Part shown: positions 1 to 64,000 of the stretch, piece after piece
Layout of the letters: every line of letters starts with the position of its first letter
How positions within the stretch are numbered: the stretch's first letter is position 1
Source: Sphingomonas natans
GTDB taxonomy: Bacteria; Pseudomonadota; Alphaproteobacteria; Sphingomonadales; Sphingomonadaceae
Length of the DNA stretch: 64,000 nt
NCBI RefSeq assembly: GCF_030546695.1
Contig: NZ_JAUOTP010000001.1
Coordinates: 124,001-188,000 of the forward strand
Direction: 5' to 3'
Notes under the pieces: model-generated
Databases searched by the model: none
Told to the model about the DNA's origin: nothing
What the model saw: the letters and a program-made list of their open reading frames with translations, nothing else
Program-made: the position numbers and the translations under genes

Positions 1-340
1 GCTGGTCGATCTCCTCCTCGGGCAGATCATATTTGCCCGGGTGGCGCGCGGGATCGGCGGCCTCGATGACCGCGCCTTTTGCCAGCATCAGGGTGATGCG
101 GCTCTTGAGGCGGATCGTGAAGCAGAGGTAGCGGCCGGCGGGGAACAGCACCGTGCCGCCGCCAGCGCGCGCGGCGGCCTCGATCGCGGCGTTGACTGCA
201 TCGGTATCGAGCGTGACGCCGTCGCCGCGCGCGCCGAGCTTGCGGACGTCGAAGACGCGCGCGGCGTGCGCCGGGAAGGGCGCGAGCGCGGCAGCGGCGC
301 TGGTGGCGAGCGCAAGGGTCACGTCTCTGCGGGTTATCAT
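1..340 (-). CDS. Polygalacturonase-like glycoside hydrolase family 28 (N-terminal part)
   Basis: Only the first 113 codons are inside the window; the gene runs off the left edge. The product starts MITRRD and continues into an Ala-rich hydrophobic stretch ending about residue 27, which reads as a Tat/Sec-type export signal. The segment FDVRKLGARGDG (about residues 30-41), followed by an N-A-A-I-x-A-A run and GGGTVLFPAGRY, is the typical opening of the pectate-lyase-superfamily beta helix in GH28 enzymes. Such enzymes hydrolyse galacturonosyl links in pectin backbones. The start lies 4 bases downstream of the acetylesterase stop, so the two are probably co-transcribed. The catalytic Asp motifs lie outside the window, so the exact substrate is open. 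Confidence 0.82.
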   Translation of the reverse strand, partial: MITRRDVTLALATSAAAALAPFPAHAARVFDVRKLGARGDGVTLDTDAVNAAIEAAARAGGGTVLFPAGRYLCFTIRLKSRITLMLAKGAVIEAADPARHPGKYDLPEEEIDQ

Positions 341-344
341 GCGC

Positions 345-1634
345 TCAGTTTCCGGCCGGTTTGGCGGCGCTGTAGGCGACGCTCTTGGGGATATAAATCG
401 CGCTTGGCAGCGGCGGATGCGCGGGATCAAAATGCGGCATCACGACGTGCGGCGCGAGCTCGGGGATATTGGCGCGGATTCGCTCGGCGATGGCGCTGGC
501 GAGCAGCCAGGCGCCTTCATTATCATTGTGCGTGCGATCGGTGCCGTTCGCCATGAACAGGAGCGGCGACAGGTCCGGGCCGATCGCTTCGTAGATCTTC
601 TTGGTGTCGGTGTTGAGATCGATTAGCGGCACGTGCTGCTCGGCCGCGAGCTTGCGGACGGCTTCCGCATATTCGGTCATGGTGCCGGCGATCTTGCCAT
701 TCGCATCGAAATTGCGGCGCTCGGGCGAGGTGACGAGCACCGGATGCGCGCCGCGGCGGCGTGCTTCGGCGATGTAGGCACGGAGATAGGCGGGGTAGGT
801 CTCGGCCGTGTCAACGAAGGTCTGCGGCCATTGCGATTTCTGGTCGTTGTGGCCGAACTGGATGAACAGCCAGTCGCCCGGCTGGATCGTCGAGAGGATT
901 TTGTCGAGGCGCAGGCTGGTCAGGAACGACTTCAGCGTCTCGCCGGACTTGGCGTGGTTGGCGACGACGATCTGGTCGTCGAGCATCGCGGGGAGCATCT
1001 GCCCCCAGCTCGCGGCGGGCTCGGCATATTGATCGGTGACGGTGGAATCGCCAGCGAGGTAGATGGTCGGCGCCTTGGTAGGCTCGATGCGGATCGAGGC
1101 GACCTTGGGCGCGCCGAGGAATTCCAGCGTCAGCTTCTCGTCCCACGCAAAACCGTCGCGGTCCTTGGCATCGATCCGGACCGCGTCGCCGCCGGGCGCG
1201 GTAGGCGGCGGGGGGGGGAGAGCATCGGTGCGGACGTTCACTAAAAAGCTGCGCTCGACGAACTTGCCGGGCTTCGTCGGCACGGCGAGCAGCATAAGGC
1301 GGCGGGCTTCGGCCTTTACCGTGGTCGTGCCCGCGGCCTTGGCGTCGCCGAAGCGGACGGTGACGCGGTACGTGCCTTCGGGGACTGCGGCGGAGAACAG
1401 AAAGGCGTCGGCGGTGCCGCCCGGCTCGAAGCCGTAGCCGCCCTTATCGTAGAGGCGGCTGCGCGCGACCGGCGTGCCCTGTCCGCTGGTGCCGAAATCA
1501 AAGGCGAGCGGGTGCGGCGTGGCGGCGGCGGCGAGCATTCCCAGCAGGCCGATCATCGGGGCGCGCACCGCTTCGTCTCGTGCCGGATCGATCCGTCGCG
1601 TCCCGTCATATCCGCTCCTCCCGGGAGCCGACAT
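345..1634 (-). CDS. Rhamnogalacturonan acetylesterase-like SGNH hydrolase (CE12 type)
   Basis: The product is a secreted esterase expected to remove acetyl groups from rhamnogalacturonan. The SGNH/GDSL block I is IYLAGDSTVTDQ (nucleophile Ser near residue 197). The Asn block FGHND follows about 75 residues later, and a C-terminal THND supplies the catalytic Asp/His region. About 150 residues before the GDS block form a beta-rich accessory domain (AFDFGTSGQ start), often seen in front of CE12 domains. The start at 1634 is chosen because GAGGAG sits 6 bases upstream; this gives 429 residues. An internal ATG at 1556 begins a cleaner signal peptide (MIGLLGMLAAAA) but has no visible ribosome site. 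It is divergent from the PL22 gene and leads into the GH28 gene. Confidence 0.85.
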   Translation of the reverse strand: MSAPGRSGYDGTRRIDPARDEAVRAPMIGLLGMLAAAATPHPLAFDFGTSGQGTPVARSRLYDKGGYGFEPGGTADAFLFSAAVPEGTYRVTVRFGDAKAAGTTTVKAEARRLMLLAVPTKPGKFVERSFLVNVRTDALPPPPPTAPGGDAVRIDAKDRDGFAWDEKLTLEFLGAPKVASIRIEPTKAPTIYLAGDSTVTDQYAEPAASWGQMLPAMLDDQIVVANHAKSGETLKSFLTSLRLDKILSTIQPGDWLFIQFGHNDQKSQWPQTFVDTAETYPAYLRAYIAEARRRGAHPVLVTSPERRNFDANGKIAGTMTEYAEAVRKLAAEQHVPLIDLNTDTKKIYEAIGPDLSPLLFMANGTDRTHNDNEGAWLLASAIAERIRANIPELAPHVVMPHFDPAHPPLPSAIYIPKSVAYSAAKPAGN

Positions 1635-1701
1635 CGCTGGCTCCTCGCATTTATCCCGCTTTACGGGCGGGCCTGCTTGGGTGCAAGACGAGCATAATAT
1701 A

Positions 1702-1716
1702 CGGGATTTAGTCCCG
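1702..1716. promoter_or_regulatory. Candidate operator 1 of the pectin locus
   Basis: CGGGATTTAGTCCCG is an interrupted palindrome with a 13-bp core at 1703-1715. It lies between the divergent acetylesterase and PL22 genes, 19 bases before the PL22 start. The same core pattern GGGAY-N3-RTYCC recurs at 8534-8546 and 16282-16294, each time ahead of pectin genes. A site this close to a start suggests repression. The regulator family is unknown. Confidence 0.5.
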
Positions 1717-1734
1717 ACATGTGGGAGAATGAGG

Positions 1735-3048
1735 ATGGTCTGGCGGAACGGTTCGATACTGGCTCTGGCGATGCTGGCGGGCGGGAGCGTAAGTGCTGCG
1801 CCGGTCAAGCAATGGATCGATCCGACGACGGGCCATGAGATCGTCCGCATCAGCCAGGAGCCGGGCACGGCGAGCCTCTATTTCCACCAGATGAACTACA
1901 CGCCGCAGGGCGACAAGATGGTCATCTCGGTGCCCGACGGCATCTCGGTCGTGACGCTGAAGGACTGGAGCGTAACCCCGCTCGTAAAGGGCAAGGACCT
2001 CCAGCTGCTCTTCACCGGGCGCAAGACGCGCACCGCTTATTACGCCGCGAAGAAGCGCGACGATGCGGGCAGCACGACGATCTTCGCTGCCGACATCGAC
2101 AGCGGCAAGGTGCGGACGATCGCCACGGTCGCCAAGGGATCGATCGGCTCGATCAACGCCGACGAAACCCTGCTGCTCGGCCAGTGGGCGGCGAGCGACA
2201 AGCCGCTCCAGCCGGACGGCACGCAGAAGAAAGGCGCGCCGGAGATCAAGCAGACGTTCGGCCAGGCGGCCTATGCCGCAAACCGCCCGGACGGCACGCC
2301 CTATACATTCGCCGAGGCCAAGGAGGTGCGGCTCAACGAGCGACTAGAGGCGGGCATCGCGATGGAGATCTTCACGATCGACATCAAGACGGGCGCGCGC
2401 AAGGTGGTCGTCGCCTCGTCCAAGGATTGGCTGAACCACATCCAGTTCTCGCCGACCGACCCGGGGCTAATCATGTATTGCCACGAAGGGCCCTGGCATA
2501 AGGTCGACCGGATCTGGACGGTGCGCACCGACGGCACCGGCAACATGCTCGTCCACAAGCGCACGATGAACATGGAGATTGCCGGGCATGAGTTCTTCTC
2601 GCCCGACGGCAAGTGGATCTGGTACGATCTGCAGACGCCGCGCGGCGAGGATTTCTGGCTGGCGGGCTACGAGCTCGCGACGGGCGCGCGGCGTTGGTAT
2701 CATCTCGAGCGCAACGAGTGGTCGGTCCATTACAACCAGGCGCCCGACCTCAAGCATTTCTCGGGCGACGGCGGCGACAGCGAGATGGTCGCGCACGCGC
2801 CCGACGCCAAATACCTCTACCTGTTCACGCCCAAGGACGTGCCCGACGTCGCCGGTATCCATGCGGCGAACAGCGGCGGCCTGATCTCGCCCGGCACCTT
2901 CGCGGCGGAGAAGATGGTCGACATGGGCAAGCATGATTACCGGCTGGAGCCGAACATCACCTTCACGCCCGATAACAAGTGGATGGTGTTCCGATCGAAC
3001 ATGGAAGGATCGCCGCAGGTCTATGCGGTGAAGATCGCAAAGCCATGA
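1735..3048 (+). CDS. Oligogalacturonate lyase (PL22)
   Basis: It cleaves short oligogalacturonides (mainly the dimer) by beta elimination to 5-keto-4-deoxyuronate. The protein has a short N-terminal hydrophobic signal (SILALAMLAGGSVSA) and is therefore predicted to be exported, whereas enterobacterial Ogl is cytosolic. Beta-propeller repeats of the SPDG/SPTDP type recur. The His-rich blocks HIQFSPTDP, CHEGPWHKVDRIW, GHEFFSPDGKW and WSVHYNQAPD match the metal-binding and catalytic regions of PL22. The start at 1735 has GGGAG seven bases upstream; an ATG two codons earlier overlaps that site. Length is 437 residues, slightly over the usual ~390 because of the signal. The stop overlaps the start of the rhamnosidase gene. 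Confidence 0.88.
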   Translation: MVWRNGSILALAMLAGGSVSAAPVKQWIDPTTGHEIVRISQEPGTASLYFHQMNYTPQGDKMVISVPDGISVVTLKDWSVTPLVKGKDLQLLFTGRKTRTAYYAAKKRDDAGSTTIFAADIDSGKVRTIATVAKGSIGSINADETLLLGQWAASDKPLQPDGTQKKGAPEIKQTFGQAAYAANRPDGTPYTFAEAKEVRLNERLEAGIAMEIFTIDIKTGARKVVVASSKDWLNHIQFSPTDPGLIMYCHEGPWHKVDRIWTVRTDGTGNMLVHKRTMNMEIAGHEFFSPDGKWIWYDLQTPRGEDFWLAGYELATGARRWYHLERNEWSVHYNQAPDLKHFSGDGGDSEMVAHAPDAKYLYLFTPKDVPDVAGIHAANSGGLISPGTFAAEKMVDMGKHDYRLEPNITFTPDNKWMVFRSNMEGSPQVYAVKIAKP

Positions 3049-5675
3049 TGCGGATGCGCGCGCTTCTGCTCGCCGCCTGCGCCGGAGCGTTCGCCGCGCC
3101 GGCAACGGCCTCGGATCTGTGGGACCGCTTCCAGAGTCCGCCTGCGGATGCGCGGCCGATGCTGCGCTGGTGGTGGTTCGGGCCGGCGGTGACCGACGCC
3201 GAGATCGATCGCGAGATTCGCGCGATGAAGGCGGGCGGCTTCGGCGGCTTCGAGGTGCAGCCGACCTATCCGCTGACGCCGGACGATCCGCAGGCGGGGC
3301 GCGTCAACATCCCGTTTCTCTCGAAGGATTTCGTCGCGCGGCTCGCGCATGCCGGCGAGACGGCGCGCGCGGAGAAGATGCGGATCGACGTGACGATCGG
3401 CACGGGCTGGCCGTTCGGCGGCGCGCATGTGCCCGTGACCGAGGCGGCGGCTTTGATCCGCAAGGTTGATCTGCCGGTCGCGGCGGGGCGCGACCGCATC
3501 GTGCTGCCGCCGCTGCCGGCGGGCGAGACCTATCTGGCGGCGTTCCTGAGCGGGCGGCGGGTGTTGATCGCCGACGGCGCTGTCGCCGTCACGCCGCCGG
3601 CGGGCGGGCGGACGCTGACCGTGTTCGTGGCGGGGCGGACCGGGCAGCAGGTCAAGCGCGCGGCGGTCGGCGGCGAGGGCTTCGTGATCGATCATGTCGA
3701 TGCGGCCGCGGTCACGCACCATCTGCGCGTCGTCGGCGATCGGCTGCTCGACGCCTTCCCGAAGTCGGCGCCCCCTTATGCGATGTTCTCGGACAGCCTG
3801 GAGGCTTATGGGTCGAGCTGGACCGGGGATCTGCCGGCAGAATTCCGCAAGCGGCGCGGCTATGAATTGCTCGATCATCTGCCGGCTTTGTTCGACACTG
3901 GCGCCGAGAGTGCCGGCGTGCGTCACGATTGGGCGCTGACGCTGTCCGAGCTCGTCGACGAGCGATACCTGACCCCGATCGACGCCTGGGCGAAGGCGCA
4001 CGGCACACGCTTCCGCGCGCAGGTCTATGGCTTTCCGCCGCCGCGTCTGTCTTCGAACGCACTGGTGGCCTTGCCCGAGGGCGAGGGTGCGCCTTGGCGG
4101 CGCTTCACCTCGACACGCTGGGCGACGAGCGCGGCGCATCTCTACGGCAAGCCGGTCGTGTCGTCCGAGACGTGGACGTGGCTGCATTCGCCGTCCTGGG
4201 CGGCGACGCCGCTCGACATGAAGGTGGAGGCGGATCGCCACTTCCTGCAGGGCGTGAACCAGCTGATCGGGCATGGCTGGCCCTATAGCGCGCCGGGCCT
4301 GGCCGAGCCGGGCTGGGCTTTCTACGCAGCGTCCGCGCTCAACGATCACAATCCCTGGTATGTAGCGATGCCGGCGGTGACGCGCTATCTGACCCGCGCG
4401 AGCGCGATGCTGCGCGAGGGCGCGCCCGCCGATCAGGTGGCGATCTATCTGCCGACCGAAGATGCGTTCGCGGCGCTGACGCCCGCCGACGCCTCGGTCG
4501 ACAAGGCGATGGCGCGCTATCTGCCCGAAGACATGATCGCGCCGGTGCTGGATGCGGGCTTCGGCTTCGATTTCGTCGACGCGCAGGCGGTGACCGCGGG
4601 CAAGCTCACCGCCCGGATCCTGATCCTGCCCGCGCTCGAGCGGATCGATGCGGCGGCCTATGCTGCGATCGCCCACTGGAAAGCGAAGGGCGGAATCGTC
4701 ATCGCGATCGATCATGCGCCGAACCTGTCGGGCGGGTTGATCGACGGGGCGGAGGCGACGCGGCGGGTGCACGCCATCGGCAGCGGGATCTTCGCGGGCG
4801 GCGGCAGGATCGTCGCGCGCGGCGCGCTCGCTGCCGCGCTCCGCGCTGCGGCGACGCCCGATGTCGCGCTGACGAAGGCCGATCCGCGCATCGGTTTCGT
4901 GCATCGCAAGCTCGACGGCGGCGATCTCTATTTCGTCGCCAATACGAGCGAAACGGCGATCGAGACGCGTGCGCGCTTCATCGGCGACAATCAACGTGGC
5001 GCGTGGTGGGATGCGGAAACGGGGCGGCGCTGGGCGAGCGGGACGGGAGATATTCCGATCAGGCTCGCGCCATATGAATCCCGCTTCCTGCTGTTCGAGA
5101 AGGACGCGGACGCGCTGCCGGCGGAGCCGGTGCATGCGGAGCGTATCGTCGCCGATCTGTCGCGCGACTGGAGCCTGACGCTCGGTGGACAGGCGGCGGG
5201 CAAGCCCGGCGCGGCGGCGTTGTGGACGCAAGGCGGCGCGAACCAGAGCTTCTCCGGGAGCGGCGTCTATCGCCGCACGATCATGCTCGGGGCGCTGCCG
5301 GCCGGGCGGCTGTCGCTCGACTTCGGCAAGGGCGTGCCGACCGCCGCCGAACCCGACGGGCGCGCCGATCGGCCGCGCGCGATGCTGGCGCCGCCGGTGC
5401 GCGAGGCGGCGATCGTGACGATCAACGGCAAGCCGGCGGGGACGCTGTGGGCGCCGCCCTATCGACTGGACGTGACCGGCCTGCTCAAGCCGGGTGCCAA
5501 CCAGATCGCGGTGACGGTGATGAACGGCGCGCTCAATGCGCTCGCCGCGCGCGGGCCGGTGGACCAGCAGGTGCTGTCCCTGCGCTATGGCGAGCGCTTC
5601 ACCGATCAGGATCAGAAACTCGTCGTCTCGCAGCCGTCGGGGCTGACCGGGCCGATTACGCTCGTCGCGGACTGA
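3045..5675 (+). CDS. Alpha-L-rhamnosidase-like protein (GH106)
   Basis: This 876-residue exported protein (signal MRALLLAACAGAFAAPATA) is expected to release alpha-linked rhamnose from rhamnogalacturonan chains. The N-terminal block RPMLRWWWFGPAVTDAEI, then AMKAGGFGGFEVQPTYPL and GTGWPFGGAHVP, is characteristic of GH106 proteins. The centre carries the (beta/alpha)8-like region with DSLEAYG and SSETWTW, and the C-terminal part looks like a galactose-binding beta-sandwich (about 740-870). Its ATG overlaps the PL22 stop (ATGA), so translation is probably coupled. The family assignment is from these signatures; substrate preference cannot be read from sequence. Confidence 0.85.
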   Translation: MMRMRALLLAACAGAFAAPATASDLWDRFQSPPADARPMLRWWWFGPAVTDAEIDREIRAMKAGGFGGFEVQPTYPLTPDDPQAGRVNIPFLSKDFVARLAHAGETARAEKMRIDVTIGTGWPFGGAHVPVTEAAALIRKVDLPVAAGRDRIVLPPLPAGETYLAAFLSGRRVLIADGAVAVTPPAGGRTLTVFVAGRTGQQVKRAAVGGEGFVIDHVDAAAVTHHLRVVGDRLLDAFPKSAPPYAMFSDSLEAYGSSWTGDLPAEFRKRRGYELLDHLPALFDTGAESAGVRHDWALTLSELVDERYLTPIDAWAKAHGTRFRAQVYGFPPPRLSSNALVALPEGEGAPWRRFTSTRWATSAAHLYGKPVVSSETWTWLHSPSWAATPLDMKVEADRHFLQGVNQLIGHGWPYSAPGLAEPGWAFYAASALNDHNPWYVAMPAVTRYLTRASAMLREGAPADQVAIYLPTEDAFAALTPADASVDKAMARYLPEDMIAPVLDAGFGFDFVDAQAVTAGKLTARILILPALERIDAAAYAAIAHWKAKGGIVIAIDHAPNLSGGLIDGAEATRRVHAIGSGIFAGGGRIVARGALAAALRAAATPDVALTKADPRIGFVHRKLDGGDLYFVANTSETAIETRARFIGDNQRGAWWDAETGRRWASGTGDIPIRLAPYESRFLLFEKDADALPAEPVHAERIVADLSRDWSLTLGGQAAGKPGAAALWTQGGANQSFSGSGVYRRTIMLGALPAGRLSLDFGKGVPTAAEPDGRADRPRAMLAPPVREAAIVTINGKPAGTLWAPPYRLDVTGLLKPGANQIAVTVMNGALNALAARGPVDQQVLSLRYGERFTDQDQKLVVSQPSGLTGPITLVAD

Positions 5676-5690
5676 GGCCGGGAGCGGATC

Positions 5691-6134
5691 TCAGGCGTGG
5701 CTGGCCGTCGCGTCGAGGGCGGTCAGCCACGTTTCCGCGGCGTGCGGCGAGACGAAAATGTTCTGATAATCGGCGACGAGATTGCGGCGCAGCTGCATCT
5801 TCATCAGGCTGGATTCGACCAGCAGCGCGACGCGATCCCCGGCGCGGTACAAGGTGAGATTGCCGCGCCTCAGCCGCTCGGCGGCGGCCTGGCTGCGGAT
5901 CGGCGAGTGGCGCAGATCGGCCAGGAGTCTGACCGTCCCGCGGCGCGCGCGCATCGCCGCGATCTCGCGGCCCAGCTCGCCAAGATAGCGATCAATCTCC
6001 TCGACGCTCTGGACGGCGAGGTCGCTCACCCGGATGATGTCCGAGCTTTGGTCATGATCGATCGCATATAGCCGTGGGGCATCGGTTACGGTCATGCCCG
6101 CATCGCCTGCCGAGGCTGGATATCCCATTGCCAT
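5691..6134 (-). CDS. Hypothetical protein, possibly STAS/SpoIIAA-like
   Basis: 147 residues with no export signal. The pattern is of alternating short strands and helices: YAIDHDQSSDIIRV, a helix with EEIDRYLGELGREI, VRLLADLRHSPI, then VALLVES. A buried strand ending in an Asp-rich turn (LLADLR) recalls STAS or SEC14-type single-domain regulators, but I see no diagnostic motif. The start at 6134 is favoured by GAGGG seven bases upstream; a second ATG at 6095 would give 134 residues. It sits alone inside the pectin locus, convergent with the GH106 gene and downstream of the following gene on the same strand. Its role there is unclear. Confidence 0.6.
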   Translation of the reverse strand: MAMGYPASAGDAGMTVTDAPRLYAIDHDQSSDIIRVSDLAVQSVEEIDRYLGELGREIAAMRARRGTVRLLADLRHSPIRSQAAAERLRRGNLTLYRAGDRVALLVESSLMKMQLRRNLVADYQNIFVSPHAAETWLTALDATASHA

Positions 6135-6216
6135 CGAACGCCCTCACTCTCTCCAGCAAAGAGATTAGGGCGGATTCGCTAACAGACCGTAACGCCGCGC
6201 GACGGCTTTGCCGCGC

Positions 6217-8463
6217 TCAGCGCGCGGGTACCCCGAACGCGGGCTTCTGATCTTTGACATAGGCGACCCACGCGGCCTCGTCGTGGAAGTCGAGGCTCTT
6301 GCTCCAGGTCGCGCCCATATAATAGACGAACGGCTTGGCGGGCGTGACCCTGAGCAGGATCAGATAATTGTCCGCATCCTCCTTCACGTCCGCGATCATC
6401 GCCGGATCGACCATCAGGGCGATGCCCATCGCGCCCTTGTCGGGATCGGTCGGGCTCCAGAAGGTGAAGCGGCCGGTCGCGCGATCGGGCTTCCAACTGC
6501 CCGCTTTGTCCGACGTGGCGCGCTTCTGGATGGCGACGCCGACGAGCATCGGGCCACTCTTGTCCGAGCCGATCGTGGAGACCATGCGCGTGAAATTGGT
6601 GCCTAGCGGGAGCGTGAAGCGGCGCGTCTCCCACGCCTTGCGATCGATGCCGACCGGCCAGGGCGCGTAATCGACCTCGAAATCGGCGGCGTCGGGGCCG
6701 TCCTTCAGGATCCGGTATTTGGCCCAGTTGCGCGAGACCCACAATTTGCTGTCCTGCCACACGCCGAGCCCGCCCGCGCCGCGGAACGTGTTGACGTTGT
6801 AGAAGTCGATCCCTTCGCCGTGGAAATCATGCTGTTTCCCCGTGGCAAGCTGCCGTTCCATGAAGGGCCAGACCACGTTCTTGCCCCAGGCATCGATACC
6901 GGAGGTCGATGGCGGCTCGAAGCCTTCGAGCGCGGGGCCGTAGATGCGGTGCGCGGTGCGATCATTCTCCCACAGGATGTCGTCGTAGCGATAGGGCGCG
7001 AACTTTACGCTGGCGCGGGCCGAGCGATCGGCGGGCGGGGTGAGCGGAAGCGTGATCTTCGGATTGACGATGCCGTCGGCGCGCGGCGGCTGATCGGGGC
7101 GCGCGGCCTCGTCGCCGGGCTCGAAGGCGAGATCGCGGACCGCCTGGCGTTCGGCGATCGCGCGATCGAAACCCGCCTTTTCCTGGTGCGTCATGCCGGC
7201 GGGCGGCATGGGCGCCAGCGGCACGACAGGCTTGGCCGGATCGCGATCGGGCTCGGGCACCGGCAGCACGCCGACGGGATCGTTGAGCTTCATCATTTCG
7301 AGGCCGGCGAGGATCAAGGCGCCGGTGCCGTAGAGCGCGTGGTCGCCGGGGGCGGTCGGCCAGGGCTGATCGCCGGTGCGCTGCGCATAGCCAAGCAGCC
7401 CGTCCGGCTGGATCGCGGCCGTCAGCCCCGCCCAGCCCTTGAGCACGACAGGGAGGTAGGTCTTGCGATCGAGGAAGCCGTGATTGATGCCCCACGCCAT
7501 CCCATAGACGAAATAGGCTGATCCCGTGCTCTCGGGTCCGGACGGATCGGTCGGATCGAGCAGGTTGGACGTCCACAGACCGTCCTTCTGCTGGAGCTTG
7601 GCGAGGCTCGCCGACATCGTGCGCAAGGTCGCGATATAGCGCGGGCGGTTCTTGAAATCGGTCGGCAGATTTTCGAGGACGCGCGGGATGCCGCCCATCA
7701 CCCAGCCGTTGCCGCGTGCCCAGAAGACGCGCTTGCCGTTCTTCGCATGGCGCGTGGCGAAGCGCTCATCGCGCAGATAGAGGCCCTCCTGCGGCGCCCA
7801 GAGGCGATCATAGGTCCGCCACCACTGGACATCCATCGCATCGACATAGGTATAGTCCTTCGCGACGACGGCCATGCGCGCATAGACGGGCGGCGCCATG
7901 AACAGGGCATCGGACCACCACCAGACCAGCTTCTTCGGCGCGGGATTCAAGGCGAGATAGGGCAATGTGTAATCGAGCCGCTCCCGCAGCGGCGCGAGCT
8001 CGTTCGCCCAGCCGCTATGCGCGTAGAGCTCCAGATAGGTCTCGCCGACCGCGATATTGTCGGCATCGAGCATGCCATGCGCGCTCGATCCGCCGCGCAA
8101 GCCGAAATTGAAATATTCGGCCGCGTCGCGCAGGAACGCCTTGCCGCCCGACGCATCCGAGACGCGCGTCAGGCGGGTGAGCCCGGTCAGGAAAGCGGCG
8201 GTGACCCAGTTGTTCGTTGTCTGGCGGACGACGTCGCCGCGCAAGGTCATCGGCACGGCGCGCTGAACGGCGATCTGCGCCGCGGCCGAATAATCGAGGA
8301 CCGCGAGCACGCGCGCCGGATCGGGGACGCTGTTCGCATCGAACGTCATCGAGGGGCGCGCGGGCAGGGCGGCGGTGGCCTGCGGCGGCGCGGGTTGGGC
8401 CGAGGCGACGCTCGTCAGCAGCAAGGCGGTGCCCGCGGCCAGCCAGCTTAAGCGCTTCGTCAT
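6217..8463 (-). CDS. Unsaturated rhamnogalacturonyl hydrolase (GH105) fused to a DUF4861-type domain
   Basis: 748-residue exported protein (signal up to about residue 22, ending ASAQ). Residues about 40-400 are a GH105 (alpha/alpha)6 barrel: DADN at 133-136 and WWWSDALFMAPP around 181-192 carry the two Asp expected for hydration-type removal of the unsaturated uronic acid left by lyases. A Pro-rich linker (about 415-445) leads into a second domain, about 480-748, with the GPALEGFEPP...WGKNVVWPF pattern that resembles DUF4861 proteins found in pectin loci. AAGGAG six bases before 8463 fixes the start. It is divergent from the esterase gene at 8573, sharing the operator-like site between them. 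The fusion of the two domains is the unusual aspect. Confidence 0.85.
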   Translation of the reverse strand: MTKRLSWLAAGTALLLTSVASAQPAPPQATAALPARPSMTFDANSVPDPARVLAVLDYSAAAQIAVQRAVPMTLRGDVVRQTTNNWVTAAFLTGLTRLTRVSDASGGKAFLRDAAEYFNFGLRGGSSAHGMLDADNIAVGETYLELYAHSGWANELAPLRERLDYTLPYLALNPAPKKLVWWWSDALFMAPPVYARMAVVAKDYTYVDAMDVQWWRTYDRLWAPQEGLYLRDERFATRHAKNGKRVFWARGNGWVMGGIPRVLENLPTDFKNRPRYIATLRTMSASLAKLQQKDGLWTSNLLDPTDPSGPESTGSAYFVYGMAWGINHGFLDRKTYLPVVLKGWAGLTAAIQPDGLLGYAQRTGDQPWPTAPGDHALYGTGALILAGLEMMKLNDPVGVLPVPEPDRDPAKPVVPLAPMPPAGMTHQEKAGFDRAIAERQAVRDLAFEPGDEAARPDQPPRADGIVNPKITLPLTPPADRSARASVKFAPYRYDDILWENDRTAHRIYGPALEGFEPPSTSGIDAWGKNVVWPFMERQLATGKQHDFHGEGIDFYNVNTFRGAGGLGVWQDSKLWVSRNWAKYRILKDGPDAADFEVDYAPWPVGIDRKAWETRRFTLPLGTNFTRMVSTIGSDKSGPMLVGVAIQKRATSDKAGSWKPDRATGRFTFWSPTDPDKGAMGIALMVDPAMIADVKEDADNYLILLRVTPAKPFVYYMGATWSKSLDFHDEAAWVAYVKDQKPAFGVPAR

Positions 8464-8532
8464 CCCGATCTCCTTGGCGTCGCCCTCGACGGGCGTTGGC
8501 TTATTGTCGGATAAATCCATTTGGGTAACAAG

Positions 8533-8547
8533 TGGGACGACGTTCCA
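8533..8547. promoter_or_regulatory. Candidate operator 2 of the pectin locus
   Basis: TGGGACGACGTTCCA is a near-perfect palindrome in the divergent region between the GH105 gene (start 8463) and the esterase gene (start 8573). Its 13-bp core GGGAC-GAC-GTTCC fits the pattern shared with the sites at 1703-1715 and 16282-16294. Confidence 0.5.
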
Positions 8548-8572
8548 AAAATCGGGCGACAGGGAGAGCGAG

Positions 8573-9628
8573 ATGCAGGCGAGCAGGCGGGATGTGATGT
8601 GGGCGGTGGCGGCGTCGGCGCTCGTCGCCGCGGCGGGCACGTGGCCGCTCGGCGCGGTGATGCCGGCGGCGGGCGACCCTTTCGCCGGGGTCGATCCCGA
8701 GATGATCGACGATCTGCGGCTCGTGAAGGACATGATCGTCAGCGCCGAGAATCTCGCGGCATTCCGCGCGCGGCCGCCGGCGGTGAAGGCGCATCCCGTG
8801 CCCGAGCCCGTCATCGCGAAGGCACCGCTGGAGGTTCGGATGATTCCGGGCCTGCCCGGCCAGCCACCGGTGCGGACCTTGATCTTCGACGGCGCGCCGG
8901 GCCGCAAGGCGCGCGGGGCGCTGATCTGGATCCACGGCGGCGGCTATGTCGCGGGCTCGGCCGGTATCGGTGCGGCGCTCCGCGTCGCGGCGCAGGAGCA
9001 GGGGTGGCTGATCGTCTCGCCGGAGTACAGGCTCGCGCCCGAGGCACGGTTTCCGGCCTCGCTCGCCGACAATTATGCGGCGCTCAAATGGGTGCACGAC
9101 AATGCCGACACGCTCGGTGTCGATCGGCGCCGGATCGCGGTGGGCGGATCGAGCGCCGGCGGCGGGCATTCGGCGATGCTTGCGATCGCGGCGCGCGATC
9201 GCGGCGAGATCCCAGTCGCTTTCCAGGTGCTGATCTATCCGATGCTCGACGATCGTACCGCGAGCAGCCGGCCGGCCAGACCAGGGACCGGGCAGTTCAT
9301 CTGGACGCCGCAAGCGAACCGGTTCGGTTGGGCGTCGCTGCTCGGGCAAGCGCCGGGCGGGGCGGGCGCGCCGGCGGGGGCGGTGCCCGCGCGGGTGGCG
9401 AGCGTGAAGGGCCTGCCGCCGGCGTTCATCGGCGTCGGCACGCTCGATCTCTTCTACGACGAAGACATTGCGTATGCGGAGGCGCTGACGCTCGCGGGCA
9501 TCGGCGTGGATCTCGCGGTCGTGCCGGCGGCGTTCCACGCGTTCGACGGGGTGGCGCCGGCGGCGCGGGCTTCGCGGGCGTTTACGGAGCGGTGGCTGCG
9601 CGATCTGAGTATGGCGTTGGCGGCGTGA
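8573..9628 (+). CDS. Exported alpha/beta-hydrolase of the hormone-sensitive-lipase type
   Basis: 351 residues. The N-terminus QASRRDVMWAVAASALVAAAG looks like a Tat signal (RRD). The oxyanion motif HGGGY and nucleophile elbow GGSSAGG are those of HSL-family (family IV) esterases. The C-terminal GTLDLFYDED and AFHAFDG supply the Asp and His. AGGGAGA precedes the ATG. Because it lies in the pectin locus and shares the divergent operator with the GH105 gene, a role in removing acetyl or other ester groups from pectin fragments is a reasonable inference, but nothing in the sequence fixes the acyl group. Confidence 0.82.
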   Translation: MQASRRDVMWAVAASALVAAAGTWPLGAVMPAAGDPFAGVDPEMIDDLRLVKDMIVSAENLAAFRARPPAVKAHPVPEPVIAKAPLEVRMIPGLPGQPPVRTLIFDGAPGRKARGALIWIHGGGYVAGSAGIGAALRVAAQEQGWLIVSPEYRLAPEARFPASLADNYAALKWVHDNADTLGVDRRRIAVGGSSAGGGHSAMLAIAARDRGEIPVAFQVLIYPMLDDRTASSRPARPGTGQFIWTPQANRFGWASLLGQAPGGAGAPAGAVPARVASVKGLPPAFIGVGTLDLFYDEDIAYAEALTLAGIGVDLAVVPAAFHAFDGVAPAARASRAFTERWLRDLSMALAA

Positions 9629-9641
9629 CGTCCGGCCACCA

Positions 9642-9760
9642 CCGCTCATCCTGAGGAGGGACTGAGCTTTGGCGAAGGCCCGTCTCGAAGGACCTGCGAT
9701 GTCGCACCAGTCCTTCGAGACGCCCCTTCTACAAGCTCAGTGGCTCCTCAGGATGAGCGG
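9642..9760. repeat. 119-bp imperfect palindromic repeat (REP pair)
   Basis: The outer 17 bases (9642-9658, CCGCTCATCCTGAGGAG) are perfectly repeated inverted at 9744-9760. Inside them, an ACTGAGCTT...GAAGG block and a GTCTCGAAGGAC block are also mirrored. It lies between two convergent genes, so it can act as a bidirectional transcription stop as well as being a member of the local REP family. Confidence 0.85.
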
Positions 9761-9804
9761 TTTGGGAACAGGATGAGCGCGGTCGGGATTTGGCGGCCAG
9801 CAAG

Positions 9805-12501
9805 CTAGCTCGTCCTCGGCTCCTGCGCCGAGCTATTGTGCGGCGGAATCGTCGCGCGGTCGATCGCGTCGGGGACGAGCGCGAGCATCTGGATCGCGGC
9901 GAGGCCCCATTGCGCGGCGGCGTTGGTCGAGACGGACGGCCATTCGACGACGCCCGCGACCTCGTGGCGGGGGTCGGTGGTCCAGGTGCCGAGGCCCTGA
10001 TCGCCCGAGAAGAATTCGACCGCGGCGCGATCGGCGAGGCGCGTATCGCCGCTCGCGCGGGCGGCGTAAGCGGTGAGGCGCGAATAGCCCTCGCGCAGAT
10101 TGCGCGCGCCGAACGGCTCGCCGAACCGGGCAATGTATTCGGCCTTGGGCGCGTTGAACCAGCGGCAATAGTCAAGCCAGGCGGCACGGTATGCTGGCAT
10201 GTCGATCAGCTGGATCAGTTCGGCATTGATCTCGACCGCGCCGAACACCGAGGTCAAATGCTGGAGGCGGATCTTCTCGTCGCCGCCGACGAAGTTGCCG
10301 GTCCTGGGATCGTAAGGCGCGGTGTTGGTCATCCAGCCATATTTGAGGCGGGCGATGCCGGCCATGCCGCGCATGATCCGGTCGCGCCATCGCGTATCGC
10401 CGGTCCGCTCCCATTCGGTCAGCCAGGCGGCGACATAAGCGGTCCAGCTCGGGCCGAAGCCCATCTCGAACGTGCCGGCCGGCCCGGCATAGGCCTTCGC
10501 GCCGGGGATCTTGCGGCCGATATCGACGGTGGCCAGCGCCTGATCCGAGGTCAGCAGATCGCGGAGGATGTCGCCCACGCGGTCGTCGGCGGTCAGGTAA
10601 TAATAGATGCGGCGATAGGCGGCGTTGCTGACGCGCGGCTGCTTGGAGCTGTCGCTCCAGTGCTGGACGCCGTGGCGCGTGCCGAGCCCGTTGAAACGGC
10701 CGAGATGATAGGTGTCGACCTCGGACGTGTGGCGCGTCATCGCCTCGGCCAGCCGCCACGCCTGCGCCTTGCCCGTGCGCAACGCCTGCTGCCAGAGCCA
10801 CAGATCAGGCGAGAGTTCGCTATTGTCCCAGGCGAAGCCGCCGATGTCGTAGCGCCAGACGTGCCGGTCCCCGTCATAGGTGTGCATCACGTCGCCATGA
10901 TCCCAGAAGCCGTACCAGGAGCGTGCTTCGACCTCGTGCGCGTAGAAATCGACGAGGTTGTCGAGCTGGTTCTCGACGATCGTGCGGTTGGGGGTCGAGC
11001 GATCGGGCAGGCCCCAATCGCCGAACACTGCAGCCGCGTGGAGCGCGGCGGGATCGGCCATCAACTGCGGGGGCAAGGCATTGGCTTCGGCCATCGCCTG
11101 GAGCGTGTCGGACGTGGGGGTGGCGTCGAGCGCCCAGAGCGTCAGCTCGTTGGTGCGGCCGATGCCGGTCGCGCTGTCCCAGCCGGGCTCATAATCCTCA
11201 TAAGTGATGTCGAGCCCGCGATTCTGCGCGTCATAGCCCTCCATCCCCATCACGCCGCGATAGGTGCGCAGGTCCATCGGCGGGGCGGCGGGCGACCAGA
11301 GCCAGGCGGTGACGCTGGCTTCGTCCTGCGCCGCGTCGCGGATGGCGAGCGCGCTCGGGTGGCGCTGCCAGAACCAGCGCTGGGCGAGGGCGACGCCGCC
11401 GGTCGGGCTGCCGACATACGCCAAGCCCGGCGCGCGCTTGCCCGCGCGTGACGCGATCCAGGCGAAGCCTTCGGTGGTGCGCTTCTCGATGCGGAAGCCG
11501 TCTGCGGTGGGCTGTTCGAGCGCGAAATCGCCCCAGGTGGGGATCGTGTCGAGCCCTTCGCGGACGGCCTTGTTCATGCTCGCGAGATCAGGGACGGCGC
11601 GGCCAGCGATCTGGGCTTCGCGAAAGCGCGCGCCCGGATCGCGACGCAGGCCCGTGAGCGGCCGGACCGCCTCGGCGAAGAGTGGGCCACCGGTGGCGAA
11701 GCGGACGTGGCGATCGTGGGGCTCGCCGCGCATCGGCACGGCGGCACGCAGGCCGAGCGAGGCGAGAAAATCCTTCTGCGGATCGCCGTCGAAGACGAAG
11801 CTGTGGAGGACGCGCAGATGATTGGCGCCGGCATAGGCATAGAGGCGGACGGTGAAGGGCAGCCAGCGGCGGCGGCCCTCGATCACATGCATTCCCGTAA
11901 GCTTGACGACCGCGCGGACCGAACCGCTTTGCTCGACGACCGCTTGGTCGACATGGCCGGTGAAGGGGACCGCCGCGCCGTCGAGCGAGGGGCGGACGCT
12001 GCCGACGAGGGTGAGCGCGCCCATCAGTCGGCGGCCGTCGCGCATGGCGGAGCGGATCAATGCGTCGCCGCTGCGCGGGATCTCCCAGGCGAGGCTGCCG
12101 ATGCGGATCAAGATCGCATCGGCGCGCTGCTCGATGCGGACGGGGGTGGCGGGGGCGATGGGCTTGCCGGGGCGGACGATGACGTCCGGCGCGGCGGTGC
12201 CGGCCTCGAGCGCATGCGCGGTCCATTTGACCGAGCCGTCGGGCCAGGTCGCGGTGACCCAGCTCTGGGCGGGGAGCGGCTTGCCGCCGCTCTCGGCGGC
12301 GAAGGTGGCGCGGCGGGGCAGCGCGCCGCGCGGCCAGGCGACGCCGAGCGTCTGGCCGAGCTGGAGCTTGGGCGTTTCGCCTTCGATCCAGTGGAGCGCG
12401 GTGGGCCGTGCCTTGGCGGGCGCCGGGCGGGCGACGGCAGCGGCGGGCACGAGCGCGGTCGCGCCTATCAGCTTCAGCGTGTCGCGACGGGTCGTTTGCA
12501 T
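9805..12501 (-). CDS. Exo-rhamnogalacturonan lyase-like protein (PL26 / YetA-PcRGLX type)
   Basis: 898 residues, beginning QTTRRDTLKLIGATALV, a clear Tat signal. The length, the N-terminal beta-rich part with GQTLGVAWPRGALP, and the central (alpha/alpha)-type region (GFWDHGDVMHTYD, YDIGGFAWDNSELSPDLWLW, HHLGRFNG-like and HGVQHWSD blocks) resemble the PL26 exo-rhamnogalacturonan lyases, which release unsaturated disaccharides from chain ends. Those disaccharides are the natural substrate of the GH105 enzyme in the same locus. The family call rests on overall pattern and context and is less certain than the neighbours. It follows the DUF6250-like gene with a REP copy between, and probably belongs to the receptor-led operon. 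Confidence 0.7.
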   Translation of the reverse strand: MQTTRRDTLKLIGATALVPAAAVARPAPAKARPTALHWIEGETPKLQLGQTLGVAWPRGALPRRATFAAESGGKPLPAQSWVTATWPDGSVKWTAHALEAGTAAPDVIVRPGKPIAPATPVRIEQRADAILIRIGSLAWEIPRSGDALIRSAMRDGRRLMGALTLVGSVRPSLDGAAVPFTGHVDQAVVEQSGSVRAVVKLTGMHVIEGRRRWLPFTVRLYAYAGANHLRVLHSFVFDGDPQKDFLASLGLRAAVPMRGEPHDRHVRFATGGPLFAEAVRPLTGLRRDPGARFREAQIAGRAVPDLASMNKAVREGLDTIPTWGDFALEQPTADGFRIEKRTTEGFAWIASRAGKRAPGLAYVGSPTGGVALAQRWFWQRHPSALAIRDAAQDEASVTAWLWSPAAPPMDLRTYRGVMGMEGYDAQNRGLDITYEDYEPGWDSATGIGRTNELTLWALDATPTSDTLQAMAEANALPPQLMADPAALHAAAVFGDWGLPDRSTPNRTIVENQLDNLVDFYAHEVEARSWYGFWDHGDVMHTYDGDRHVWRYDIGGFAWDNSELSPDLWLWQQALRTGKAQAWRLAEAMTRHTSEVDTYHLGRFNGLGTRHGVQHWSDSSKQPRVSNAAYRRIYYYLTADDRVGDILRDLLTSDQALATVDIGRKIPGAKAYAGPAGTFEMGFGPSWTAYVAAWLTEWERTGDTRWRDRIMRGMAGIARLKYGWMTNTAPYDPRTGNFVGGDEKIRLQHLTSVFGAVEINAELIQLIDMPAYRAAWLDYCRWFNAPKAEYIARFGEPFGARNLREGYSRLTAYAARASGDTRLADRAAVEFFSGDQGLGTWTTDPRHEVAGVVEWPSVSTNAAAQWGLAAIQMLALVPDAIDRATIPPHNSSAQEPRTS

Positions 12502-12530
12502 CGGACTCTTTCTTCGACGTGGTGTGGGGC

Positions 12531-12556
12531 GCCCTCGACAAGCTCAGGGCGAACGG
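12531..12556. repeat. Single REP copy supplying a gene end
   Basis: The stretch GCCCTCGACAAGCTCAGGGC followed by GAACGG matches one arm of the local REP family (CCGTTCG-CCTGAGC-TGTCGA-GG, read on the minus strand). The TGA inside the repeat is the stop codon of the upstream gene. Confidence 0.75.
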
Positions 12557-13248
12557 GGGGAGGGAGCGTCGATCGTGAGGTTGCGGATCTGGAGGTGGCT
12601 CCAGGTGGTGCGCAGGGCGAACCAGCCGTGGCGATAGGGCGCGGTGTCGGTCAGCGCGAAGAGCGGGCGGCCGTCGCGCTCGACCGTGGCGCGGCCGTCG
12701 CGCGCGGTCAGCGTGATCGTCGTCCAGCGATTGGCGACGAGCATCGCGGCCGGATCGGTGCGGTCATGTTCGGGACGGAGCGGGCGGTCGCCGGGGCGGG
12801 CGACGTAGCGGCGCATCCGGGTCGTGCTGTTCCGGTTTCCGCCGATGCCGACATAATACGTGCGCAGCGTATCGTAATCCTCGAACCTGCCGGTGCGGGG
12901 ATGCGCGAGCGGCGAGGTGCCGTCGGCTTCGCTCGCCATCCAGAAGGCGTTGAGATCACTGACCTTGTCGTTCGCGCCGCCGGCCGTGACCGCGCGAGCT
13001 TGGAAGCGGATCGTGACCGGGGCGTCGAGCGGGCGATCGAGCCAGAGGGTCAGGCCCTTGGGGCTATCGATATCGAGCAGCGCGCCGCGGCGGGTGACGC
13101 GGGTCGCGGGATCCTCCCCCTCGATCCGCCAATGCGCGAGATCGAGGGGGACGCGATTTTGAGCGTGACCTTGCGCGGTCAGCGAAAGCGCGAGAACACA
13201 GAATGCGGCCGTCCGCGAAACCCGTTCGTGCTGAGCCCATTGAAGCAC
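12544..13248 (-). CDS. Secreted DUF6250-like protein of pectin loci
   Basis: About 234 residues. After a hydrophobic signal (AAFCVLALSLTAQGHA) the mature part is beta-sandwich-like: DLAHWRIEGEDP, LDIDSPKGLTLWLD, VTIRFQARAV, DLNAFWMASE, RTYYVGIGGNRNSTTRMRRY, then HGWFALRTTWSHLQIRNLTI. This pattern is what I recall for DUF6250 proteins, concanavalin-like domains that accompany rhamnogalacturonan enzymes; a glycan-binding or lyase role is unproven. No ATG is available: the GTG at 13248 is the best start, and it lies within a REP element. The stop codon and last residues (RSP) lie in another REP copy. It is downstream of the receptor gene on the same strand. Confidence 0.65.
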   Translation of the reverse strand: MLQWAQHERVSRTAAFCVLALSLTAQGHAQNRVPLDLAHWRIEGEDPATRVTRRGALLDIDSPKGLTLWLDRPLDAPVTIRFQARAVTAGGANDKVSDLNAFWMASEADGTSPLAHPRTGRFEDYDTLRTYYVGIGGNRNSTTRMRRYVARPGDRPLRPEHDRTDPAAMLVANRWTTITLTARDGRATVERDGRPLFALTDTAPYRHGWFALRTTWSHLQIRNLTIDAPSPRSP

Positions 13249-13345
13249 TGTTCTTGGTTTCCCTCTAAGAAGGCAGAACAGCCCCCTTCGACTGCCTGCA
13301 AGGCAGGCGCTCAGGACAGGCTCCGACAAGCTCAGGGCGAACGGG
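13221..13345. repeat. REP pair over the 5' end of the DUF6250-like gene
   Basis: A left arm starting CCCGTTCGTGCTGAGC at 13221 and a right arm ending GACAAGCTCAGGGCGAACGG at 13344 are degenerate inverted copies of the local REP unit. A second internal palindrome (GCCTGCAAGGCAGGC) lies near 13294-13308. The element separates the receptor stop (13372) from the DUF6250-like coding region and overlaps its proposed start. Confidence 0.75.
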
Positions 13346-13371
13346 ATTAACACGCGATCAGGAACTGCACC

Positions 13372-16239
13372 CTACAGCTTGGCGCGGACGCCGCCGTAGA
13401 TGCGCCGACCATAGGTTTCGACGATGTTCTGGCGATAGGCGCTGTTCGCATTCTCGGTCCGCTGCGCGTGGAACAGGTTCACGCCTTCGAGGAAGACCGA
13501 GATGTGATCGTTGATATTGTAGCTGGCAGAGCCGTCCCACTGGCCGAAGGCCGCGCCCACGGCCGGATTGTTGCCGCGATCGAGCGCCGCGATCAGATAT
13601 TTCGAGCGCCAGTTATAGGACATGCGGATCGAGAATTTGCTGTCCTCATAATAGCCCGAGACGTTCACGCTGTGGCGCGACAGGCCCGGGAAGGTAAGCG
13701 CGCCACCCGTGAAGTAATCGAGCTGATTATAGCCCTTGTCCTTCGAGTAAGTGTAATTGGCGGTCACGCCGGTGTTCTTGAGGATGCTCGGCAGGAAATC
13801 GAACGCTACCTGGCTGCCGACCTCGACGCCGTTGATCTGCACCTTCGATGTGCCGTTGACCGGCAGCGTGATCGTGTAGTTCACGCCGTTGATCAGCTCC
13901 TGCTGCGTCGTGCGATCGACGAACGAGCTTATGTCCTTGCGGAAGAAGGTCGCCGACAGGAAGTTGACCTTGCTGATGTACCATTCCAGCCCGAAATCAT
14001 ATTGCTTGGCGCGATAGGGCTGCAGGCTCGGATTGCCGCGCGATCCGGTGAAGCCGACCGAATCGAGCGTGAAGCGCGGCGCGAGATCCGACGGCGCCGG
14101 ACGCGCGATCACCTCGGTCGCGGTGGCGCGGGCGAACAGCTTGTTCGGGATCAGCTCGGCCTTCAGGTTCACGCTGGGCAGGAATTCCGTATATTCGCCC
14201 TTCTGCGAGAAGGGCGACACACGTGCCGCCAGCCCTGTGCCGGTCACGATCGAGCCGCGCGATTCGGTCTTGGTGTTGATCACGCGCGCGCCGAGCACGC
14301 CGCTCACCTTGATGCCCGCGGGCTCGAACGCGAAGGCGGTCGAGACGTAGCCGGCGATGTTCTTCTCATAGACGCCCCACGTATCGGTGGGGTTGAGGTT
14401 GCCGAACGGATCGGGGACGCCGGCGGCATTGGCGACGTCCATGCCGAGGTTCAGGAAGCGCTGATAGCCATCGAAGCCGAGGCTACCGGTATTGAAGAAA
14501 TTGTGATCGCCGAGATCGAAATTCGGCTGCACGATATTCTGGATCTGCTGGAGGATCGCGGCGTTGCTGCCGGTGGAGACGACCTGCGCGACCGAGCTGC
14601 CGGTCGCATAATTGGCGAGCGTGACATTGCCCTGGCCGGGCGTGCCCGCGACATAGCCGTTATAGGTCTTGGTGCCGTCGTACAGCTTGCTGGTGACGTC
14701 CACGTCGCGCTTCTGCACGCCGAACCTGATCGAGGTGAGGAAGCTTTCGGGCTTATATTCGAAATCGATCTTGCCCGCTTTTTCGGTCTGGTTGTTGTAG
14801 CGAGGCCGCCGCAGGACGATGAACTGGGTCAGGCCCTGCGTCGTGGTCGGATCGATCGGCAGCACGATGTTCGGCGCGCCCGAAGAGCCGCTATAATCAA
14901 CATCGATGAAGGCGAGGCCCTGCGCGGCGGCAGTGGCGTTGATCTCGTTGTTGACGGCCTTCGCCTTGGCATAGCTGCCGCGCGCCGAGACGGTGAAGCG
15001 ATCCGAGACGTCCCAGTCGCCGCCGACCTGACTGTTGATATTCTGGCGATCGATCGTGCCGAGGATATTGCGATAGGTCGCGCTCAGGCCGCCCGCCGTG
15101 CCGATCGTGCCCGGTGCGGCGACGAAGCGGACGTGGCTGACCGTCTGATCCTCGCCGAGCGTGGTGTTGGCGAGGCTGACGCCGCCGTTGGTGGCGGCCT
15201 GGACGGTGCCGAGCTGGAGGAACTGCGAGTTCAGCTTCTGCTTGCCGCGCGTATAGGTACCCTCGACGAACAGCTTGAGATTGTCGACCGGACGATATTC
15301 GACGATGCCGTTGAACGCGTAACGCGTCGTCAGCTCGCGGTTGATCACGTAGCGCGGGATATCGGGGAAGAAATCGCCGAAGCCGTTGCGGTCGATATCG
15401 ACGCAATTCTCGTCCACGCCGATCCGGTCGGTCGTGCAGGCGGGCGCCATGACGGGCTGGTTCCTGTCGACCTGGCGCCAGCCGGTGGTGCGCGCCTGAT
15501 CATACCAGAGGCTGCGCTTCTCGTAGGTGCCGGACAGCAGGATGCCGAGCTTGTCCTCGAAGAAGGTCTTGCTGCCGATCAGCGCGAACTTCGGATCCCA
15601 GCGCTTGGCGAGATCGGTATATACGGTCTGCGCGGAGCCCGCGAGGAACGGCTTGCCGTTATTGTCGAACGGGCGGCGCGTGATGACGCGCACGGTGCCG
15701 CCGAGGCCGCCTTCGGTCATGTCGGCGGTGGCGGACTTCACGACCTCGAGACGCGACACGAATTCGGACGGGATGTCGCGAAATTCGACCGCGCGGCTGG
15801 ACACGCCGGCGCCGGTGGAGAGCTGGGTCTGGCCATTGACCTCGACGCGGTTCAGCGCCGGATCGGCGCCGCGGATCGCGACGCCCGAGCCTTCGCCGCC
15901 GGCGCGCGTGATCTGGACGCCGGTGACGCGCTGGAGCGCTTCACCCACATTCTTGTCGGGGAACTTGCCGATGTCCTCGGCCGAGATCGCATCGAGCACC
16001 TGCGCCGATTCGCGCTTGATGTTGAGTGCGTTGGCGAGGCTTTGGCGGATGCCGCTGACGACGATCTCGTCGCCGGCGGGCGTGCCGGCGGCGGGGGCCG
16101 GGGCGCCCTGCGGCGTGGCAGCCGGTGCGGCCTGCGCGCCGGCGGTCTGGGCGAAGGACGGATCGGCCGCGACCAGCAGGAAGGTGGCGACCGCCAGACC
16201 CGAGGCGTGGCTCCGCCATGAACGTGAAGTGCCGATCAT
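13372..16239 (-). CDS. TonB-dependent outer-membrane receptor
   Basis: 955 residues. A signal peptide (about 1-31) is followed by a Pro/Ala-rich linker. The plug domain begins DEIVVSGIRQSLANALN and carries IGKFPDKNVGEALQRVTGVQ, the hallmark of the Caulobacter/Sphingomonas TonB receptor subfamily. The beta barrel extends to the C-terminus, which ends YGRRIYGGVRAKL with the aromatic/charged pattern of an outer-membrane terminal strand. GGGAGGA six bases upstream of the ATG supports the start. It probably imports oligosaccharides produced by the surface and secreted lyases of this locus, and leads an operon with the DUF6250-like and PL26 genes. An operator-like palindrome lies 43 bases upstream. 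Confidence 0.93.
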   Translation of the reverse strand: MIGTSRSWRSHASGLAVATFLLVAADPSFAQTAGAQAAPAATPQGAPAPAAGTPAGDEIVVSGIRQSLANALNIKRESAQVLDAISAEDIGKFPDKNVGEALQRVTGVQITRAGGEGSGVAIRGADPALNRVEVNGQTQLSTGAGVSSRAVEFRDIPSEFVSRLEVVKSATADMTEGGLGGTVRVITRRPFDNNGKPFLAGSAQTVYTDLAKRWDPKFALIGSKTFFEDKLGILLSGTYEKRSLWYDQARTTGWRQVDRNQPVMAPACTTDRIGVDENCVDIDRNGFGDFFPDIPRYVINRELTTRYAFNGIVEYRPVDNLKLFVEGTYTRGKQKLNSQFLQLGTVQAATNGGVSLANTTLGEDQTVSHVRFVAAPGTIGTAGGLSATYRNILGTIDRQNINSQVGGDWDVSDRFTVSARGSYAKAKAVNNEINATAAAQGLAFIDVDYSGSSGAPNIVLPIDPTTTQGLTQFIVLRRPRYNNQTEKAGKIDFEYKPESFLTSIRFGVQKRDVDVTSKLYDGTKTYNGYVAGTPGQGNVTLANYATGSSVAQVVSTGSNAAILQQIQNIVQPNFDLGDHNFFNTGSLGFDGYQRFLNLGMDVANAAGVPDPFGNLNPTDTWGVYEKNIAGYVSTAFAFEPAGIKVSGVLGARVINTKTESRGSIVTGTGLAARVSPFSQKGEYTEFLPSVNLKAELIPNKLFARATATEVIARPAPSDLAPRFTLDSVGFTGSRGNPSLQPYRAKQYDFGLEWYISKVNFLSATFFRKDISSFVDRTTQQELINGVNYTITLPVNGTSKVQINGVEVGSQVAFDFLPSILKNTGVTANYTYSKDKGYNQLDYFTGGALTFPGLSRHSVNVSGYYEDSKFSIRMSYNWRSKYLIAALDRGNNPAVGAAFGQWDGSASYNINDHISVFLEGVNLFHAQRTENANSAYRQNIVETYGRRIYGGVRAKL

Positions 16240-16281
16240 CCTGCATCCTCCCTGTATGTCAGCGCGGGCGTGCCATATATT

Positions 16282-16294
16282 GGGATGGCATCCC
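16282..16294. promoter_or_regulatory. Candidate operator 3 of the pectin locus
   Basis: GGGATGGCATCCC is a perfect 6-1-6 palindrome 43 bases upstream of the TonB receptor start. Its surroundings (ATATA before, TGTGG after) also resemble those of the site at 1703-1715. It is the third copy of the GGGAY-N3-RTYCC pattern. Confidence 0.55.
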
Positions 16295-16437
16295 GTCTTG
16301 TGGTTTGCGTAAAACGGTTCGCCGCAGCTTTCAAGCCTGATGACACGCGCGCCCGCCAAAGCGGGATGAACGGAGGGTGATCGAAAGTGCAGGACGGATC
16401 GCCGAGGGACGGCGTTCGGCACCGCTTGCGCGCCGGC

Positions 16438-17487
16438 CTAGGGCGTAAGCGTGAAGACCAGTTGCGCACGATCGCGGCCGCGCGAGACGATCATCTCGAC
16501 CGGATCGCTGCCGCCCAGTACGCGCGCCAGTTCGGAGGCGCTGGAAATGGGCGTGCGCCCTGCCGAGAGGATCACGTCGCCGATGCGCAGCCTCGACGCC
16601 TCGGCGATCGAGCCCTTTGCGACGTGCACGACGACCGCGCCGCGCCCGCGATCGGCACCCAGGCGCGCGGCGAGGATCGGCGAGAGATCTTCGGCAACGA
16701 GGCCAAATGGCGGTGGCGCGACGTCTGCGGTCCGCATCAGGCGGCTTATGGTAATCGTGACGAGATCGGCGGGCAAGAAGCGATCGGGGCGACCGCCATC
16801 GCCGAGACCCGCCTGTGCGAGCGCGACGACCCGGCCGTCGGCGCCGAGGAAGGGTGTGCCGTCGGGCGGCGCATCGCCCGTCCCGTGGATGCGCAGATAA
16901 TAATCCTGCGTCGCGCCGTCGGTTGCGAAATCGCTGGCGACGGTCGCCTGTTCGACGATGCAGCCGCTGCCGTTGGGCGAAGCCAGCGTGAAACCCCAGG
17001 ATCCGGGCGGGGCGATGTCGGGATCGCCGAGCGCGAGCGAGGGCAGATCGATGCCGTCGAGCTTCACGAGCGAGATGCCCGTCAGCGGATCCTGCGCCTC
17101 AACCTTGCCTTGTAGCTTGCGGCCGTCGAGCCAGGCATCGAAGGTAAGGCCTGCCGGGACGGCAGCGCTGGTCACAACGAGCCCGTTGCCGCTGATCAGC
17201 ACGCCCTGCGGCGCCGGCCCCTGCAGCCCGGGCACGCGCAGCGAGACGATGGCGGGACAGGCGGCAGCGGCGCTATCCGGCAATTGCTCGAGCGGCGAGG
17301 CGCGCTTGACGACGTCGCGGATCGGGGTGGTGACGCGCTGCTCCACCGACTGGATCGGTTGCCAGAGCTTCGCGCCGAAGACGATGCCGACGGCAATGAG
17401 ACCGGTTACGCCGAGCCCCTGCGCGATCCGGCGGCGCCATGGGCGGTTGCGCGTGTTGAGCGCGTCGGGGTGGGTCGCCTCAATCAC
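16438..17487 (-). CDS. Membrane-anchored HtrA-like PDZ protein lacking the catalytic triad
   Basis: 349 residues. An N-terminal transmembrane anchor (AQGLGVTGLIAVGIVFG, about 21-37) is followed by a trypsin-like (S1C) fold. GNGLVVTSAAV stands where HtrA proteases have the TNNHV histidine, DPLTGISLVKL where they have the catalytic Asp (TDLAVL), and PPDGTPFLGADGRV where GNSGGP carries the Ser; all three residues are changed. A C-terminal PDZ domain (FGLVAEDLSPILA...GDVILSAGRTPISSASEL) is intact. It is therefore likely a binding or scaffolding pseudoprotease in the periplasm. The GTG start overlaps the last 8 bases of the ClC gene, so the two are probably translated together. Confidence 0.78.
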   Translation of the reverse strand: MIEATHPDALNTRNRPWRRRIAQGLGVTGLIAVGIVFGAKLWQPIQSVEQRVTTPIRDVVKRASPLEQLPDSAAAACPAIVSLRVPGLQGPAPQGVLISGNGLVVTSAAVPAGLTFDAWLDGRKLQGKVEAQDPLTGISLVKLDGIDLPSLALGDPDIAPPGSWGFTLASPNGSGCIVEQATVASDFATDGATQDYYLRIHGTGDAPPDGTPFLGADGRVVALAQAGLGDGGRPDRFLPADLVTITISRLMRTADVAPPPFGLVAEDLSPILAARLGADRGRGAVVVHVAKGSIAEASRLRIGDVILSAGRTPISSASELARVLGGSDPVEMIVSRGRDRAQLVFTLTP

Positions 17488-19231
17488 CGAACAGATCCCG
17501 TTGTGCTTTCTCGATCTCTTCGGTGTAGCGGCGGCGGACATATTTTTCGGTGACGACGCCGAGCAGCTTGAGATCGGGATCGACGACCGCGAGCTCGTCC
17601 GCCTCGCTCTCCTCGAACAGGCGCATGATCGCCGACACGTCCTGCTCGGGGCTGAGCGCGACATCCTCGAGCTGGGCGATGCCGGCGACCGGCGCATCCT
17701 CTTCGTGATCCGCGGCAAAGGCGGCGCTGACGCGAATGATCCCGGCATAACGTCCCGCATCGTCGGCGGCGGTCACGACGCGGATCGAGCCCAGCGGAAA
17801 GCGGCGGCGGAATTCGGCGAAGCTGGCCGTCTCCTCGATCATCGGCGTGTCGCGGCGCATCATCCGGCCGGCGGTGAGATTCTTGACCCAGCCGACATCG
17901 CGCGCGGAGCGGATCGTCTCGCCGCGCGTGTGGAGCCGCCAGGTGGAGAAGGAGAAGCCGAACGTCTCGCGCACGAGCGTGCTCGCGCAGAGCGAAGCAG
18001 TGATCGCGGTGCCGGTCAGCGCGAAATCGTGCGTCGCCTCCAGCACGAGCATCGACATGGTCAGCGGGCCGCCGACCACCGCAACGGCGAGCGCGGCCAT
18101 GCCGATCAGCGCGGCATCATTGCCGTTCACGGGCGACGCGCCGGGGATGAGGTTGACGAGCCCGGCGAAGAGCTGGCCCGTGATCGAGCCGAGGAAAAGC
18201 GAGGCGAAGAACAGCCCGCCGCGAAAGCCGAAGCCGAGCGAGATCACCGAGGCGACGATCTTGAACAGGAAGATCGTGGCGAGGAAGCTTAGGCTGAGCT
18301 GGATCGAGAGATCGAGATGGAGCGCGCCATGCCCGGCAGAGAGGATCTGCGGCGTGACGAGCGCGAGCGGGACGAGCAGCAGCCCGCCGACGAACGGGCG
18401 CGCTATATCGGGCAAAGGCGAGCGGCGCACCGCCGCCTCCATGATCGTCACGGCGCGCATGATGAAGATGCCGACGAGCGCGCAGACGAGGCCGAGCGCC
18501 GCGTAAAGGAAATAATCCGACGACAGGATCGGATCGGCGGTGGGAAGCACGATCAGATAGGCCGGCAGGCCGAGCGCACGCACCGTCAGCGCCGCGGCGA
18601 GCGCGGCGGTGGCGACCGGCGCGATCGCGGCGGGGGTATAGGCGCCGATGACGATCTCGAACGCGTAAAAGGCCCCGGTCAGCGGCGCCCCGAACGCCGC
18701 GCCGACGCCCGCGCCCGCGCAGGCGCCGACGAGGATGCGCAGATCGTTGCGGCGCAGGCGCAGCCACTGGCCGGCGACCGAGGCAAGCCCGCCGGCCATC
18801 TGGGCATAAGCCGCCTCGAGCCCAACCGAGGCGCCGGCGCCGTTCGAAAGGATCGTCTGCGCGCTGACGGTGAGGCTGTCGCGGACGGGGATCGCGCCGC
18901 CGTGGAGCGCATTCGCCTCGACCACGTCGATCGGTGCGCGGCGACGGCGGCGGGCGAGATAAACGAACGCACCGAGCGCGAGCCCGCCGATCGGCAGCGC
19001 GATCAGGCGGATCGGATCGATCTCGCTTTGCGCGCTCAGGCGATCGTCGCTGCCGATGCCGTAGAGCAGGCGCTGCATGACGTGCGCGATCCCCGCCTGC
19101 GCCATCGTCATCAGCCCGGCGCAACTGCCCAGCAGCAAGGCAAGCGCGATCAGCGCCGCCTCACTTGTGCGCAGCCTGCGGCGCAAGCCGGCGAGCAGGG
19201 GCGCGAACAGTCTCGAGCGGATGACCGTCAC
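17480..19231 (-). CDS. ClC-family chloride channel/antiporter with C-terminal CBS domains
   Basis: 583 residues. About ten hydrophobic helices occupy residues 20-430. SNGAGASVGLEAAYAQ corresponds to the GSGGSAGREGP region: the gating Glu is kept but the flanking residues are changed (GREGP to GLEAA). GFRGGLFFASLFLG matches the GxFxP region with Pro replaced by Ala. FYAFEIVIGAYTP carries the inner Glu position typical of proton-coupled members. Two CBS motifs follow at about 450-575 (TAGRMMRRDTPMI and ALSPEQDVSAIMRLFEESEADELAVVD). The GTG start is the only usable one after an in-frame stop; its ribosome site is weak. Ion selectivity cannot be told from sequence. Confidence 0.9.
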   Translation of the reverse strand: MTVIRSRLFAPLLAGLRRRLRTSEAALIALALLLGSCAGLMTMAQAGIAHVMQRLLYGIGSDDRLSAQSEIDPIRLIALPIGGLALGAFVYLARRRRRAPIDVVEANALHGGAIPVRDSLTVSAQTILSNGAGASVGLEAAYAQMAGGLASVAGQWLRLRRNDLRILVGACAGAGVGAAFGAPLTGAFYAFEIVIGAYTPAAIAPVATAALAAALTVRALGLPAYLIVLPTADPILSSDYFLYAALGLVCALVGIFIMRAVTIMEAAVRRSPLPDIARPFVGGLLLVPLALVTPQILSAGHGALHLDLSIQLSLSFLATIFLFKIVASVISLGFGFRGGLFFASLFLGSITGQLFAGLVNLIPGASPVNGNDAALIGMAALAVAVVGGPLTMSMLVLEATHDFALTGTAITASLCASTLVRETFGFSFSTWRLHTRGETIRSARDVGWVKNLTAGRMMRRDTPMIEETASFAEFRRRFPLGSIRVVTAADDAGRYAGIIRVSAAFAADHEEDAPVAGIAQLEDVALSPEQDVSAIMRLFEESEADELAVVDPDLKLLGVVTEKYVRRRYTEEIEKAQRDLFGD

Positions 19232-19381
19232 GTCAGGATCGTAGGCCTGCGAGAATCATTGCGGGGCTGGTGCATAAGCTTGTCCGTTACGCGGGCGGTC
19301 CCGCAGAGCGGCTCCATAGACCGGATGCGGCGCGCATAATCAAACATCGGCAGGATCGGTGCGACCGCGTCACAGGCGTCC

Positions 19382-20167
19382 TTATTTCGCCAGGCCCAAG
19401 AAGACGGAGGGCCAGACGATCTTCTCCTCGCGTGCGCAGGCCGTGGCGTCTGGCTGCGGCTGCGGTGTCGCGAGCTCGCTTCGGGCGGCGGCGAGATCGG
19501 ACTGGTAAGCGGGCGTGGTTCGCACGACATCGAGCGTCGCGCTCGCGCCGATCCGGCCCGCTTCCACCGCGCTCGCATTGTGCACCCGGCAGATCAGGCG
19601 GCTCTCGCCATAGGATCGCGCCCGCGCGAGGATCGGCGTCGCGCGCGCGGGCAGGAGCTCGGCGAGGATCAGGCCGTCGGTCCAGCCGCGCGTCGTGTGG
19701 CCGGACGGATAATCGAAGCTCTTGCCGATGTCGGCCGGATCGGCCTCGCAGATCTGCCCTTTGTCGATCAGGAACGGACGGAGGCGCTTGTACCGGTCCT
19801 TGGCGAGATTGTTCTCGCGTGCCGTGTCGACGCCGGCGCGGGCGAGCAGCCGATAGGTGGCGGGCTGCCTGTCGGGCGAGAGCGCGATCCCCGCCGCGCA
19901 GCTGAAATCGCGCATCACATCAGCGGCGGAGGAGGGGATGTCCTGCTTCGCATAATCCCAACGCGCGGAGCCGATCGTGCGCTTCATCGCCTTGAAGACC
20001 TTGCGATCCGTCTCGTAGCGGATCTCGCCCTTGGCGGGGGCCGGCGGGAGGATCGCTACGAGATCGATCCGGCCGGCCGGAAGATAGCCCTGAATCCCGC
20101 TCTGACCTTCGGCCGCGGCGAGCGCGAGCCCCATCGCAACGACCGCCAATCCCGCGCGTAACCGCAT
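19382..20167 (-). CDS. Class A acid phosphatase-like (PAP2 superfamily) periplasmic protein
   Basis: 261 residues with a signal peptide (MRLRAGLAVVAMGLALAAA). The phosphatase signature is KDRYKRLRPF, then DYPSGHTTRGW, then GESRLICRVHNASAVEAGR, matching KxxxxxxRP, PSGH and SRxxxxxHxxxD of non-specific acid phosphatases. The last Asp (four residues after the His) is Ala here, so activity may be altered. GGGAG seven bases before the ATG supports the start. It is divergent from the DUF484-xerC pair and downstream of nothing obvious; a phosphate-scavenging role is a family inference. Confidence 0.82.
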   Translation of the reverse strand: MRLRAGLAVVAMGLALAAAEGQSGIQGYLPAGRIDLVAILPPAPAKGEIRYETDRKVFKAMKRTIGSARWDYAKQDIPSSAADVMRDFSCAAGIALSPDRQPATYRLLARAGVDTARENNLAKDRYKRLRPFLIDKGQICEADPADIGKSFDYPSGHTTRGWTDGLILAELLPARATPILARARSYGESRLICRVHNASAVEAGRIGASATLDVVRTTPAYQSDLAAARSELATPQPQPDATACAREEKIVWPSVFLGLAK

Positions 20168-20253
20168 GCCCGATCTCCCTTGGCGACGGGAAAACACCAT
20201 GCCGCACGGCGGCGAAAGCGTTTCTTTAAGGATCGGGCTGTAAAAGCGTCGCC

Positions 20254-20805
20254 ATGCAGGGGAATGTCCACGAGCATGGGTCCGTAGCGTCGTTGCGGCG
20301 GCGTATCGCCGAGGCGGAACAGACGAACGGCGAGTTGCTGGCCTTCGCGCGCGGCCATACCGGCGCGGCGCACGCCATCCACGAAGCGGTGCTCGCGGTG
20401 ATGGAGGCGGACTGCCTCGACACCTTCGCCGCGATCGTGACGCGCGACTGGCCGGCCTTGCTCGGCGTAGATGCGGCGGCCTTCGCCTGGTCGGCCGACG
20501 GCATCGCGCTCGCCGCAGACGAGACGGGCGTACGCCCCTTCGAGCCGCGTCTCGTGGTGCGGATGGCGGGGATAGACCGCGCGGTGACGATCCGGCAGGT
20601 CGACCGCGGCCATCCCTTGTTCGGCAAGGGCGCGCCTGCAATTCGATCCGAGATCGCGATCCGGCTGGCCGGGGCGCGCGGCATCGGCCTGATCCTGCTG
20701 GGCGAGGAGGAAGCGACCTCGATCGACGCGCCCGCTGCCACGCGCCTGCTGCGCTTCCTCGGCCGGTCCGCCTCGGTTATGCTGGAGCGGTGGTCGCTCA
20801 ACTGA
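20254..20805 (+). CDS. DUF484 family protein
   Basis: 183 residues, cytosolic. A helical N-terminal part with LRRRIAEAEQTNGELLAFAR leads into a GAF-like domain (DTFAAIVTRDWPALLGVDAAAF...IRSEIAIRLAGARGIGLILLG...TRLLRFLGRSASVMLERW). This is the arrangement of DUF484 proteins (YigA in E. coli), which are encoded immediately before xerC in many proteobacteria. Here too the xerC start lies inside the last 16 bases of this gene. Its function is unknown; the conserved pairing suggests a link to chromosome dimer resolution. Confidence 0.85.
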   Translation: MQGNVHEHGSVASLRRRIAEAEQTNGELLAFARGHTGAAHAIHEAVLAVMEADCLDTFAAIVTRDWPALLGVDAAAFAWSADGIALAADETGVRPFEPRLVVRMAGIDRAVTIRQVDRGHPLFGKGAPAIRSEIAIRLAGARGIGLILLGEEEATSIDAPAATRLLRFLGRSASVMLERWSLN

Positions 20806-21716
20806 CGCTCGCCGAACATCCGGCCTTTCTCGTCGCCCAGGATTGGGAGGCGCATCTCGGCCGCGATCGCCGCCGATCCGTCCATACCATCCGCGCTTAT
20901 GCGGCGACCGCGCGGCGGCTGATCGGCTTCCTCGGCGGGCATCGATCGCAACTCGTCGATCTGCCGACTTTGGTTGCTATCGACACGGCCGAGCTGCGCG
21001 CTTTCCTGGCGGTGCGGCGCGAGGCGGGGATCGGCAATGCATCCGCCGCGCGCGAGCTTTCCGCAATGCGCGGCTTTCTCGCCTTCGCGGCGGGCAAGGC
21101 CGAGGTCGCGCCGCCGCCGCGGCTGAAGGGGCCGCGGGTCAAGAAGGGGGCGCCGCGCCCGGTCTCGCCCGACGACGCGGTCGCAATCGCCGACGACGCC
21201 GGGGACGAGGCTGCGCACCCGTGGGTCGGCCTACGCGATCGGGCGGTGCTGCTGCTGCTCTACGGCGCAGGGCTTCGCATCGGCGAGGCGACCGCGCTGA
21301 CCGGCGCGGTTCTGCCCTTAGGCGATACGCTGGTCGTCACCGGCAAGCGCGCCAAGACGCGCGTCGTGCCGCTGCTGCCACAGGTGCGCGCCGCGATCGA
21401 GGCGTGCGTCGAAGCCTGCCCATGGAGCGTGTCACGCGATCAGCCGCTGTTCCGGGGTTACAAGGGCGGGGCGCTGTCGCCCGACATCATCCGCCGCGCG
21501 GTGCGCGCCGCGCGGGCGCGCCTTTCGCTGCCCGAGCGGACGACGCCGCATGCGCTGCGCCACAGCTTCGCCACGCATTTGCTAGGGCGCGGGGCGGATT
21601 TGCGCTCGCTGCAGGAACTGCTCGGCCATGCCAGCCTGTCCTCGACGCAGGTCTATACCGCGGTCGATGCGGCGCATCTGATGGACGTCTACCGGAACGC
21701 GCATCCGCGGGCGTGA
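20790..21716 (+). CDS. xerC: Tyrosine recombinase XerC
   Basis: 308 residues. The N-terminal SAM-like core-binding domain (SVHTIRAYAATARRLIGFLGG) is followed by the catalytic domain. The catalytic Arg is in LYGAGLRIGEATAL, the Lys in VTGKRAKTR, then HALRHSFATHLL, LLGHASLSSTQVYTAVD with the His and the nucleophilic Tyr; all are present. With XerD it resolves chromosome dimers at dif. GTG start overlapping DUF484 implies translational coupling. Convergent with cysK; the short gap between them contains GC-rich inverted sequence but no T-run. Confidence 0.93.
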   Translation: MVAQLTLAEHPAFLVAQDWEAHLGRDRRRSVHTIRAYAATARRLIGFLGGHRSQLVDLPTLVAIDTAELRAFLAVRREAGIGNASAARELSAMRGFLAFAAGKAEVAPPPRLKGPRVKKGAPRPVSPDDAVAIADDAGDEAAHPWVGLRDRAVLLLLYGAGLRIGEATALTGAVLPLGDTLVVTGKRAKTRVVPLLPQVRAAIEACVEACPWSVSRDQPLFRGYKGGALSPDIIRRAVRAARARLSLPERTTPHALRHSFATHLLGRGADLRSLQELLGHASLSSTQVYTAVDAAHLMDVYRNAHPRA

Positions 21717-21745
21717 CCGCCGGGCGGAATGCGCGCCGGGCAGGC

Positions 21746-22660
21746 TTATTCGGGCAGGAAGTCGGGGACCGACAGATAGCGCTCGCCCGTATCGTAATTG
21801 AAGCCGAGGATGCGCTTGCCGGGGGTTTCCTTGAGCTTCTGGGCGATGGCGGCGAGCGTCGCGCCCGACGAGATGCCGACGAGAATGCCTTCCTCACGCG
21901 CCGAGCGGCGGGCATAATCCTTCGCATCCGCCGGATCGACCTGGATCACGCCATCGAGCAGATCGGTGTGGAGATTTTCCGGGATGAAGCCGGCGCCGAT
22001 GCCCTGGATCGGATGCGGCGCGGGCTGGCCGCCCGAGATGACCGGCGACAGCGTCGGCTCGACCGCGAAGACCTTCAGGTCCGGCCAGCGGCTCTTGAGC
22101 AGTTGCGCAACGCCGGTGATGTGCCCGCCGGTGCCGACGCCGGTGATGATCGCGTCGAGCGGCGTGTCCTGGAAATCGGCGAAGATTTCTTCGGCGGTCG
22201 TCTTCACATGCACATCGATATTGGCGGGATTCTCGAACTGTTGCGGCATCCACGCATCGGGGATCGAATTGGCGATCTCGATCGCGCGTTCGATCGCGCC
22301 TTTGACGCCGCGCTCGCGGGGGGTGAGATCGAAGGTCGCACCGTAGGCGAGCATGAGGCGACGGCGCTCGATAGACATGCTCTCGGGCATGACGAGGATG
22401 ATCTTATAGCCCTTGACCGCCGCGACCATCGCTAGGCCGATGCCGGTATTGCCGCTGGTCGGCTCGACGATCGTGCCGCCGGGCTTGAGCGCGCCCGAGG
22501 CTTCGGCCGCTTCGATCATAGACAGCGCGATGCGATCCTTGATCGATCCGCCGGGATTGGAGCGCTCGCTCTTCACCCAGATTTCCGCGTCCGGGAACAG
22601 GCGGGACAGCCGGATATGGGGCGTGTTGCCGATCGTATCGAGTATCGTCGCCGCTTTCAT
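21746..22660 (-). CDS. cysK: Cysteine synthase A (O-acetylserine sulfhydrylase)
   Basis: 304 residues, PLP enzyme converting O-acetylserine and sulfide to cysteine. The PLP lysine is in NPGGSIKDR (about 36-44), the substrate loop is EPTSGNTG, and the phosphate-binding loop is [16 protein letters not shown] near the C-terminus completes the site. The length is normal for CysK. Its ATG overlaps the stop of the MFS gene (ATGA), making a two-gene operon. Confidence 0.94.
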
Positions 22661-23928
22661 GGCCGCGTCTCCTCAGCAGGTTGGACGAGATTGGCGGGGG
22701 GAGCGAAGGTCCTTGCCCGCCGGAGTTCTGGAAACAGGCGCGACCATAGCAAGGTCACGCCGATCGCGCCTATGCCGCCCGCGACGACCGCGGCCACCGG
22801 GCCGACCGTCGCGGCGAAGAAGCCCGATTCGGCCTCGCCCAGCTCGTTCGAGCCCGAGATGAAGAGCGAGGAGATCGCGCCGACCCGGCCGCGCATCTCG
22901 TTGGGCGTGTAGAGCTGGATGAGCGACTGGCGGATGAAGACCGAGACCATGTCGGCCGAACCGAGGACGGCGAGCGCGAGCAGCGACAGAGGCATCCAGG
23001 TCGAGAAGCCGAAGACGATCGTCGCGGCGCCGAACACGCAGACGGCGGCAAGCATCTTTATGCCGACATTGTTGCGGAGCGGCCGCACGCCGAGGAAGAT
23101 CGCTGTGAGCGTCGAGCCGACAGCGGGCGCCGCGCGCAGATTGCCGAGGCCAGACGGGCCGACATGGAGGATGTCGCGCGCATAGACGGGTAACATCGCC
23201 GTCGCGCCGCCCAGCAGGACCGCGAACAGATCGAGGCTGATCGTGCCCAGCACCATCTTGTTTCGCCGCACATAATGGAGACCGTCGATCATCTGGCGGA
23301 TCGGGCTCGCCTTGGCGATGCTGGTCCGCGCGATCGGGCGGATCAGCATCAGCATCGCGAAGGCGGTCAGGAACAGGCAGGCAGCCACGGTATAGGGGAC
23401 GGGCGTGCCGGCCGCGTAGAGATAGCCACCGAGTGCCGGACCGACGATCGCGCCCGTCTGCCACGATACCGAACTGACCGCGATCGCCTGTGGCAGGACT
23501 TCCGCGGGCACGAGATTCGGCGACAGCGCGCCCATCGCCGGATTGGCGAAAGCGCGTGCGACGCCGAGCAGGGCGGCGATCGCGAACAAAGCGGGGAGCG
23601 TGGTGTCGTGGTGTACTGCCATCGTCGCCAGCGCGGCGGCGCACAGCGCCTCCAGCAGGGCCGTGACGCGGACGATGAAGCGCCGGTCGATCCGGTCCGC
23701 CACCCAGCCGACGACAAGCGTGAGCAGGGCGAGCGGAAGGAACTGGAAGATGCCGATCAGCCCGAGCTGGAACGCCGCGTCGCGCGGGTCCATCGTCTCG
23801 CGGGCGATATCGTAGACCTGCCAGCCGATGACGACGATCATCGACGTCTGCGCGACCGTCGCGCAGAGACGGGCGATCCAATAGCAGCGATAATCCCGGA
23901 ACGTGAACGGATGTGGAGGCTTGGTCAT
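22657..23928 (-). CDS. MFS transporter (EntS-like MFS_3 type)
   Basis: 423 residues with about eleven or twelve hydrophobic segments. [16 protein letters not shown] between helices 2 and 3 is the MFS signature loop, and [14 protein letters not shown] is typical of the MFS_3/EntS exporter branch. The N-terminus [18 protein letters not shown] also fits that branch. Upstream of and overlapping cysK, so a link to sulfur-amino-acid or thiol export is possible, though nothing in the sequence shows the substrate. Confidence 0.85.
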
Positions 23929-24002
23929 CGCGCCCGCTCTAGGCTGGACGGACCGGCGCGAGCAATGGAAGTTCGCCTATCGGTGCCCGCAACCTGCCTT
24001 GT

Positions 24003-25127
24003 TCAGGCCTGGACCGGATAAGCTCCGAATCCCGGCGGAGGCGATGGCTGCGGATCACGAAGGTAGCGACGCCGGTTTCGCAGGAAAGGGCGCTCGACGA
24101 ACCGGTACGAGAGATAGCCCATCGGTAGGATCGCGGCGAAGCAGAGCGCCGACCACAGCGTGGCGACATAGAAATTGGACGGCGACATGATGTGCGCCGC
24201 GATCCAGACGGGCGCGCTGAACACGACGAAGAAATGCAGCAGGTAGATCGAGAAGCTCCACGTTCCGATCTTCGCGATGCCGGCGGACAATCGCCCGACG
24301 ATGCCGACCGGTCGGCTGTCGTACCAGGCGATAAGAGCGGCATAGGTGCCTCCTTCGATCGCCGGCATCACGGCCCACAGCGGAGAGTCGCTTGGTGGGC
24401 CGAAATAGGTTCCTCCCGATCGATCGAACCACCAGTAGAAGCTGCAGAAGGCCAGGGCGATCACCGCCGCGACCGGGGTACGGCCGGCGATCAGATGGCG
24501 ATAGCGAAAGGCGGCGAGGCCGAGCGCGAACTGATCGATCCGGCCGAGGATCGTCCAGTAGGAGAAGAAGTGGATGTTGAAGCCGTTCGCCGCCAGCGCA
24601 AAGCGCAGGGTGAGAGCGCCGGCCACGAGCGCGAGCGTCGCGGGGCCGAAGCGCCGCTGCATCGCCAGCAGCAGCGGCAAGAGGAAGTAAAAATGCGCCT
24701 CGATGACGATCGACCACAGACCGTGATCCAAAGGCAGGAATGGATTGAACAGGCCGAGATATACGCCCGCCAGACAGGCCTGCAGACCGGCCAGGCCATC
24801 CTCGCGATACGCGCCGATCGCCATCACGGCGATGACGACGAGCATCAACGGCAGAAGCCGCAGCGCGCGGTTCCACAGGAACGCGATATAATCGACTTCG
24901 CGACCATCGAGCAGCTTGCCGAACAGATAGCCGGACAGCGTCATGAACAGAGCGACGCCCGTTTGGCCCTCGTCGATCAGGGCAAGCGGGAAGATGACGG
25001 GGGCGCTGGCGAATGGCACCGGCGTCCCGGCCGTCGCGTGCAGGAAGTGCCAGCTGAAGACGAGGAAGGCCGCAAGCGCGCGCACATGATCGAGCGCGAT
25101 CCAGTGCTGGCCCCCCGATGATCGCAT
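24003..25127 (-). CDS. Acyltransferase 3 family membrane protein
   Basis: 374 residues with about ten transmembrane segments. It opens IALDHVRALAAFLVFSWHF, the family start with the catalytic-type His, and contains FMTLSGYLFGKLL, RALRLLPLMLVV and WSIVIEAHFYFLLP. The C-terminal SFSIYLLHFF and RFVERPF complete the OafA-like pattern. Such proteins O-acylate surface glycans or lipids. GGGAG lies eight bases upstream of the ATG, inside a small hairpin-like stretch (GCTCCC at 25136, GGGAGC at 25159). It follows rpoD on the same strand. Confidence 0.88.
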   Translation of the reverse strand: MRSSGGQHWIALDHVRALAAFLVFSWHFLHATAGTPVPFASAPVIFPLALIDEGQTGVALFMTLSGYLFGKLLDGREVDYIAFLWNRALRLLPLMLVVIAVMAIGAYREDGLAGLQACLAGVYLGLFNPFLPLDHGLWSIVIEAHFYFLLPLLLAMQRRFGPATLALVAGALTLRFALAANGFNIHFFSYWTILGRIDQFALGLAAFRYRHLIAGRTPVAAVIALAFCSFYWWFDRSGGTYFGPPSDSPLWAVMPAIEGGTYAALIAWYDSRPVGIVGRLSAGIAKIGTWSFSIYLLHFFVVFSAPVWIAAHIMSPSNFYVATLWSALCFAAILPMGYLSYRFVERPFLRNRRRYLRDPQPSPPPGFGAYPVQA

Positions 25128-25215
25128 GACGTCCCGCTCCCAAGAGGCGCTGCCTCCCGGGAGCTTATGGACGGATCATGTTCAACGTTGCGTAAACGCG
25201 CAGCCGGGCCGGCGC

Positions 25216-27267
25216 TTACTGGTCGAGGAAACTCCGCATCTTGCGGCTGCGCGACGGATGCTTGAGCTTGCGCAGCGCCTTCGCCTCGATCTGGCGGATG
25301 CGCTCGCGGGTGACCGAGAATTGCTGGCCGACTTCCTCCAGCGTGTGATCGGTGTTCATGCCGATGCCGAAACGCATGCGCAGCACGCGCTCCTCGCGCG
25401 GGGTCAGGCTGGCGAGGACGCGGGTGACCGTTTCCTTCAAATTCGCCTGGATCGCCGCATCGACCGGGATGACGGCATTCTTGTCCTCGATGAAATCGCC
25501 GAGGTGGCTATCCTCCTCGTCGCCGATCGGCGTTTCCAGCGAGATCGGCTCCTTGGCGATCTTCATCACCTTGCGGACCTTCTCGAGCGGCATCGAGAGG
25601 CGCTCGGCAAGTTCCTCCGGCGTCGGCTCGCGGCCCGTCTCGTGGAGGAACTGACGGCTCGTGCGGACGAGCTTATTGATCGTCTCGATCATATGGACCG
25701 GGATGCGGATCGTCCGCGCCTGATCCGCGATCGAGCGGGTGATCGCTTGCCGGATCCACCAGGTGGCGTAAGTCGAGAATTTATAGCCGCGGCGATATTC
25801 GAACTTATCGACTGCCTTCATCAGGCCGATATTGCCTTCCTGAATAAGATCAAGGAATTGCAGGCCGCGGTTCGTATATTTTTTAGCGATCGAGATAACG
25901 AGGCGGAGGTTCGCTTCGACCATTTCCTTCTTGGCGATACGCGCCTCGCGCTCGCCCTTCTGGACCATGTTGACGATCCGGCGGAATTCGGTGAGCGCCA
26001 TGCCGGTCGCCTGCGCGATCTCGGCGATCTCGGCGCGGACGCGCTCGACGGCGGCGCCCTCGACGGTCGCGAAGGCGATCCACTTCTTGTCGATCGTGCC
26101 GACGCGCTCGAGCCAGCCTTCCTCGGTCTCGTGGCCGACATAGCGGTCGAGGAAGTCCTTGCGCGGCACCTTGTGACGCTCGGCAAGCCGCAGCATCTGA
26201 CCACCGAGGGCGGTCAGGCGGCGGTTGAACGAATAGAGCTGATCTACGAGATGCTCGATCTTGGCGCCGTGAAACTTGACGCTTTCGACCTCGGCGGTGA
26301 GATCTTCGCGCAGCTTCTGATATTTGGTTTCCTGCGCGGCGGGGAAATCGTCGCCCACGCCCATCGCCGCGACGCGCGCGGCCTGGACCTTGGCAAAGCT
26401 GCGATACAGCTCGGTGATCGTCGCGAAGCGCTCCAGCGCCTGCGGCTTGAGCTGCTCTTCCATCTGCGCGAGGCTGAGGGTGTTGTCCTCTTCCTCGTCG
26501 TCGGACGGGCGGGGGATGCGGCGCTCGGTCTGGCCGTCCTCATCCTCGGAATCGGCCGGAGCCTCCTCGGGCTCTTCCTCTTCCTTAAAGGACGGGCCTG
26601 CCGATTTCTCGCTGATCTCGCCATTGTCGTCCGCCTCGGCGCCCTCGACCTGCTCGGGCGTGGGGCCCTTGGAGACCATCGCGTCGAGATCGAGGATCTC
26701 GCGCAGCTGCATCGTGCCTTCGTTGAGCTGGGTCGACCAGTCGATGATGGCGTTGAACGTAATCGGGCTTTCGCACAGGCCCTGGATCATCGTGTCGCGG
26801 CCGGCCTCGATCCGCTTGGCGATGGCGATCTCGCCCTCGCGCGACAGGAGCTCGACGGCTCCCATCTCGCGCAGATACATGCGGACCGGATCGTCCGTGC
26901 GATCGATCGTCTCTTTCTTGGGCGTGGCGGCGGTGAAGGTCGCGGCGGAATCGGCCGCGTCGTCAGCGGGCTCTTCCTCGTCGTCGGCATTCTGCTGCTG
27001 TTGCTGCTCGCCGTCCTCGCCGGCATCCTCGTTCTCGACGATGTTGATGCCCATTTCGTTGATCGCGGAGGTGATGTCCTCGATCTGATCGGTCGACATC
27101 TCGCCGACGACCTCGTTGAGCTCGTCATAGGTGATGTAGCCGCGCTTCTTGGCGCGGGCGATCAGCTTCTTGAGGCTGGCCTCGTTGAGGTCGATCAGCG
27201 GCGCATCGCCGTTGTCGCCGCTCTCGCCGCCCGCACCATTCGCCACGACCGTGTTCGTCTTCGCCAT
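25216..27267 (-). CDS. rpoD: RNA polymerase primary sigma factor (sigma-70)
   Basis: 683 residues. Region 1.1 (about 20-75) contains [30 protein letters not shown] opens region 1.2. A long acidic non-conserved region (about 220-275, many E/D) precedes [31 protein letters not shown] and the region 4.2 helix-turn-helix [18 protein letters not shown]. The ATG at 27267 is preferred over a TTG 11 codons earlier. It follows dnaG by about 40 bases, the usual macromolecular-synthesis arrangement. Confidence 0.97.
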
Positions 27268-27308
27268 CTGCTGCTTCGATCCCGATGCACGCGCGTCCAA
27301 GAACGCTC

Positions 27309-29162
27309 TTATCCGTCTTCCGGCCCCATCAGCGCGAGGAGCCTTCGTTCGGCCTCCGCCCGTTCGAGCGTCAGCCTTTGTTGTTCTGCGAACGCCGCCT
27401 CGTCCGTCGAGACCGCGAACGCCCTAGTCGCCTCGGCCAGCGCCGCGTCGATCGCAGGTCGCGTCGCCAGCACCTCGATCGCCTCGCCCAGATCCTGCGC
27501 CGCACGCAGCGGATCCGCATCGCTGCGGAGGAAGGAAAAGGCAAGGCCGTTGGCGCCGAGAAGACGATTCGCTGCGCTGGTCACACCAGCTGATCTCAAT
27601 ATGTGGCCCATGTCGGCGCTTTCAAGCGATCCCTGCACGACGATCGCATCGATGAGCGCGTCGCGCAGGGCGGAGAGCATCTCGTCCGGCAGCGGCAGCC
27701 CCTGCAGCGCCTCGGCATGTTCTCCGATCAGCTCGGGGCGAAGGACGAGGCCGGCGAGCACGGCACGCGCGAGCATCTGATCGATCCCGCTGCGGCCGAT
27801 CGCGAGCGCCGGTTCGGTTGCTGGACGCTGCGGCGACTGGAAAGGACCGCCGCCGCCTCCGCGGACAAACGGACGCTTGCGCTGGAAATTCCGCTGGGGC
27901 GGGGCGGCATCGTAGAGCGCATCGAAGCGGCGGCGATATTCGCCGAGATATTGTTCGCGGACGTCGGCGTCGCCGATCGTGCGCGCAATCTCGGTCAGCC
28001 GCTGGCGCAGGCCCGCCCGTGCTTCCGGGGTAGTGAGGGGCGTAGCGGCGAGCTCGCTGTCCCATACGAGATCGACGAGCGGCCGGGCGGCTGCGACCAC
28101 GCGTTCGAGCGCGTCGATGCCGCCCGCCTTGACCAGATCGTCGGGATCCTGGCCCGGGGGCAGGGTTGCGAAGGCGAGGCTGCGGCCGGGACCGACGAGC
28201 GGCATCGCGCGCAGCGCAGCGCGGATCGCGGCCTTCTGCCCGGCCTTGTCGCCGTCGAGGCACAGGATTGGCACTTCGGCGAGGCGCCACATCCGCTCGA
28301 GCTGCGCCTCGGTGACGGCGGTGCCGTTCGGCGCGACGACCTCGTCGAGACCCGCCTTGGCCAGCGCGATCACGTCCATATAGCCTTCGACGACGATCAG
28401 CCGTCCGGCCTTGCGCGAGGCGGGCCCGGCACGATCGAGATTGAAGAGCGTGCGGCCTTTGTCGAACATGGGCGTGTCGGGCGAGTTCAGATATTTGGGC
28501 TCGCCGGTATCGAGGATCCGGCCGCCGAACGCGATCGTCCGCCCGCGCTGGTCGCGGATCGGGATCATCAGCCGGCCGCGAAAGCGATCGTAAGGCTCCT
28601 TGTCCTCGACCTTAATGAGGAGTCCGGCCTCGACGAGCGTGTCGTCGCCGAAGCCGGCGAGCGCGGCCTTGAGCTTGCCGCGGCTGTCGGGTGCGAAGCC
28701 GATGCCGAACGTCTGGGCGATTTCGTCCGGCACGCCGCGGCGCTGGAGGTAGGCGCGCGCCTCGGCGCCGCCGATGCCCTGCAGCTGGTCCGCGAACCAG
28801 CGCGCGGCCGCCTCGTTGGCGGCGGCGAGGCCGGTCTGGCGCTCGGCCTTTTCGGCGGCGCGCGGATCGGGCGCGGGCATTTCCAGCCCGGCGGCGGCGG
28901 CAAGCTCCTTGACCGCATCGATGAAGGGCAGGCCGCGCGCCTCGGTCAGGAAGCGGATCGCGTCGCCGTGCGCGGAGCAACCGAAGCAGTGGTAGAAGCT
29001 CTTGTCGTTATTGACGTAGAAGCTGGGCGTCTTCTCGTCGTGGAACGGGCAGCAGCCCTTATATTCGCGGCCGGCCTTCTGCAGCTTCACCGAGCGGCCG
29101 ATGAGCGCGGACAGGTGCGTGCGGGCGCGAAGCTCGTCGAGGAATTGCGGGGAGAGGCTCAT
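27309..29162 (-). CDS. dnaG: DNA primase
   Basis: 617 residues. The CHC2 zinc finger is intact (Cys38, His41, Cys59, Cys62, in CCPFH and CFGC). The Toprim domain shows [15 protein letters not shown] and [13 protein letters not shown]. The C-terminal third is the DnaB-interacting helical region. It synthesises replication primers. The ATG overlaps the stop of the GIY-YIG gene by ATGA, and no good ribosome site of its own is visible, so coupling to that gene may matter. Confidence 0.96.
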
Positions 29163-29617
29163 GGGATCGCCGGCCCAACGATTGAGAGGGCGGGGCCGAG
29201 AGCAAGTCCTTCGACAGGCTCAGGACGAACGGAAAGAGGAGCGTCAGGACGAACGGACAGAGCAGGTTGAGGGCGAGCGGAGAGAGGGGCGCCATTCCTT
29301 CCATCCCCGTTCGTCCTGAGCGAAGTCGAAGGACGTGCCTCATGGGATACGGCCAGCTCGTGAAGCCGGGCCCAATTTCCTGCGATAAGGGCCTCCTTCT
29401 TGGCGCGTGACCAGCCTTTCAGGCGCTGCTCCGCCTCGAGAGCTTCGAGCCGCGTTACGAAGCCTTCCGACCACACGAGTGCGACGGGTTGCCGGCGCGC
29501 CGTAAAATCACAGCCCTTGCCGTGATGATGCTGGGCGATCCGCCGATCAAGCGCGTCCGTGTGGCCGACATAGTAACGGCCGTCCGCACAGCGCAGCATG
29601 TAGGTCCAGAAGGTCAT
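29159..29617 (-). CDS. GIY-YIG nuclease-type protein with a repeat-derived tail
   Basis: 152 residues. Residues 1-93 are a single GIY-YIG domain: YMLRCADGRYYVGHTDALDRR carries the two Tyr-containing motifs and Arg, then VTRLEALEAEQRLKGW supplies the Glu/Lys helix. Catalysis would cut DNA. The remaining about 59 residues ([11 protein letters not shown]...SVRPEPVEG...) are translated REP sequence, low in complexity and probably not functional. The gene sits inside a 358-bp inverted-repeat element (29307-29664). Its reading frame escapes the element and ends over the dnaG start codon. Function in the cell is unknown. Confidence 0.8.
   Translation of the reverse strand: MTFWTYMLRCADGRYYVGHTDALDRRIAQHHHGKGCDFTARRQPVALVWSEGFVTRLEALEAEQRLKGWSRAKKEALIAGNWARLHELAVSHEARPSTSLRTNGDGRNGAPLSARPQPALSVRPDAPLSVRPEPVEGLALGPALSIVGPAIP
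29203..29290. repeat. Degenerate REP copies inside the GIY-YIG tail
   Basis: Three decaying copies of the minus-oriented REP end occur in tandem: GACAGGCTCAGGACGAACGG near 29213-29232, then CAGGACGAACGG near 29245-29256, and a GGGCGAGCGGAGAG remnant after it. They lie between the left terminus of the 358-bp element and dnaG. Confidence 0.6.
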
Positions 29618-29664
29618 ACCGAATCGCGTGTAGCACGTCCTTCGACTTCGCTGAGGACGAACGG
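29307..29664 (-). mobile_element. 358-bp GIY-YIG/REP element, copy 1
   Basis: A 32-bp terminus at 29307-29338 (starting CCGTTCGTCCTGAGCGAAGT) is repeated inverted at 29633-29664 with 31 of 32 bases identical. Between them is one GIY-YIG gene whose ATG is 47 bases inside the right end. The element has the same total length, the same outer CCGTTCG and the same gene content as the copy at 47135-47492. No target-site duplication is obvious. Calling it mobile is inference from this architecture. Confidence 0.6.
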
Positions 29665-29695
29665 AAAGGGGGCTAAAAAAATCGGTATCGTGCGA

Positions 29696-30148
29696 CTACC
29701 CCAGCCGCGCCTTCACCAGTCCACTCGCCTTGCCCATGTCCATCTGGCCCGCGAAGCGCTCCTTCAGCGCGGCCATCACGCGGCCCATGTCCTTGACGCT
29801 CGCTGCGCCCAGCTCGGTTGCCAGCGCGTCGACGGCGGCGCGGGCCTCGTCCTCGCTCATCTGCTTGGGCAGGAAGCGTTCGATCACCGCGATCTCGCCG
29901 GCTTCGGCGTCGGCCAGTTCCTGGCGGCCGCCCTTTATATACATGTCGATCGATTCGCGGCGCTGCTTGATCATCTTTTGCAGCACTTCGGTGACGAGCA
30001 GATCGTCGTCGGGCTGGCTGGTGGCGGTGCGCAGTTCGATGTCGCGATTCTTGACCGCAGCCTCGATCAGCCGCGTCGCGGCGACCGTCGCTTTGTCGCC
30101 ACTCTTCATCGCGGCAATCTGCGCCGCCTTCACATCGTCTCGGATCAT
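29696..30148 (-). CDS. GatB/YqeY-domain protein
   Basis: 150 residues, all helical, starting MIRDDVKAAQIAAMKSGDK, with IKQRRESIDMYIKGGRQELA, FLPKQMSEDEA and KDMGRVMAALKERF in the order typical of YqeY proteins. YqeY resembles the tail domain of GatB, which handles tRNA in amidotransfer; the stand-alone protein has no settled role. It is divergent from carA and precedes dnaG/rpoD, a common neighbourhood for the family. Confidence 0.92.
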   Translation of the reverse strand: MIRDDVKAAQIAAMKSGDKATVAATRLIEAAVKNRDIELRTATSQPDDDLLVTEVLQKMIKQRRESIDMYIKGGRQELADAEAGEIAVIERFLPKQMSEDEARAAVDALATELGAASVKDMGRVMAALKERFAGQMDMGKASGLVKARLG

Positions 30149-30207
30149 GATGCTCTCGAATATCGGAAAGGCGGGAGCGTAGCCGAGCGGTGCCCGATTT
30201 GGTAGAG

Positions 30208-30236
30208 TTGACCCTGTCGCCGCCCCCGTCTAGCGG
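30208..30236 (+). promoter_or_regulatory. Possible sigma-70 promoter of carA
   Basis: TTGACC at 30208-30213 is followed after 17 bases by TAGCGG at 30231-30236, 46 bases before the carA start. The -35 element is good and the spacing ideal; the -10 match is weak. Confidence 0.35.
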
Positions 30237-30281
30237 ACGCGGCTTAGCGACATCGCCACCATCCAAAGGAGCCCGCCCATC

Positions 30282-31454
30282 ATGGCCGACGCCACGCCTC
30301 AACGCGCGCCCGAAGGAGCGACGGGCGTGCTTGTTCTTGGGGACGGCACCGTCATCTGGGGCCGCGGCTTCGGCGCCGAGGGCGCCGCCGTGGGCGAGGT
30401 GTGCTTCAACACCGCGATGACCGGCTATCAGGAGGCGATGACCGATCCCTCTTATGCCGCGCAGATCATCACGTTCACCTTTCCGCATATCGGCAATGTC
30501 GGCGCGAACCCCGAAGATATCGAGGCGATCAACCCGCATGCCTTGGGCTGCATCGTCCGCGAGGACGTGACCGATCCGTCGAGCTTCCGATCGACGCAGG
30601 GCTTCGACACGTGGCTGCGCAACAATGGCCGGATCGGGCTGGCGGGCGTCGATACGCGCGCTTTGACCCGCGCCATTCGCATCCAGGGGGCGCCCAACGG
30701 CGTGATCGCGCACAATGCGAAGGGCGAGTTCGATCTGGAGGCGCTGAAGGCGCAGGCGCGCGACTGGCCTGGGCTCGAGGGCATGGACCTCGCGATCGAG
30801 GTCTCAGCGACGCAGAGCTACAAATGGGATGACGGGCTCTGGACGATCGGCGAGGGCTATGCGGCGCACGCCGCGAACCCGGAAGGCCCGCATGTCGTCG
30901 CGATCGATTATGGGCTCAAGCGCAACATCCTGCGCAACCTCGTCGCCGCCGGCGCGCGGGTGACGGTGGTGCCCGCGACGGCGACGTTCGACGAGGTGAT
31001 GGCGCATCAGCCCGACGGCGTGTTCCTCTCGAACGGGCCGGGCGATCCGGCCGCGACCGGGCGCTATGCGGTGCCGGTGATCCAGGATCTGCTCAAGATC
31101 GGCACGCCCATCTTCGGCATCTGCCTTGGCCATCAGCTGCTGGGCTTGGCGGTCGGCGCGAAGACCGAGAAGATGCATCAGGGGCATCGCGGCGCAAACC
31201 ATCCGGTCAAGCGCAGCGACGACGGCCGCGTCGAGATCACGAGCATGAATCACGGCTTCGCGGTCGTGACCGACACGCTGCCGGCCAACGCCGAGCCGAC
31301 GCATTTCTCGCTGTTCGATGGCAGTCTTGCCGGACTGCGGCTGACCGACAAGCCGGCCTTCTCGGTCCAGTATCATCCCGAGGCGAGCCCCGGGCCGCAG
31401 GACAGCCACTATCTGTTCGAGCAGTTCGTCAGCCAGTTGCGGGGCGCGGCATGA
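30282..31454 (+). CDS. carA: Carbamoyl-phosphate synthase small subunit
   Basis: 390 residues. The N-terminal domain opens TGVLVLGDGTVIWGRGFG and contains CFNTAMTGYQEAMTDPSY. The class I glutamine amidotransferase domain carries FLSNGPGDP, the nucleophile FGICLGHQLLG and YHPEASPGP with the His-Glu pair. It hydrolyses glutamine and passes ammonia to CarB. Its stop overlaps the next gene (ATGA), which itself abuts carB. Confidence 0.97.
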   Translation: MADATPQRAPEGATGVLVLGDGTVIWGRGFGAEGAAVGEVCFNTAMTGYQEAMTDPSYAAQIITFTFPHIGNVGANPEDIEAINPHALGCIVREDVTDPSSFRSTQGFDTWLRNNGRIGLAGVDTRALTRAIRIQGAPNGVIAHNAKGEFDLEALKAQARDWPGLEGMDLAIEVSATQSYKWDDGLWTIGEGYAAHAANPEGPHVVAIDYGLKRNILRNLVAAGARVTVVPATATFDEVMAHQPDGVFLSNGPGDPAATGRYAVPVIQDLLKIGTPIFGICLGHQLLGLAVGAKTEKMHQGHRGANHPVKRSDDGRVEITSMNHGFAVVTDTLPANAEPTHFSLFDGSLAGLRLTDKPAFSVQYHPEASPGPQDSHYLFEQFVSQLRGAA

Positions 31455-31807
31455 GCGGCGTCGATCCCAAGCGGCTCGAAGAGGAATGGGCCGAGGATCT
31501 GAAGGTCCTGCAGAGCCTGGCCGAGAATGGCGATCGCGCCGAGCTGGTCCGGCCCGTTGACGTAAGCTTCACGGGGACGCGCGAGGCGATCGACCGGCTC
31601 GAATTCGATGCCGAGGATCTGGCCTTCGTGCCGATCGATCGCGAGGTCGACGAGGACGGCGCGATCACTTTGTTCCTCGAGCGCGAGCAGCCCGCCGATG
31701 CCGCCTCGATCAAATCATTGACCGCCACCTGCCTGGAAATCGAAGCCAAATATGGCGTCGAATATGATGGCTGGGGCTGTGTCGCGGAAACCGGATTGTC
31801 CAACTGA
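31451..31807 (+). CDS. RraB-like (ribonuclease E inhibitor family) protein
   Basis: 118 residues, strongly acidic, cytosolic. [20 protein letters not shown], then [26 protein letters not shown] and the C-terminal [15 protein letters not shown] resemble the RraB family (residues GVEYDGWG near the end are characteristic). RraB binds RNase E and dampens mRNA decay in E. coli; that activity is not shown for this branch. It is inserted between carA and carB, with an ATGA overlap to carA and a TGATG junction to carB, so the three are co-translated. Confidence 0.75.
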
Positions 31808-34800
31808 TGCCCAAGCGTACCGACATCAACTCGATCCTCATCATCGGCGCCGGCCCGATCATCATCGGCCAGGCGTGCGAGTTCGATTATTCGGGGACGC
31901 AGGCCTGCAAGGCGCTGCGCGAGGAAGGCTATCGGATCATCCTCGTCAATTCGAACCCGGCGACGATCATGACCGATCCGGACATGGCGGACGCGACCTA
32001 TATCGAGCCGATCACGCCTGAGATCGTGGCCAAGATCATCGAGAAGGAGCGCCCCGATGCGGTGCTGCCGACGATGGGCGGGCAGACCGCGCTGAACACC
32101 GCTCTGGCGCTGTTCAACGACGGCACGCTGGAGAAATATGGCTGCCAGATGATTGGCGCCGATGCGGAGGCGATCGACAAGGCCGAGGACCGGCTCAAGT
32201 TTCGCGACGCGATGGACAAGATCGGGCTGGAAAGCCCGCGCAGCCGGATCGCGCATACGGTCGACGAGGCGCTGGAGGCGCTGGAATTCGTCCAGCTGCC
32301 GTCGATCATCCGGCCGAGCTTCACGATGGGCGGGCAGGGCGGCGGCATCGCCTATAACCGTCAGGAATTCATCGAGATCGTCACCAACGGGCTCGACCTT
32401 TCGCCGACGAGCGAAGTGCTGGTCGAGGAATCGGTGCTCGGGTGGAAAGAATATGAGATGGAGGTCGTGCGGGATCGCAACGACAATTGCATCATCATCT
32501 GCTCGATCGAGAATGTCGATCCGATGGGCATCCATACGGGTGATTCGATCACCGTCGCGCCGGCGCTGACGCTGACCGACAAGGAATATCAGATCATGCG
32601 CAACGCAAGCATCGCGGTGCTGCGCGAGATCGGCGTGGAGACGGGCGGCTCGAACGTCCAGTTCGCGGTCAATCCCAAGGACGGGCGGCTCGTCGTCATC
32701 GAGATGAACCCGCGCGTGTCGCGCTCGTCGGCTTTGGCGTCGAAGGCGACGGGCTTCCCGATCGCCAAGGTCGCCGCCAAGCTGGCGGTCGGCTATACGC
32801 TCGACGAGATCACCAACGACATTACCGGCGCGACGCCGGCGAGCTTCGAGCCGACGATCGACTATGTCGTCACCAAGATTCCGCGTTTCGCCTTCGAGAA
32901 GTTCAAGGGCGCGAGCGATCATCTGACGACGGCGATGAAGTCGGTCGGCGAGGTGATGGCGATCGGGCGCAACATCCACGAGAGCCTGCAAAAGGCGCTG
33001 CGCGGGCTGGAGACGGGGCTGTCGGGGCTCAACATCGTCGATCGGCTGAAGGGCGCGCCGCGCCCCGAGATCGAGGCGGCTCTGGCCGAGCCGACGCCGG
33101 ACCGGCTGTTGATTGCGGCGCAGGCGCTCCGCGAGGGCTTCACGGTCGCCGACGTCTGCCGGATCGCCAAATATGATCCGTGGTTCATCGAGCGGCTGAG
33201 CGAAATCGTCGCGGTCGAGGAGAGCATCTGCCGCGACGGGCTGCCCAACGACGCTGTCGGGCTGCGGCGGATCAAGGCGATGGGCTTTTCGGACAAGCGC
33301 CTCGCCTGGCTGGCGCTGCAGTCCGCCAACCTCGCCGGCATGAGCCGCGAGCAGGCGCGGGGATCGGGCATCGTCCATGATGCGATCAAGGGCATGTCGG
33401 GCGGCGTGACCGAGGCCGAGGTGCGCGCGCTGCGCCACAGGCTGGGCGTGCGACCCGTGTTCAAGCGGATCGACACCTGCGCGGCCGAGTTCGAGGCGAA
33501 GACGCCCTACATGTATTCGACCTACGAGGCGCCGAGCTTCGGCGAGCCCGAGAACGAGGCGATGCCGAGCGACCGGCGCAAGATCGTGATCCTCGGCGGC
33601 GGGCCGAACCGGATCGGGCAGGGGATCGAGTTCGATTATTGCTGCTGCCACGCCTGCTTCGCGCTGAGCGATGCGGGCTACGAGACGATCATGATCAACT
33701 GCAATCCGGAGACGGTAAGCACCGATTACGACACGTCCGACCGGCTCTATTTCGAGCCGCTGACGGCCGAGGACGTGCTCGAGATCCTCCACGTCGAGAT
33801 GAGCCGCGGCGAGCTGGTCGGGGTGATCGTCCAGTTCGGCGGGCAGACGCCGCTGAAGCTGGCGCAGGAGCTGGAGAATGCGGGGATCCCGATCCTCGGC
33901 ACCAGCCCGGATGCGATCGATCTGGCCGAGGATCGCGAGCGCTTCGCGGCCCTGGTCGAGAAGCTCGGCCTCAAGCAGCCCGAGAATGGCATCGCCCGGA
34001 GCCGGGAAGAGGCGATCGCGGTGGCGAACCGGATCGGCTATCCGGTGCTGACGCGGCCCTCCTACGTGCTCGGCGGACGGGCGATGGAGGTCGTCGACAC
34101 GCAGGCGCAGCTGGAACTTTACATCACGACCGCCGTGCTCGTGTCGGGCGACAGCCCGGTGCTGATCGACCGCTATCTCCGCGACGCGATCGAGGTGGAT
34201 GTCGATGCGATCTGCGACGGGACCGACGTCGTTATCGCGGGCGTGATGCAGCATATCGAGGAGGCGGGCGTCCATTCGGGCGACAGCGCCTGCTCGCTGC
34301 CGCCGCACAGCCTGCCGCGCGAGATCGTCGCCGAGATCGAGCGGCAGACCGATGCGCTGGCGCGGGCGCTGTCGGTGCGCGGGCTGATGAACGTCCAGTT
34401 CGCAGTGAAGGACGGTGAGGTTTACCTCATCGAGGTCAATCCGCGGGCCAGCCGAACGGTGCCGTTCGTGGCCAAGGCGGTCGGCGCGCCGATCGCCAAG
34501 ATCGCGGCCAGGGTGATGGCGGGCGAGAAGCTCAGCAATCTTCCCAAGATCGATCTCGCGATCAAGCATCATTGCGTGAAGGAAGCGGTGTTCCCCTGGG
34601 CGCGCTTCCCCGGCGTCGATCCGGTCCTCTCGCCCGAGATGAAGAGTACGGGCGAAGTCATGGGAATCGATGTCGATTTCGCGACCGCCTTTGGCAAGGC
34701 ACAGCTCGGCGCGGGCACCGTGCTGCCGCAGACCGGCACCGTCTTCGTCTCGGTCAAACCGTCCGACAAGATCGTCGTGGAGCCGGCCGTCCGCACGCTG

Positions 34801-35127
34801 ATCGACCTCGGCTTCCAGGTCATCGCGACCGAAGGCACCGCCGACTATCTGCGCGAACAGGGCCTCGCGGTCGAGACGGTCAACAAGGTCGCGCAGGGCC
34901 GCCCGCACATCGTCGACCGGATGAAGAACGGGCAGGTCGCGCTCGTGCTCAATACGACCGAGGGCTGGCAGAGCCTGCAGGACAGCAAATCGATCCGGGC
35001 ATCGGCCTTGCAGGCGCGCATCCCCTATTTCACGACCGCGGCGGCGGGCGTGGCGGCGGTGGAGGCGATCGCTGCGATGCGGGACCGGACTCTTGAAGTA
35101 CGATCGCTGCAATCCTATCATGCATGA
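31807..35127 (+). CDS. carB: Carbamoyl-phosphate synthase large subunit
   Basis: 1106 residues, slightly longer than the usual about 1075. The duplicated halves are clear: [20 protein letters not shown] begins the carboxyphosphate half, and [20 protein letters not shown] begins the carbamoyl-phosphate half at about 595. ATP-grasp motifs recur ([16 protein letters not shown]). The C-terminal about 140 residues form the methylglyoxal-synthase-like allosteric domain ([22 protein letters not shown]). It makes carbamoyl phosphate for arginine and pyrimidine synthesis. Confidence 0.98.
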
Positions 35128-35215
35128 TCGCGCCATCTCCCAACATCGCTAGGATGGGGCGTCGTCCAAGGGGCGGCGCAGGGATGGCCTGTTCGATCTG
35201 AAGGGAAGTAAGCCG

Positions 35216-35692
35216 ATGGCGACCACAGAGAAGCTGCCGATGCTGGTGGAAGGGCATGACATGCTCACCGCCGAGCTGAAGCGCCTCAAGGTGGAGCGGC
35301 CCGAGATCATCGACGCGATCGAGGAAGCGCGCGCCCATGGCGACCTTTCCGAAAACGCCGAATATCACGCCGCCAAGGAACGCCAGGGCCAGGTGGAGGC
35401 GATGATCGCCGACATCGAGGATCGGCTGGCGCGCGCGCTCGTCATCGATCCGACGACGCTTTCGGGCGACAAGGTCGTGTTCGGCGCGACCGTCCATCTG
35501 GTGGACGAGGACGACAAGCCCGTCACCTACCAGATCGTCGGCCAGACCGAGGCGGATGCGCGATCGGGCAAGATCAGCTTCTCCTCGCCGCTCGGCCGCG
35601 CGCTGATCGGCCGCCGCGTGGACGACGATGTCGAGGTGACGGTGCCGTCGGGCGACCGTTATTATGTCGTGTCGCGCATCGAATTCATCTGA
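35216..35692 (+). CDS. greA: Transcription elongation factor GreA
   Basis: 158 residues of normal length. The N-terminal coiled coil contains [19 protein letters not shown] and the tip motif [16 protein letters not shown] with its acidic residues, followed by the globular C-terminal domain ([22 protein letters not shown]). It rescues backtracked RNA polymerase. AAGGGAAG precedes the ATG. The 88-base gap after carB shows no terminator, so partial read-through from carAB is possible. Confidence 0.97.
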
Positions 35693-35884
35693 GGGCGTTA
35701 TTGGAGCATATCGGACGTGGCTGCCCCCCGTCTCCGTTTGCTTCGAGCGCAGATCGAGCTTGCCGAGATCGTAGTCGAGAAGTCGGCCGAGTTCTCGACG
35801 GACGCTTCTCGACAAGCTCGAAGCTGCTCGAACCCAACGGGTGTGTGCCGCCTGACCCTGCTCTAGCTGCCGGAAGCCGATACC

Positions 35885-36511
35885 ATGCGTAGCCAGCCTC
35901 CCCGCGCGACCCTGATGCTCGGCGTCGGCATCGCCGCGGCGTTCGTGCTGTTCGGCGTGGCCGGGCAGAGCGATACGGGCGCGCTGCTCGGCGGGTTCAT
36001 TCCGGCGCGGATCGGCGGCCCGCCGATGCCCGATGCGCTGCCGGTGTGGCTCACGCCGCTGAGCGCGACGATGCTCCATGGCGGGATCCTGCATCTCGTC
36101 TTCAACCTGATGATGCTCGGCTATTGCGGGAAGGAGACCGAGGTCGCGCTCGGGCCGGCGGCTTTGTGCCTGCTCTACGTCGTCGGCGCCTATGCGGCGG
36201 CGGCGGCGCAGTTCATCGCCGATCCGCATGCGACGATCCCGATGATCGGCGCGTCGGGCGCGATCTCGGCGATCGTCGGCGCCTATGCGATCCTCTACGG
36301 GCAGAGGCGCGCGAGCACGCTGCCGCCGAACGTGGCGCGCTGGGTGCATATCGCCTGGCTGGCGGCGGCGTGGACGGGGCTGCAATTGCTGGTCGGCTTC
36401 GCGAGCCGGCTGGACGGGATGGCGATCGCCGCGGCCGCGCATATCGGCGGCTTCCTCGCCGGGCTCGTCATGGCGCGGCCGCTGCTGCGCTTCCGCTATC
36501 GCCAGGCCTGA
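35885..36511 (+). CDS. Rhomboid family intramembrane serine protease
   Basis: 208 residues with six hydrophobic helices. HGGILHLVFNLMMLGYCG is the conserved helix-2 region, GASGAISAIVGAYA contains the catalytic Ser, and AAHIGGFLAGL has the catalytic His in the last helix, so the dyad is complete. It cleaves membrane proteins within the bilayer; substrates unknown. The 190 bases between greA and this gene hold no convincing gene, only a CTCGACAAGCTCGAA stretch that recalls a decayed REP. Confidence 0.88.
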   Translation: MRSQPPRATLMLGVGIAAAFVLFGVAGQSDTGALLGGFIPARIGGPPMPDALPVWLTPLSATMLHGGILHLVFNLMMLGYCGKETEVALGPAALCLLYVVGAYAAAAAQFIADPHATIPMIGASGAISAIVGAYAILYGQRRASTLPPNVARWVHIAWLAAAWTGLQLLVGFASRLDGMAIAAAAHIGGFLAGLVMARPLLRFRYRQA

Positions 36512-36602
36512 AAGCTGATCCAGATTTCGTTTACGAAGTCGTAGACTATGGGCGCTATCGGGGGTGGTTCCGCACCCTGTTTGTAGAACGGCGCCCTGTT
36601 CC

Positions 36603-36770
36603 ATGCGTAGCCTCCTGAAGCTCCTGACCGACCGTCGCGGCGCGACCGCGATCGAATATGGCCTGATCGCGGCGCTGATCGCGGTGGCGGCGATCGGGAC
36701 GATGTCGACGCTCGGCACCAAGCTGAAGAACACCTTCTCCAACGTTTCCAACAATATGAACGCGCGCTAG
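36603..36770 (+). CDS. Flp/Fap-type (type IVb) pilin
   Basis: 55 residues: a short basic leader (LLKLLTDRRGATAIEYGL) with the prepilin-peptidase type junction G-ATAIEYGL followed by the hydrophobic N-terminal helix (IAALIAVAAIGTMSTLG). Glu and Tyr at mature positions 5 and 6 are those expected of Flp pilins. No tad assembly genes are in this window, so the secretion machinery must be elsewhere. Confidence 0.9.
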   Translation: MRSLLKLLTDRRGATAIEYGLIAALIAVAAIGTMSTLGTKLKNTFSNVSNNMNAR

Positions 36771-36870
36771 GCGCGGTTCGGCGGCGGGTGGCCGCTGCCC
36801 GGGGGTAGATGAGGCTCGGTCGCGTGCGGGCGGCCGGGCATTTTTGCGTGGGTGTTGCAAGGCGCGCGCG

Positions 36871-36947
36871 GTGCTCCGGCGGAGGCCGGAGCGTTGGAGT
36901 TTCTGGTGTGCCGCTGGTTGCCAACGCTCCGGCCTTCGCCGGAGCAC
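36871..36947. repeat. Palindromic repeat, GTGCTCCGGC type
   Basis: A 27-bp arm at 36871-36897 (starting GTGCTCCGGCGGAGGCCGGA) is repeated inverted at 36921-36947 with one mismatch, leaving a 23-base loop. Each arm is itself a small palindrome. Part of a 353-base stretch without a gene (36771-37123) that consists mostly of this and the next repeat. Confidence 0.85.
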
Positions 36948-36995
36948 GGCGGTGAGGGTGGCAGGCGGTTCGCGGTTGGGAGACGGCCCCCTTTT

Positions 36996-37095
36996 CGTCA
37001 TCCTGAACTTGTTTCAGGATCCAGCACCCGAACCCGCCAACGGCGCGCGGCTGGAAAGGGCGGAACTTGGATCCTGAAACGAGTTCAGGATGACG
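36996..37095. repeat. Palindromic repeat, CGTCATCCTGAA type
   Basis: A 27-bp arm at 36996-37022 (CGTCATCCTGAACTTGTTTC and on to CAGGATCC) is repeated inverted at 37069-37095 with one mismatch. It is a different repeat family from the one just before it. Together they fill the space between the pilin gene and the frameshifted HTH gene. Confidence 0.85.
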
Positions 37096-37123
37096 GGTTG
37101 GGAGCGGCCATTTCCGCGAAAGG

Positions 37124-37815
37124 TCACTGGAAAGTCGCACCTCTACGCGTGCGCGCGCGAGTCGGCTCGGACGCGTCCTCGGCGGCGGCGCGGGCGGCGG
37201 CGGCGCGCAGGCGCTGGATCGGGCCGAACCACTCATGCTGGTCCTCGTCGGCGCGGCGCGGCTGGTCCGCGATCTCGTCGAGGCAGATCGGCAGTTCCTC
37301 GGCCGCCGTCTCCAGCGGATTGCGGACATTGAACGGGATGATGCCGGAGAGCTTGCCGTATCGCATCGGATCGAAGTGGGCCAGCAGGAACATCAGCAGC
37401 CGATCGGACGGCACATATTCCTCGCCCACCTCCTCGCCATCCTTCCAGATCCCCTTGCGGCGGCCGTGGATCGCGCGATCGAAGGCGACCGCGGTCAGGC
37501 GGTGCGCGGCCAGCACCATCGCGCGATCCCAGGCATCGGCGAAGGCCAGAGCATCGGGCCGCTGGCGCAGCCGATAGGCGGAGCGTGGGCTGACGCCGGC
37601 GGCCTCGGCGGCTTCGGTGATGCTGCCCGTCTCGGCGAGCGCCTCGACGAAGACGCGCTGGCGGATCGCGGTCCAGCATCCTTGCGGGCGCGGGGTTGGG
37701 CGGGGGTGAAGGTGAGGGTGGGATCGGCGGTGTCGCCGGCCTCGGGCGTGTCGGTCGCCGAGGCGGGGCGGGACTGCCCTTCGGCGAAAGCGGTCGGGTC
37801 GATGCGTTGGGTCAT
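37124..37815 (-). pseudogene. Frameshifted helix-turn-helix protein
   Basis: The reading frame from 37815 (MTQRIDPTAFAEGQS...FTPAQPRARK) breaks near 37675-37682. One extra base in the GG run (plus-strand CC at 37680-37681) would join it to the frame ending at 37124: CWTAIRQRVFVEALAETGSI, then TEAAEAAGVSPRSAYRLRQR, a clear helix-turn-helix, then VPSDRLLMFLLAHFDP and a charged tail. The joined product would have about 230 residues. The N-terminus has a good AAGGAG site. Either a real one-base deletion or a sequencing slip explains it. Proteins of this build occur widely in sphingomonads, some resembling phage terminase small subunits, but I do not assign a function. Confidence 0.6.
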
Positions 37816-37820
37816 GCGAA

Positions 37821-37843
37821 TCGCTCCTTGGTCAGAGGAGCGA
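37821..37843 (-). promoter_or_regulatory. Hairpin covering the ribosome site of the HTH gene
   Basis: TCGCTCCT and AGGAGCGA form an 8-bp perfect stem with a 7-base loop just before the start codon at 37815. In the transcript the 3' arm contains the AGGAG ribosome site, so the fold would hide it. The same palindrome could instead be an operator for the protein itself. Confidence 0.4.
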
Positions 37844-37908
37844 ACTAACTATGCAGCGAAGGGCGTGTAGGACAACAAAAAATGCATAAGTTCTGATAAA
37901 TCTCGACT

Positions 37909-38208
37909 TCAGGCGTCCTTGTCGAGCCGCTCTATCAACACTTCAATAATAGAGCTGTCTACGTCCGCTTCTTCGATATCCGCAGCCAAGCGACCCTTGA
38001 ACATGATTCCTACGACGTCCTTGGGAATTTCAACGAAGTTCGTATCGTCCAAGTATATTGGCCATACTTCACCTTCTTTCACGCGATGGGCGAAAGAGGC
38101 CTTCTCAAACGTCGGCCAGATCTTTTGACGGTAATGTTGATCCAGAACGCAGAGAACGAAGCGGCTGTCTTTGCCAAACACGCGCTCAAACTGATCTGTC
38201 CAGGTCAT
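37909..38208 (-). CDS. C-terminal half of a TIR domain (frame-shifted from the NTPase gene)
   Basis: 99 residues. SRFVLCVLDQHYRQKIWPTFEKASF is the middle and helix-C region of a TIR domain, including the Glu (in W-P-T-F-E) at the position of the NADase catalytic residue; VWPIYLDDTNFVEIPKDVVG follows. The first half of the same TIR domain ends the neighbouring gene, in the other frame. The ATG at 38208 overlaps that gene's stop (ATGA), so separate translation is possible, but the domain only makes sense as one polypeptide. Confidence 0.65.
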   Translation of the reverse strand: MTWTDQFERVFGKDSRFVLCVLDQHYRQKIWPTFEKASFAHRVKEGEVWPIYLDDTNFVEIPKDVVGIMFKGRLAADIEEADVDSSIIEVLIERLDKDA

Positions 38209-39374
38209 TCCCAGAAAGTTCGCCTCGTAAAGCTTGTCGTGAAAACGTTAAAATCTAGAAAACGAAGTCTTTCACATATAGTCTCTGCTAACTTGCGATT
38301 TTCGCCGGCGAACGAAATTGCGATATCAAATTCAAACGTCTCGCTGACTTCGCGAAATCCGCACTCTGCCCGCAGTCGATCCCAATCAAGATTTTTCAAA
38401 TAAAAGAACAAGGCCTGATCATCGATCGAGAACAAGCTATTTTCTGGATTATAATGGAAAAACCGGGATAGATTGCCTTTCTCATCGATCAAAACCTTGA
38501 GGCGGTGGTCTTTGATATTATTTATGCTCTGTCGTAAGTCGCCTAGCTGATTTGCAAGAAGCTTAATATCTACTGCAGGCTCGTTTTGTTCGGAAACGGC
38601 TTTAAGAAGCTTAAAGTAAGGATCATTGCCCGGTCTAAAGCGCTTGCCTCGACAAAATTCCTTGGTGATGTTCTGGTATGCTGAACTCAAGTCGGCAGTC
38701 AGGAGGGTTCTGACGGAGGGCAGATCGACCTTGAGAGCCTTTTCTACTCCATTGACAGTTTCGGTAACGTTATTTTGAGTGCAGCCGAGCTTGAGCAGGC
38801 GTTGAATGAGCCAGTAATCTCCTCTGGAATCCTCCCAGAGACTGCTGGTGTCATCGAAAGAAATATTTAACGCTCGCTCGCCTTCCGACTGGATCGCATT
38901 GAATTGATCTCGGGAAGCTGGCTCAACCCGATGGATTCCTAAGCGCTTTGCGATGTCATGGGCGACTTGTATCAGAGATTCGCCGAGCTGATTAATGCCA
39001 ATTATGACTAGCTTCGGGAGAGGGGAGGCATTGCCAAGATCTGCCTTTGTCTTCGCGATGTCTATGAGCTTTGATTGGGTTTCGGACACCAGTCTGTGAA
39101 AATCGTCAATTACAACGGTTCCGGGAACTTCCCCAGTTGCGATATGGTCAATTCTTTCCAAATCTGCAGGATTACGGGGAGTTACATACTGATATTTGCC
39201 CGACATCGTACTCTCTAATATGGTGAGAGCTACCGATGTCTTGCCTGTCCCCGACTGGCCTTCAATAATTACGGGTTTTGAAGAACTTCTTATGTCTGTG
39301 AGTAGCTCCGCATAATTTGGAGGATTGACGTACGTCACGGTCGGGCGACCTTCGGTAACGAAGACATCCTCCAA
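38205..39374 (-). CDS. P-loop NTPase with the N-terminal half of a TIR domain; probable defence protein
   Basis: About 389 residues. VIIEGQSGTGKTSVAL is a Walker A motif (about 31-46), GTVVIDDFHRLV a Walker B, and KLVIIGINQLG a sensor-like strand; a helical middle region follows. The end, FDIAISFAGENRKLAETICE, is the opening of a TIR domain, which then breaks at 38241 and continues in the -1 frame (next feature on the left). At the break, GTT TTC ACG would allow tRNA-Phe to slip from UUC to UUU. No ATG is available, and TTG at 39374 is the best start. The gene begins directly after the nrdB stop. The DNA is far more AT-rich than everything around it, indicating acquisition by transfer. NTPase-TIR proteins commonly act in anti-phage NAD depletion. 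Confidence 0.65.
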   Translation of the reverse strand: MEDVFVTEGRPTVTYVNPPNYAELLTDIRSSSKPVIIEGQSGTGKTSVALTILESTMSGKYQYVTPRNPADLERIDHIATGEVPGTVVIDDFHRLVSETQSKLIDIAKTKADLGNASPLPKLVIIGINQLGESLIQVAHDIAKRLGIHRVEPASRDQFNAIQSEGERALNISFDDTSSLWEDSRGDYWLIQRLLKLGCTQNNVTETVNGVEKALKVDLPSVRTLLTADLSSAYQNITKEFCRGKRFRPGNDPYFKLLKAVSEQNEPAVDIKLLANQLGDLRQSINNIKDHRLKVLIDEKGNLSRFFHYNPENSLFSIDDQALFFYLKNLDWDRLRAECGFREVSETFEFDIAISFAGENRKLAETICERLRFLDFNVFTTSFTRRTFWE

Positions 39375-39387
39375 TTGGCCACTTTTC

Positions 39388-40443
39388 TTACTCCGCCGCC
39401 ACGCCCGCCGGCCCGAACAGCCCGCCTTCGCTCGCATCCTCGTTCGCCACCAGCGACGGGCCCTTCGCGGCCTTGCGGCGGTCGAAGGCGTCCCACACGT
39501 CGTTCCACTGGCCCTTGGTGGCGCCCTTCGAATATTCGGTCGCGCGGGTTTCGAAGAAATTGGCGTGCTCGACGCCGTTCAGCATCGGCGCGAGCCACGG
39601 CAGGGGATGCTGATCGATCATGTAGATCGGCTTGAGGCCGAGCTGGCCCAGCCGCCAATCGGCGATGAAGCGGACATATTGCTTGATGTCCTTGGGCGTC
39701 ATGCCGCTGACCGGGCCCATTTCGAACACCAGATCGATGAACGCATCCTCCATGCGCACCGTCTTCACGCACTGATCGAGAATGTCGTCGCGCACCGCGG
39801 GCGTCAGGCAGTCCCGCTCCTTGCAGAAGGCGTGGAACAGGCGGATGATGCCGTCGCAGTGGAGCGTCTCGTCGCGGATCGACCAGGTGACGATCTGGCC
39901 CATGCCCTTCATCTTGTTGAAGCGCGGGAAGTTCATCAGCATCGCGAAGCTGGCGAAGAGCTGCAGCCCCTCGGTGAAGCCGCCGAACATGGCGAGCGTG
40001 CGCGCGATATCCTCGTCCGTATCGACGCCGAACGTGCTCAGATAATCATGCTTGTCCTTCATCTCCTTATATTGGAGGAAGGCCGAATATTCGCTCTCGG
40101 GCATGCCGATCGTATCGAGCAGGTGGCTGTAGGCAGCGATATGCACCGTCTCCATATTGGAGAAGGCGGTGAGCATCATCTTCACCTCGGTGGGCTTGAA
40201 GACGCGGCCATATTTCTCGTGGTAGCAATCCTGCACCTCGACATCGGCCTGCGTGAAGAAGCGGAAGATCTGCGTGAGCAGGTTGCGCTCGTGATCGGTC
40301 AGCTTCTGCGCCCAATCGCGGCAATCCTCGCCCAGCGGCACCTCCTCCGGCAGCCAGTGAAGCTGCTGCTGGCGCTTCCAATATTCGAACGCCCACGGAT
40401 ATTCGAAGGGCTTGTAGGTGCGGCTGGCCTGCAGAAGCGACAT
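39388..40443 (-). CDS. nrdB: Ribonucleotide reductase small (R2) subunit, class I
   Basis: 351 residues. The diiron ligands and radical site are visible: ADVEVQDCYHEKYG near 66-79, then ETVHIAAYSHL, where Glu98, His101 and Tyr105 have the E-x2-H-x3-Y spacing of the radical tyrosine; WSIRDETLHCDG gives the later Glu/His ligands. It supplies the tyrosyl radical for reduction of ribonucleotides by NrdA, whose gene is not in this window. GAAGG lies seven bases before the ATG. The upstream region has two NrdR-box-like sequences. Confidence 0.95.
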   Translation of the reverse strand: MSLLQASRTYKPFEYPWAFEYWKRQQQLHWLPEEVPLGEDCRDWAQKLTDHERNLLTQIFRFFTQADVEVQDCYHEKYGRVFKPTEVKMMLTAFSNMETVHIAAYSHLLDTIGMPESEYSAFLQYKEMKDKHDYLSTFGVDTDEDIARTLAMFGGFTEGLQLFASFAMLMNFPRFNKMKGMGQIVTWSIRDETLHCDGIIRLFHAFCKERDCLTPAVRDDILDQCVKTVRMEDAFIDLVFEMGPVSGMTPKDIKQYVRFIADWRLGQLGLKPIYMIDQHPLPWLAPMLNGVEHANFFETRATEYSKGATKGQWNDVWDAFDRRKAAKGPSLVANEDASEGGLFGPAGVAAE

Positions 40444-40495
40444 CGTACTGCCTTCTCGAAAGCGTGTGAATCGGGGGCGGGGAACATTGCGGGAA

Positions 40496-40511
40496 CCCCT
40501 ATATATGTGGG
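40496..40511 (-). promoter_or_regulatory. Possible NrdR box 1
   Basis: CCCCTATATATGTGGG, 53 bases before the nrdB start, fits the NrdR consensus (ACAC-W-ATAT-MTWGTGT) at about 10 of 16 positions and contains the TATATA core, which may also be the -10 region. The family regulates most bacterial nrd operons. Confidence 0.45.
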
Positions 40512-40529
40512 GAAGGTGACCCTGTTTGG

Positions 40530-40545
40530 CCACAAAGTCTAGGTG
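40530..40545 (-). promoter_or_regulatory. Possible NrdR box 2
   Basis: CCACAAAGTCTAGGTG matches the NrdR consensus at about 11 of 16 positions. It lies 34 bases from box 1 start to start, a little more than the usual three helical turns. Confidence 0.4.
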
Positions 40546-40601
40546 GCGCGTGCGGTTATCCACGGGTGATTTTCGATGGGAAGGGGAAGAAGGCAGGGGG
40601 G

Positions 40602-40772
40602 TCACGCGGAGACGCGGAGAAGAAGTTTTTCGCGCGAAGGCGCGAAGGCGCGAAGGGGCTGGCTCGAGGGGGCGCCGCACGGCGTTATCATAGGGTTTTT
40701 AGGGAGTTCGATGCGGCTGCGCCGCGTTGATCCTGTCGGACGACATCTCCGCGGCTCCGCGTCTCCGCGTGA
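40602..40772. repeat. 171-bp inverted-repeat element (MITE-like)
   Basis: An 18-bp perfect terminal repeat, TCACGCGGAGACGCGGAG at 40602-40619, is inverted at 40755-40772. Inside its left end is a short tandem of GAAGGCGC units (40635-40655). No coding sequence is seen. It occupies most of the 427-base gap between nrdB and the acyltransferase gene. A non-autonomous transposable or REP-like origin is inference. Confidence 0.65.
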
Positions 40773-40870
40773 GCCATTTTCCTGTTCCGGATCGAGCCGT
40801 CCGGGGACGAAGCGCGCCATCGGCGGGGCGGGCCGGGCAACCGTCTTCGCACATGCAGCGTTGACCGGAG

Positions 40871-41956
40871 ATGGCGACGCTGGCGACAGGCTCGGGACGG
40901 CGGGAGACGCGCGCGCTTCCGCTTGCGAAAGCGGGGCATTTTCCGCTGCTCGATGCGGGGCGCGGGCTCGCGGCGCTGGCGGTGCTCGCGCATCATGTCG
41001 GCAACGAGGCGGGCTTCGCGCTTGCGAAACACGGCCATCTCGCGGTCGATTATTTCCTGATGCTGTCGGGCTTCGTCGTCGCGATGAATTATGAGGGGCG
41101 GCTGCAGGGCGGCATGGGGCTGGCGACGTTCCTCGGCGTGCGCGCCCGGCGGCTCTATCCGATGATCGTCCTGGGCGCGGTCCTCGCGACGCTCGCTTAT
41201 GCGCTCGCGCCCAATCCCGATATCCGGCCCGGCTGGGTCGCGCTGCAATTCCTGCTCGTGCCGGCGCTGGCGAGCTGGGTGCTGTTTCCTTTGAACGCGC
41301 CGATGTGGTCGCTCTTCTACGAGAGCGTCGCCAATGTCGTGCACGGCGGCAGCATCGCTTTTGCGCGGACGCGGACGATCGCGGTGGCGGTGGTGGTGCT
41401 CGGCGTGATCGCGGGCAGCTTCGTGATCGCGCGCGGCGATTACGACGTCGGCTTCCGGCCCGAGGATGCAGGGATCGCGCTCGTGCGGATCTTCGTCGCC
41501 TATCTCGCCGGCGTGCTGATCTGGCGGCTATATGCGGCCGGGCGGCTGCCGCGCATCGCGTTGCCGGCGTTCGTGCCGATGGCCTTGGTCCTGGCGCCCT
41601 TGCTGGCGCCCGCCGAGCTGCCCGCGGCGGCGGTGACGCTGGCGGCCCTGTTCGTGGCGTTTCCGGCGAGCATCCTGTGTTCGCTGCAGGGCGCCGAGCG
41701 GCCGGGGAGCCCAGAGACCGGATGGGCGGCGTGGTTGGGGGGCATCTCCTATCCGCTCTACGCGGTCCACATGCCGATCCTGATCGCGGGCAAGGCTCTG
41801 GGGCTGGCGGAAGGCGTGCTCGGCTGGAGCCTGCTCGCGCTTTTTTCGGTGGCGGCGGCGTGGGCGGCGGAGCGCTTCTACGACGCGCCGATCCGCGCTT
41901 TTTTGAAGGCGCGCAGGCGGGGCCGAAATCCCGTGCGGCGCGTTGTGCCCGCGTAA
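40871..41956 (+). CDS. Acyltransferase 3 family membrane protein
   Basis: 361 residues, about ten hydrophobic helices. LLDAGRGLAALAVLAHHVGN is the family opening with the conserved Arg and His, followed by VDYFLMLSGFVVAMNYEGRL, RARRLYPMIVLG and a C-terminal GGISYPLYAVHMPIL and ERFYDAPIR. It is likely to acylate an envelope glycan or lipid. The start is not well defined; the ATG at 40871 has GACCGGAG upstream. It reads toward the DUF2171 gene 25 bases downstream. Confidence 0.85.
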   Translation: MATLATGSGRRETRALPLAKAGHFPLLDAGRGLAALAVLAHHVGNEAGFALAKHGHLAVDYFLMLSGFVVAMNYEGRLQGGMGLATFLGVRARRLYPMIVLGAVLATLAYALAPNPDIRPGWVALQFLLVPALASWVLFPLNAPMWSLFYESVANVVHGGSIAFARTRTIAVAVVVLGVIAGSFVIARGDYDVGFRPEDAGIALVRIFVAYLAGVLIWRLYAAGRLPRIALPAFVPMALVLAPLLAPAELPAAAVTLAALFVAFPASILCSLQGAERPGSPETGWAAWLGGISYPLYAVHMPILIAGKALGLAEGVLGWSLLALFSVAAAWAAERFYDAPIRAFLKARRRGRNPVRRVVPA

Positions 41957-41981
41957 TTTCCATCCCCCAAGGAGAAGCAGC

Positions 41982-42236
41982 ATGGTCGATACATCCGCCA
42001 TCAAGGAACATATGGAAGTCATCGGCGCCGACGGCGTCCATGTCGGCACCGTCGATCATCTCGACGGCGACCGCATCAAGCTGACCAAGAAGGACAGCGG
42101 CGCCGGCTTCGAGGGCGGCAGCCACGAAGGCCACCACCATTATATCTCGACCGGCCTGATCGCCGACGTCGAGGGCGACAAGGTCCGCCTCTCGGCCAAT
42201 GCCAACGTGGCCGTGACGTTCGAAGAAGAAGCGTAA
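41982..42236 (+). CDS. DUF2171 family protein
   Basis: 84 residues, cytosolic, beta-rich. MEVIGADGVHVGTVDHLDGDRIKL is the PRC-barrel-like core typical of DUF2171, with HHHYISTGLIADVEGDKVRL completing the fold. Function is unknown; relatives are often stress-induced in Sphingomonas. AAGGAG seven bases before the ATG and a strong terminator straight after the stop mark it as a well expressed unit. Confidence 0.88.
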   Translation: MVDTSAIKEHMEVIGADGVHVGTVDHLDGDRIKLTKKDSGAGFEGGSHEGHHHYISTGLIADVEGDKVRLSANANVAVTFEEEA

Positions 42237-42241
42237 GCAAA

Positions 42242-42269
42242 AGGCCCGCCGGAGCGATCCGGCGGGCCT
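42242..42269 (+). terminator. Rho-independent-type terminator after DUF2171
   Basis: A perfect 12-bp stem AGGCCCGCCGGA / TCCGGCGGGCCT with a GCGA tetraloop, five bases after the stop codon. It is followed by CTTGG rather than a long T-run. Confidence 0.75.
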
Positions 42270-42293
42270 CTTGGCGTAGCATTGCGTGACGAT

Positions 42294-42327
42294 ATGGCCG
42301 CCGTTCCCGATCGGGAGCGGCGGCCAT
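42294..42327. terminator. Second, bidirectional hairpin terminator
   Basis: ATGGCCGCCG...CGGCGGCCAT forms a long stem around TTCCCGATCGGGA and is followed by TTTT on the plus strand. It lies six bases from the stop of the convergent DUF4142 gene, so it can end transcription from both sides. Confidence 0.75.
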
Positions 42328-42332
42328 TTTCG

Positions 42333-42818
42333 TTACATCGTCTTGAGCATCGCGATGTGGTGCTCGACGACGGGGACGATGGTCGCGGCGACCGCCTTCA
42401 GCGGGGCGGCGGTGCCTTCCATCGCATAGGCCTTCTGGACCGCGAGCGCCTGGCCGTGCGCGGTCTTCTGCTGCGCGATATAGGCGGCGTCGCGGTTCGG
42501 GCCGGTCTCGGCGCGCAGCTGCGCGACCATCTCGGTCTGGGCCGGGGTCAGCATCGGCGGCGCGACCATGACCTTGGACTTCATCGCCGCGGCCTTCACG
42601 TTGGCGGTGCTCTTCGAGTGATCGGCGACCATCATCGAGGCGAAGGACTTCACCTTCGGATCGGTCGTCGTCTGGAGCACGATCTGGCTGGACGTCTTCT
42701 CGTAAAGATCGCTGGCGCCGGCCGTCTTCACATAATCGGCGGGCGTCATCGGGGCGGCATAAGCGGGTGCGGCGGCGAGCAGGGCCGCAGCCGGAAGCGC
42801 GAACATCAATTTGGTCAT
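42333..42818 (-). CDS. DUF4142 family exported protein
   Basis: 161 residues with a signal peptide (KLMFALPAAALLAAAPAYA). The mature part is helical: TPADYVKTAGASDLYEKTSSQI, VKSFASMMVADHSKSTANVK, then IVPVVEHHIAMLKTM. The pattern of two long helices with the D-H pair (ADHSKS) and terminal HH is that of DUF4142 ferritin-like exported proteins. GGAG is eight bases upstream of the start. It follows the esterase gene on the same strand by 25 bases, so the two are probably co-transcribed. Confidence 0.85.
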   Translation of the reverse strand: MTKLMFALPAAALLAAAPAYAAPMTPADYVKTAGASDLYEKTSSQIVLQTTTDPKVKSFASMMVADHSKSTANVKAAAMKSKVMVAPPMLTPAQTEMVAQLRAETGPNRDAAYIAQQKTAHGQALAVQKAYAMEGTAAPLKAVAATIVPVVEHHIAMLKTM

Positions 42819-42843
42819 GTCGGTATCTCCTCGTGGGGTTATG

Positions 42844-43929
42844 TTATTTGGCAAACGCGGCCTGGAGCTTGGCGATGCTCCAATTCTCGGCATCGTAAGC
42901 GCCGCGGACGACCTTCCCCATGCCGAAGAATTCGTGGGTGACGCCGGGGAAGGTCTTCTGATCGACCTTGTCGCCGGCAGCGCGCAGGGCATCGGCCAGC
43001 GTCTCGCCGTCCGAGCGCAGCGGATCGATCTGCGCGTTGACGATCGTCACCGGCGGCAGGTTCTTGAGATCGGCCTTCACGAGATTGAGGCGCGGATCCT
43101 GCATGTCGGCCGGCGAGGTCGCGTAATAATAGCCGAACCAGTTCAGCATCGCCGTGTTGAGCGGCTTGGCGTTGGCGCTGTCCTTGCGCGACTTCAGCGC
43201 CATGTCGCTGTTGGCGATCGGATAGACGGCGAGGACGTGGAGCGGCGCGGTCAGGCCGTTGTCGCGCGCATAGATGGCGGTCGCGACGGCGAGGTTGCCG
43301 CCCGCGCTCTCGCCGGTGATCGCGACCTTGGCGCTGTTGCCGCCCCAGGACGCGGCGTTCTGCAGCGTCCAGCGATAGGCCGCGAAGGCATCGTCATGCT
43401 GGGCGGGGAACTTGAATTCCGGCGCGTGGCGATATTCGACCGAGACGACGATCGCATTGAGCTGCTTGGCGAGCAGGCGCGGCGTCGCATCATAGGTGTT
43501 GACGTCGGCGATGACCCAGCCGCCGCCATGATAATAGACGATCACGGGCATCGGCGTGGCGGGTGCGGCGGCCGGCTTGTAGATGCGGGCGAACTGCATC
43601 GGATCCGGACCGTAGGCGACGTCCTGCGTGACGACCGCGGAATCGGGTGCGGTCGAGATGTTCTGGCGGCGCATGACCGCCATCGCGGCATCGGCGGCGC
43701 TCGGCTGGATGCGTGCCTCTACGGGCGTGAGCGTCTCGATCGGCTTGGGCGCGAGCGAGGCGTGCGCATCGAGCACGGCCTGCATGTCGGGCGCGGCCAT
43801 TGCGGGCTGGGTAGCCATGGGCGCAGGTGGTGCGGGCGGGGTGGCGTTGATCGAAGTGGAGGATTGGGCGAGCGCGGGCGCAGACACGCCGAGCAACAGG
43901 GCCACGGCCGCGGAGTTCAGTATCTTCAT
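42844..43929 (-). CDS. Exported HSL-type alpha/beta-hydrolase
   Basis: 361 residues. A signal peptide (to about residue 22, APALAQ) is followed by a Pro/Ala-rich segment, then the catalytic domain. HGGGWVIADV is the oxyanion motif, ITGESAGGNLA the nucleophile elbow, and QIDPLRSDGE and VTHEFFGM hold Asp and His. The family acts on short acyl esters; the substrate is unknown. It is distinct from the pectin-locus esterase at 8573. Confidence 0.88.
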   Translation of the reverse strand: MKILNSAAVALLLGVSAPALAQSSTSINATPPAPPAPMATQPAMAAPDMQAVLDAHASLAPKPIETLTPVEARIQPSAADAAMAVMRRQNISTAPDSAVVTQDVAYGPDPMQFARIYKPAAAPATPMPVIVYYHGGGWVIADVNTYDATPRLLAKQLNAIVVSVEYRHAPEFKFPAQHDDAFAAYRWTLQNAASWGGNSAKVAITGESAGGNLAVATAIYARDNGLTAPLHVLAVYPIANSDMALKSRKDSANAKPLNTAMLNWFGYYYATSPADMQDPRLNLVKADLKNLPPVTIVNAQIDPLRSDGETLADALRAAGDKVDQKTFPGVTHEFFGMGKVVRGAYDAENWSIAKLQAAFAK

Positions 43930-44250
43930 TTAGTCTTCCTGTTCGGCCCCCGCCGACAGCCGCATAACCGGAGGGAGCGCCGGTTGTTCCGGACAGGGGC
44001 ACACGCGCGCCCGACTTTCTTCTTATCAATTCAAACGGATGCGGAATGATCCGGCATCCATTTGCTATGGAGGCGCTGCGGGGACTTGCGCGTTTCGGAC
44101 TGGCAGACAAAGCCTTGCGGCGCGTGCCGCGCGGAGAGAAGTCGCATGCGCGCGAATTGACGCTAAGGGCGGCGGCACCTATCTGCCCAGCGGTTCAGAC
44201 GGCGTCTGCGCGCGTGCGCGCGGCCGCCTCTCGTGTTTCAGGGAAAATGC
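43930..44250. other. Gene-free stretch before secA
   Basis: 321 bases separate the esterase start from the secA start. I find no convincing coding sequence on either strand; the only clear signal is the secA promoter at 44157-44185. Confidence 0.6.
44157..44185 (+). promoter_or_regulatory. Sigma-70-type promoter of secA
   Basis: TTGACG at 44157-44162 and TATCTG at 44180-44185 are separated by exactly 17 bases, 65 bases before the secA start codon. Both hexamers are close to consensus. Confidence 0.6.
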
Positions 44251-46998
44251 ATGTTCGCCGGCATCGCCAAGGCCATCTTCGGGTCGTCCAACGACCGTTA
44301 TGTGAAGTCGCTCTCGCCCACGGTGGCGAAGATCGCTTCCTATGAGGCTGCGATGCAGGCGCTGTCCGACGAGGAGCTGGCAGGGCAGACCGCCAAGTTC
44401 CGCGACCGGATCGCCGCGGGCGAGACGCTCGATGCCTTGCTGCCCGAGGCGTTCGCGACGGTGCGCGAATCCGCCAAGCGGGTGCTGGGCCAGCGGCATT
44501 ACGACGTGCAGATGATCGGCGGCATCGTCCTCCATCGCGGCGAGATCGCCGAGATGCGGACCGGCGAGGGCAAGACGCTCGTCGCGACGCTGGCGGTGTA
44601 TCTCAATGCGCTGAACGGGCAGGGCGTCCACGTCGTGACCGTCAACGACTATCTCGCCAGCCGCGATGCGGGCTGGATGGGGCAGGTCTATCGGTTCCTC
44701 GGGCTGAGCGTGGGCATCATCGTGCCGAACCTGTCCGACGAGCAGCGCCGCGACGCTTATGCGGCGGACATCACCTACGGCACGAACAACGAGTTCGGCT
44801 TCGATTATCTGCGCGACAACATGAAGTATGACCGCGCGCAGATGGTGCAGCGGCCTTTCTCGTTCGCGGTGGTCGACGAGGTGGATTCGGTGCTGATCGA
44901 CGAGGCGCGCACGCCTTTGATCATCTCCGGGCCGACCGAGGACAAGAGCGAGCTGTACAAGCTCGTCGACGCGGTCGTGAAGGACATCGCGCCCGGCGAT
45001 TACGAATATGACGAGAAGTCCAAGTCGGTGATCCTGACCGAGGACGGCACCGAGCGCGTCGAGCGCGCGCTGGAAGCCGCGGGCATGCTCCAGGGCGACA
45101 ATCTCTACGATTTCGAGAATACGCAGGTGGTCCACCACCTGAACCAGGCGCTGCGCGCCAACGTCGCCTTCAAGCGCGACATCGATTATATCGTCAAGGA
45201 CGCCAAGGTCATCATCATCGATGAGTTTACCGGGCGGATGATGGACGGTCGGCGCTGGTCCGACGGGCTTCACCAGGCGGTGGAGGCCAAGGAAGGCGCG
45301 AATATCGAGCCCGAGAACCAGACGCTCGCCTCGATCACCTTCCAGAATTATTTCCGCATGTACCCCAAGATCGGCGGCATGACGGGCACCGCCGCGACCG
45401 AGGCGCACGAATTCTACCAGATTTACAAGATCAACGTCGTCACGATCCCGACCAACGTGCCGGTGAAGCGCAAGGACGACGAGGACGAGTTCTACAAGAA
45501 TATCGGTGACAAGTTCGCCGCGATCACGAAGGGCATCCGCGAGAAGCAGGATTTGGGCCAGCCCGTGCTGGTCGGCACCGTCTCGATCGAGAAGAGCGAG
45601 CTGCTCAGCGAATTCCTGACCAAGGAAGGCGTGAAGCATAATGTGCTGAATGCGCGCTATCACGAGCAGGAAGCGCATATCGTGTCGCAGGCCGGGCGGA
45701 TCGGCGCGGTGACGATCGCGACCAACATGGCGGGACGCGGCACCGACATCCAGCTGGGCGGCAATCTCGAATTCCGGATGGCGGACGAGCATAGCCAGCT
45801 GGAAGCCGGCACGCCCGAATATGAGGCGGCCGCCGCGCGCATCGCGCAGGAAATCGTCGCCGAGAAGGCGGCTGTGCTGGCGGCGGGCGGGCTGTTCGTG
45901 CTCGGCACCGAGCGCCACGAGAGCCGGCGCATCGACAATCAGCTGCGCGGCCGCGCCGGGCGCCAGGGCGATCCGGGGCTCAGCCGCTTCTACCTGAGCC
46001 TCGACGACGATCTGCTGCGCATCTTCGGCCCGCAGACGATGTTCGCCAAGATGATGAACAAGAATCTGGAGGATGGCGAGGCGATCGTCTCCCCGTGGAT
46101 CTCCAAGGCGATCGAGAATGCGCAGCGCAAGGTCGAGGCGCGCAACTACGATATCCGCAAGCAGGTCGTCGAATATGACGACGTGATGAACGACCAGCGC
46201 AAGGTGATCTACGAGCAGCGCTCGGACATCATGGATGCGGGCGCGGTCGACGATGTCGTCGCCGACATGCGCGCCGAGACGATCACGACGATCGTCGGCA
46301 CCGCCTGCCCGCCGGGCTCCTATCCCGAGCAGTGGGACGTGCCGGTGCTGAAGGAGACGCTGACCGACATCCTGGGCCTCGATCTGCCGATCGAGGACTG
46401 GATGCAGGAAGAGCGCGTCGAGCCCGAACTGCTCGTCGAGCGGATCCAGTCGGCGTCCGACGTGCAGATGGAAGCCAAGGCGGGCGAGATCGGCCAGGAG
46501 AGCTGGCGCGATCTCGAGAAGAGCGTGCTGCTCCAGACGCTGGACCAGCATTGGAAGGACCATCTCTCGACGCTCGACGCGTTGCGCCAGGTGATCCACC
46601 TGCGCTCCTATGCGCAGAAGACGCCGATCAACGAGTATAAGTCCGAGGCGTTCGCTCTGTTCGAGCGGATGCTGGAGGCGATCCGCGAGGACGTGACGCG
46701 CACGCTCAGCAATCTGAGCTTCCGGATGGCGCCGTCGCCGTTCGACAATCTGCCGCCGATGCCGGATTTCGTCACGACGCATATCGATCCGCTGACCGGG
46801 CTCGACGACAGCGCGGACCGCGACGCGGGGACGATGGGGCTGATCTCGACGCGGCTGCCGCCGCTGCAGTTCGCGATGCCGAACCTGCCGGCCGAACTGG
46901 CGAGCGATCCGGACTCGCTGGACGGCAAGATCAGCCGCAATGCGCCGTGCCCGTGCGGCTCGGGGCGCAAGTACAAGCATTGCCACGGGCAGCTTTGA
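44251..46998 (+). CDS. secA: Preprotein translocase ATPase SecA
   Basis: 915 residues. [20 protein letters not shown] is Walker [20 protein letters not shown] the DEAD-like Walker B, and [13 protein letters not shown] and [11 protein letters not shown] are helicase motifs of the second motor domain. The C-terminal [14 protein letters not shown] is the zinc-binding SecB-contact motif. It drives post-translational export through SecYEG. AGGGAA six bases before the ATG at 44251 is preferred to a GTG six codons earlier. Confidence 0.98.
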
Positions 46999-47019
46999 GC
47001 GGCTGAGAATTTCCCTATT

Positions 47020-47108
47020 CCGTTTGCCCTGAGCCTGTCGAAGGGCCGTCCTGCCTTTTGCCTGTGGGCGGAAGAAGGACAGTGCTTCGACAAGCTCAGC
47101 ACGAACGG
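47020..47108. repeat. REP pair downstream of secA
   Basis: A left arm starting CCGTTTGCCCTGAGCCTGTC at 47020 and a right arm ending CTTCGACAAGCTCAGCACGA ACGG at 47108 are inverted copies of the local REP unit, separated by a short spacer. It lies 21 bases after the secA stop and may serve as its transcription stop. Confidence 0.8.
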
Positions 47109-47134
47109 TTGTTGGGTTTCGCTGAACTAACCAT

Positions 47135-47492
47135 CCGTTCGGCCTGAGCTTGTCGAAGGCCCGTCCTTCTGTTTCGATGCGGCATGAGCTTCTGGGCTTA
47201 CATGCTGCATTGTCGGGGCGGGCGATTTTACGTCGGGCATACCGACGATCTTGAACGACGTGTGGCCAGCATCAGGCTGGCATGATCCCCGGTTTCACCG
47301 CCGAGCGATTGCCGGTCGAGCTTGTCTGGTCGGAGCGTTTTGTGACGCGGATCGAAGCGCGCGAGGCCGAAAAGCGTCTGAAAGGCTGGAGCCAGGCCAA
47401 GAAGATGGCGCTGATCCGCGGGGATTGGGATCAGGTCAGCTGGCTCGCCCGTGGCAAGAAGGACGGGCCTTCGACGAGCTCAGGCCGAACGG
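47135..47492 (+). mobile_element. 358-bp GIY-YIG/REP element, copy 2
   Basis: A 36-bp terminus at 47135-47170 (starting CCGTTCGGCCTGAGCTTGTC) is repeated inverted at 47457-47492 with 35 of 36 bases identical. One GIY-YIG gene lies between, its ATG 49 bases inside the left end. Length, outer CCGTTCG and gene position equal those of the copy at 29307-29664, although the enclosed genes have diverged. Mobility is inferred from the shared architecture. Confidence 0.6.
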
Positions 47493-47569
47493 TGGTAAGG
47501 GCTAACCCAACACCAAGCTTGCAGCCCTACTTGATGCCCTTGAGGGGTTTCAGCGCGTACCAGATATAG
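47184..47569 (+). pseudogene. GIY-YIG nuclease gene with a one-base deletion
   Basis: The first frame gives FWAYMLHCRGGRFYVGHTDD and LERRVA, the two Tyr motifs of the GIY-YIG fold, then runs into a stop at 47284. Restoring one C near 47265 joins it to HQAGMIPGFTAERLPVELVW and VTRIEAREAEKRLKGWSQAK, the rest of the domain; that frame ends at 47569 after passing through the right terminus of the element. The repaired protein is a clear paralogue of the one at 29159-29617. The deletion may be real decay or a sequencing slip. Confidence 0.7.
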
Positions 47570-47784
47570 GCAACCGTGCCGACGAGGACGACGATCGCGG
47601 CCACGTCGTGATAGGGGAAGTCATCGTGGTTGCCGAGATAGTTGGCGACCGCGCAGCCGACAGAGGCGGCGAGATACTGCCAGATGCTGTCCTCGGGCTC
47701 GCCCTCGCTGGAGGAGCGCTGGAGGAACAGGACGATGAGGCCGGCGAAGACCGCGACCGTCACCCAATCGTAGATGGTTTCCAA
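47527..47784 (-). CDS. Small two-helix membrane protein, possibly an exosortase (XrtV) accessory protein
   Basis: About 85 residues. ETIYDWVTVAVFAGLIVLFL is an N-terminal transmembrane helix; a charged loop (QRSSSEGEPEDSIW) and QYLAASVGCAVANYLGN follow, then a second helix VAAIVVLVGTVAYIWYALKP. I recall similar proteins being named XrtV sorting-system accessory proteins in sphingomonads, but cannot verify this here. A TTG at 47784 with GGGGGAG nine bases upstream is the likely start. Confidence 0.55.
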   Translation of the reverse strand: METIYDWVTVAVFAGLIVLFLQRSSSEGEPEDSIWQYLAASVGCAVANYLGNHDDFPYHDVAAIVVLVGTVAYIWYALKPLKGIK

Positions 47785-47869
47785 CGAAGCAACTCCCCCG
47801 ACAACCGCGCGATGCCACGCGGCGGCGGGCGCTGGCAATGATTATCAGCCAAAGACTGAGGCGTTCACC

Positions 47870-48427
47870 TCACCAGCTGCGGACGCGGCCCGTATCGACA
47901 TGGACGAAGCCGTCCTTGGGATAATAGCCGACGCCGCCGCCCTGCATCGCCGTCGCCGCCATCTTGAGCCGATCGAGGGGCACGCCCGAAATGTGGAGGT
48001 CGGTCGCCTTGCCCAGCATGTGCTGGCTCTTGGTGGCGACGCCCGTATGCGCGCCGCCCTTGGCGCGGAGCGCCGCATTGGTGCCGGGCGAGCGATAGCC
48101 GGAGATGAGATCGATCTTGGTGCGCGGATCGACGCCGAGCGTATCGCGGATGCGCGAGATCAGCAGCATCAGCTGCGGATCCATGTCGGTCTCTTCATTG
48201 TTGCGCCAGTCGCGCAGGCCGAAGTTGAGCTCGGCCAGGCCCTGCTTGTCCCAGCCGTTCGCGCCGAAGAAGCGCGCATCGACCGTGTCGTTGGTGTGGA
48301 TGTTGCGAAACGCGACGCGCCGCTCAGGCAAGGCCGCGAAGGCACCCTTGGTGACGATGGTCGATGCCGCGCCGAGCGCGAGCGCACCGCCGAGAAGCCG
48401 GCGGCGGCCGATATCCATATTCAGCAT
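47870..48427 (-). CDS. MepK/YcbK-like murein endopeptidase (DUF882, M15)
   Basis: 185 residues with a Tat signal (GRRRLLGGALALGAAS). LISGYRSPGTNAALR, then KSQHMLGKATDLHISG carries the His and Asp zinc ligands, and GFVHVDTGRVR the last His of the M15 fold. MepK cleaves peptide cross-links of peptidoglycan made by L,D-transpeptidases, and the next gene, divergent by 77 bases, encodes such a transpeptidase. The two may balance 3-3 cross-link synthesis and removal. Confidence 0.9.
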   Translation of the reverse strand: MLNMDIGRRRLLGGALALGAASTIVTKGAFAALPERRVAFRNIHTNDTVDARFFGANGWDKQGLAELNFGLRDWRNNEETDMDPQLMLLISRIRDTLGVDPRTKIDLISGYRSPGTNAALRAKGGAHTGVATKSQHMLGKATDLHISGVPLDRLKMAATAMQGGGVGYYPKDGFVHVDTGRVRSW

Positions 48428-48504
48428 TCAGATCCCGCTCTGGAAAGAACACGCAAGCAGCGCGTTGCTTACTTTGCCCACCCTTAAGATAGAGGATCGC
48501 ACGC

Positions 48505-49497
48505 TTGCGTAAAACTTTGGTTTCCGGCGTTTGCCTCGCGATTCTAACGGCTTGTCCTCTTTTGGCCGCCACCGGCGCGCCGCCTTCCCCCGAAACGCTG
48601 CGGATCCAGGTGCTGCTCGATCGTCTCGGCTTCGGCCCCGGCGTGCTCGATGGGCATTCGGGGCTGTCCCTGGCGAAGGCGTTGAAGGGCTTCCAGTCGG
48701 CGAACGACCTGCCCGAAAGCGGCAAGCCGGACGAGGCGACGATGAAGCTGCTCGACACGCACAAGGACGTGTCCGCGACGGCCGAGATCGTGCTGAACGA
48801 CAGCAACCTCTCCGGGCCTTTCGTCGGGCCGATCCCGAAGAAGGAGAGCGATCAGGCCAAGCTGCCGGCGATGGGCTATGCCGATCCGATGGAGGCGCTG
48901 GCCGAGCGCTACCATACGACGCCGGCCTTGCTGGTGTCGCTCAACAGCCCGACGACCAAGCTGGTGATGGGCGCGAAGATTAAGGTGCCCAATGTCGTGC
49001 CGGGCAGCGGAGCCTATCCAGAGCAGCTCAAGCCGGAGTGGAAGGCGACTTTGGCGTCGCTCAGCGTCTCGGCGGATCAGCCGAAGGCGGCCAAGCTCGT
49101 CGTCGACAAGTCCGACGGCGTGCTGCGCGCCTATGACGACGCCGGCAAGCTCATCGCGCAATTTCCGGTGACGACGGGCAGCCAGCATGATCCGCTGCCG
49201 ATCGGGACATGGAAGGTGCAGGGGACGAGCTATTTGCCGCCTTATCATTATAATCCGAAGCTGTTCTGGGATGCGGGCGGCAACGAGAAGGCCGCGGTGC
49301 TGAAGCCGGGTCCGAACGGACCGGTGGGAGTCGTGTGGATGGATCTCGACAAGCCGCATTACGGCATTCACGGGACGCCGGTGCCCGAGAATATCGGCCG
49401 CACCGCGAGCCATGGCTGCATCCGGCTGACCAACTGGGATGCGGCGCGGCTGTCGCTGATGGTGAAGCCGGGCACGCCGGCGGTGTTCCAGCCGTGA
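48505..49497 (+). CDS. L,D-transpeptidase (YkuD) with peptidoglycan-binding domain
   Basis: 330 residues. Signal peptide (KTLVSGVCLAILTACPLLAA), then a PG_binding_1 domain (about 30-90: LLDRLGFGPGVLDGHSG...LKGFQSANDLPESG), a LysM-like stretch, then the YkuD domain from about 195. HGTPVPENIGRTASHGCIRL has the catalytic His and the SHGC nucleophile Cys. It forms 3-3 cross-links or attaches proteins to peptidoglycan. TTG start with GAGGA eight bases upstream. The stop overlaps the GTG of the next gene. Confidence 0.93.
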   Translation: MRKTLVSGVCLAILTACPLLAATGAPPSPETLRIQVLLDRLGFGPGVLDGHSGLSLAKALKGFQSANDLPESGKPDEATMKLLDTHKDVSATAEIVLNDSNLSGPFVGPIPKKESDQAKLPAMGYADPMEALAERYHTTPALLVSLNSPTTKLVMGAKIKVPNVVPGSGAYPEQLKPEWKATLASLSVSADQPKAAKLVVDKSDGVLRAYDDAGKLIAQFPVTTGSQHDPLPIGTWKVQGTSYLPPYHYNPKLFWDAGGNEKAAVLKPGPNGPVGVVWMDLDKPHYGIHGTPVPENIGRTASHGCIRLTNWDAARLSLMVKPGTPAVFQP

Positions 49498-50084
49498 CGC
49501 GGACGGGCTGCCTGATCTTCGCCTTCATCGTAGCGGTGATCGGCGGCGTGTGGTGGCTGGCCAAGCGGAGCGGGCCGGTCGTCGAGCGCCCGGTCGCAAT
49601 GGCGCCGGCGACCGCCCCGACCACGGCTCCATCGGCGGTCGCGCCGACGCGCGCGGGCGGGCTCGTCATTCCGGTCAGCGGCGTCTGGCCGGCGCAGCTG
49701 AGCGACACGTGGGGCGATGCGCGCGGCGACGGGACGCGCGCGCATCATGCGATCGACATCATGGCGCCGAAGGGCACGCCGGTCGTCGCCGCGGCGGCGG
49801 GCACGGTCGAGAAGATCTTCGAGAGCGAGAATGGCGGGCATACGGTCTATGTCCGCCGCGCCGACCCGGCGTGGGTGGATTATTATGCGCATCTCGATGC
49901 TTATGCGCCGGGCCTCACGGAAGGCATGAAGCTGGGCCAGGGGCAATTGATCGGCGCGGTCGGCTCAACCGGCGACGCCAGCCCTGACGCGCCGCATCTG
50001 CATTACGAGATCAAGCATATGGCGCCGGGCGAGAAATGGCACCAGGGGACCGAGGTGGATCCCTATCCGATCCTGGCGCGCTGA
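49494..50084 (+). CDS. M23-family peptidase (LytM-type), membrane anchored
   Basis: 196 residues. An N-terminal transmembrane helix (CLIFAFIVAVIGGVWWL) is followed by a Pro/Ala/Thr-rich linker and the lysostaphin-like domain. HHAIDIMAPKGTPVVA provides the first His and Asp ligands, and PDAPHLHYEIKH the HLH ligand and catalytic His, so the site is complete. It would cut peptidoglycan cross-bridges or act as a LytM regulator. The GTG start overlaps the transpeptidase stop (GTGA), a two-gene cell-wall operon. Confidence 0.9.
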   Translation: MTRTGCLIFAFIVAVIGGVWWLAKRSGPVVERPVAMAPATAPTTAPSAVAPTRAGGLVIPVSGVWPAQLSDTWGDARGDGTRAHHAIDIMAPKGTPVVAAAAGTVEKIFESENGGHTVYVRRADPAWVDYYAHLDAYAPGLTEGMKLGQGQLIGAVGSTGDASPDAPHLHYEIKHMAPGEKWHQGTEVDPYPILAR

Positions 50085-50106
50085 CCCGCCAGGCTCTGCG
50101 CGCCGG

Positions 50107-50388
50107 TCAGACCGGGCAGGCGCCGCTGCCGGGCTTGTTGGGATCGGGCGTGTCCGCGACATTGCACGCGCCGCCGGTGCCCAGCGACCGGGCATTGTCC
50201 CGATCGCGCTGCCAATCGGCCTTGGTCTTGCAGATGCGATAGCCATCGACGAGCGAGCCGGTGCGGATGAACTTCTTGCAGATGACCTTGTCGCTGGCGT
50301 CGGCGGCGTGCTCGGGCGCGTCGCGGGGAAGCGTGGCCGCCGTCAGCAACGGAAGCGCCACGAGCGCGGCGAGATAACGAACATGCAT
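50107..50388 (-). CDS. Small secreted cysteine-containing hypothetical protein
   Basis: 93 residues. Signal peptide (HVRYLAALVALPLLTAATL), then KVICKKFIRTGSLVDGYRIC and KTKADWQRDRDNARSLG, and a C-terminal CNVADTPDP and GSGACPV. Four Cys in the mature part could pair in the periplasm. The ICKK...RICKTKADW pattern is seen in many sphingomonad secreted proteins but has no known function. A run of G (AGGGGGGT) is the ribosome site. Confidence 0.8.
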   Translation of the reverse strand: MHVRYLAALVALPLLTAATLPRDAPEHAADASDKVICKKFIRTGSLVDGYRICKTKADWQRDRDNARSLGTGGACNVADTPDPNKPGSGACPV

Positions 50389-50520
50389 CGATTCACCCCC
50401 CTGTGTTACGTGACTAAGACTGCCGTACGACGGACGATATGTCCAGCATGGCGGTCCGCGGAAAAGTGGCACGTTTCGCCAACGTAACGTAGAAGCGGAT
50501 CTCCAGCGGGAGAGATCTAG

Positions 50521-51438
50521 ATGGTTCGCATGGTCGTGATGGGCTTGTTCCTCTTCCTGGCGTCGCCGGCGGGGGCGCAGGTGATGCCGTTTCCTGCCAG
50601 CTTCGCGACGCGTCCGATCGCGACCAACGGCACGACGCTCCACGTCCGCATCGGCGGGAAGGGCCCGGCGGTGGTGTTGCTGCATGGTTATGGCGAGACG
50701 GGCGACATGTGGGCGCCGCTCGCGGCGGAGCTGATGCGCGATCACACCGTCATCGTTCCCGATCTGCGCGGAATGGGCCTCTCCGGGCGGCCGGCGGCCG
50801 GCTATGACAAGAAGACGCAGGGCCAGGATATCGCCAGCGTGCTGGATGCGCTCAAGATCGCGAAGGCCGATATCGTGGCGCACGACATCGGCAACATGGT
50901 CGCCTTCGCGTTCGTGTTCGAGCATCCGGATCGGGCGACGCGGCTCGTCCTGATGGATGCGCCGGTGCCGGGGATCGGGCCGTGGGAGGAGGTGCTCAAG
51001 AATCCGCTGCTGTGGCATTTCCGCTTCGGCGGGCCGGATATGGAGCGGCTGGTGGCGGGGCGCGAGCGCATCTACCTCGACCGCTTCTGGAACGAATTTT
51101 CGGCGACCCCGGCGAAGTTCAGCGAGGAATCGCGCCGCCATTATGCCGCGCTCTATGCGATGCCGGGGGCGATGCATGCGGGTTTCAGCCAGTTCGCTGC
51201 GTTCGATCAGGACGCGATCGACAACAAGGCGTTCCTGGCGGCGACGGGCAAGCTGGGCCTGCCGGTACTGGCGGTGGGCGGAAGCGCTTCGTTCGCGACG
51301 ATGATGGCGACGGACGCCCAGGCCGGCTTCACCAACGTGCAGGGCGTGGTGATCGACAATTCGGGCCATTGGCTGATGGAGGAGCAGCCGGCGGCGACGG
51401 CGAAGGCGATCCGGGCGTTCCTGGACAAGCCTCTTTGA
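50521..51438 (+). CDS. Exported epoxide-hydrolase/dehalogenase-type alpha/beta-hydrolase
   Basis: 305 residues with a signal peptide (to about residue 20, SPAGAQ). VVLLHGYGETGDMW is the oxyanion loop, and VAHDIGNMVAFAF has Asp, not Ser, at the nucleophile position, as in epoxide hydrolases and haloalkane dehalogenases; PDLRGMGLSGRP precedes it. NSGHWLMEEQP carries the His. A cap domain lies around 140-220. The substrate is unknown. Confidence 0.85.
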   Translation: MVRMVVMGLFLFLASPAGAQVMPFPASFATRPIATNGTTLHVRIGGKGPAVVLLHGYGETGDMWAPLAAELMRDHTVIVPDLRGMGLSGRPAAGYDKKTQGQDIASVLDALKIAKADIVAHDIGNMVAFAFVFEHPDRATRLVLMDAPVPGIGPWEEVLKNPLLWHFRFGGPDMERLVAGRERIYLDRFWNEFSATPAKFSEESRRHYAALYAMPGAMHAGFSQFAAFDQDAIDNKAFLAATGKLGLPVLAVGGSASFATMMATDAQAGFTNVQGVVIDNSGHWLMEEQPAATAKAIRAFLDKPL

Positions 51439-51529
51439 GCCCCGGCCGGTCTTGAGGTAGAATGGGCGATCGCAGGGGGGCGGCTTTGGATGCCGTTCGT
51501 TCGGAAACGTCTCATTGGGAGTGCCCGTG

Positions 51530-51814
51530 ATGAAATATGTCCTGACCGGCCTGTTGCTGCTCCTCCCCGCCGCCGCCGCCGCGCAGATGCCCGGCATCAT
51601 CCAGGAATCGTCGGGCACCTATTCGCCCGCGTTTTTCGTCCCTGCCGGTGGCCACGCCGATACGCCGACGATGCGCCGTCAGAAACTGGCGCGCGCCGTC
51701 GCTCTGCGCAGCGAGGTGGACGGCTTCCTCGTGACGGATGGCGGCGTGCTGACCGACGAGCATCAGCGTTATGTCCAGCGCAAGGCACGGGATATTCTCG
51801 GCATCGCACGCTGA
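51530..51814 (+). CDS. Small exported hypothetical protein
   Basis: 94 residues. Signal peptide (KYVLTGLLLLLPAAAAAQ), then a short region with IIQESSGTYSPAFFVPAGG and a C-terminal pair of helices (RQKLARAVALRSEVDGFL, LTDEHQRYVQRKARDILG). No known domain recognised. GGGAG eight bases upstream supports the ATG at 51530. The 207 bases after it hold no gene that I can support. Confidence 0.7.
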   Translation: MKYVLTGLLLLLPAAAAAQMPGIIQESSGTYSPAFFVPAGGHADTPTMRRQKLARAVALRSEVDGFLVTDGGVLTDEHQRYVQRKARDILGIAR

Positions 51815-52021
51815 GGGCGCTCCGCTCGCGAATAGGCGGGCTAGCCAACCACCATCCGCGCGATGCTGCGGTCTGAATACTCCGCTGCCATCGACAGCTC
51901 GTGGCATGACCTGTCCGCCCATTCGCCCGTCCGCGAATTTCCGGTGGAATGCCGATATCCCGCCCGGCAGTCCGCACAGGGGCGGGGCGTGATGCCGCCG
52001 GTTTGAGCGGAGAATGCGGGC

Positions 52022-52984
52022 ATGAGCGGGCTGAGGAACATTGCGATCGTCGTCTTGATGGCGTCGCTATTGACGGGATGCGGCGGCGGATCCTCTTCCG
52101 CGAGCGGGACGGTCGCACAACCCGAGAGCCCGATCGTCTCGCCGCCCGCGGTGACGCCGCCCCCGGCGACCTTCAATTACGACAAGGCATCGGACTTCAC
52201 GCGCGACCGCAGCTTTACCGCGATCGGCACGACCGCCACCCTGGTCTATGCGCCGGACGGCGGGAGCCTGTACCAGCGTGCGGCGGCGCTCGACGCGGAA
52301 AGCGACGCGATCGGCTTCGATTATGTCGCGAGTTCGCAGACCTACCGCGCCCGCTATCTCGGCGATACGTTCGACCGGGCGAGGACGCCGATCACCAACA
52401 TCCCCGTGCCGTTCGATGAATATGCCGAGGCGAGCAGCACGAATGCGCTCGGGCTGTATTTCGCGCGGACTCCGCTCCGGGCGGGGATGGACTATGCGGG
52501 GTTCGTCCTGTGGCGGCTCGCGCAGCCGCAGGCCATGCAGGTGGGATCTGCGACCCGGATCCACCGGATGCTGTTCGGATCGAAGACGTTGGTCGCCGAT
52601 CTGCCGACGTCGGGCACATCGACCTACGATGCGAGCGTCGAGGTGAGCGAGAATGAGGGCCCCGACATCGTCGTGCGCAGCATCGGCGGCGTCCGCACGA
52701 CGACGGCGCGGATCGTCATCGATTGGCGGACGCGCGCACTGAGCGGCTATGTCCGGCTGTTTCCGCCATCGGGCACGGGCACGACCCTCCAGTCGCCCGT
52801 CGACTATCCCGTCAGCGGGACGATAGCGGATGACGGACTGCTGACGGGGATGGTCGCGTCGTCCGGCCCGCTCCAGGGCCATGTCTATGGTCCCCGGGCA
52901 GTGGAGGTCGGCCTGCTGTTCACCTATCGCAACAGCACATTGTCCACGCAGCAATATGTCGGCGCCGTGCTGGGGCATCAATAA
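52022..52984 (+). CDS. Lipoprotein with a TbpB-like beta-barrel end
   Basis: 320 residues. [17 protein letters not shown] is a lipoprotein signal with the lipobox LTGC. After a Pro-rich linker the protein is beta-rich. The C-terminal segment, [20 protein letters not shown] followed by YVGAVLGH, has the G-x-x-YGP-x-A-x-E-x-G pattern that closes the barrel of transferrin-binding-protein-like and Slam-exported surface lipoproteins. No partner receptor or Slam gene is nearby. The ligand is unknown. Confidence 0.7.
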
Positions 52985-53070
52985 GCCGGCAGCCTTGCCC
53001 GAATGCCCTGCCGCGGCTAAAGGCGCGCGCCTGCCCTAGCGGGCCTGCTCTTTCTATCGCGAGACATCCC

Positions 53071-53634
53071 ATGAAGATCAGCGGCGTGGACATTCGTCCC
53101 GGCAACATCATCGAATATGAAGGCGGCATCTGGAAGGCCGTCAAGATTCAGCACACCCAGCCGGGCAAGGGTGGCGCCTACATGCAGGTCGAGATGAAGA
53201 ACCTCATCGACGGCCGCAAGAACAATGTCCGTTTCCGTTCGGCCGAGTCGGTGGAGCGCGTGCGCCTCGACACGAAGGACTTCCAGTTCCTGTTCGCCGA
53301 CGGCGACCTGCTGACCTTCATGGACAAGGACAATTACGATCAGATCACGCTGCCGCGCGACCTGCTCGGCGATGCCGCCGCCTTCCTGCAGGACGGGATG
53401 GACGTGGTGATGGAGCTTTACGACGAGCGCCCGCTCTCGGTGCAGCTGCCCGATACGATCGAGGCGCTGATCGTCGAGGCCGATGCGGTGGTGAAGGGGC
53501 AGACCGCGTCTTCCTCCTACAAGCCGGCTTTGCTCGAGAATGGCGTGCGCGTGATGGTGCCGCCGCATATCGGCGCGGGCACGCGGATCGTCGTTGACGT
53601 CTACAGCCAGGAATATGTCCGCCGGGCGGACTGA
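53071..53634 (+). CDS. efp: Translation elongation factor P
   Basis: 187 residues, normal length. [20 protein letters not shown] starts the KOW-like domain I; the tip loop [18 protein letters not shown] contains the Lys (PGKGGA) modified in many bacteria. [19 protein letters not shown] and [14 protein letters not shown] end domain III. It relieves ribosome stalling at polyproline. Confidence 0.97.
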
Positions 53635-53640
53635 CCTACA

Positions 53641-53755
53641 CTCCCCTCCCGCTTGCGGGAGGGGGCGGGGGTGGGGCAGTCCATCCTCAAGATTGAGCGC
53701 CGGCTCGACGGCGCGCATCCCACCCCCGACCCCTCCCGCAAGCGGGAGGGGGGAG
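53641..53755. repeat. 115-bp palindromic repeat between efp and suhB
   Basis: The left arm starts CTCCCCTCCCGCTTGCGGGA at 53641 and the right arm ends with its inverted copy at 53755 (GCAAGCGGGAGGGGGGAG), each arm about 36 bases. Each arm is itself a CCCGC-TTG-CGGG hairpin. It belongs to a family different from the CCGTTCG REPs and may reduce read-through from efp. Confidence 0.85.
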
Positions 53756-53763
53756 TTTGATTT

Positions 53764-54585
53764 ATGGCAGCGCAATCAGGCTTGATCACCGTCATGGAGC
53801 GCGCGGCGCGCAAGGCTGCGCCGAAGCTGCGGCGTGACTTCAACGAGGTCCAGCAGCTGCAGGTCAGCCGCAAGGGGCCGGCCGACTTCGTCAGCCAGGC
53901 GGATCGCCAGGCGGAAGAGACGCTCTACGAGGAATTGAAGCGGGCGCGGCCCGATTGGGGTTTCCTCGGCGAGGAGGGCGGCACGCGCGAGGGCGATCCG
54001 ACCAAGCCGCGCTGGATCGTCGATCCGTTGGATGGCACGACCAATTTCCTCCACGGCATCCCGCATTTCGCGATCTCGATCGCGGTGGAAGAGCCGCGCG
54101 CTGGCGGCACCAAAAGCGAGATCACGCAGGGCCTCGTCTATCAGCCGCTGACCGACGAGAGCTTCTGGGCCGAGAAAGGCCGGGGCGCGTGGCTGCAGGA
54201 CAAGCGTCTGCGCGTGGCGGCGCGGCGCGATCTGGCGGATTCGCTGATCGCGACGGGCATCCCGTTTCTGGGGCATGGCGATTTCGAGGAATGGACGCGG
54301 ATCTTCGCGATGGTCGGCCCACAGGTGGCGGGGATCCGTCGCTTCGGCGCCGCGGCGCTCGATCTGGCGTGGGTCGCGGCGGGACGCTTCGACGGATTCT
54401 GGGAGAGCGATCTGCGCCCGTGGGACGTGGCGGCGGGGATATTGCTCGTGAAGGAAGCGGGCGGCTTCGTGACCGATTATCGCGGCAGCGACCAGGCGAT
54501 GGAGCGCAACCAGTTCCTCGCGGCGAGCGACGGCATTCAGCCGAAATTGCTCAAGCTTGTGGCGAGCGCTCTCAAGAAGGGGTGA
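53764..54585 (+). CDS. suhB: Inositol monophosphatase family protein (SuhB-type)
   Basis: 273 residues. GPADFVSQADRQAEETLYEE begins the family core; GFLGEEGG and WIVDPLDGTTNFLHGIPHFA hold the metal ligands (Glu, Asp, Asp), and SDLRPWDVAAGILLVKEAGG the third-site Asp. All are present. Beyond inositol phosphate hydrolysis, SuhB proteins also take part in rRNA transcription complexes. The 9 bases after the palindromic repeat contain its only upstream leader. Confidence 0.93.
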   Translation: MAAQSGLITVMERAARKAAPKLRRDFNEVQQLQVSRKGPADFVSQADRQAEETLYEELKRARPDWGFLGEEGGTREGDPTKPRWIVDPLDGTTNFLHGIPHFAISIAVEEPRAGGTKSEITQGLVYQPLTDESFWAEKGRGAWLQDKRLRVAARRDLADSLIATGIPFLGHGDFEEWTRIFAMVGPQVAGIRRFGAAALDLAWVAAGRFDGFWESDLRPWDVAAGILLVKEAGGFVTDYRGSDQAMERNQFLAASDGIQPKLLKLVASALKKG

Positions 54586-54592
54586 GGCCCGC

Positions 54593-55417
54593 TCACGGCA
54601 GCGAGGGCAATCCCGCACGGACCAGCCGCTTGCGCGCTAGCGCGCGGAGATGCTGGTAGGGCGTCATCGGGAAGGGTTCGCGCCACGTAGCGCCATTGGC
54701 GCGCACGCGCAGCGCCCGCATCGGCGTCGTTTCCCGCTTGAGCTCCGCCGCCTCGGCCACGTCCTTGAGCAGGCTTTCGGCCTGAAGCCAGCCGTGCCGC
54801 CGGCAGAAGCCGTCGACCGCGAACAGCCGATCGGCATAAACCGCGGCGCCGCGCGGCGAGCAGAAGGCGAACCGATCGTTGAGCCCGCTCCACTCGCTCC
54901 ACGATGGCGTGATCAGATCGACTCCGTGGCCGACGATCCGATCGAGCACATGATCGATATCGAGCGGATCGAGATATTCCATGTCGGGCCGGATCAGCAG
55001 AAACGCATCGAACCGATCGCGATCGAGTAGCCCCGCCAATATCCACAAGCGCCGCAGGCTGTGGAGCTGATAGATGAGGTTGGCGCGCGTCTGCGCGATC
55101 TTGGGCGTATCGTCCGAAAGCACCTCGCCCATCCACGGACGGATCTCGGCGGGGATGGTTTCCGCCGACTGATCCTCCATCAGCAGCGCGCTCACGTCCA
55201 GGCCGGGCCAGCCGGCGTTGGTGTGGCGGACGCCGGTCTCGCCGCTGTGGATATTGTGAATGACCGGCGGCATGTTGAAATGTGCCGCCGCGACGACGTC
55301 GACCCCCGCCCGCGCGAGGGGAGCGAAAATGTTCCTCCGGATGCTCTTGAGCGTCCATCGCAGCGATCGGTTGAGCCCGAACAGGCCGACAAAGATTCTG
55401 GGCCTGCCCGCGTCCAT
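54593..55417 (-). CDS. Hypothetical glycosyltransferase-like protein
   Basis: 274 residues, cytosolic. [20 protein letters not shown] opens a Rossmann-like fold; [19 protein letters not shown] has a D-x-E/D-x-D-like cluster (RPDMEYLD) comparable to nucleotide-sugar metal sites, and [19 protein letters not shown] follows. The layout resembles uncharacterised capsule and surface-glycan enzymes. The ATG at 55417 has GGGG eight bases upstream; a longer start at 55489 has none. Divergent from the nuo operon, convergent with suhB. Confidence 0.6.
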
Positions 55418-55499
55418 TTTTACCCCGCTCACCACGTCTATCGCCGTTATCGCAGCATCGCCTGGTCGAGCAAGGCACGGAGCCGTCAATCCTACTCAC

Positions 55500-55515
55500 T
55501 TGCGAGTCATTCTCA
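55500..55515. promoter_or_regulatory. Possible Fur-like box ahead of the nuo operon
   Basis: TTGCGAGTCATTCTCA resembles iron-box sequences of proteobacterial Fur (TTGCGAATNATTCTCA-like). It lies 101 bases before nuoA and 83 bases from the divergent start at 55417. The match is imperfect and unverified. Confidence 0.3.
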
Positions 55516-55615
55516 CCGCTTGCCCCGCTTGCTTCGCAGGTGCGGCAAGCTTAGTGACCCCCTCGTCAGGTCGGGCGTTTTTTCTGGCCTCAGATCAATC
55601 CACGGAGCTTCGCCC

Positions 55616-55993
55616 ATGGCATCTGTTGCCTTAGGCTACCTGCCGATCCTCATGTTTCTCGGCATCGCCGTCCTCCTGTCGACGGCGTTCGTCGTGCTGC
55701 CGATCGTCGCGTCGCAATTCACCGGATCGGCCAAGCCGACGCCGGAGAAGCTGGCCGAATATGAGTGCGGCTTCCCCGCCTTCGAGGATAGCCGCGCGCA
55801 GTTCGACGTGCGCTTCTATCTCGTCGCGATCCTGTTCATCGTCTTCGATCTGGAGGCGGCGTTTCTCTATCCGTGGGCCGTCGCGCTCGGCGGCATCGGT
55901 TTCGTCGGCTGGGCCGCGATGATGGTGTTCCTCGTCGAACTGGCGGTCGGCTATGCCTATGCCTGGAAGAAGGGAGCGCTCGAATGGGAGTGA
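55616..55993 (+). CDS. nuoA: NADH-quinone oxidoreductase subunit A
   Basis: 125 residues with three transmembrane helices. The conserved loop [20 protein letters not shown] and [20 protein letters not shown] with its acidic residues are diagnostic. Part of the membrane arm hinge at the quinone chamber. First gene of the operon; GGAG lies nine bases upstream. NuoB begins within its last ten bases. Confidence 0.97.
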
Positions 55994-56535
55994 CTTTGCC
56001 CGCGACGCTCGACACGCACCCGTTCGAAGGGCGCGAACCCGATGCCGGCTTCTTCGAAAGCCTGAACTCCGAAGTGATGGACAAGGGCTTCCTCGTCACC
56101 TCGACCGAGGAGCTGTTCCAGTGGGCGCGCACCGGATCGCTGTGGTGGATGACGTTCGGTCTCGCCTGCTGCGCGGTCGAGATGATCCACGTGAACATGC
56201 CGCGTTACGATCTGGAGCGGTTCGGCGCCGCGCCGCGCGCGTCACCGCGCCAGTCGGACGTGATGATCGTCGCGGGTACGCTCTGCAACAAGATGGCCCC
56301 GGCTCTGCGCAAGGTCTATGACCAGATGTCCGAGCCCAAATATGTGATCTCGATGGGATCGTGCGCGAATGGCGGCGGCTATTATCATTACAGCTATTCG
56401 GTGGTGCGCGGCTGCGACCGGATCGTGCCCGTCGACATCTATGTGCCGGGCTGCCCGCCGACCGCAGAGGCTCTGCTGTACGGCGTGATGCAGCTGCAGC
56501 GGAAGATCCGCCGCGTGGGAACGATTGAGCGGTGA
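55984..56535 (+). CDS. nuoB: NADH-quinone oxidoreductase subunit B
   Basis: 183 residues. [18 protein letters not shown] has the tandem Cys of cluster N2; [20 protein letters not shown] and [12 protein letters not shown] provide the remaining two ligands, so N2 is complete. It passes electrons to quinone. The start overlaps nuoA; the stop overlaps nuoC (GTGA). Confidence 0.98.
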
Positions 56536-57197
56536 GCGCGCCGCATCCGAAATATGCGTCCAATGACGGGGTGATCGAGGCGGCGCGTGCCGCGCTCGGC
56601 GACCGGCTGATCGACGCGTCCGAGGCGGTCGGCGAAGTGCGGCTCGACGTGAAGCGCGAGGCGCTTCCCGAGGCGATGCGGATCCTGCGCGACGAGCTGT
56701 CTTACCAGCAGCTCATGGAGATTGCCGGCGTCGATTATCCGGAGCGCCCCGAGCGCTTCGAGATCGTCTACATGCTGCTGTCGCTGACCAAGAATCATCG
56801 GCTGCGCGTGCATGTATCGACCGACGAGACGCTGCCGGTGCCGTCGGTGACGGGGCTGTGGCCGGTCGCGGGCTGGCTCGAGCGCGAAGTGTACGACATG
56901 TATGGCGTGCTGTTCGACGGCAATCCCGATCTGCGCCGCATCCTGACCGATTACGGCTTCCGCGGGCATCCGCAGCGCAAGGACTTCCCGCTGACGGGCT
57001 TCGTCGAGCTGCGTTATTCCGAGGAAGAGAAGCGCGTCGTCTATTCGCCGGTGAAGCTGGCGCAGGATTTCCGCACGTTCGACTTCACCTCGCCCTGGGA
57101 AGGCGCCGAATATGTGCTGCCGGGCGACGAGAAGGCCAAGGTGCCCGAAGATCGCGGTGCGCCGACGCCGCTGAAGGCCGATGAGGTGAAGAAGTGA
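56532..57197 (+). CDS. nuoC: NADH-quinone oxidoreductase subunit C
   Basis: 221 residues. LREYVDM-like [20 protein letters not shown] and [20 protein letters not shown] are the 30-kDa subunit signature. The product is separate from NuoD, unlike the fused NuoCD of E. coli. The C-terminal tail ([16 protein letters not shown]) is a low-complexity extension. It starts with GTG inside the nuoB stop. A REP element separates it from nuoD. Confidence 0.97.
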
Positions 57198-57213
57198 GCG
57201 CGTTCGGCCCTGT

Positions 57214-57298
57214 CCCGCTTGTCCTGAGCGAAGTCGAAGGACGTGCAGCACGCGGTGCGCTCGGAGCACGTGCTTCGACTACGCTCAGCACGAACGGG
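57214..57298. repeat. REP pair inside the nuo operon
   Basis: 33-bp arms at 57214-57246 and 57266-57298 are inverted copies (28 of 33 matching) of the local REP unit (CCTGAGCGAAGTCGAAGGAC type). It fills the 117-base nuoC-nuoD gap, the only sizeable gap in the operon. A stable hairpin here could lower expression downstream or protect the upstream mRNA end. Confidence 0.85.
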
Positions 57299-57314
57299 GC
57301 GGGAGGGATTGCTC

Positions 57315-58589
57315 ATGTCTGATCCCACGTTGATCGTCGCCGATCCGCATGCGGCCGTGTTCGAGGCCGGGGGGCTGGGCGTGTCCGGTCCGATGCCGGT
57401 CGGGCAGGAGACCGGCGAGGTCGCGATCGCGAACTACACGATCAATTTCGGGCCCCAGCATCCGGCTGCGCACGGCGTGCTCCGGCTGGTGATGGAGCTG
57501 GACGGCGAGATCGTCGAGCGCGTCGATCCGCATATCGGGCTGCTCCATCGCGGCACCGAGAAGCTGATCGAGTACAAGACCTATCTGCAGGCGCTGCCGT
57601 ATTTCGACCGGCTCGATTATTGCTCGCCGCTCAACATGGAGCACAGCTATGTGCTCGCGATCGAGAAGCTGCTCGGGCTGGAAGTGCCGCTGCGCGCGCA
57701 ATATCTGCGCGTGCTGTTCGCCGAGATCAGCCGCATTTCCAATCACATGCTGAACCTGGGCAGCCATGTGATGGACGTCGGCGCGATGACGCCGAACCTG
57801 TGGCTGTTCGAGGTCCGCGAGGACACGTACGGTTTCTTCGAGCGCGCATCGGGCGCGCGCATGCACATGGCGTGGTTCCGCCCCGGCGGCGTCCACCAGG
57901 ACGTGCCGCTGAAGCTGCTGACCGACATCGGCGACTGGGTGGATACGCGGCTCAAGCTGTTCGAGGATGCAATCAGCCTCGTCGCGGATAATCGCATCTT
58001 CAAGCAGCGCAATGTCGATATCGGCGTGGTCAGCCGCGAGGATGCGATCGCCTGGGGCTTCTCCGGGCCCATGATCCGCGCGGCGGGCATCCCTTGGGAC
58101 ATCCGCAAGAGCCAGCCCTACGACGTCTATGACCGGATGGATTTCGAGATCCCGGTCGGCACCAACGGCGATTGCTATGATCGCTTCATGGTCCGCGTCG
58201 AGGAGGTCCGCCAGTCGGCGAGGATCATCAAGCAGTGCCTGGCCGAGATGCCCGAGGGACCGATCGCGTCGCTGGACCGCAAGGTCGTGCCGCCCAAGCG
58301 CGGCGAGATGAAGCAGTCGATGGAAGCGCTGATCCATCACTTCAAGCTCTACACCGAAGGCTTCCACGTGCCCGCGGGCGACGTCTATGTCGCGACCGAG
58401 AGTCCGAAGGGCGAGTTCGGCGTCTATCTGGTGAGCGACGGGACGAACAAGCCGTATCGCTGCAAGATCCGGCCGACCGCGTTCAGCCATTTGCAGGCGA
58501 TGGACTTCATGATGAAGGGCCATATGCTCGCCGACACGACCGCCATCCTCTCCGCGATCGACGTGGTGTTCGGGGAGTGCGACCGGTGA
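57315..58589 (+). CDS. nuoD: NADH-quinone oxidoreductase subunit D
   Basis: 424 residues. [20 protein letters not shown] and [20 protein letters not shown] with the quinone-site His and RPG motif ([12 protein letters not shown]) are present; [20 protein letters not shown] and [20 protein letters not shown] end the 49-kDa family. A GGGAGG site eight bases before the ATG lies directly after the REP element. Stop overlaps the next GTG. Confidence 0.98.
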
Positions 58590-58930
58590 GCGCGCAGACC
58601 CGCTTCGCTCTGCTCGACCAGATGATCGAACGCTATAATGCAGGCGATGCCGAGGGTTATGCGGCGTTCTTCGCAAAAGACGGCGTGGAGGCCATGTATC
58701 GCGGCGCGGAGCTGCGCGTGGGCCGCGACGGCGTGCGCGAGGGCAATGCCAAGACCTTCGCCGATTTTCCGCAGAACCGCGCGATCGTACTCGAGCGGCA
58801 GGCGTTCGGCGAGTATGTGACGCTGCACGAGCGCGTGTGGCGGACGCCCGAAGGCGATCCGTTCGAGGTGCTCTCCATCTATTCCTTCGCCGAGGGCGAC
58901 AAGATTTCGCGCGTGGAGTTCGTACGATGA
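58586..58930 (+). CDS. NTF2/SnoaL-like protein inside the nuo operon
   Basis: 114 residues, cytosolic. [40 protein letters not shown] and [20 protein letters not shown] are the helix-strand order of the SnoaL-like NTF2 fold. GTG start overlapping the nuoD stop, and its own stop overlaps the next ATG. Members of this fold are small binding proteins or enzymes; a role for it in complex I is not known. Confidence 0.8.
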
Positions 58931-59100
58931 GCCGGTCGGTCTTCCCGATGTGGGTGTTTCTTGCGGTAGCGCTCGCGATCGCCGTGGTCGCGTTCGGTCT
59001 GGGGCAGATCTCGCGCGGCGCGGGCGTGCCGCTCGTTGCCGCCGCCACGACGCTGTGGGTGGCGTATGTCGCGCAGCGCGGGCGGAGGATCGCCAAGTAA
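58927..59100 (+). CDS. Small membrane protein inside the nuo operon
   Basis: 57 residues, two hydrophobic segments (WVFLAVALAIAVVAFGLGQI; VPLVAAATTLWVAYVAQ) with a basic tail RGRRIAK. Starts within the previous stop (ATGA) and its TAA overlaps the nuoE ATG. No recognised family. Confidence 0.75.
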   Translation: MSRSVFPMWVFLAVALAIAVVAFGLGQISRGAGVPLVAAATTLWVAYVAQRGRRIAK

Positions 59101-59738
59101 TGGCCGACGCCGTCCACATTCCCGACGAGGCCGAGACGCGCGCGCGCTGGGGCGCGTTCGCCTGGACCGATGCCAATGCGGCGACGGCCAAGGAGGTGTT
59201 CGCGCGCTATCCGAAGGGCCGCGAGCATTCGGCGATCATGCCCTTGCTCGATCTGGCGCAGCGGCAGGTCGGCGCCGAGACGCAGACGCAGGGCTGGCTG
59301 CCCGTCCCGGTGATCGAGTTCGTCGCGGCGCAGGTGGGGATGCCCTATATCCGCGCGCTGGAGGTCGTCAGCTTCTACACGATGTACAATATGGCGCCGG
59401 TCGGCCGCCATCATGTGCAGGTGTGCGGCACGACGCCGTGCATGTTGCGCGGATCCGACGACGTGCTCGCGGCCTGCTACGCCAAGGGCCTGAAGAAGGG
59501 CGCGACGACGGCGGACGGGCTGTTCACGCTGACCGAGGTCGAGTGCCTGGGTGCGTGCGTCAATGCGCCGATGGTCCAGATCAACGACGACAATTACGAG
59601 GATCTGACGTTCGAGACGACGACCACGATCCTGGAGGCCCTGGCGCGCGGCGAGAGCCCGAAGCCGGGCCCGCAGGTCGATCGCTTCCTGTCGGCGCCGA
59701 TGGGCGGGCCGACGGTGCTGAAGGAGTATACCTCCTGA
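59100..59738 (+). CDS. nuoE: NADH-quinone oxidoreductase subunit E (24-kDa)
   Basis: 212 residues. Thioredoxin-like [2Fe-2S] protein: QVCGTTPCMLRGSDD and VECLGACVNAPMVQIND carry the four Cys of cluster N1a (CxxxxC and CxxxC). VVSFYTMYNMAPVGRHHV is conserved. A longer N-terminal region (about 1-60) is typical of the family. Its stop overlaps the next start. Confidence 0.97.
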   Translation: MADAVHIPDEAETRARWGAFAWTDANAATAKEVFARYPKGREHSAIMPLLDLAQRQVGAETQTQGWLPVPVIEFVAAQVGMPYIRALEVVSFYTMYNMAPVGRHHVQVCGTTPCMLRGSDDVLAACYAKGLKKGATTADGLFTLTEVECLGACVNAPMVQINDDNYEDLTFETTTTILEALARGESPKPGPQVDRFLSAPMGGPTVLKEYTS

Positions 59739-59887
59739 TGCCGCTGATCCTCGCCATCGTGCTGGGCGTGGTCGTGCTCGTGCTGGTGATCAAGCTGGCG
59801 CTGGGGTTGATCGTGGGCGTTATCGGCATCGCCTTCGCGGTCGCCGTCTATTTCGGAGCGGAAAAGCTCGTGGGGAAGGGCCGATGA
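59738..59887 (+). CDS. Very small hydrophobic protein in the nuo operon
   Basis: 49 residues, almost one continuous hydrophobic stretch (LAIVLGVVVLVLVIKLALGL and IVGVIGIAFAVAVYF), ending in AEKLVGKGR. ATG overlaps the nuoE TGA by one base. No family recognised; its position suggests co-expression with complex I. Confidence 0.65.
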   Translation: MPLILAIVLGVVVLVLVIKLALGLIVGVIGIAFAVAVYFGAEKLVGKGR

Positions 59888-59899
59888 TGGAGGCGCGGC

Positions 59900-60174
59900 A
59901 TGGCTGAGGAGCGCGAGGGCGGTGAAGTCGTGAACTTCATCTCCGAGCAGTTTCGACGTCTGAATCTGCGCCTCGACAATTTCGAGGCTCGGTTCGATGA
60001 GCGAATGGATCGTTTGGAAGAACGGGTCGCGCAGGTCGAGCGCCGGTTGACGGCTTCCTCGCATCTTGAGCAGGGCATTGTTGCGCACCTGGCCAGCTTG
60101 CACGACAGCATGGATAATTTTCGCGCGACGAGCGTCAGCTTCGACAAGCGCCTCGCGACTCTGGAAACGCACCG

Positions 60175-60178
<4 letters not shown>
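59900..60178 (+). CDS. Coiled-coil protein before nuoF
   Basis: 92 residues, no export signal. [20 protein letters not shown] and [13 protein letters not shown] form heptad-like repeats typical of a coiled coil, continuing in [20 protein letters not shown]. Overlaps the nuoF start by ATGA. The gene after nuoF encodes a similar small coiled coil. Function unknown. Confidence 0.7.
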
Positions 60179-61472
<1,294 letters not shown>

Positions 61473-61476
<4 letters not shown>

Positions 61477-61703
61477 CCGACGAACGCGCGGATTTGATGC
61501 TGGAGATCCTGAAAGGGATTCAGGCCGATGTCGGCTCGATCAAGCGCGAGCAGACGTCGCAGTCGATCCGTATCGCCTCGATCGAGGAGCATATGCGGGG
61601 AATCATGACGTCGATCTACGGAATGCAGAGTGACATCGCGGACCTCAAGGTTCGTGTCGACCGCATCGAACAACGTCTCGGCCTCCGGGACACGGAACAC
61701 TGA
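61473..61703 (+). CDS. Coiled-coil protein after nuoF
   Basis: 76 residues. [20 protein letters not shown] and [19 protein letters not shown] show heptad repeats; no signal peptide or known domain. ATGA overlap with nuoF, and nuoG begins two bases after its stop. It mirrors the gene before nuoF in build and size. Confidence 0.75.
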
Positions 61704-61704
61704 T

Positions 61705-63705
61705 ATGCCCAAGCTGACCGTCGATGGAATTGAAGTTGAGGTGCCTGCCGGCGCGACCGTGCTGCAGGCCTGCGAGGCCGCGGGCAAGGAAGTGCCGCGC
61801 TTCTGCTATCACGAGCGGCTGAGCATCGCCGGCAATTGCCGGATGTGCCTGGTCGAGGTGAAGCCCGGGCCGCCCAAGCCGCAGGCGAGCTGCGCGCTGC
61901 CCGCCGCGGACAATCAGGAGATCCGCACCGACACCGCGATGGTGAAGAAGGCGCGCGAGGGGGTGATGGAGTTCCTGCTCATCAACCACCCGCTGGATTG
62001 CCCGATCTGCGACCAGGGCGGGGAGTGCGACCTGCAGGACCAGTCGATCGCGTATGGCCGCGGTCATTCTCGCTATGACGAGAGCAAGCGCGCGGTCACC
62101 GAGAAATATATGGGGCCCATCGTCAAGACGGCGATGACGCGCTGCATCCAGTGCACGCGCTGCGTGCGCTTCGCCGAGGAAGTCGCCGGGGTCGAGGAAG
62201 TCGGCGCGCTGTATCGCGGCGAGAATATGCAGATCACGACCTATCTGGAGAAGGCGTTTACGTCCGAGCTTTCGGGCAATATCGTCGATCTCTGCCCGGT
62301 GGGTGCGCTGACCTCCAAGCCTTATGCGTTCGAGGCGCGGCCGTGGGAGCTCAAGAAGAGCTTCGCGATCGACGTGATGGATGCGGTCGGCACCAATATC
62401 CGCCTCGACAGCCGCGGGCGCCAGGTGCTGCGCGCGCTGCCGCGGATCAACGAGGACGTGAACGAGGAGTGGGCGTCGGACAAGACGCGCCACGCCGTGG
62501 ACGGGCTCGTACGGCGTCGGCTCGACAAGCCCTATGTGGAGAAGGACGGCAAGCTCGTGCCCGTCACGTGGGGCGAGGCGTTCGGCGCGATCAAGGCGGT
62601 CAATGCGGGCGCCAGCGTTGCGGCGATCGCGGGCGATCTCGTCGATTGCGAGACGATGTATGCCGCCAAGGCCTTGCTGCGTTCGATGGGATCGGACCTT
62701 CTGGAAGGTCGGCAGACGGGGCTGGCCTACGACACGTCGAGCATCGCGGCGGTCAATTTTAACACGACGATCGCCGGCATCGAGACGGCGGATGCGATCC
62801 TGATCATCGGATCGAACGTCCGCTGGGAAGCGCCGCTCGTCAACACGCGCATCCGCAAGGCGGTGAAGCGCGGCGCGAAGGTGTTCGCGATCGGGCCGGA
62901 GGTCGACCTGACCTATCCGGTCAACTGGCTGGGCAATGATCTCGGCCTCGTCGGGTCGCTGCCCCAGGCGGTGACCGACGTGTTCGGCAAGGCCGCGCGA
63001 CCGGCGGTGATCGTCGGCGGCGGCGCGCTCAACAAGGGGCAGGGCGCGAGCCTCGGCCTGATCGACAGCCTCGGCCTCGTGAAGGATGGCTGGAACGGCT
63101 ATAACGTGCTGCACATGGCGGCGAGCCGGATGGGCGGGCTGATGCTCGGTTACGCGGCAGACGGCGGCATCGCGGCAGTCGCGGCGAAGAGCCCGAAGCT
63201 CGTGTTCCTGCTCGGTGCGGACGAGGTATCGGACGATCGCTTCGCGGGCGCGCTGAAGGTCTATGTCGGCCATCATGGCGACAAGGGCGCGGCACAGGCG
63301 GACGTGATCCTGCCGGCGGCGGCCTATTCCGAGAAGAGCGGCACCTATGTGAACCTCGAGGGCCGGGTGCAGCGCGGCGACCGCGCGGTCTTCCCGCCGG
63401 GCGATGCGCGCGAGGATTGGGCGATCTTCCGCGCGCTCTCCGACGTGCTCGGCGCGACGCTCCCGTTCGACACGCTCGATGCACTGCGCGCGAAGATGGC
63501 GGAGGAGGTGCCCGCCTTGGGCACGCTCGGGCTCGCCAGTTTCGCCTGGTCGGTGCCGTCGCTGGATGCCTCGGCATCGGGTGAGATCGGGTCGCCGATC
63601 AAGGATTTCTACCTGACCAACGCCATCGCGCGCGCGAGCGACACGATGCAGCGCTGCTCGGCCGAACTGCTCCACGGCATGGATTATGCGGAGGCGGCAG
63701 AGTGA
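61705..63705 (+). CDS. nuoG: NADH-quinone oxidoreductase subunit G
   Basis: 666 residues. The N-terminal 2Fe-2S ferredoxin domain has [20 protein letters not shown]; the His-ligated 4Fe-4S cluster is in [18 protein letters not shown] with the upstream HPLDC, and [11 protein letters not shown] with [13 protein letters not shown] gives the next 4Fe-4S. The molybdopterin-oxidoreductase-like region follows without Mo ligands, and a C-terminal NuoG-specific domain ends it. Starts two bases after the coiled-coil gene; its stop overlaps nuoH. Confidence 0.98.
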
Positions 63706-64000
63706 TCTCCTGGTTCAGCTTCCTGCCTTATGGGCTGGCCTATACGGTCGCGACGGTCATCGACATTCTCGTGATCGCGCTGCCGCTCATGCTGGCGGTG
63801 GCGATGATCATCTATGCCGATCGCAAGATCTGGGCGGCGATGGCGCTGCGGCGCGGGCCCAACGTGGTCGGTCCGTTCGGCCTGCTCCAGTCGTTCGCGG
63901 ACGGGCTCAAGGTCTTCCTGCAGGAGACGATCATCCCGTCGGCCGCCAATCGCGGCCTGTTCCTGATCGCGCCGATCATCACCTTCACGGTGGCGCTCGC
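63702..64000 (+). CDS. nuoH: NADH-quinone oxidoreductase subunit H (N-terminal part)
   Basis: The first about 99 codons are visible: [20 protein letters not shown], then [40 protein letters not shown]. The ADRK and RRGPN motifs are diagnostic of this quinone-chamber membrane subunit. GTG start inside the nuoG stop. The gene continues beyond the right edge. Confidence 0.95.

Follow-up and report, generated by a model that had tools for sequence, protein, structure and literature searches.

Two GIY-YIG genes framed by inverted REPs

Within the window (the whole 64-kb stretch of DNA that was analysed) lie two elements of 358 bp, each with a GIY-YIG nuclease gene or its remains framed by inverted REPs, and nowhere else in the window do exact inverted seeds of 14 bases lie 200–700 bp apart. 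Element 1 (29307–29664, minus strand) sits between dnaG and yqeY, with arms at 29307–29338 (plus strand) and 29633–29664 (minus strand) that agree at 31 of 32 positions and carry their CGTTCG tag outermost; element 2 (47135–47492, plus strand) sits downstream of secA, with arms at 47135–47170 (plus) and 47457–47492 (minus) that agree at 35 of 36. CCGTTCG opens both outer edges of each element, and the tag at all these termini is CGTTCG, not CGTC. An earlier note on this DNA had the coordinates, match counts and outer edges right.

A GIY-YIG domain (Pfam PF01541) was found in both elements (E = 2e–16 in the first and 1.5e–12 in the second, whose protein was scanned against Pfam with an X placed at a frameshift), starting 47 and 49 bp, respectively, inside one end. 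The nuclease domain of element 1 (29351–29617, minus strand), of the UPF0213/COG2827 type, is intact: it scores 60.4 bits against the Pfam cutoff of 22.6 and is the sole Pfam domain in an ORF that continues through the REP as far as 29159. No NCBIfam model matched the protein. Its nearest solved structures belong to UPF0213 (1zg2, E = 5e–21; 1ywl, E = 5e–17), a fold search returned UPF0213 and Slx1 nucleases, and its own predicted structure is confident (AlphaFold2 pLDDT 88); Pfam and fold alike point to a GIY-YIG enzyme and not to an HUH/Y1 tyrosine transposase. Purifying selection acts on the family (median pN/pS 0.26). In element 2 the gene (47184–47476, plus strand) was recovered as two tblastn pieces, 47184–47270 and 47261–47476, that lie in separate frames with no single ORF, about one base having been lost near 47255–47261. 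We read it as a frameshifted relic, so that the earlier note's GIY-YIG gene in each element stands for the domain and its position in both, and for an intact gene in the first only. In G003, the nearest relative, an intact orthologue of the element 2 gene occupies the same site.

Further REPs are scattered through the window. By pattern match, an extra REP of the element 1 type lies beside that element (29210–29231, minus strand), a single REP of the same CGTTCG type lies at 12534–12555 (minus strand), and a gene-less, outward-tagged, REPIN-like pair that is absent in G003 lies beside element 2 (47021–47107). Another gene-less pair (57216–57300), found by pattern match and by comparison with G003, has a single-strand folding z of –3.9; the roughly 112-bp insertion that contains it does not occur in G003, whose two adjacent genes overlap at this point. 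From such comparisons, gene-less REP pairs evidently turn over. A CGTC-type pair at 36996–37095 is of the class that frames another nuclease subfamily in the same genome, which has three more GIY-YIG loci (five in total), flanked likewise by inverted repeats that belong to other REP types. The element 1 site is likewise occupied in G001, G006, G007 and G022, the element being absent in G002–G005.

Generality of the nuclease/REP framing

A family profile was used to gather GIY-YIG loci at three ranks (the window's genus, its family and its phylum) and in a general collection of genomes, the loci fetched being the best-scoring profile matches. We devised a framing test in which the 170 bp preceding a gene were aligned with the 170 bp that follow it, the latter taken as reverse complement, and an inverted match score of at least 14 was required. 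This score was reached by 81% of 153 GIY-YIG genes, compared with 0.7% when stretches of equal size were placed at random within those loci and 3.2% for 313 neighbouring ORFs (Fisher P = 3e–71, a value that is too small because many loci are orthologues and not independent); the 3.2% was the same whether neighbouring ORFs were taken at any size or limited to 600 bp or less. When left and right arms were mismatched between different loci, just 13% reached the score. After removal of duplicates, 119 of 147 distinct UPF0213-family loci (from Pseudomonadota and a few other phyla) were framed by inverted repeats, and several of the unframed remainder had one-sided or diverged REPs. The loci differ in repeat sequence and are spread over several genera and orders and a few other phyla. 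The association between GIY-YIG genes and inverted REPs is general, and it bears out the earlier note's tie to REP-type palindromes in a RAYT/REP-like layout with a different enzyme.

Only part of the family shows the pairing, since inverted repeats were not found at gram-positive YazA, Legionella and phage relatives (0 of 7, five gram-positive and one phage among them). The UPF0213/YazA/YhbQ proteins (COG2827) resemble the REP-framed nucleases in fold and include the nearest solved relatives; unlike them, the gram-positive YazA genes share an operon with trmN and rsmI and have no inverted repeats. Relatives from Anaerolineales and Bacteroidetes (L045, L051–L053) are also flanked by inverted repeats, of GAG..TCGA type, those of Bacteroidetes scoring near or under the threshold, so the pairing may extend beyond Pseudomonadota. 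Relatives on plasmids numbered 12, all called non-mobilizable, and there were 23 phage relatives, all distant.

The constant length of 358 bp proposed in the earlier note was rejected as a coincidence: the 119 elements span 339–579 bp (median 403), lengths of 357–363 bp being common among close relatives.

REP classes, their co-variation with the nuclease and their dispersal

Two broad classes of framing repeat were recognized among the GIY-YIG loci. Class 1, to which both elements of the window belong, has a GAGC...GTCGA core and a CGTTCG-like tag; class 2 has a CGTC tag, a stem of 8–9 bp, a short loop of 4–5 bases and a CCA tail. Framing REPs are oriented with the tag outward and the tail toward the gene. 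REP class changed 3 times along a tree of 114 nucleases, against a mean of 37 for shuffled classes; single branches of this tree are weak because it rests on only 88 columns, which does not hold for the clustering of REP class. REP similarity also follows protein similarity (rho 0.60; permutation maximum 0.06). Folding distinguished the types, CGTTCG-type hairpins being weak (z –1.3 to +1.0) and CGTC-type hairpins stronger (z –2.6 to –3.9).

CGTTCG-type REPs numbered 0–247 per genome in 80 genomes of the family, with 156 in the genome of the window and about 0 for reversed-pattern controls. With the subfamily split made by the start of the profile match, hence approximate, and over genomes that are not phylogenetically independent, the median count of CGTTCG-type REPs was 30.5 in genomes with the matching nuclease subfamily vs. 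1 in those without, and that of CGTC-type REPs was 25 vs. 3. Two genomes, G060 and G059, have 59 and 40 CGTTCG-type REPs, respectively, and no detectable nuclease of the matching subfamily; these REPs are possibly remnants following gene loss. Free REPs occur mostly in outward-tagged, gene-less pairs, a REPIN-like arrangement.

REPs with the CGTC tag were described in 2013 by Di Nocera as lacking a dedicated transposase, with no associated enzyme found (PMC3733652). They predominate in alphaproteobacteria, their spread had been without a candidate enzyme, and the CGTC-1 REPs are the dRS3 repeats of Neisseria (PMC3733652).

Palindromes at DUF559 genes

Inverted palindromes, either CCCCTCCCGC..GCGGGAGGGG or CCCTCTCCC..GGGAGAGGG, were found at 25 of 28 loci of DUF559 (PF04480) genes, compared with 0.3% for controls, when loci were tested as for GIY-YIG (L155, L157 and L160–L162, from the yqeY–dnaG site; L226–L255; L257, L258 and L261–L271). 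DUF559 is apparently a second, unrelated nuclease family with palindromic repeats of its own. A gene-less pair of DUF559-type palindromes lies in the window at 53644–53750. Our literature search found no paper joining DUF559 to such repeats and none on GIY-YIG with REPs.

Movement of cassettes and occupancy of sites

Among the seven genomes of the window's own genus, spacers could not be aligned in full for any pair with and without an element, and another genus, g80, was therefore used for reading junctions. At the yqeY–dnaG site in 88 g80 species, 14 have a GIY-YIG cassette (with a partial DUF559 match as well in one species), 36 a DUF559 cassette and 38 neither, and the state of the site changes 23 times on the gene tree of these species. 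Several unfilled sites retain an intergenic remainder of 4–40 bp. The check for empty sites that the earlier note proposed has been answered in its favor, as occupied and unoccupied forms of one site exist.

In three g80 species, whose YqeY proteins match the query at 99–100% identity, 1–3 bases (0.5%) separate the REP-bounded stretches of 419 bp, while the flanking genes differ by 3–5%, the left spacer by about 5.5% and the right spacer by 2.2%; the cassette is therefore younger than its surroundings. This comparison points to one recent between-species transfer delimited by REPs, in which the left edge of the transferred cassette is the REP and the right edge is less sharp.

Other features were seen at the same site. 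Among close species, GIY-YIG cassettes and DUF559 cassettes of two kinds take each other's place there (L256–L345), the DUF559 cassette of close relatives following the same left spacer as the GIY-YIG cassette. At L256 and L259 the left palindrome of a DUF559 cassette persists beside a GIY-YIG element. Several g80 species (L281, L287, L291, L311) have a full REP pair before the nuclease gene and a further REP past the right arm, which places the gene within a REP cluster.

Gene copies share a handful of positions across genera, namely yqeY–dnaG, rnc–era, nrdR–RNA methyltransferase and secA, which argues that movement of the gene is occasional and that the whole element moves rarely. The earlier note had counted a single conserved locus, or genes without flanking repeats, against its proposal; most loci are flanked, and most copies sit at these few positions common to genera, which goes part of the way towards the first of these refutations. 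The target duplications that it suggested looking for were not seen at the junctions examined, where spacers have diverged.

Discussion

We consider it probable that each of these loci is a REPtron in which a single-domain GIY-YIG nuclease replaces the RAYT. As in the REPtrons and REPINs of RAYT (TnpA-REP), inverted REPs frame the gene, every enzyme lineage has a REP family of its own, and pairs are dispersed (PMC6006769); the enzyme gene is framed by its own dispersed REP family, as expected of a REPtron. RAYT REPtrons apparently do not transpose as a unit (PMC6006769), and the two systems are also alike in patchy occurrence with a gene that seldom moves as a unit (PMC6006769). They differ in the enzyme, an HUH tyrosine transposase there and a hydrolytic GIY-YIG nuclease here, and in the tags, GT[AG]G there and CGTTCG or CGTC here.

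The framing repeats of one nuclease subfamily share the tag, stem, loop, CCA tail and dimer arrangement of the CGTC REPs (PMC3733652); whereas the 2013 paper had no enzyme, a nuclease gene is framed here. This suggests that the nuclease may be the missing partner enzyme of these REPs, as RAYT is for another repeat class. Each nuclease would recognize its own REP, probably exposed as a single strand or hairpin, and would cut at or near it. Repair of the cut by copying, a homing-like gene conversion, would spread REP pairs, occasionally transfer the gene cassette and maintain the similarity of the two arms. The chemistry of GIY-YIG enzymes is hydrolytic, with no covalent strand-transfer intermediate, and we favor copying repair for this reason. 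Free-standing homing endonucleases are comparable in their GIY-YIG domain, their patchy occupancy and an edge-delimited replacement that is compatible with copying repair; unlike them, the genes described here are framed by dispersed palindromes and are intergenic, not inside a conserved target gene. While the coupling of nuclease and REP is observed in the genomes, recognition and copying are our favored interpretation of it, and the REP-rich genomes G059 and G060 with no matching nuclease, the weak CGTTCG-type hairpins, the conserved gene positions and the lack of visible target duplication count against the REPtron model. The replacement seen at the yqeY–dnaG hotspot could also be ordinary homologous recombination in which the nuclease has no part.

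A 2025 report is said to describe GIY-YIG site-specific ssDNA nucleases (Ssn) that act on a repeated Neisseria sequence, in which case the earlier note's statement that no such element had been described may be wrong as to the enzyme. Ssn likewise has a single GIY-YIG domain and a target repeated in the genome (here, the 156 CGTTCG-type REPs), and the present nuclease is probably site-specific, of the Ssn kind. The identity of the CGTC-1 REPs with dRS3 agrees with the reported activity on a Neisseria repeat. An Ssn-like housekeeping role, in which the nuclease acts on single-stranded REPs and tunes DNA uptake or recombination while REP spread is not its doing, would fit what is reported of the Neisseria enzyme, the dRS3 identity, and the conserved positions and purifying selection of the genes; by itself it leaves the REP framing of the gene unexplained, and likewise the patchy occupancy and replacement, and we consider it improbable.

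Still less probable, in our view, is an autonomous minimal transposon that moves whole as a REP-bounded unit with the GIY-YIG protein as its transposase. A REP-bounded cassette recently common to several species, and one site seen with and without the element, are what it predicts, yet positions are conserved across genera, length varies, target duplications were not seen, and the window's genome has five loci against its 156 dispersed CGTTCG-type REPs. The mobility proposed in the earlier note is accordingly upheld for one recent between-species transfer in one clade and not for a freely transposing unit. Passive association, in which intergenic REPs (terminators) come to frame small dispensable genes by chance, draws on the REP-richness of these genomes and the preference of REPs for intergenic gaps, and is strongly disfavored as very improbable, given the 3.2% framing of neighbouring ORFs, both of all sizes and up to 600 bp, the tracking of the nuclease tree by REP class and the absence of repeats at the YazA, Legionella and phage relatives (0 of 7).

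Taking the GIY-YIG and DUF559 results together with the REPtron reading, we see about an even chance for the wider proposal that small nucleases of at least two unrelated kinds, GIY-YIG and the Vsr-like DUF559, are each the dedicated engine of their own palindromic repeat families, parallel to the RAYTs, with GIY-YIG as the enzyme that the CGTC REPs had lacked and with cassettes of the two kinds replacing each other at the same intergenic sites. Relative to Ssn, co-evolution, gene framing and site replacement are added here unless they are in that report; should it already frame ssn genes with repeats, what is new narrows to how general the pairing is, its link to CGTC REPs, its co-evolution and the turnover of sites. 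The matched pairing of nuclease and REP makes the spread of CGTC REPs directly testable, and the pairs offer many natural combinations of enzyme and target for site-specific nucleases. The pairing also suggests several origins of REP systems, involving different catalytic folds.
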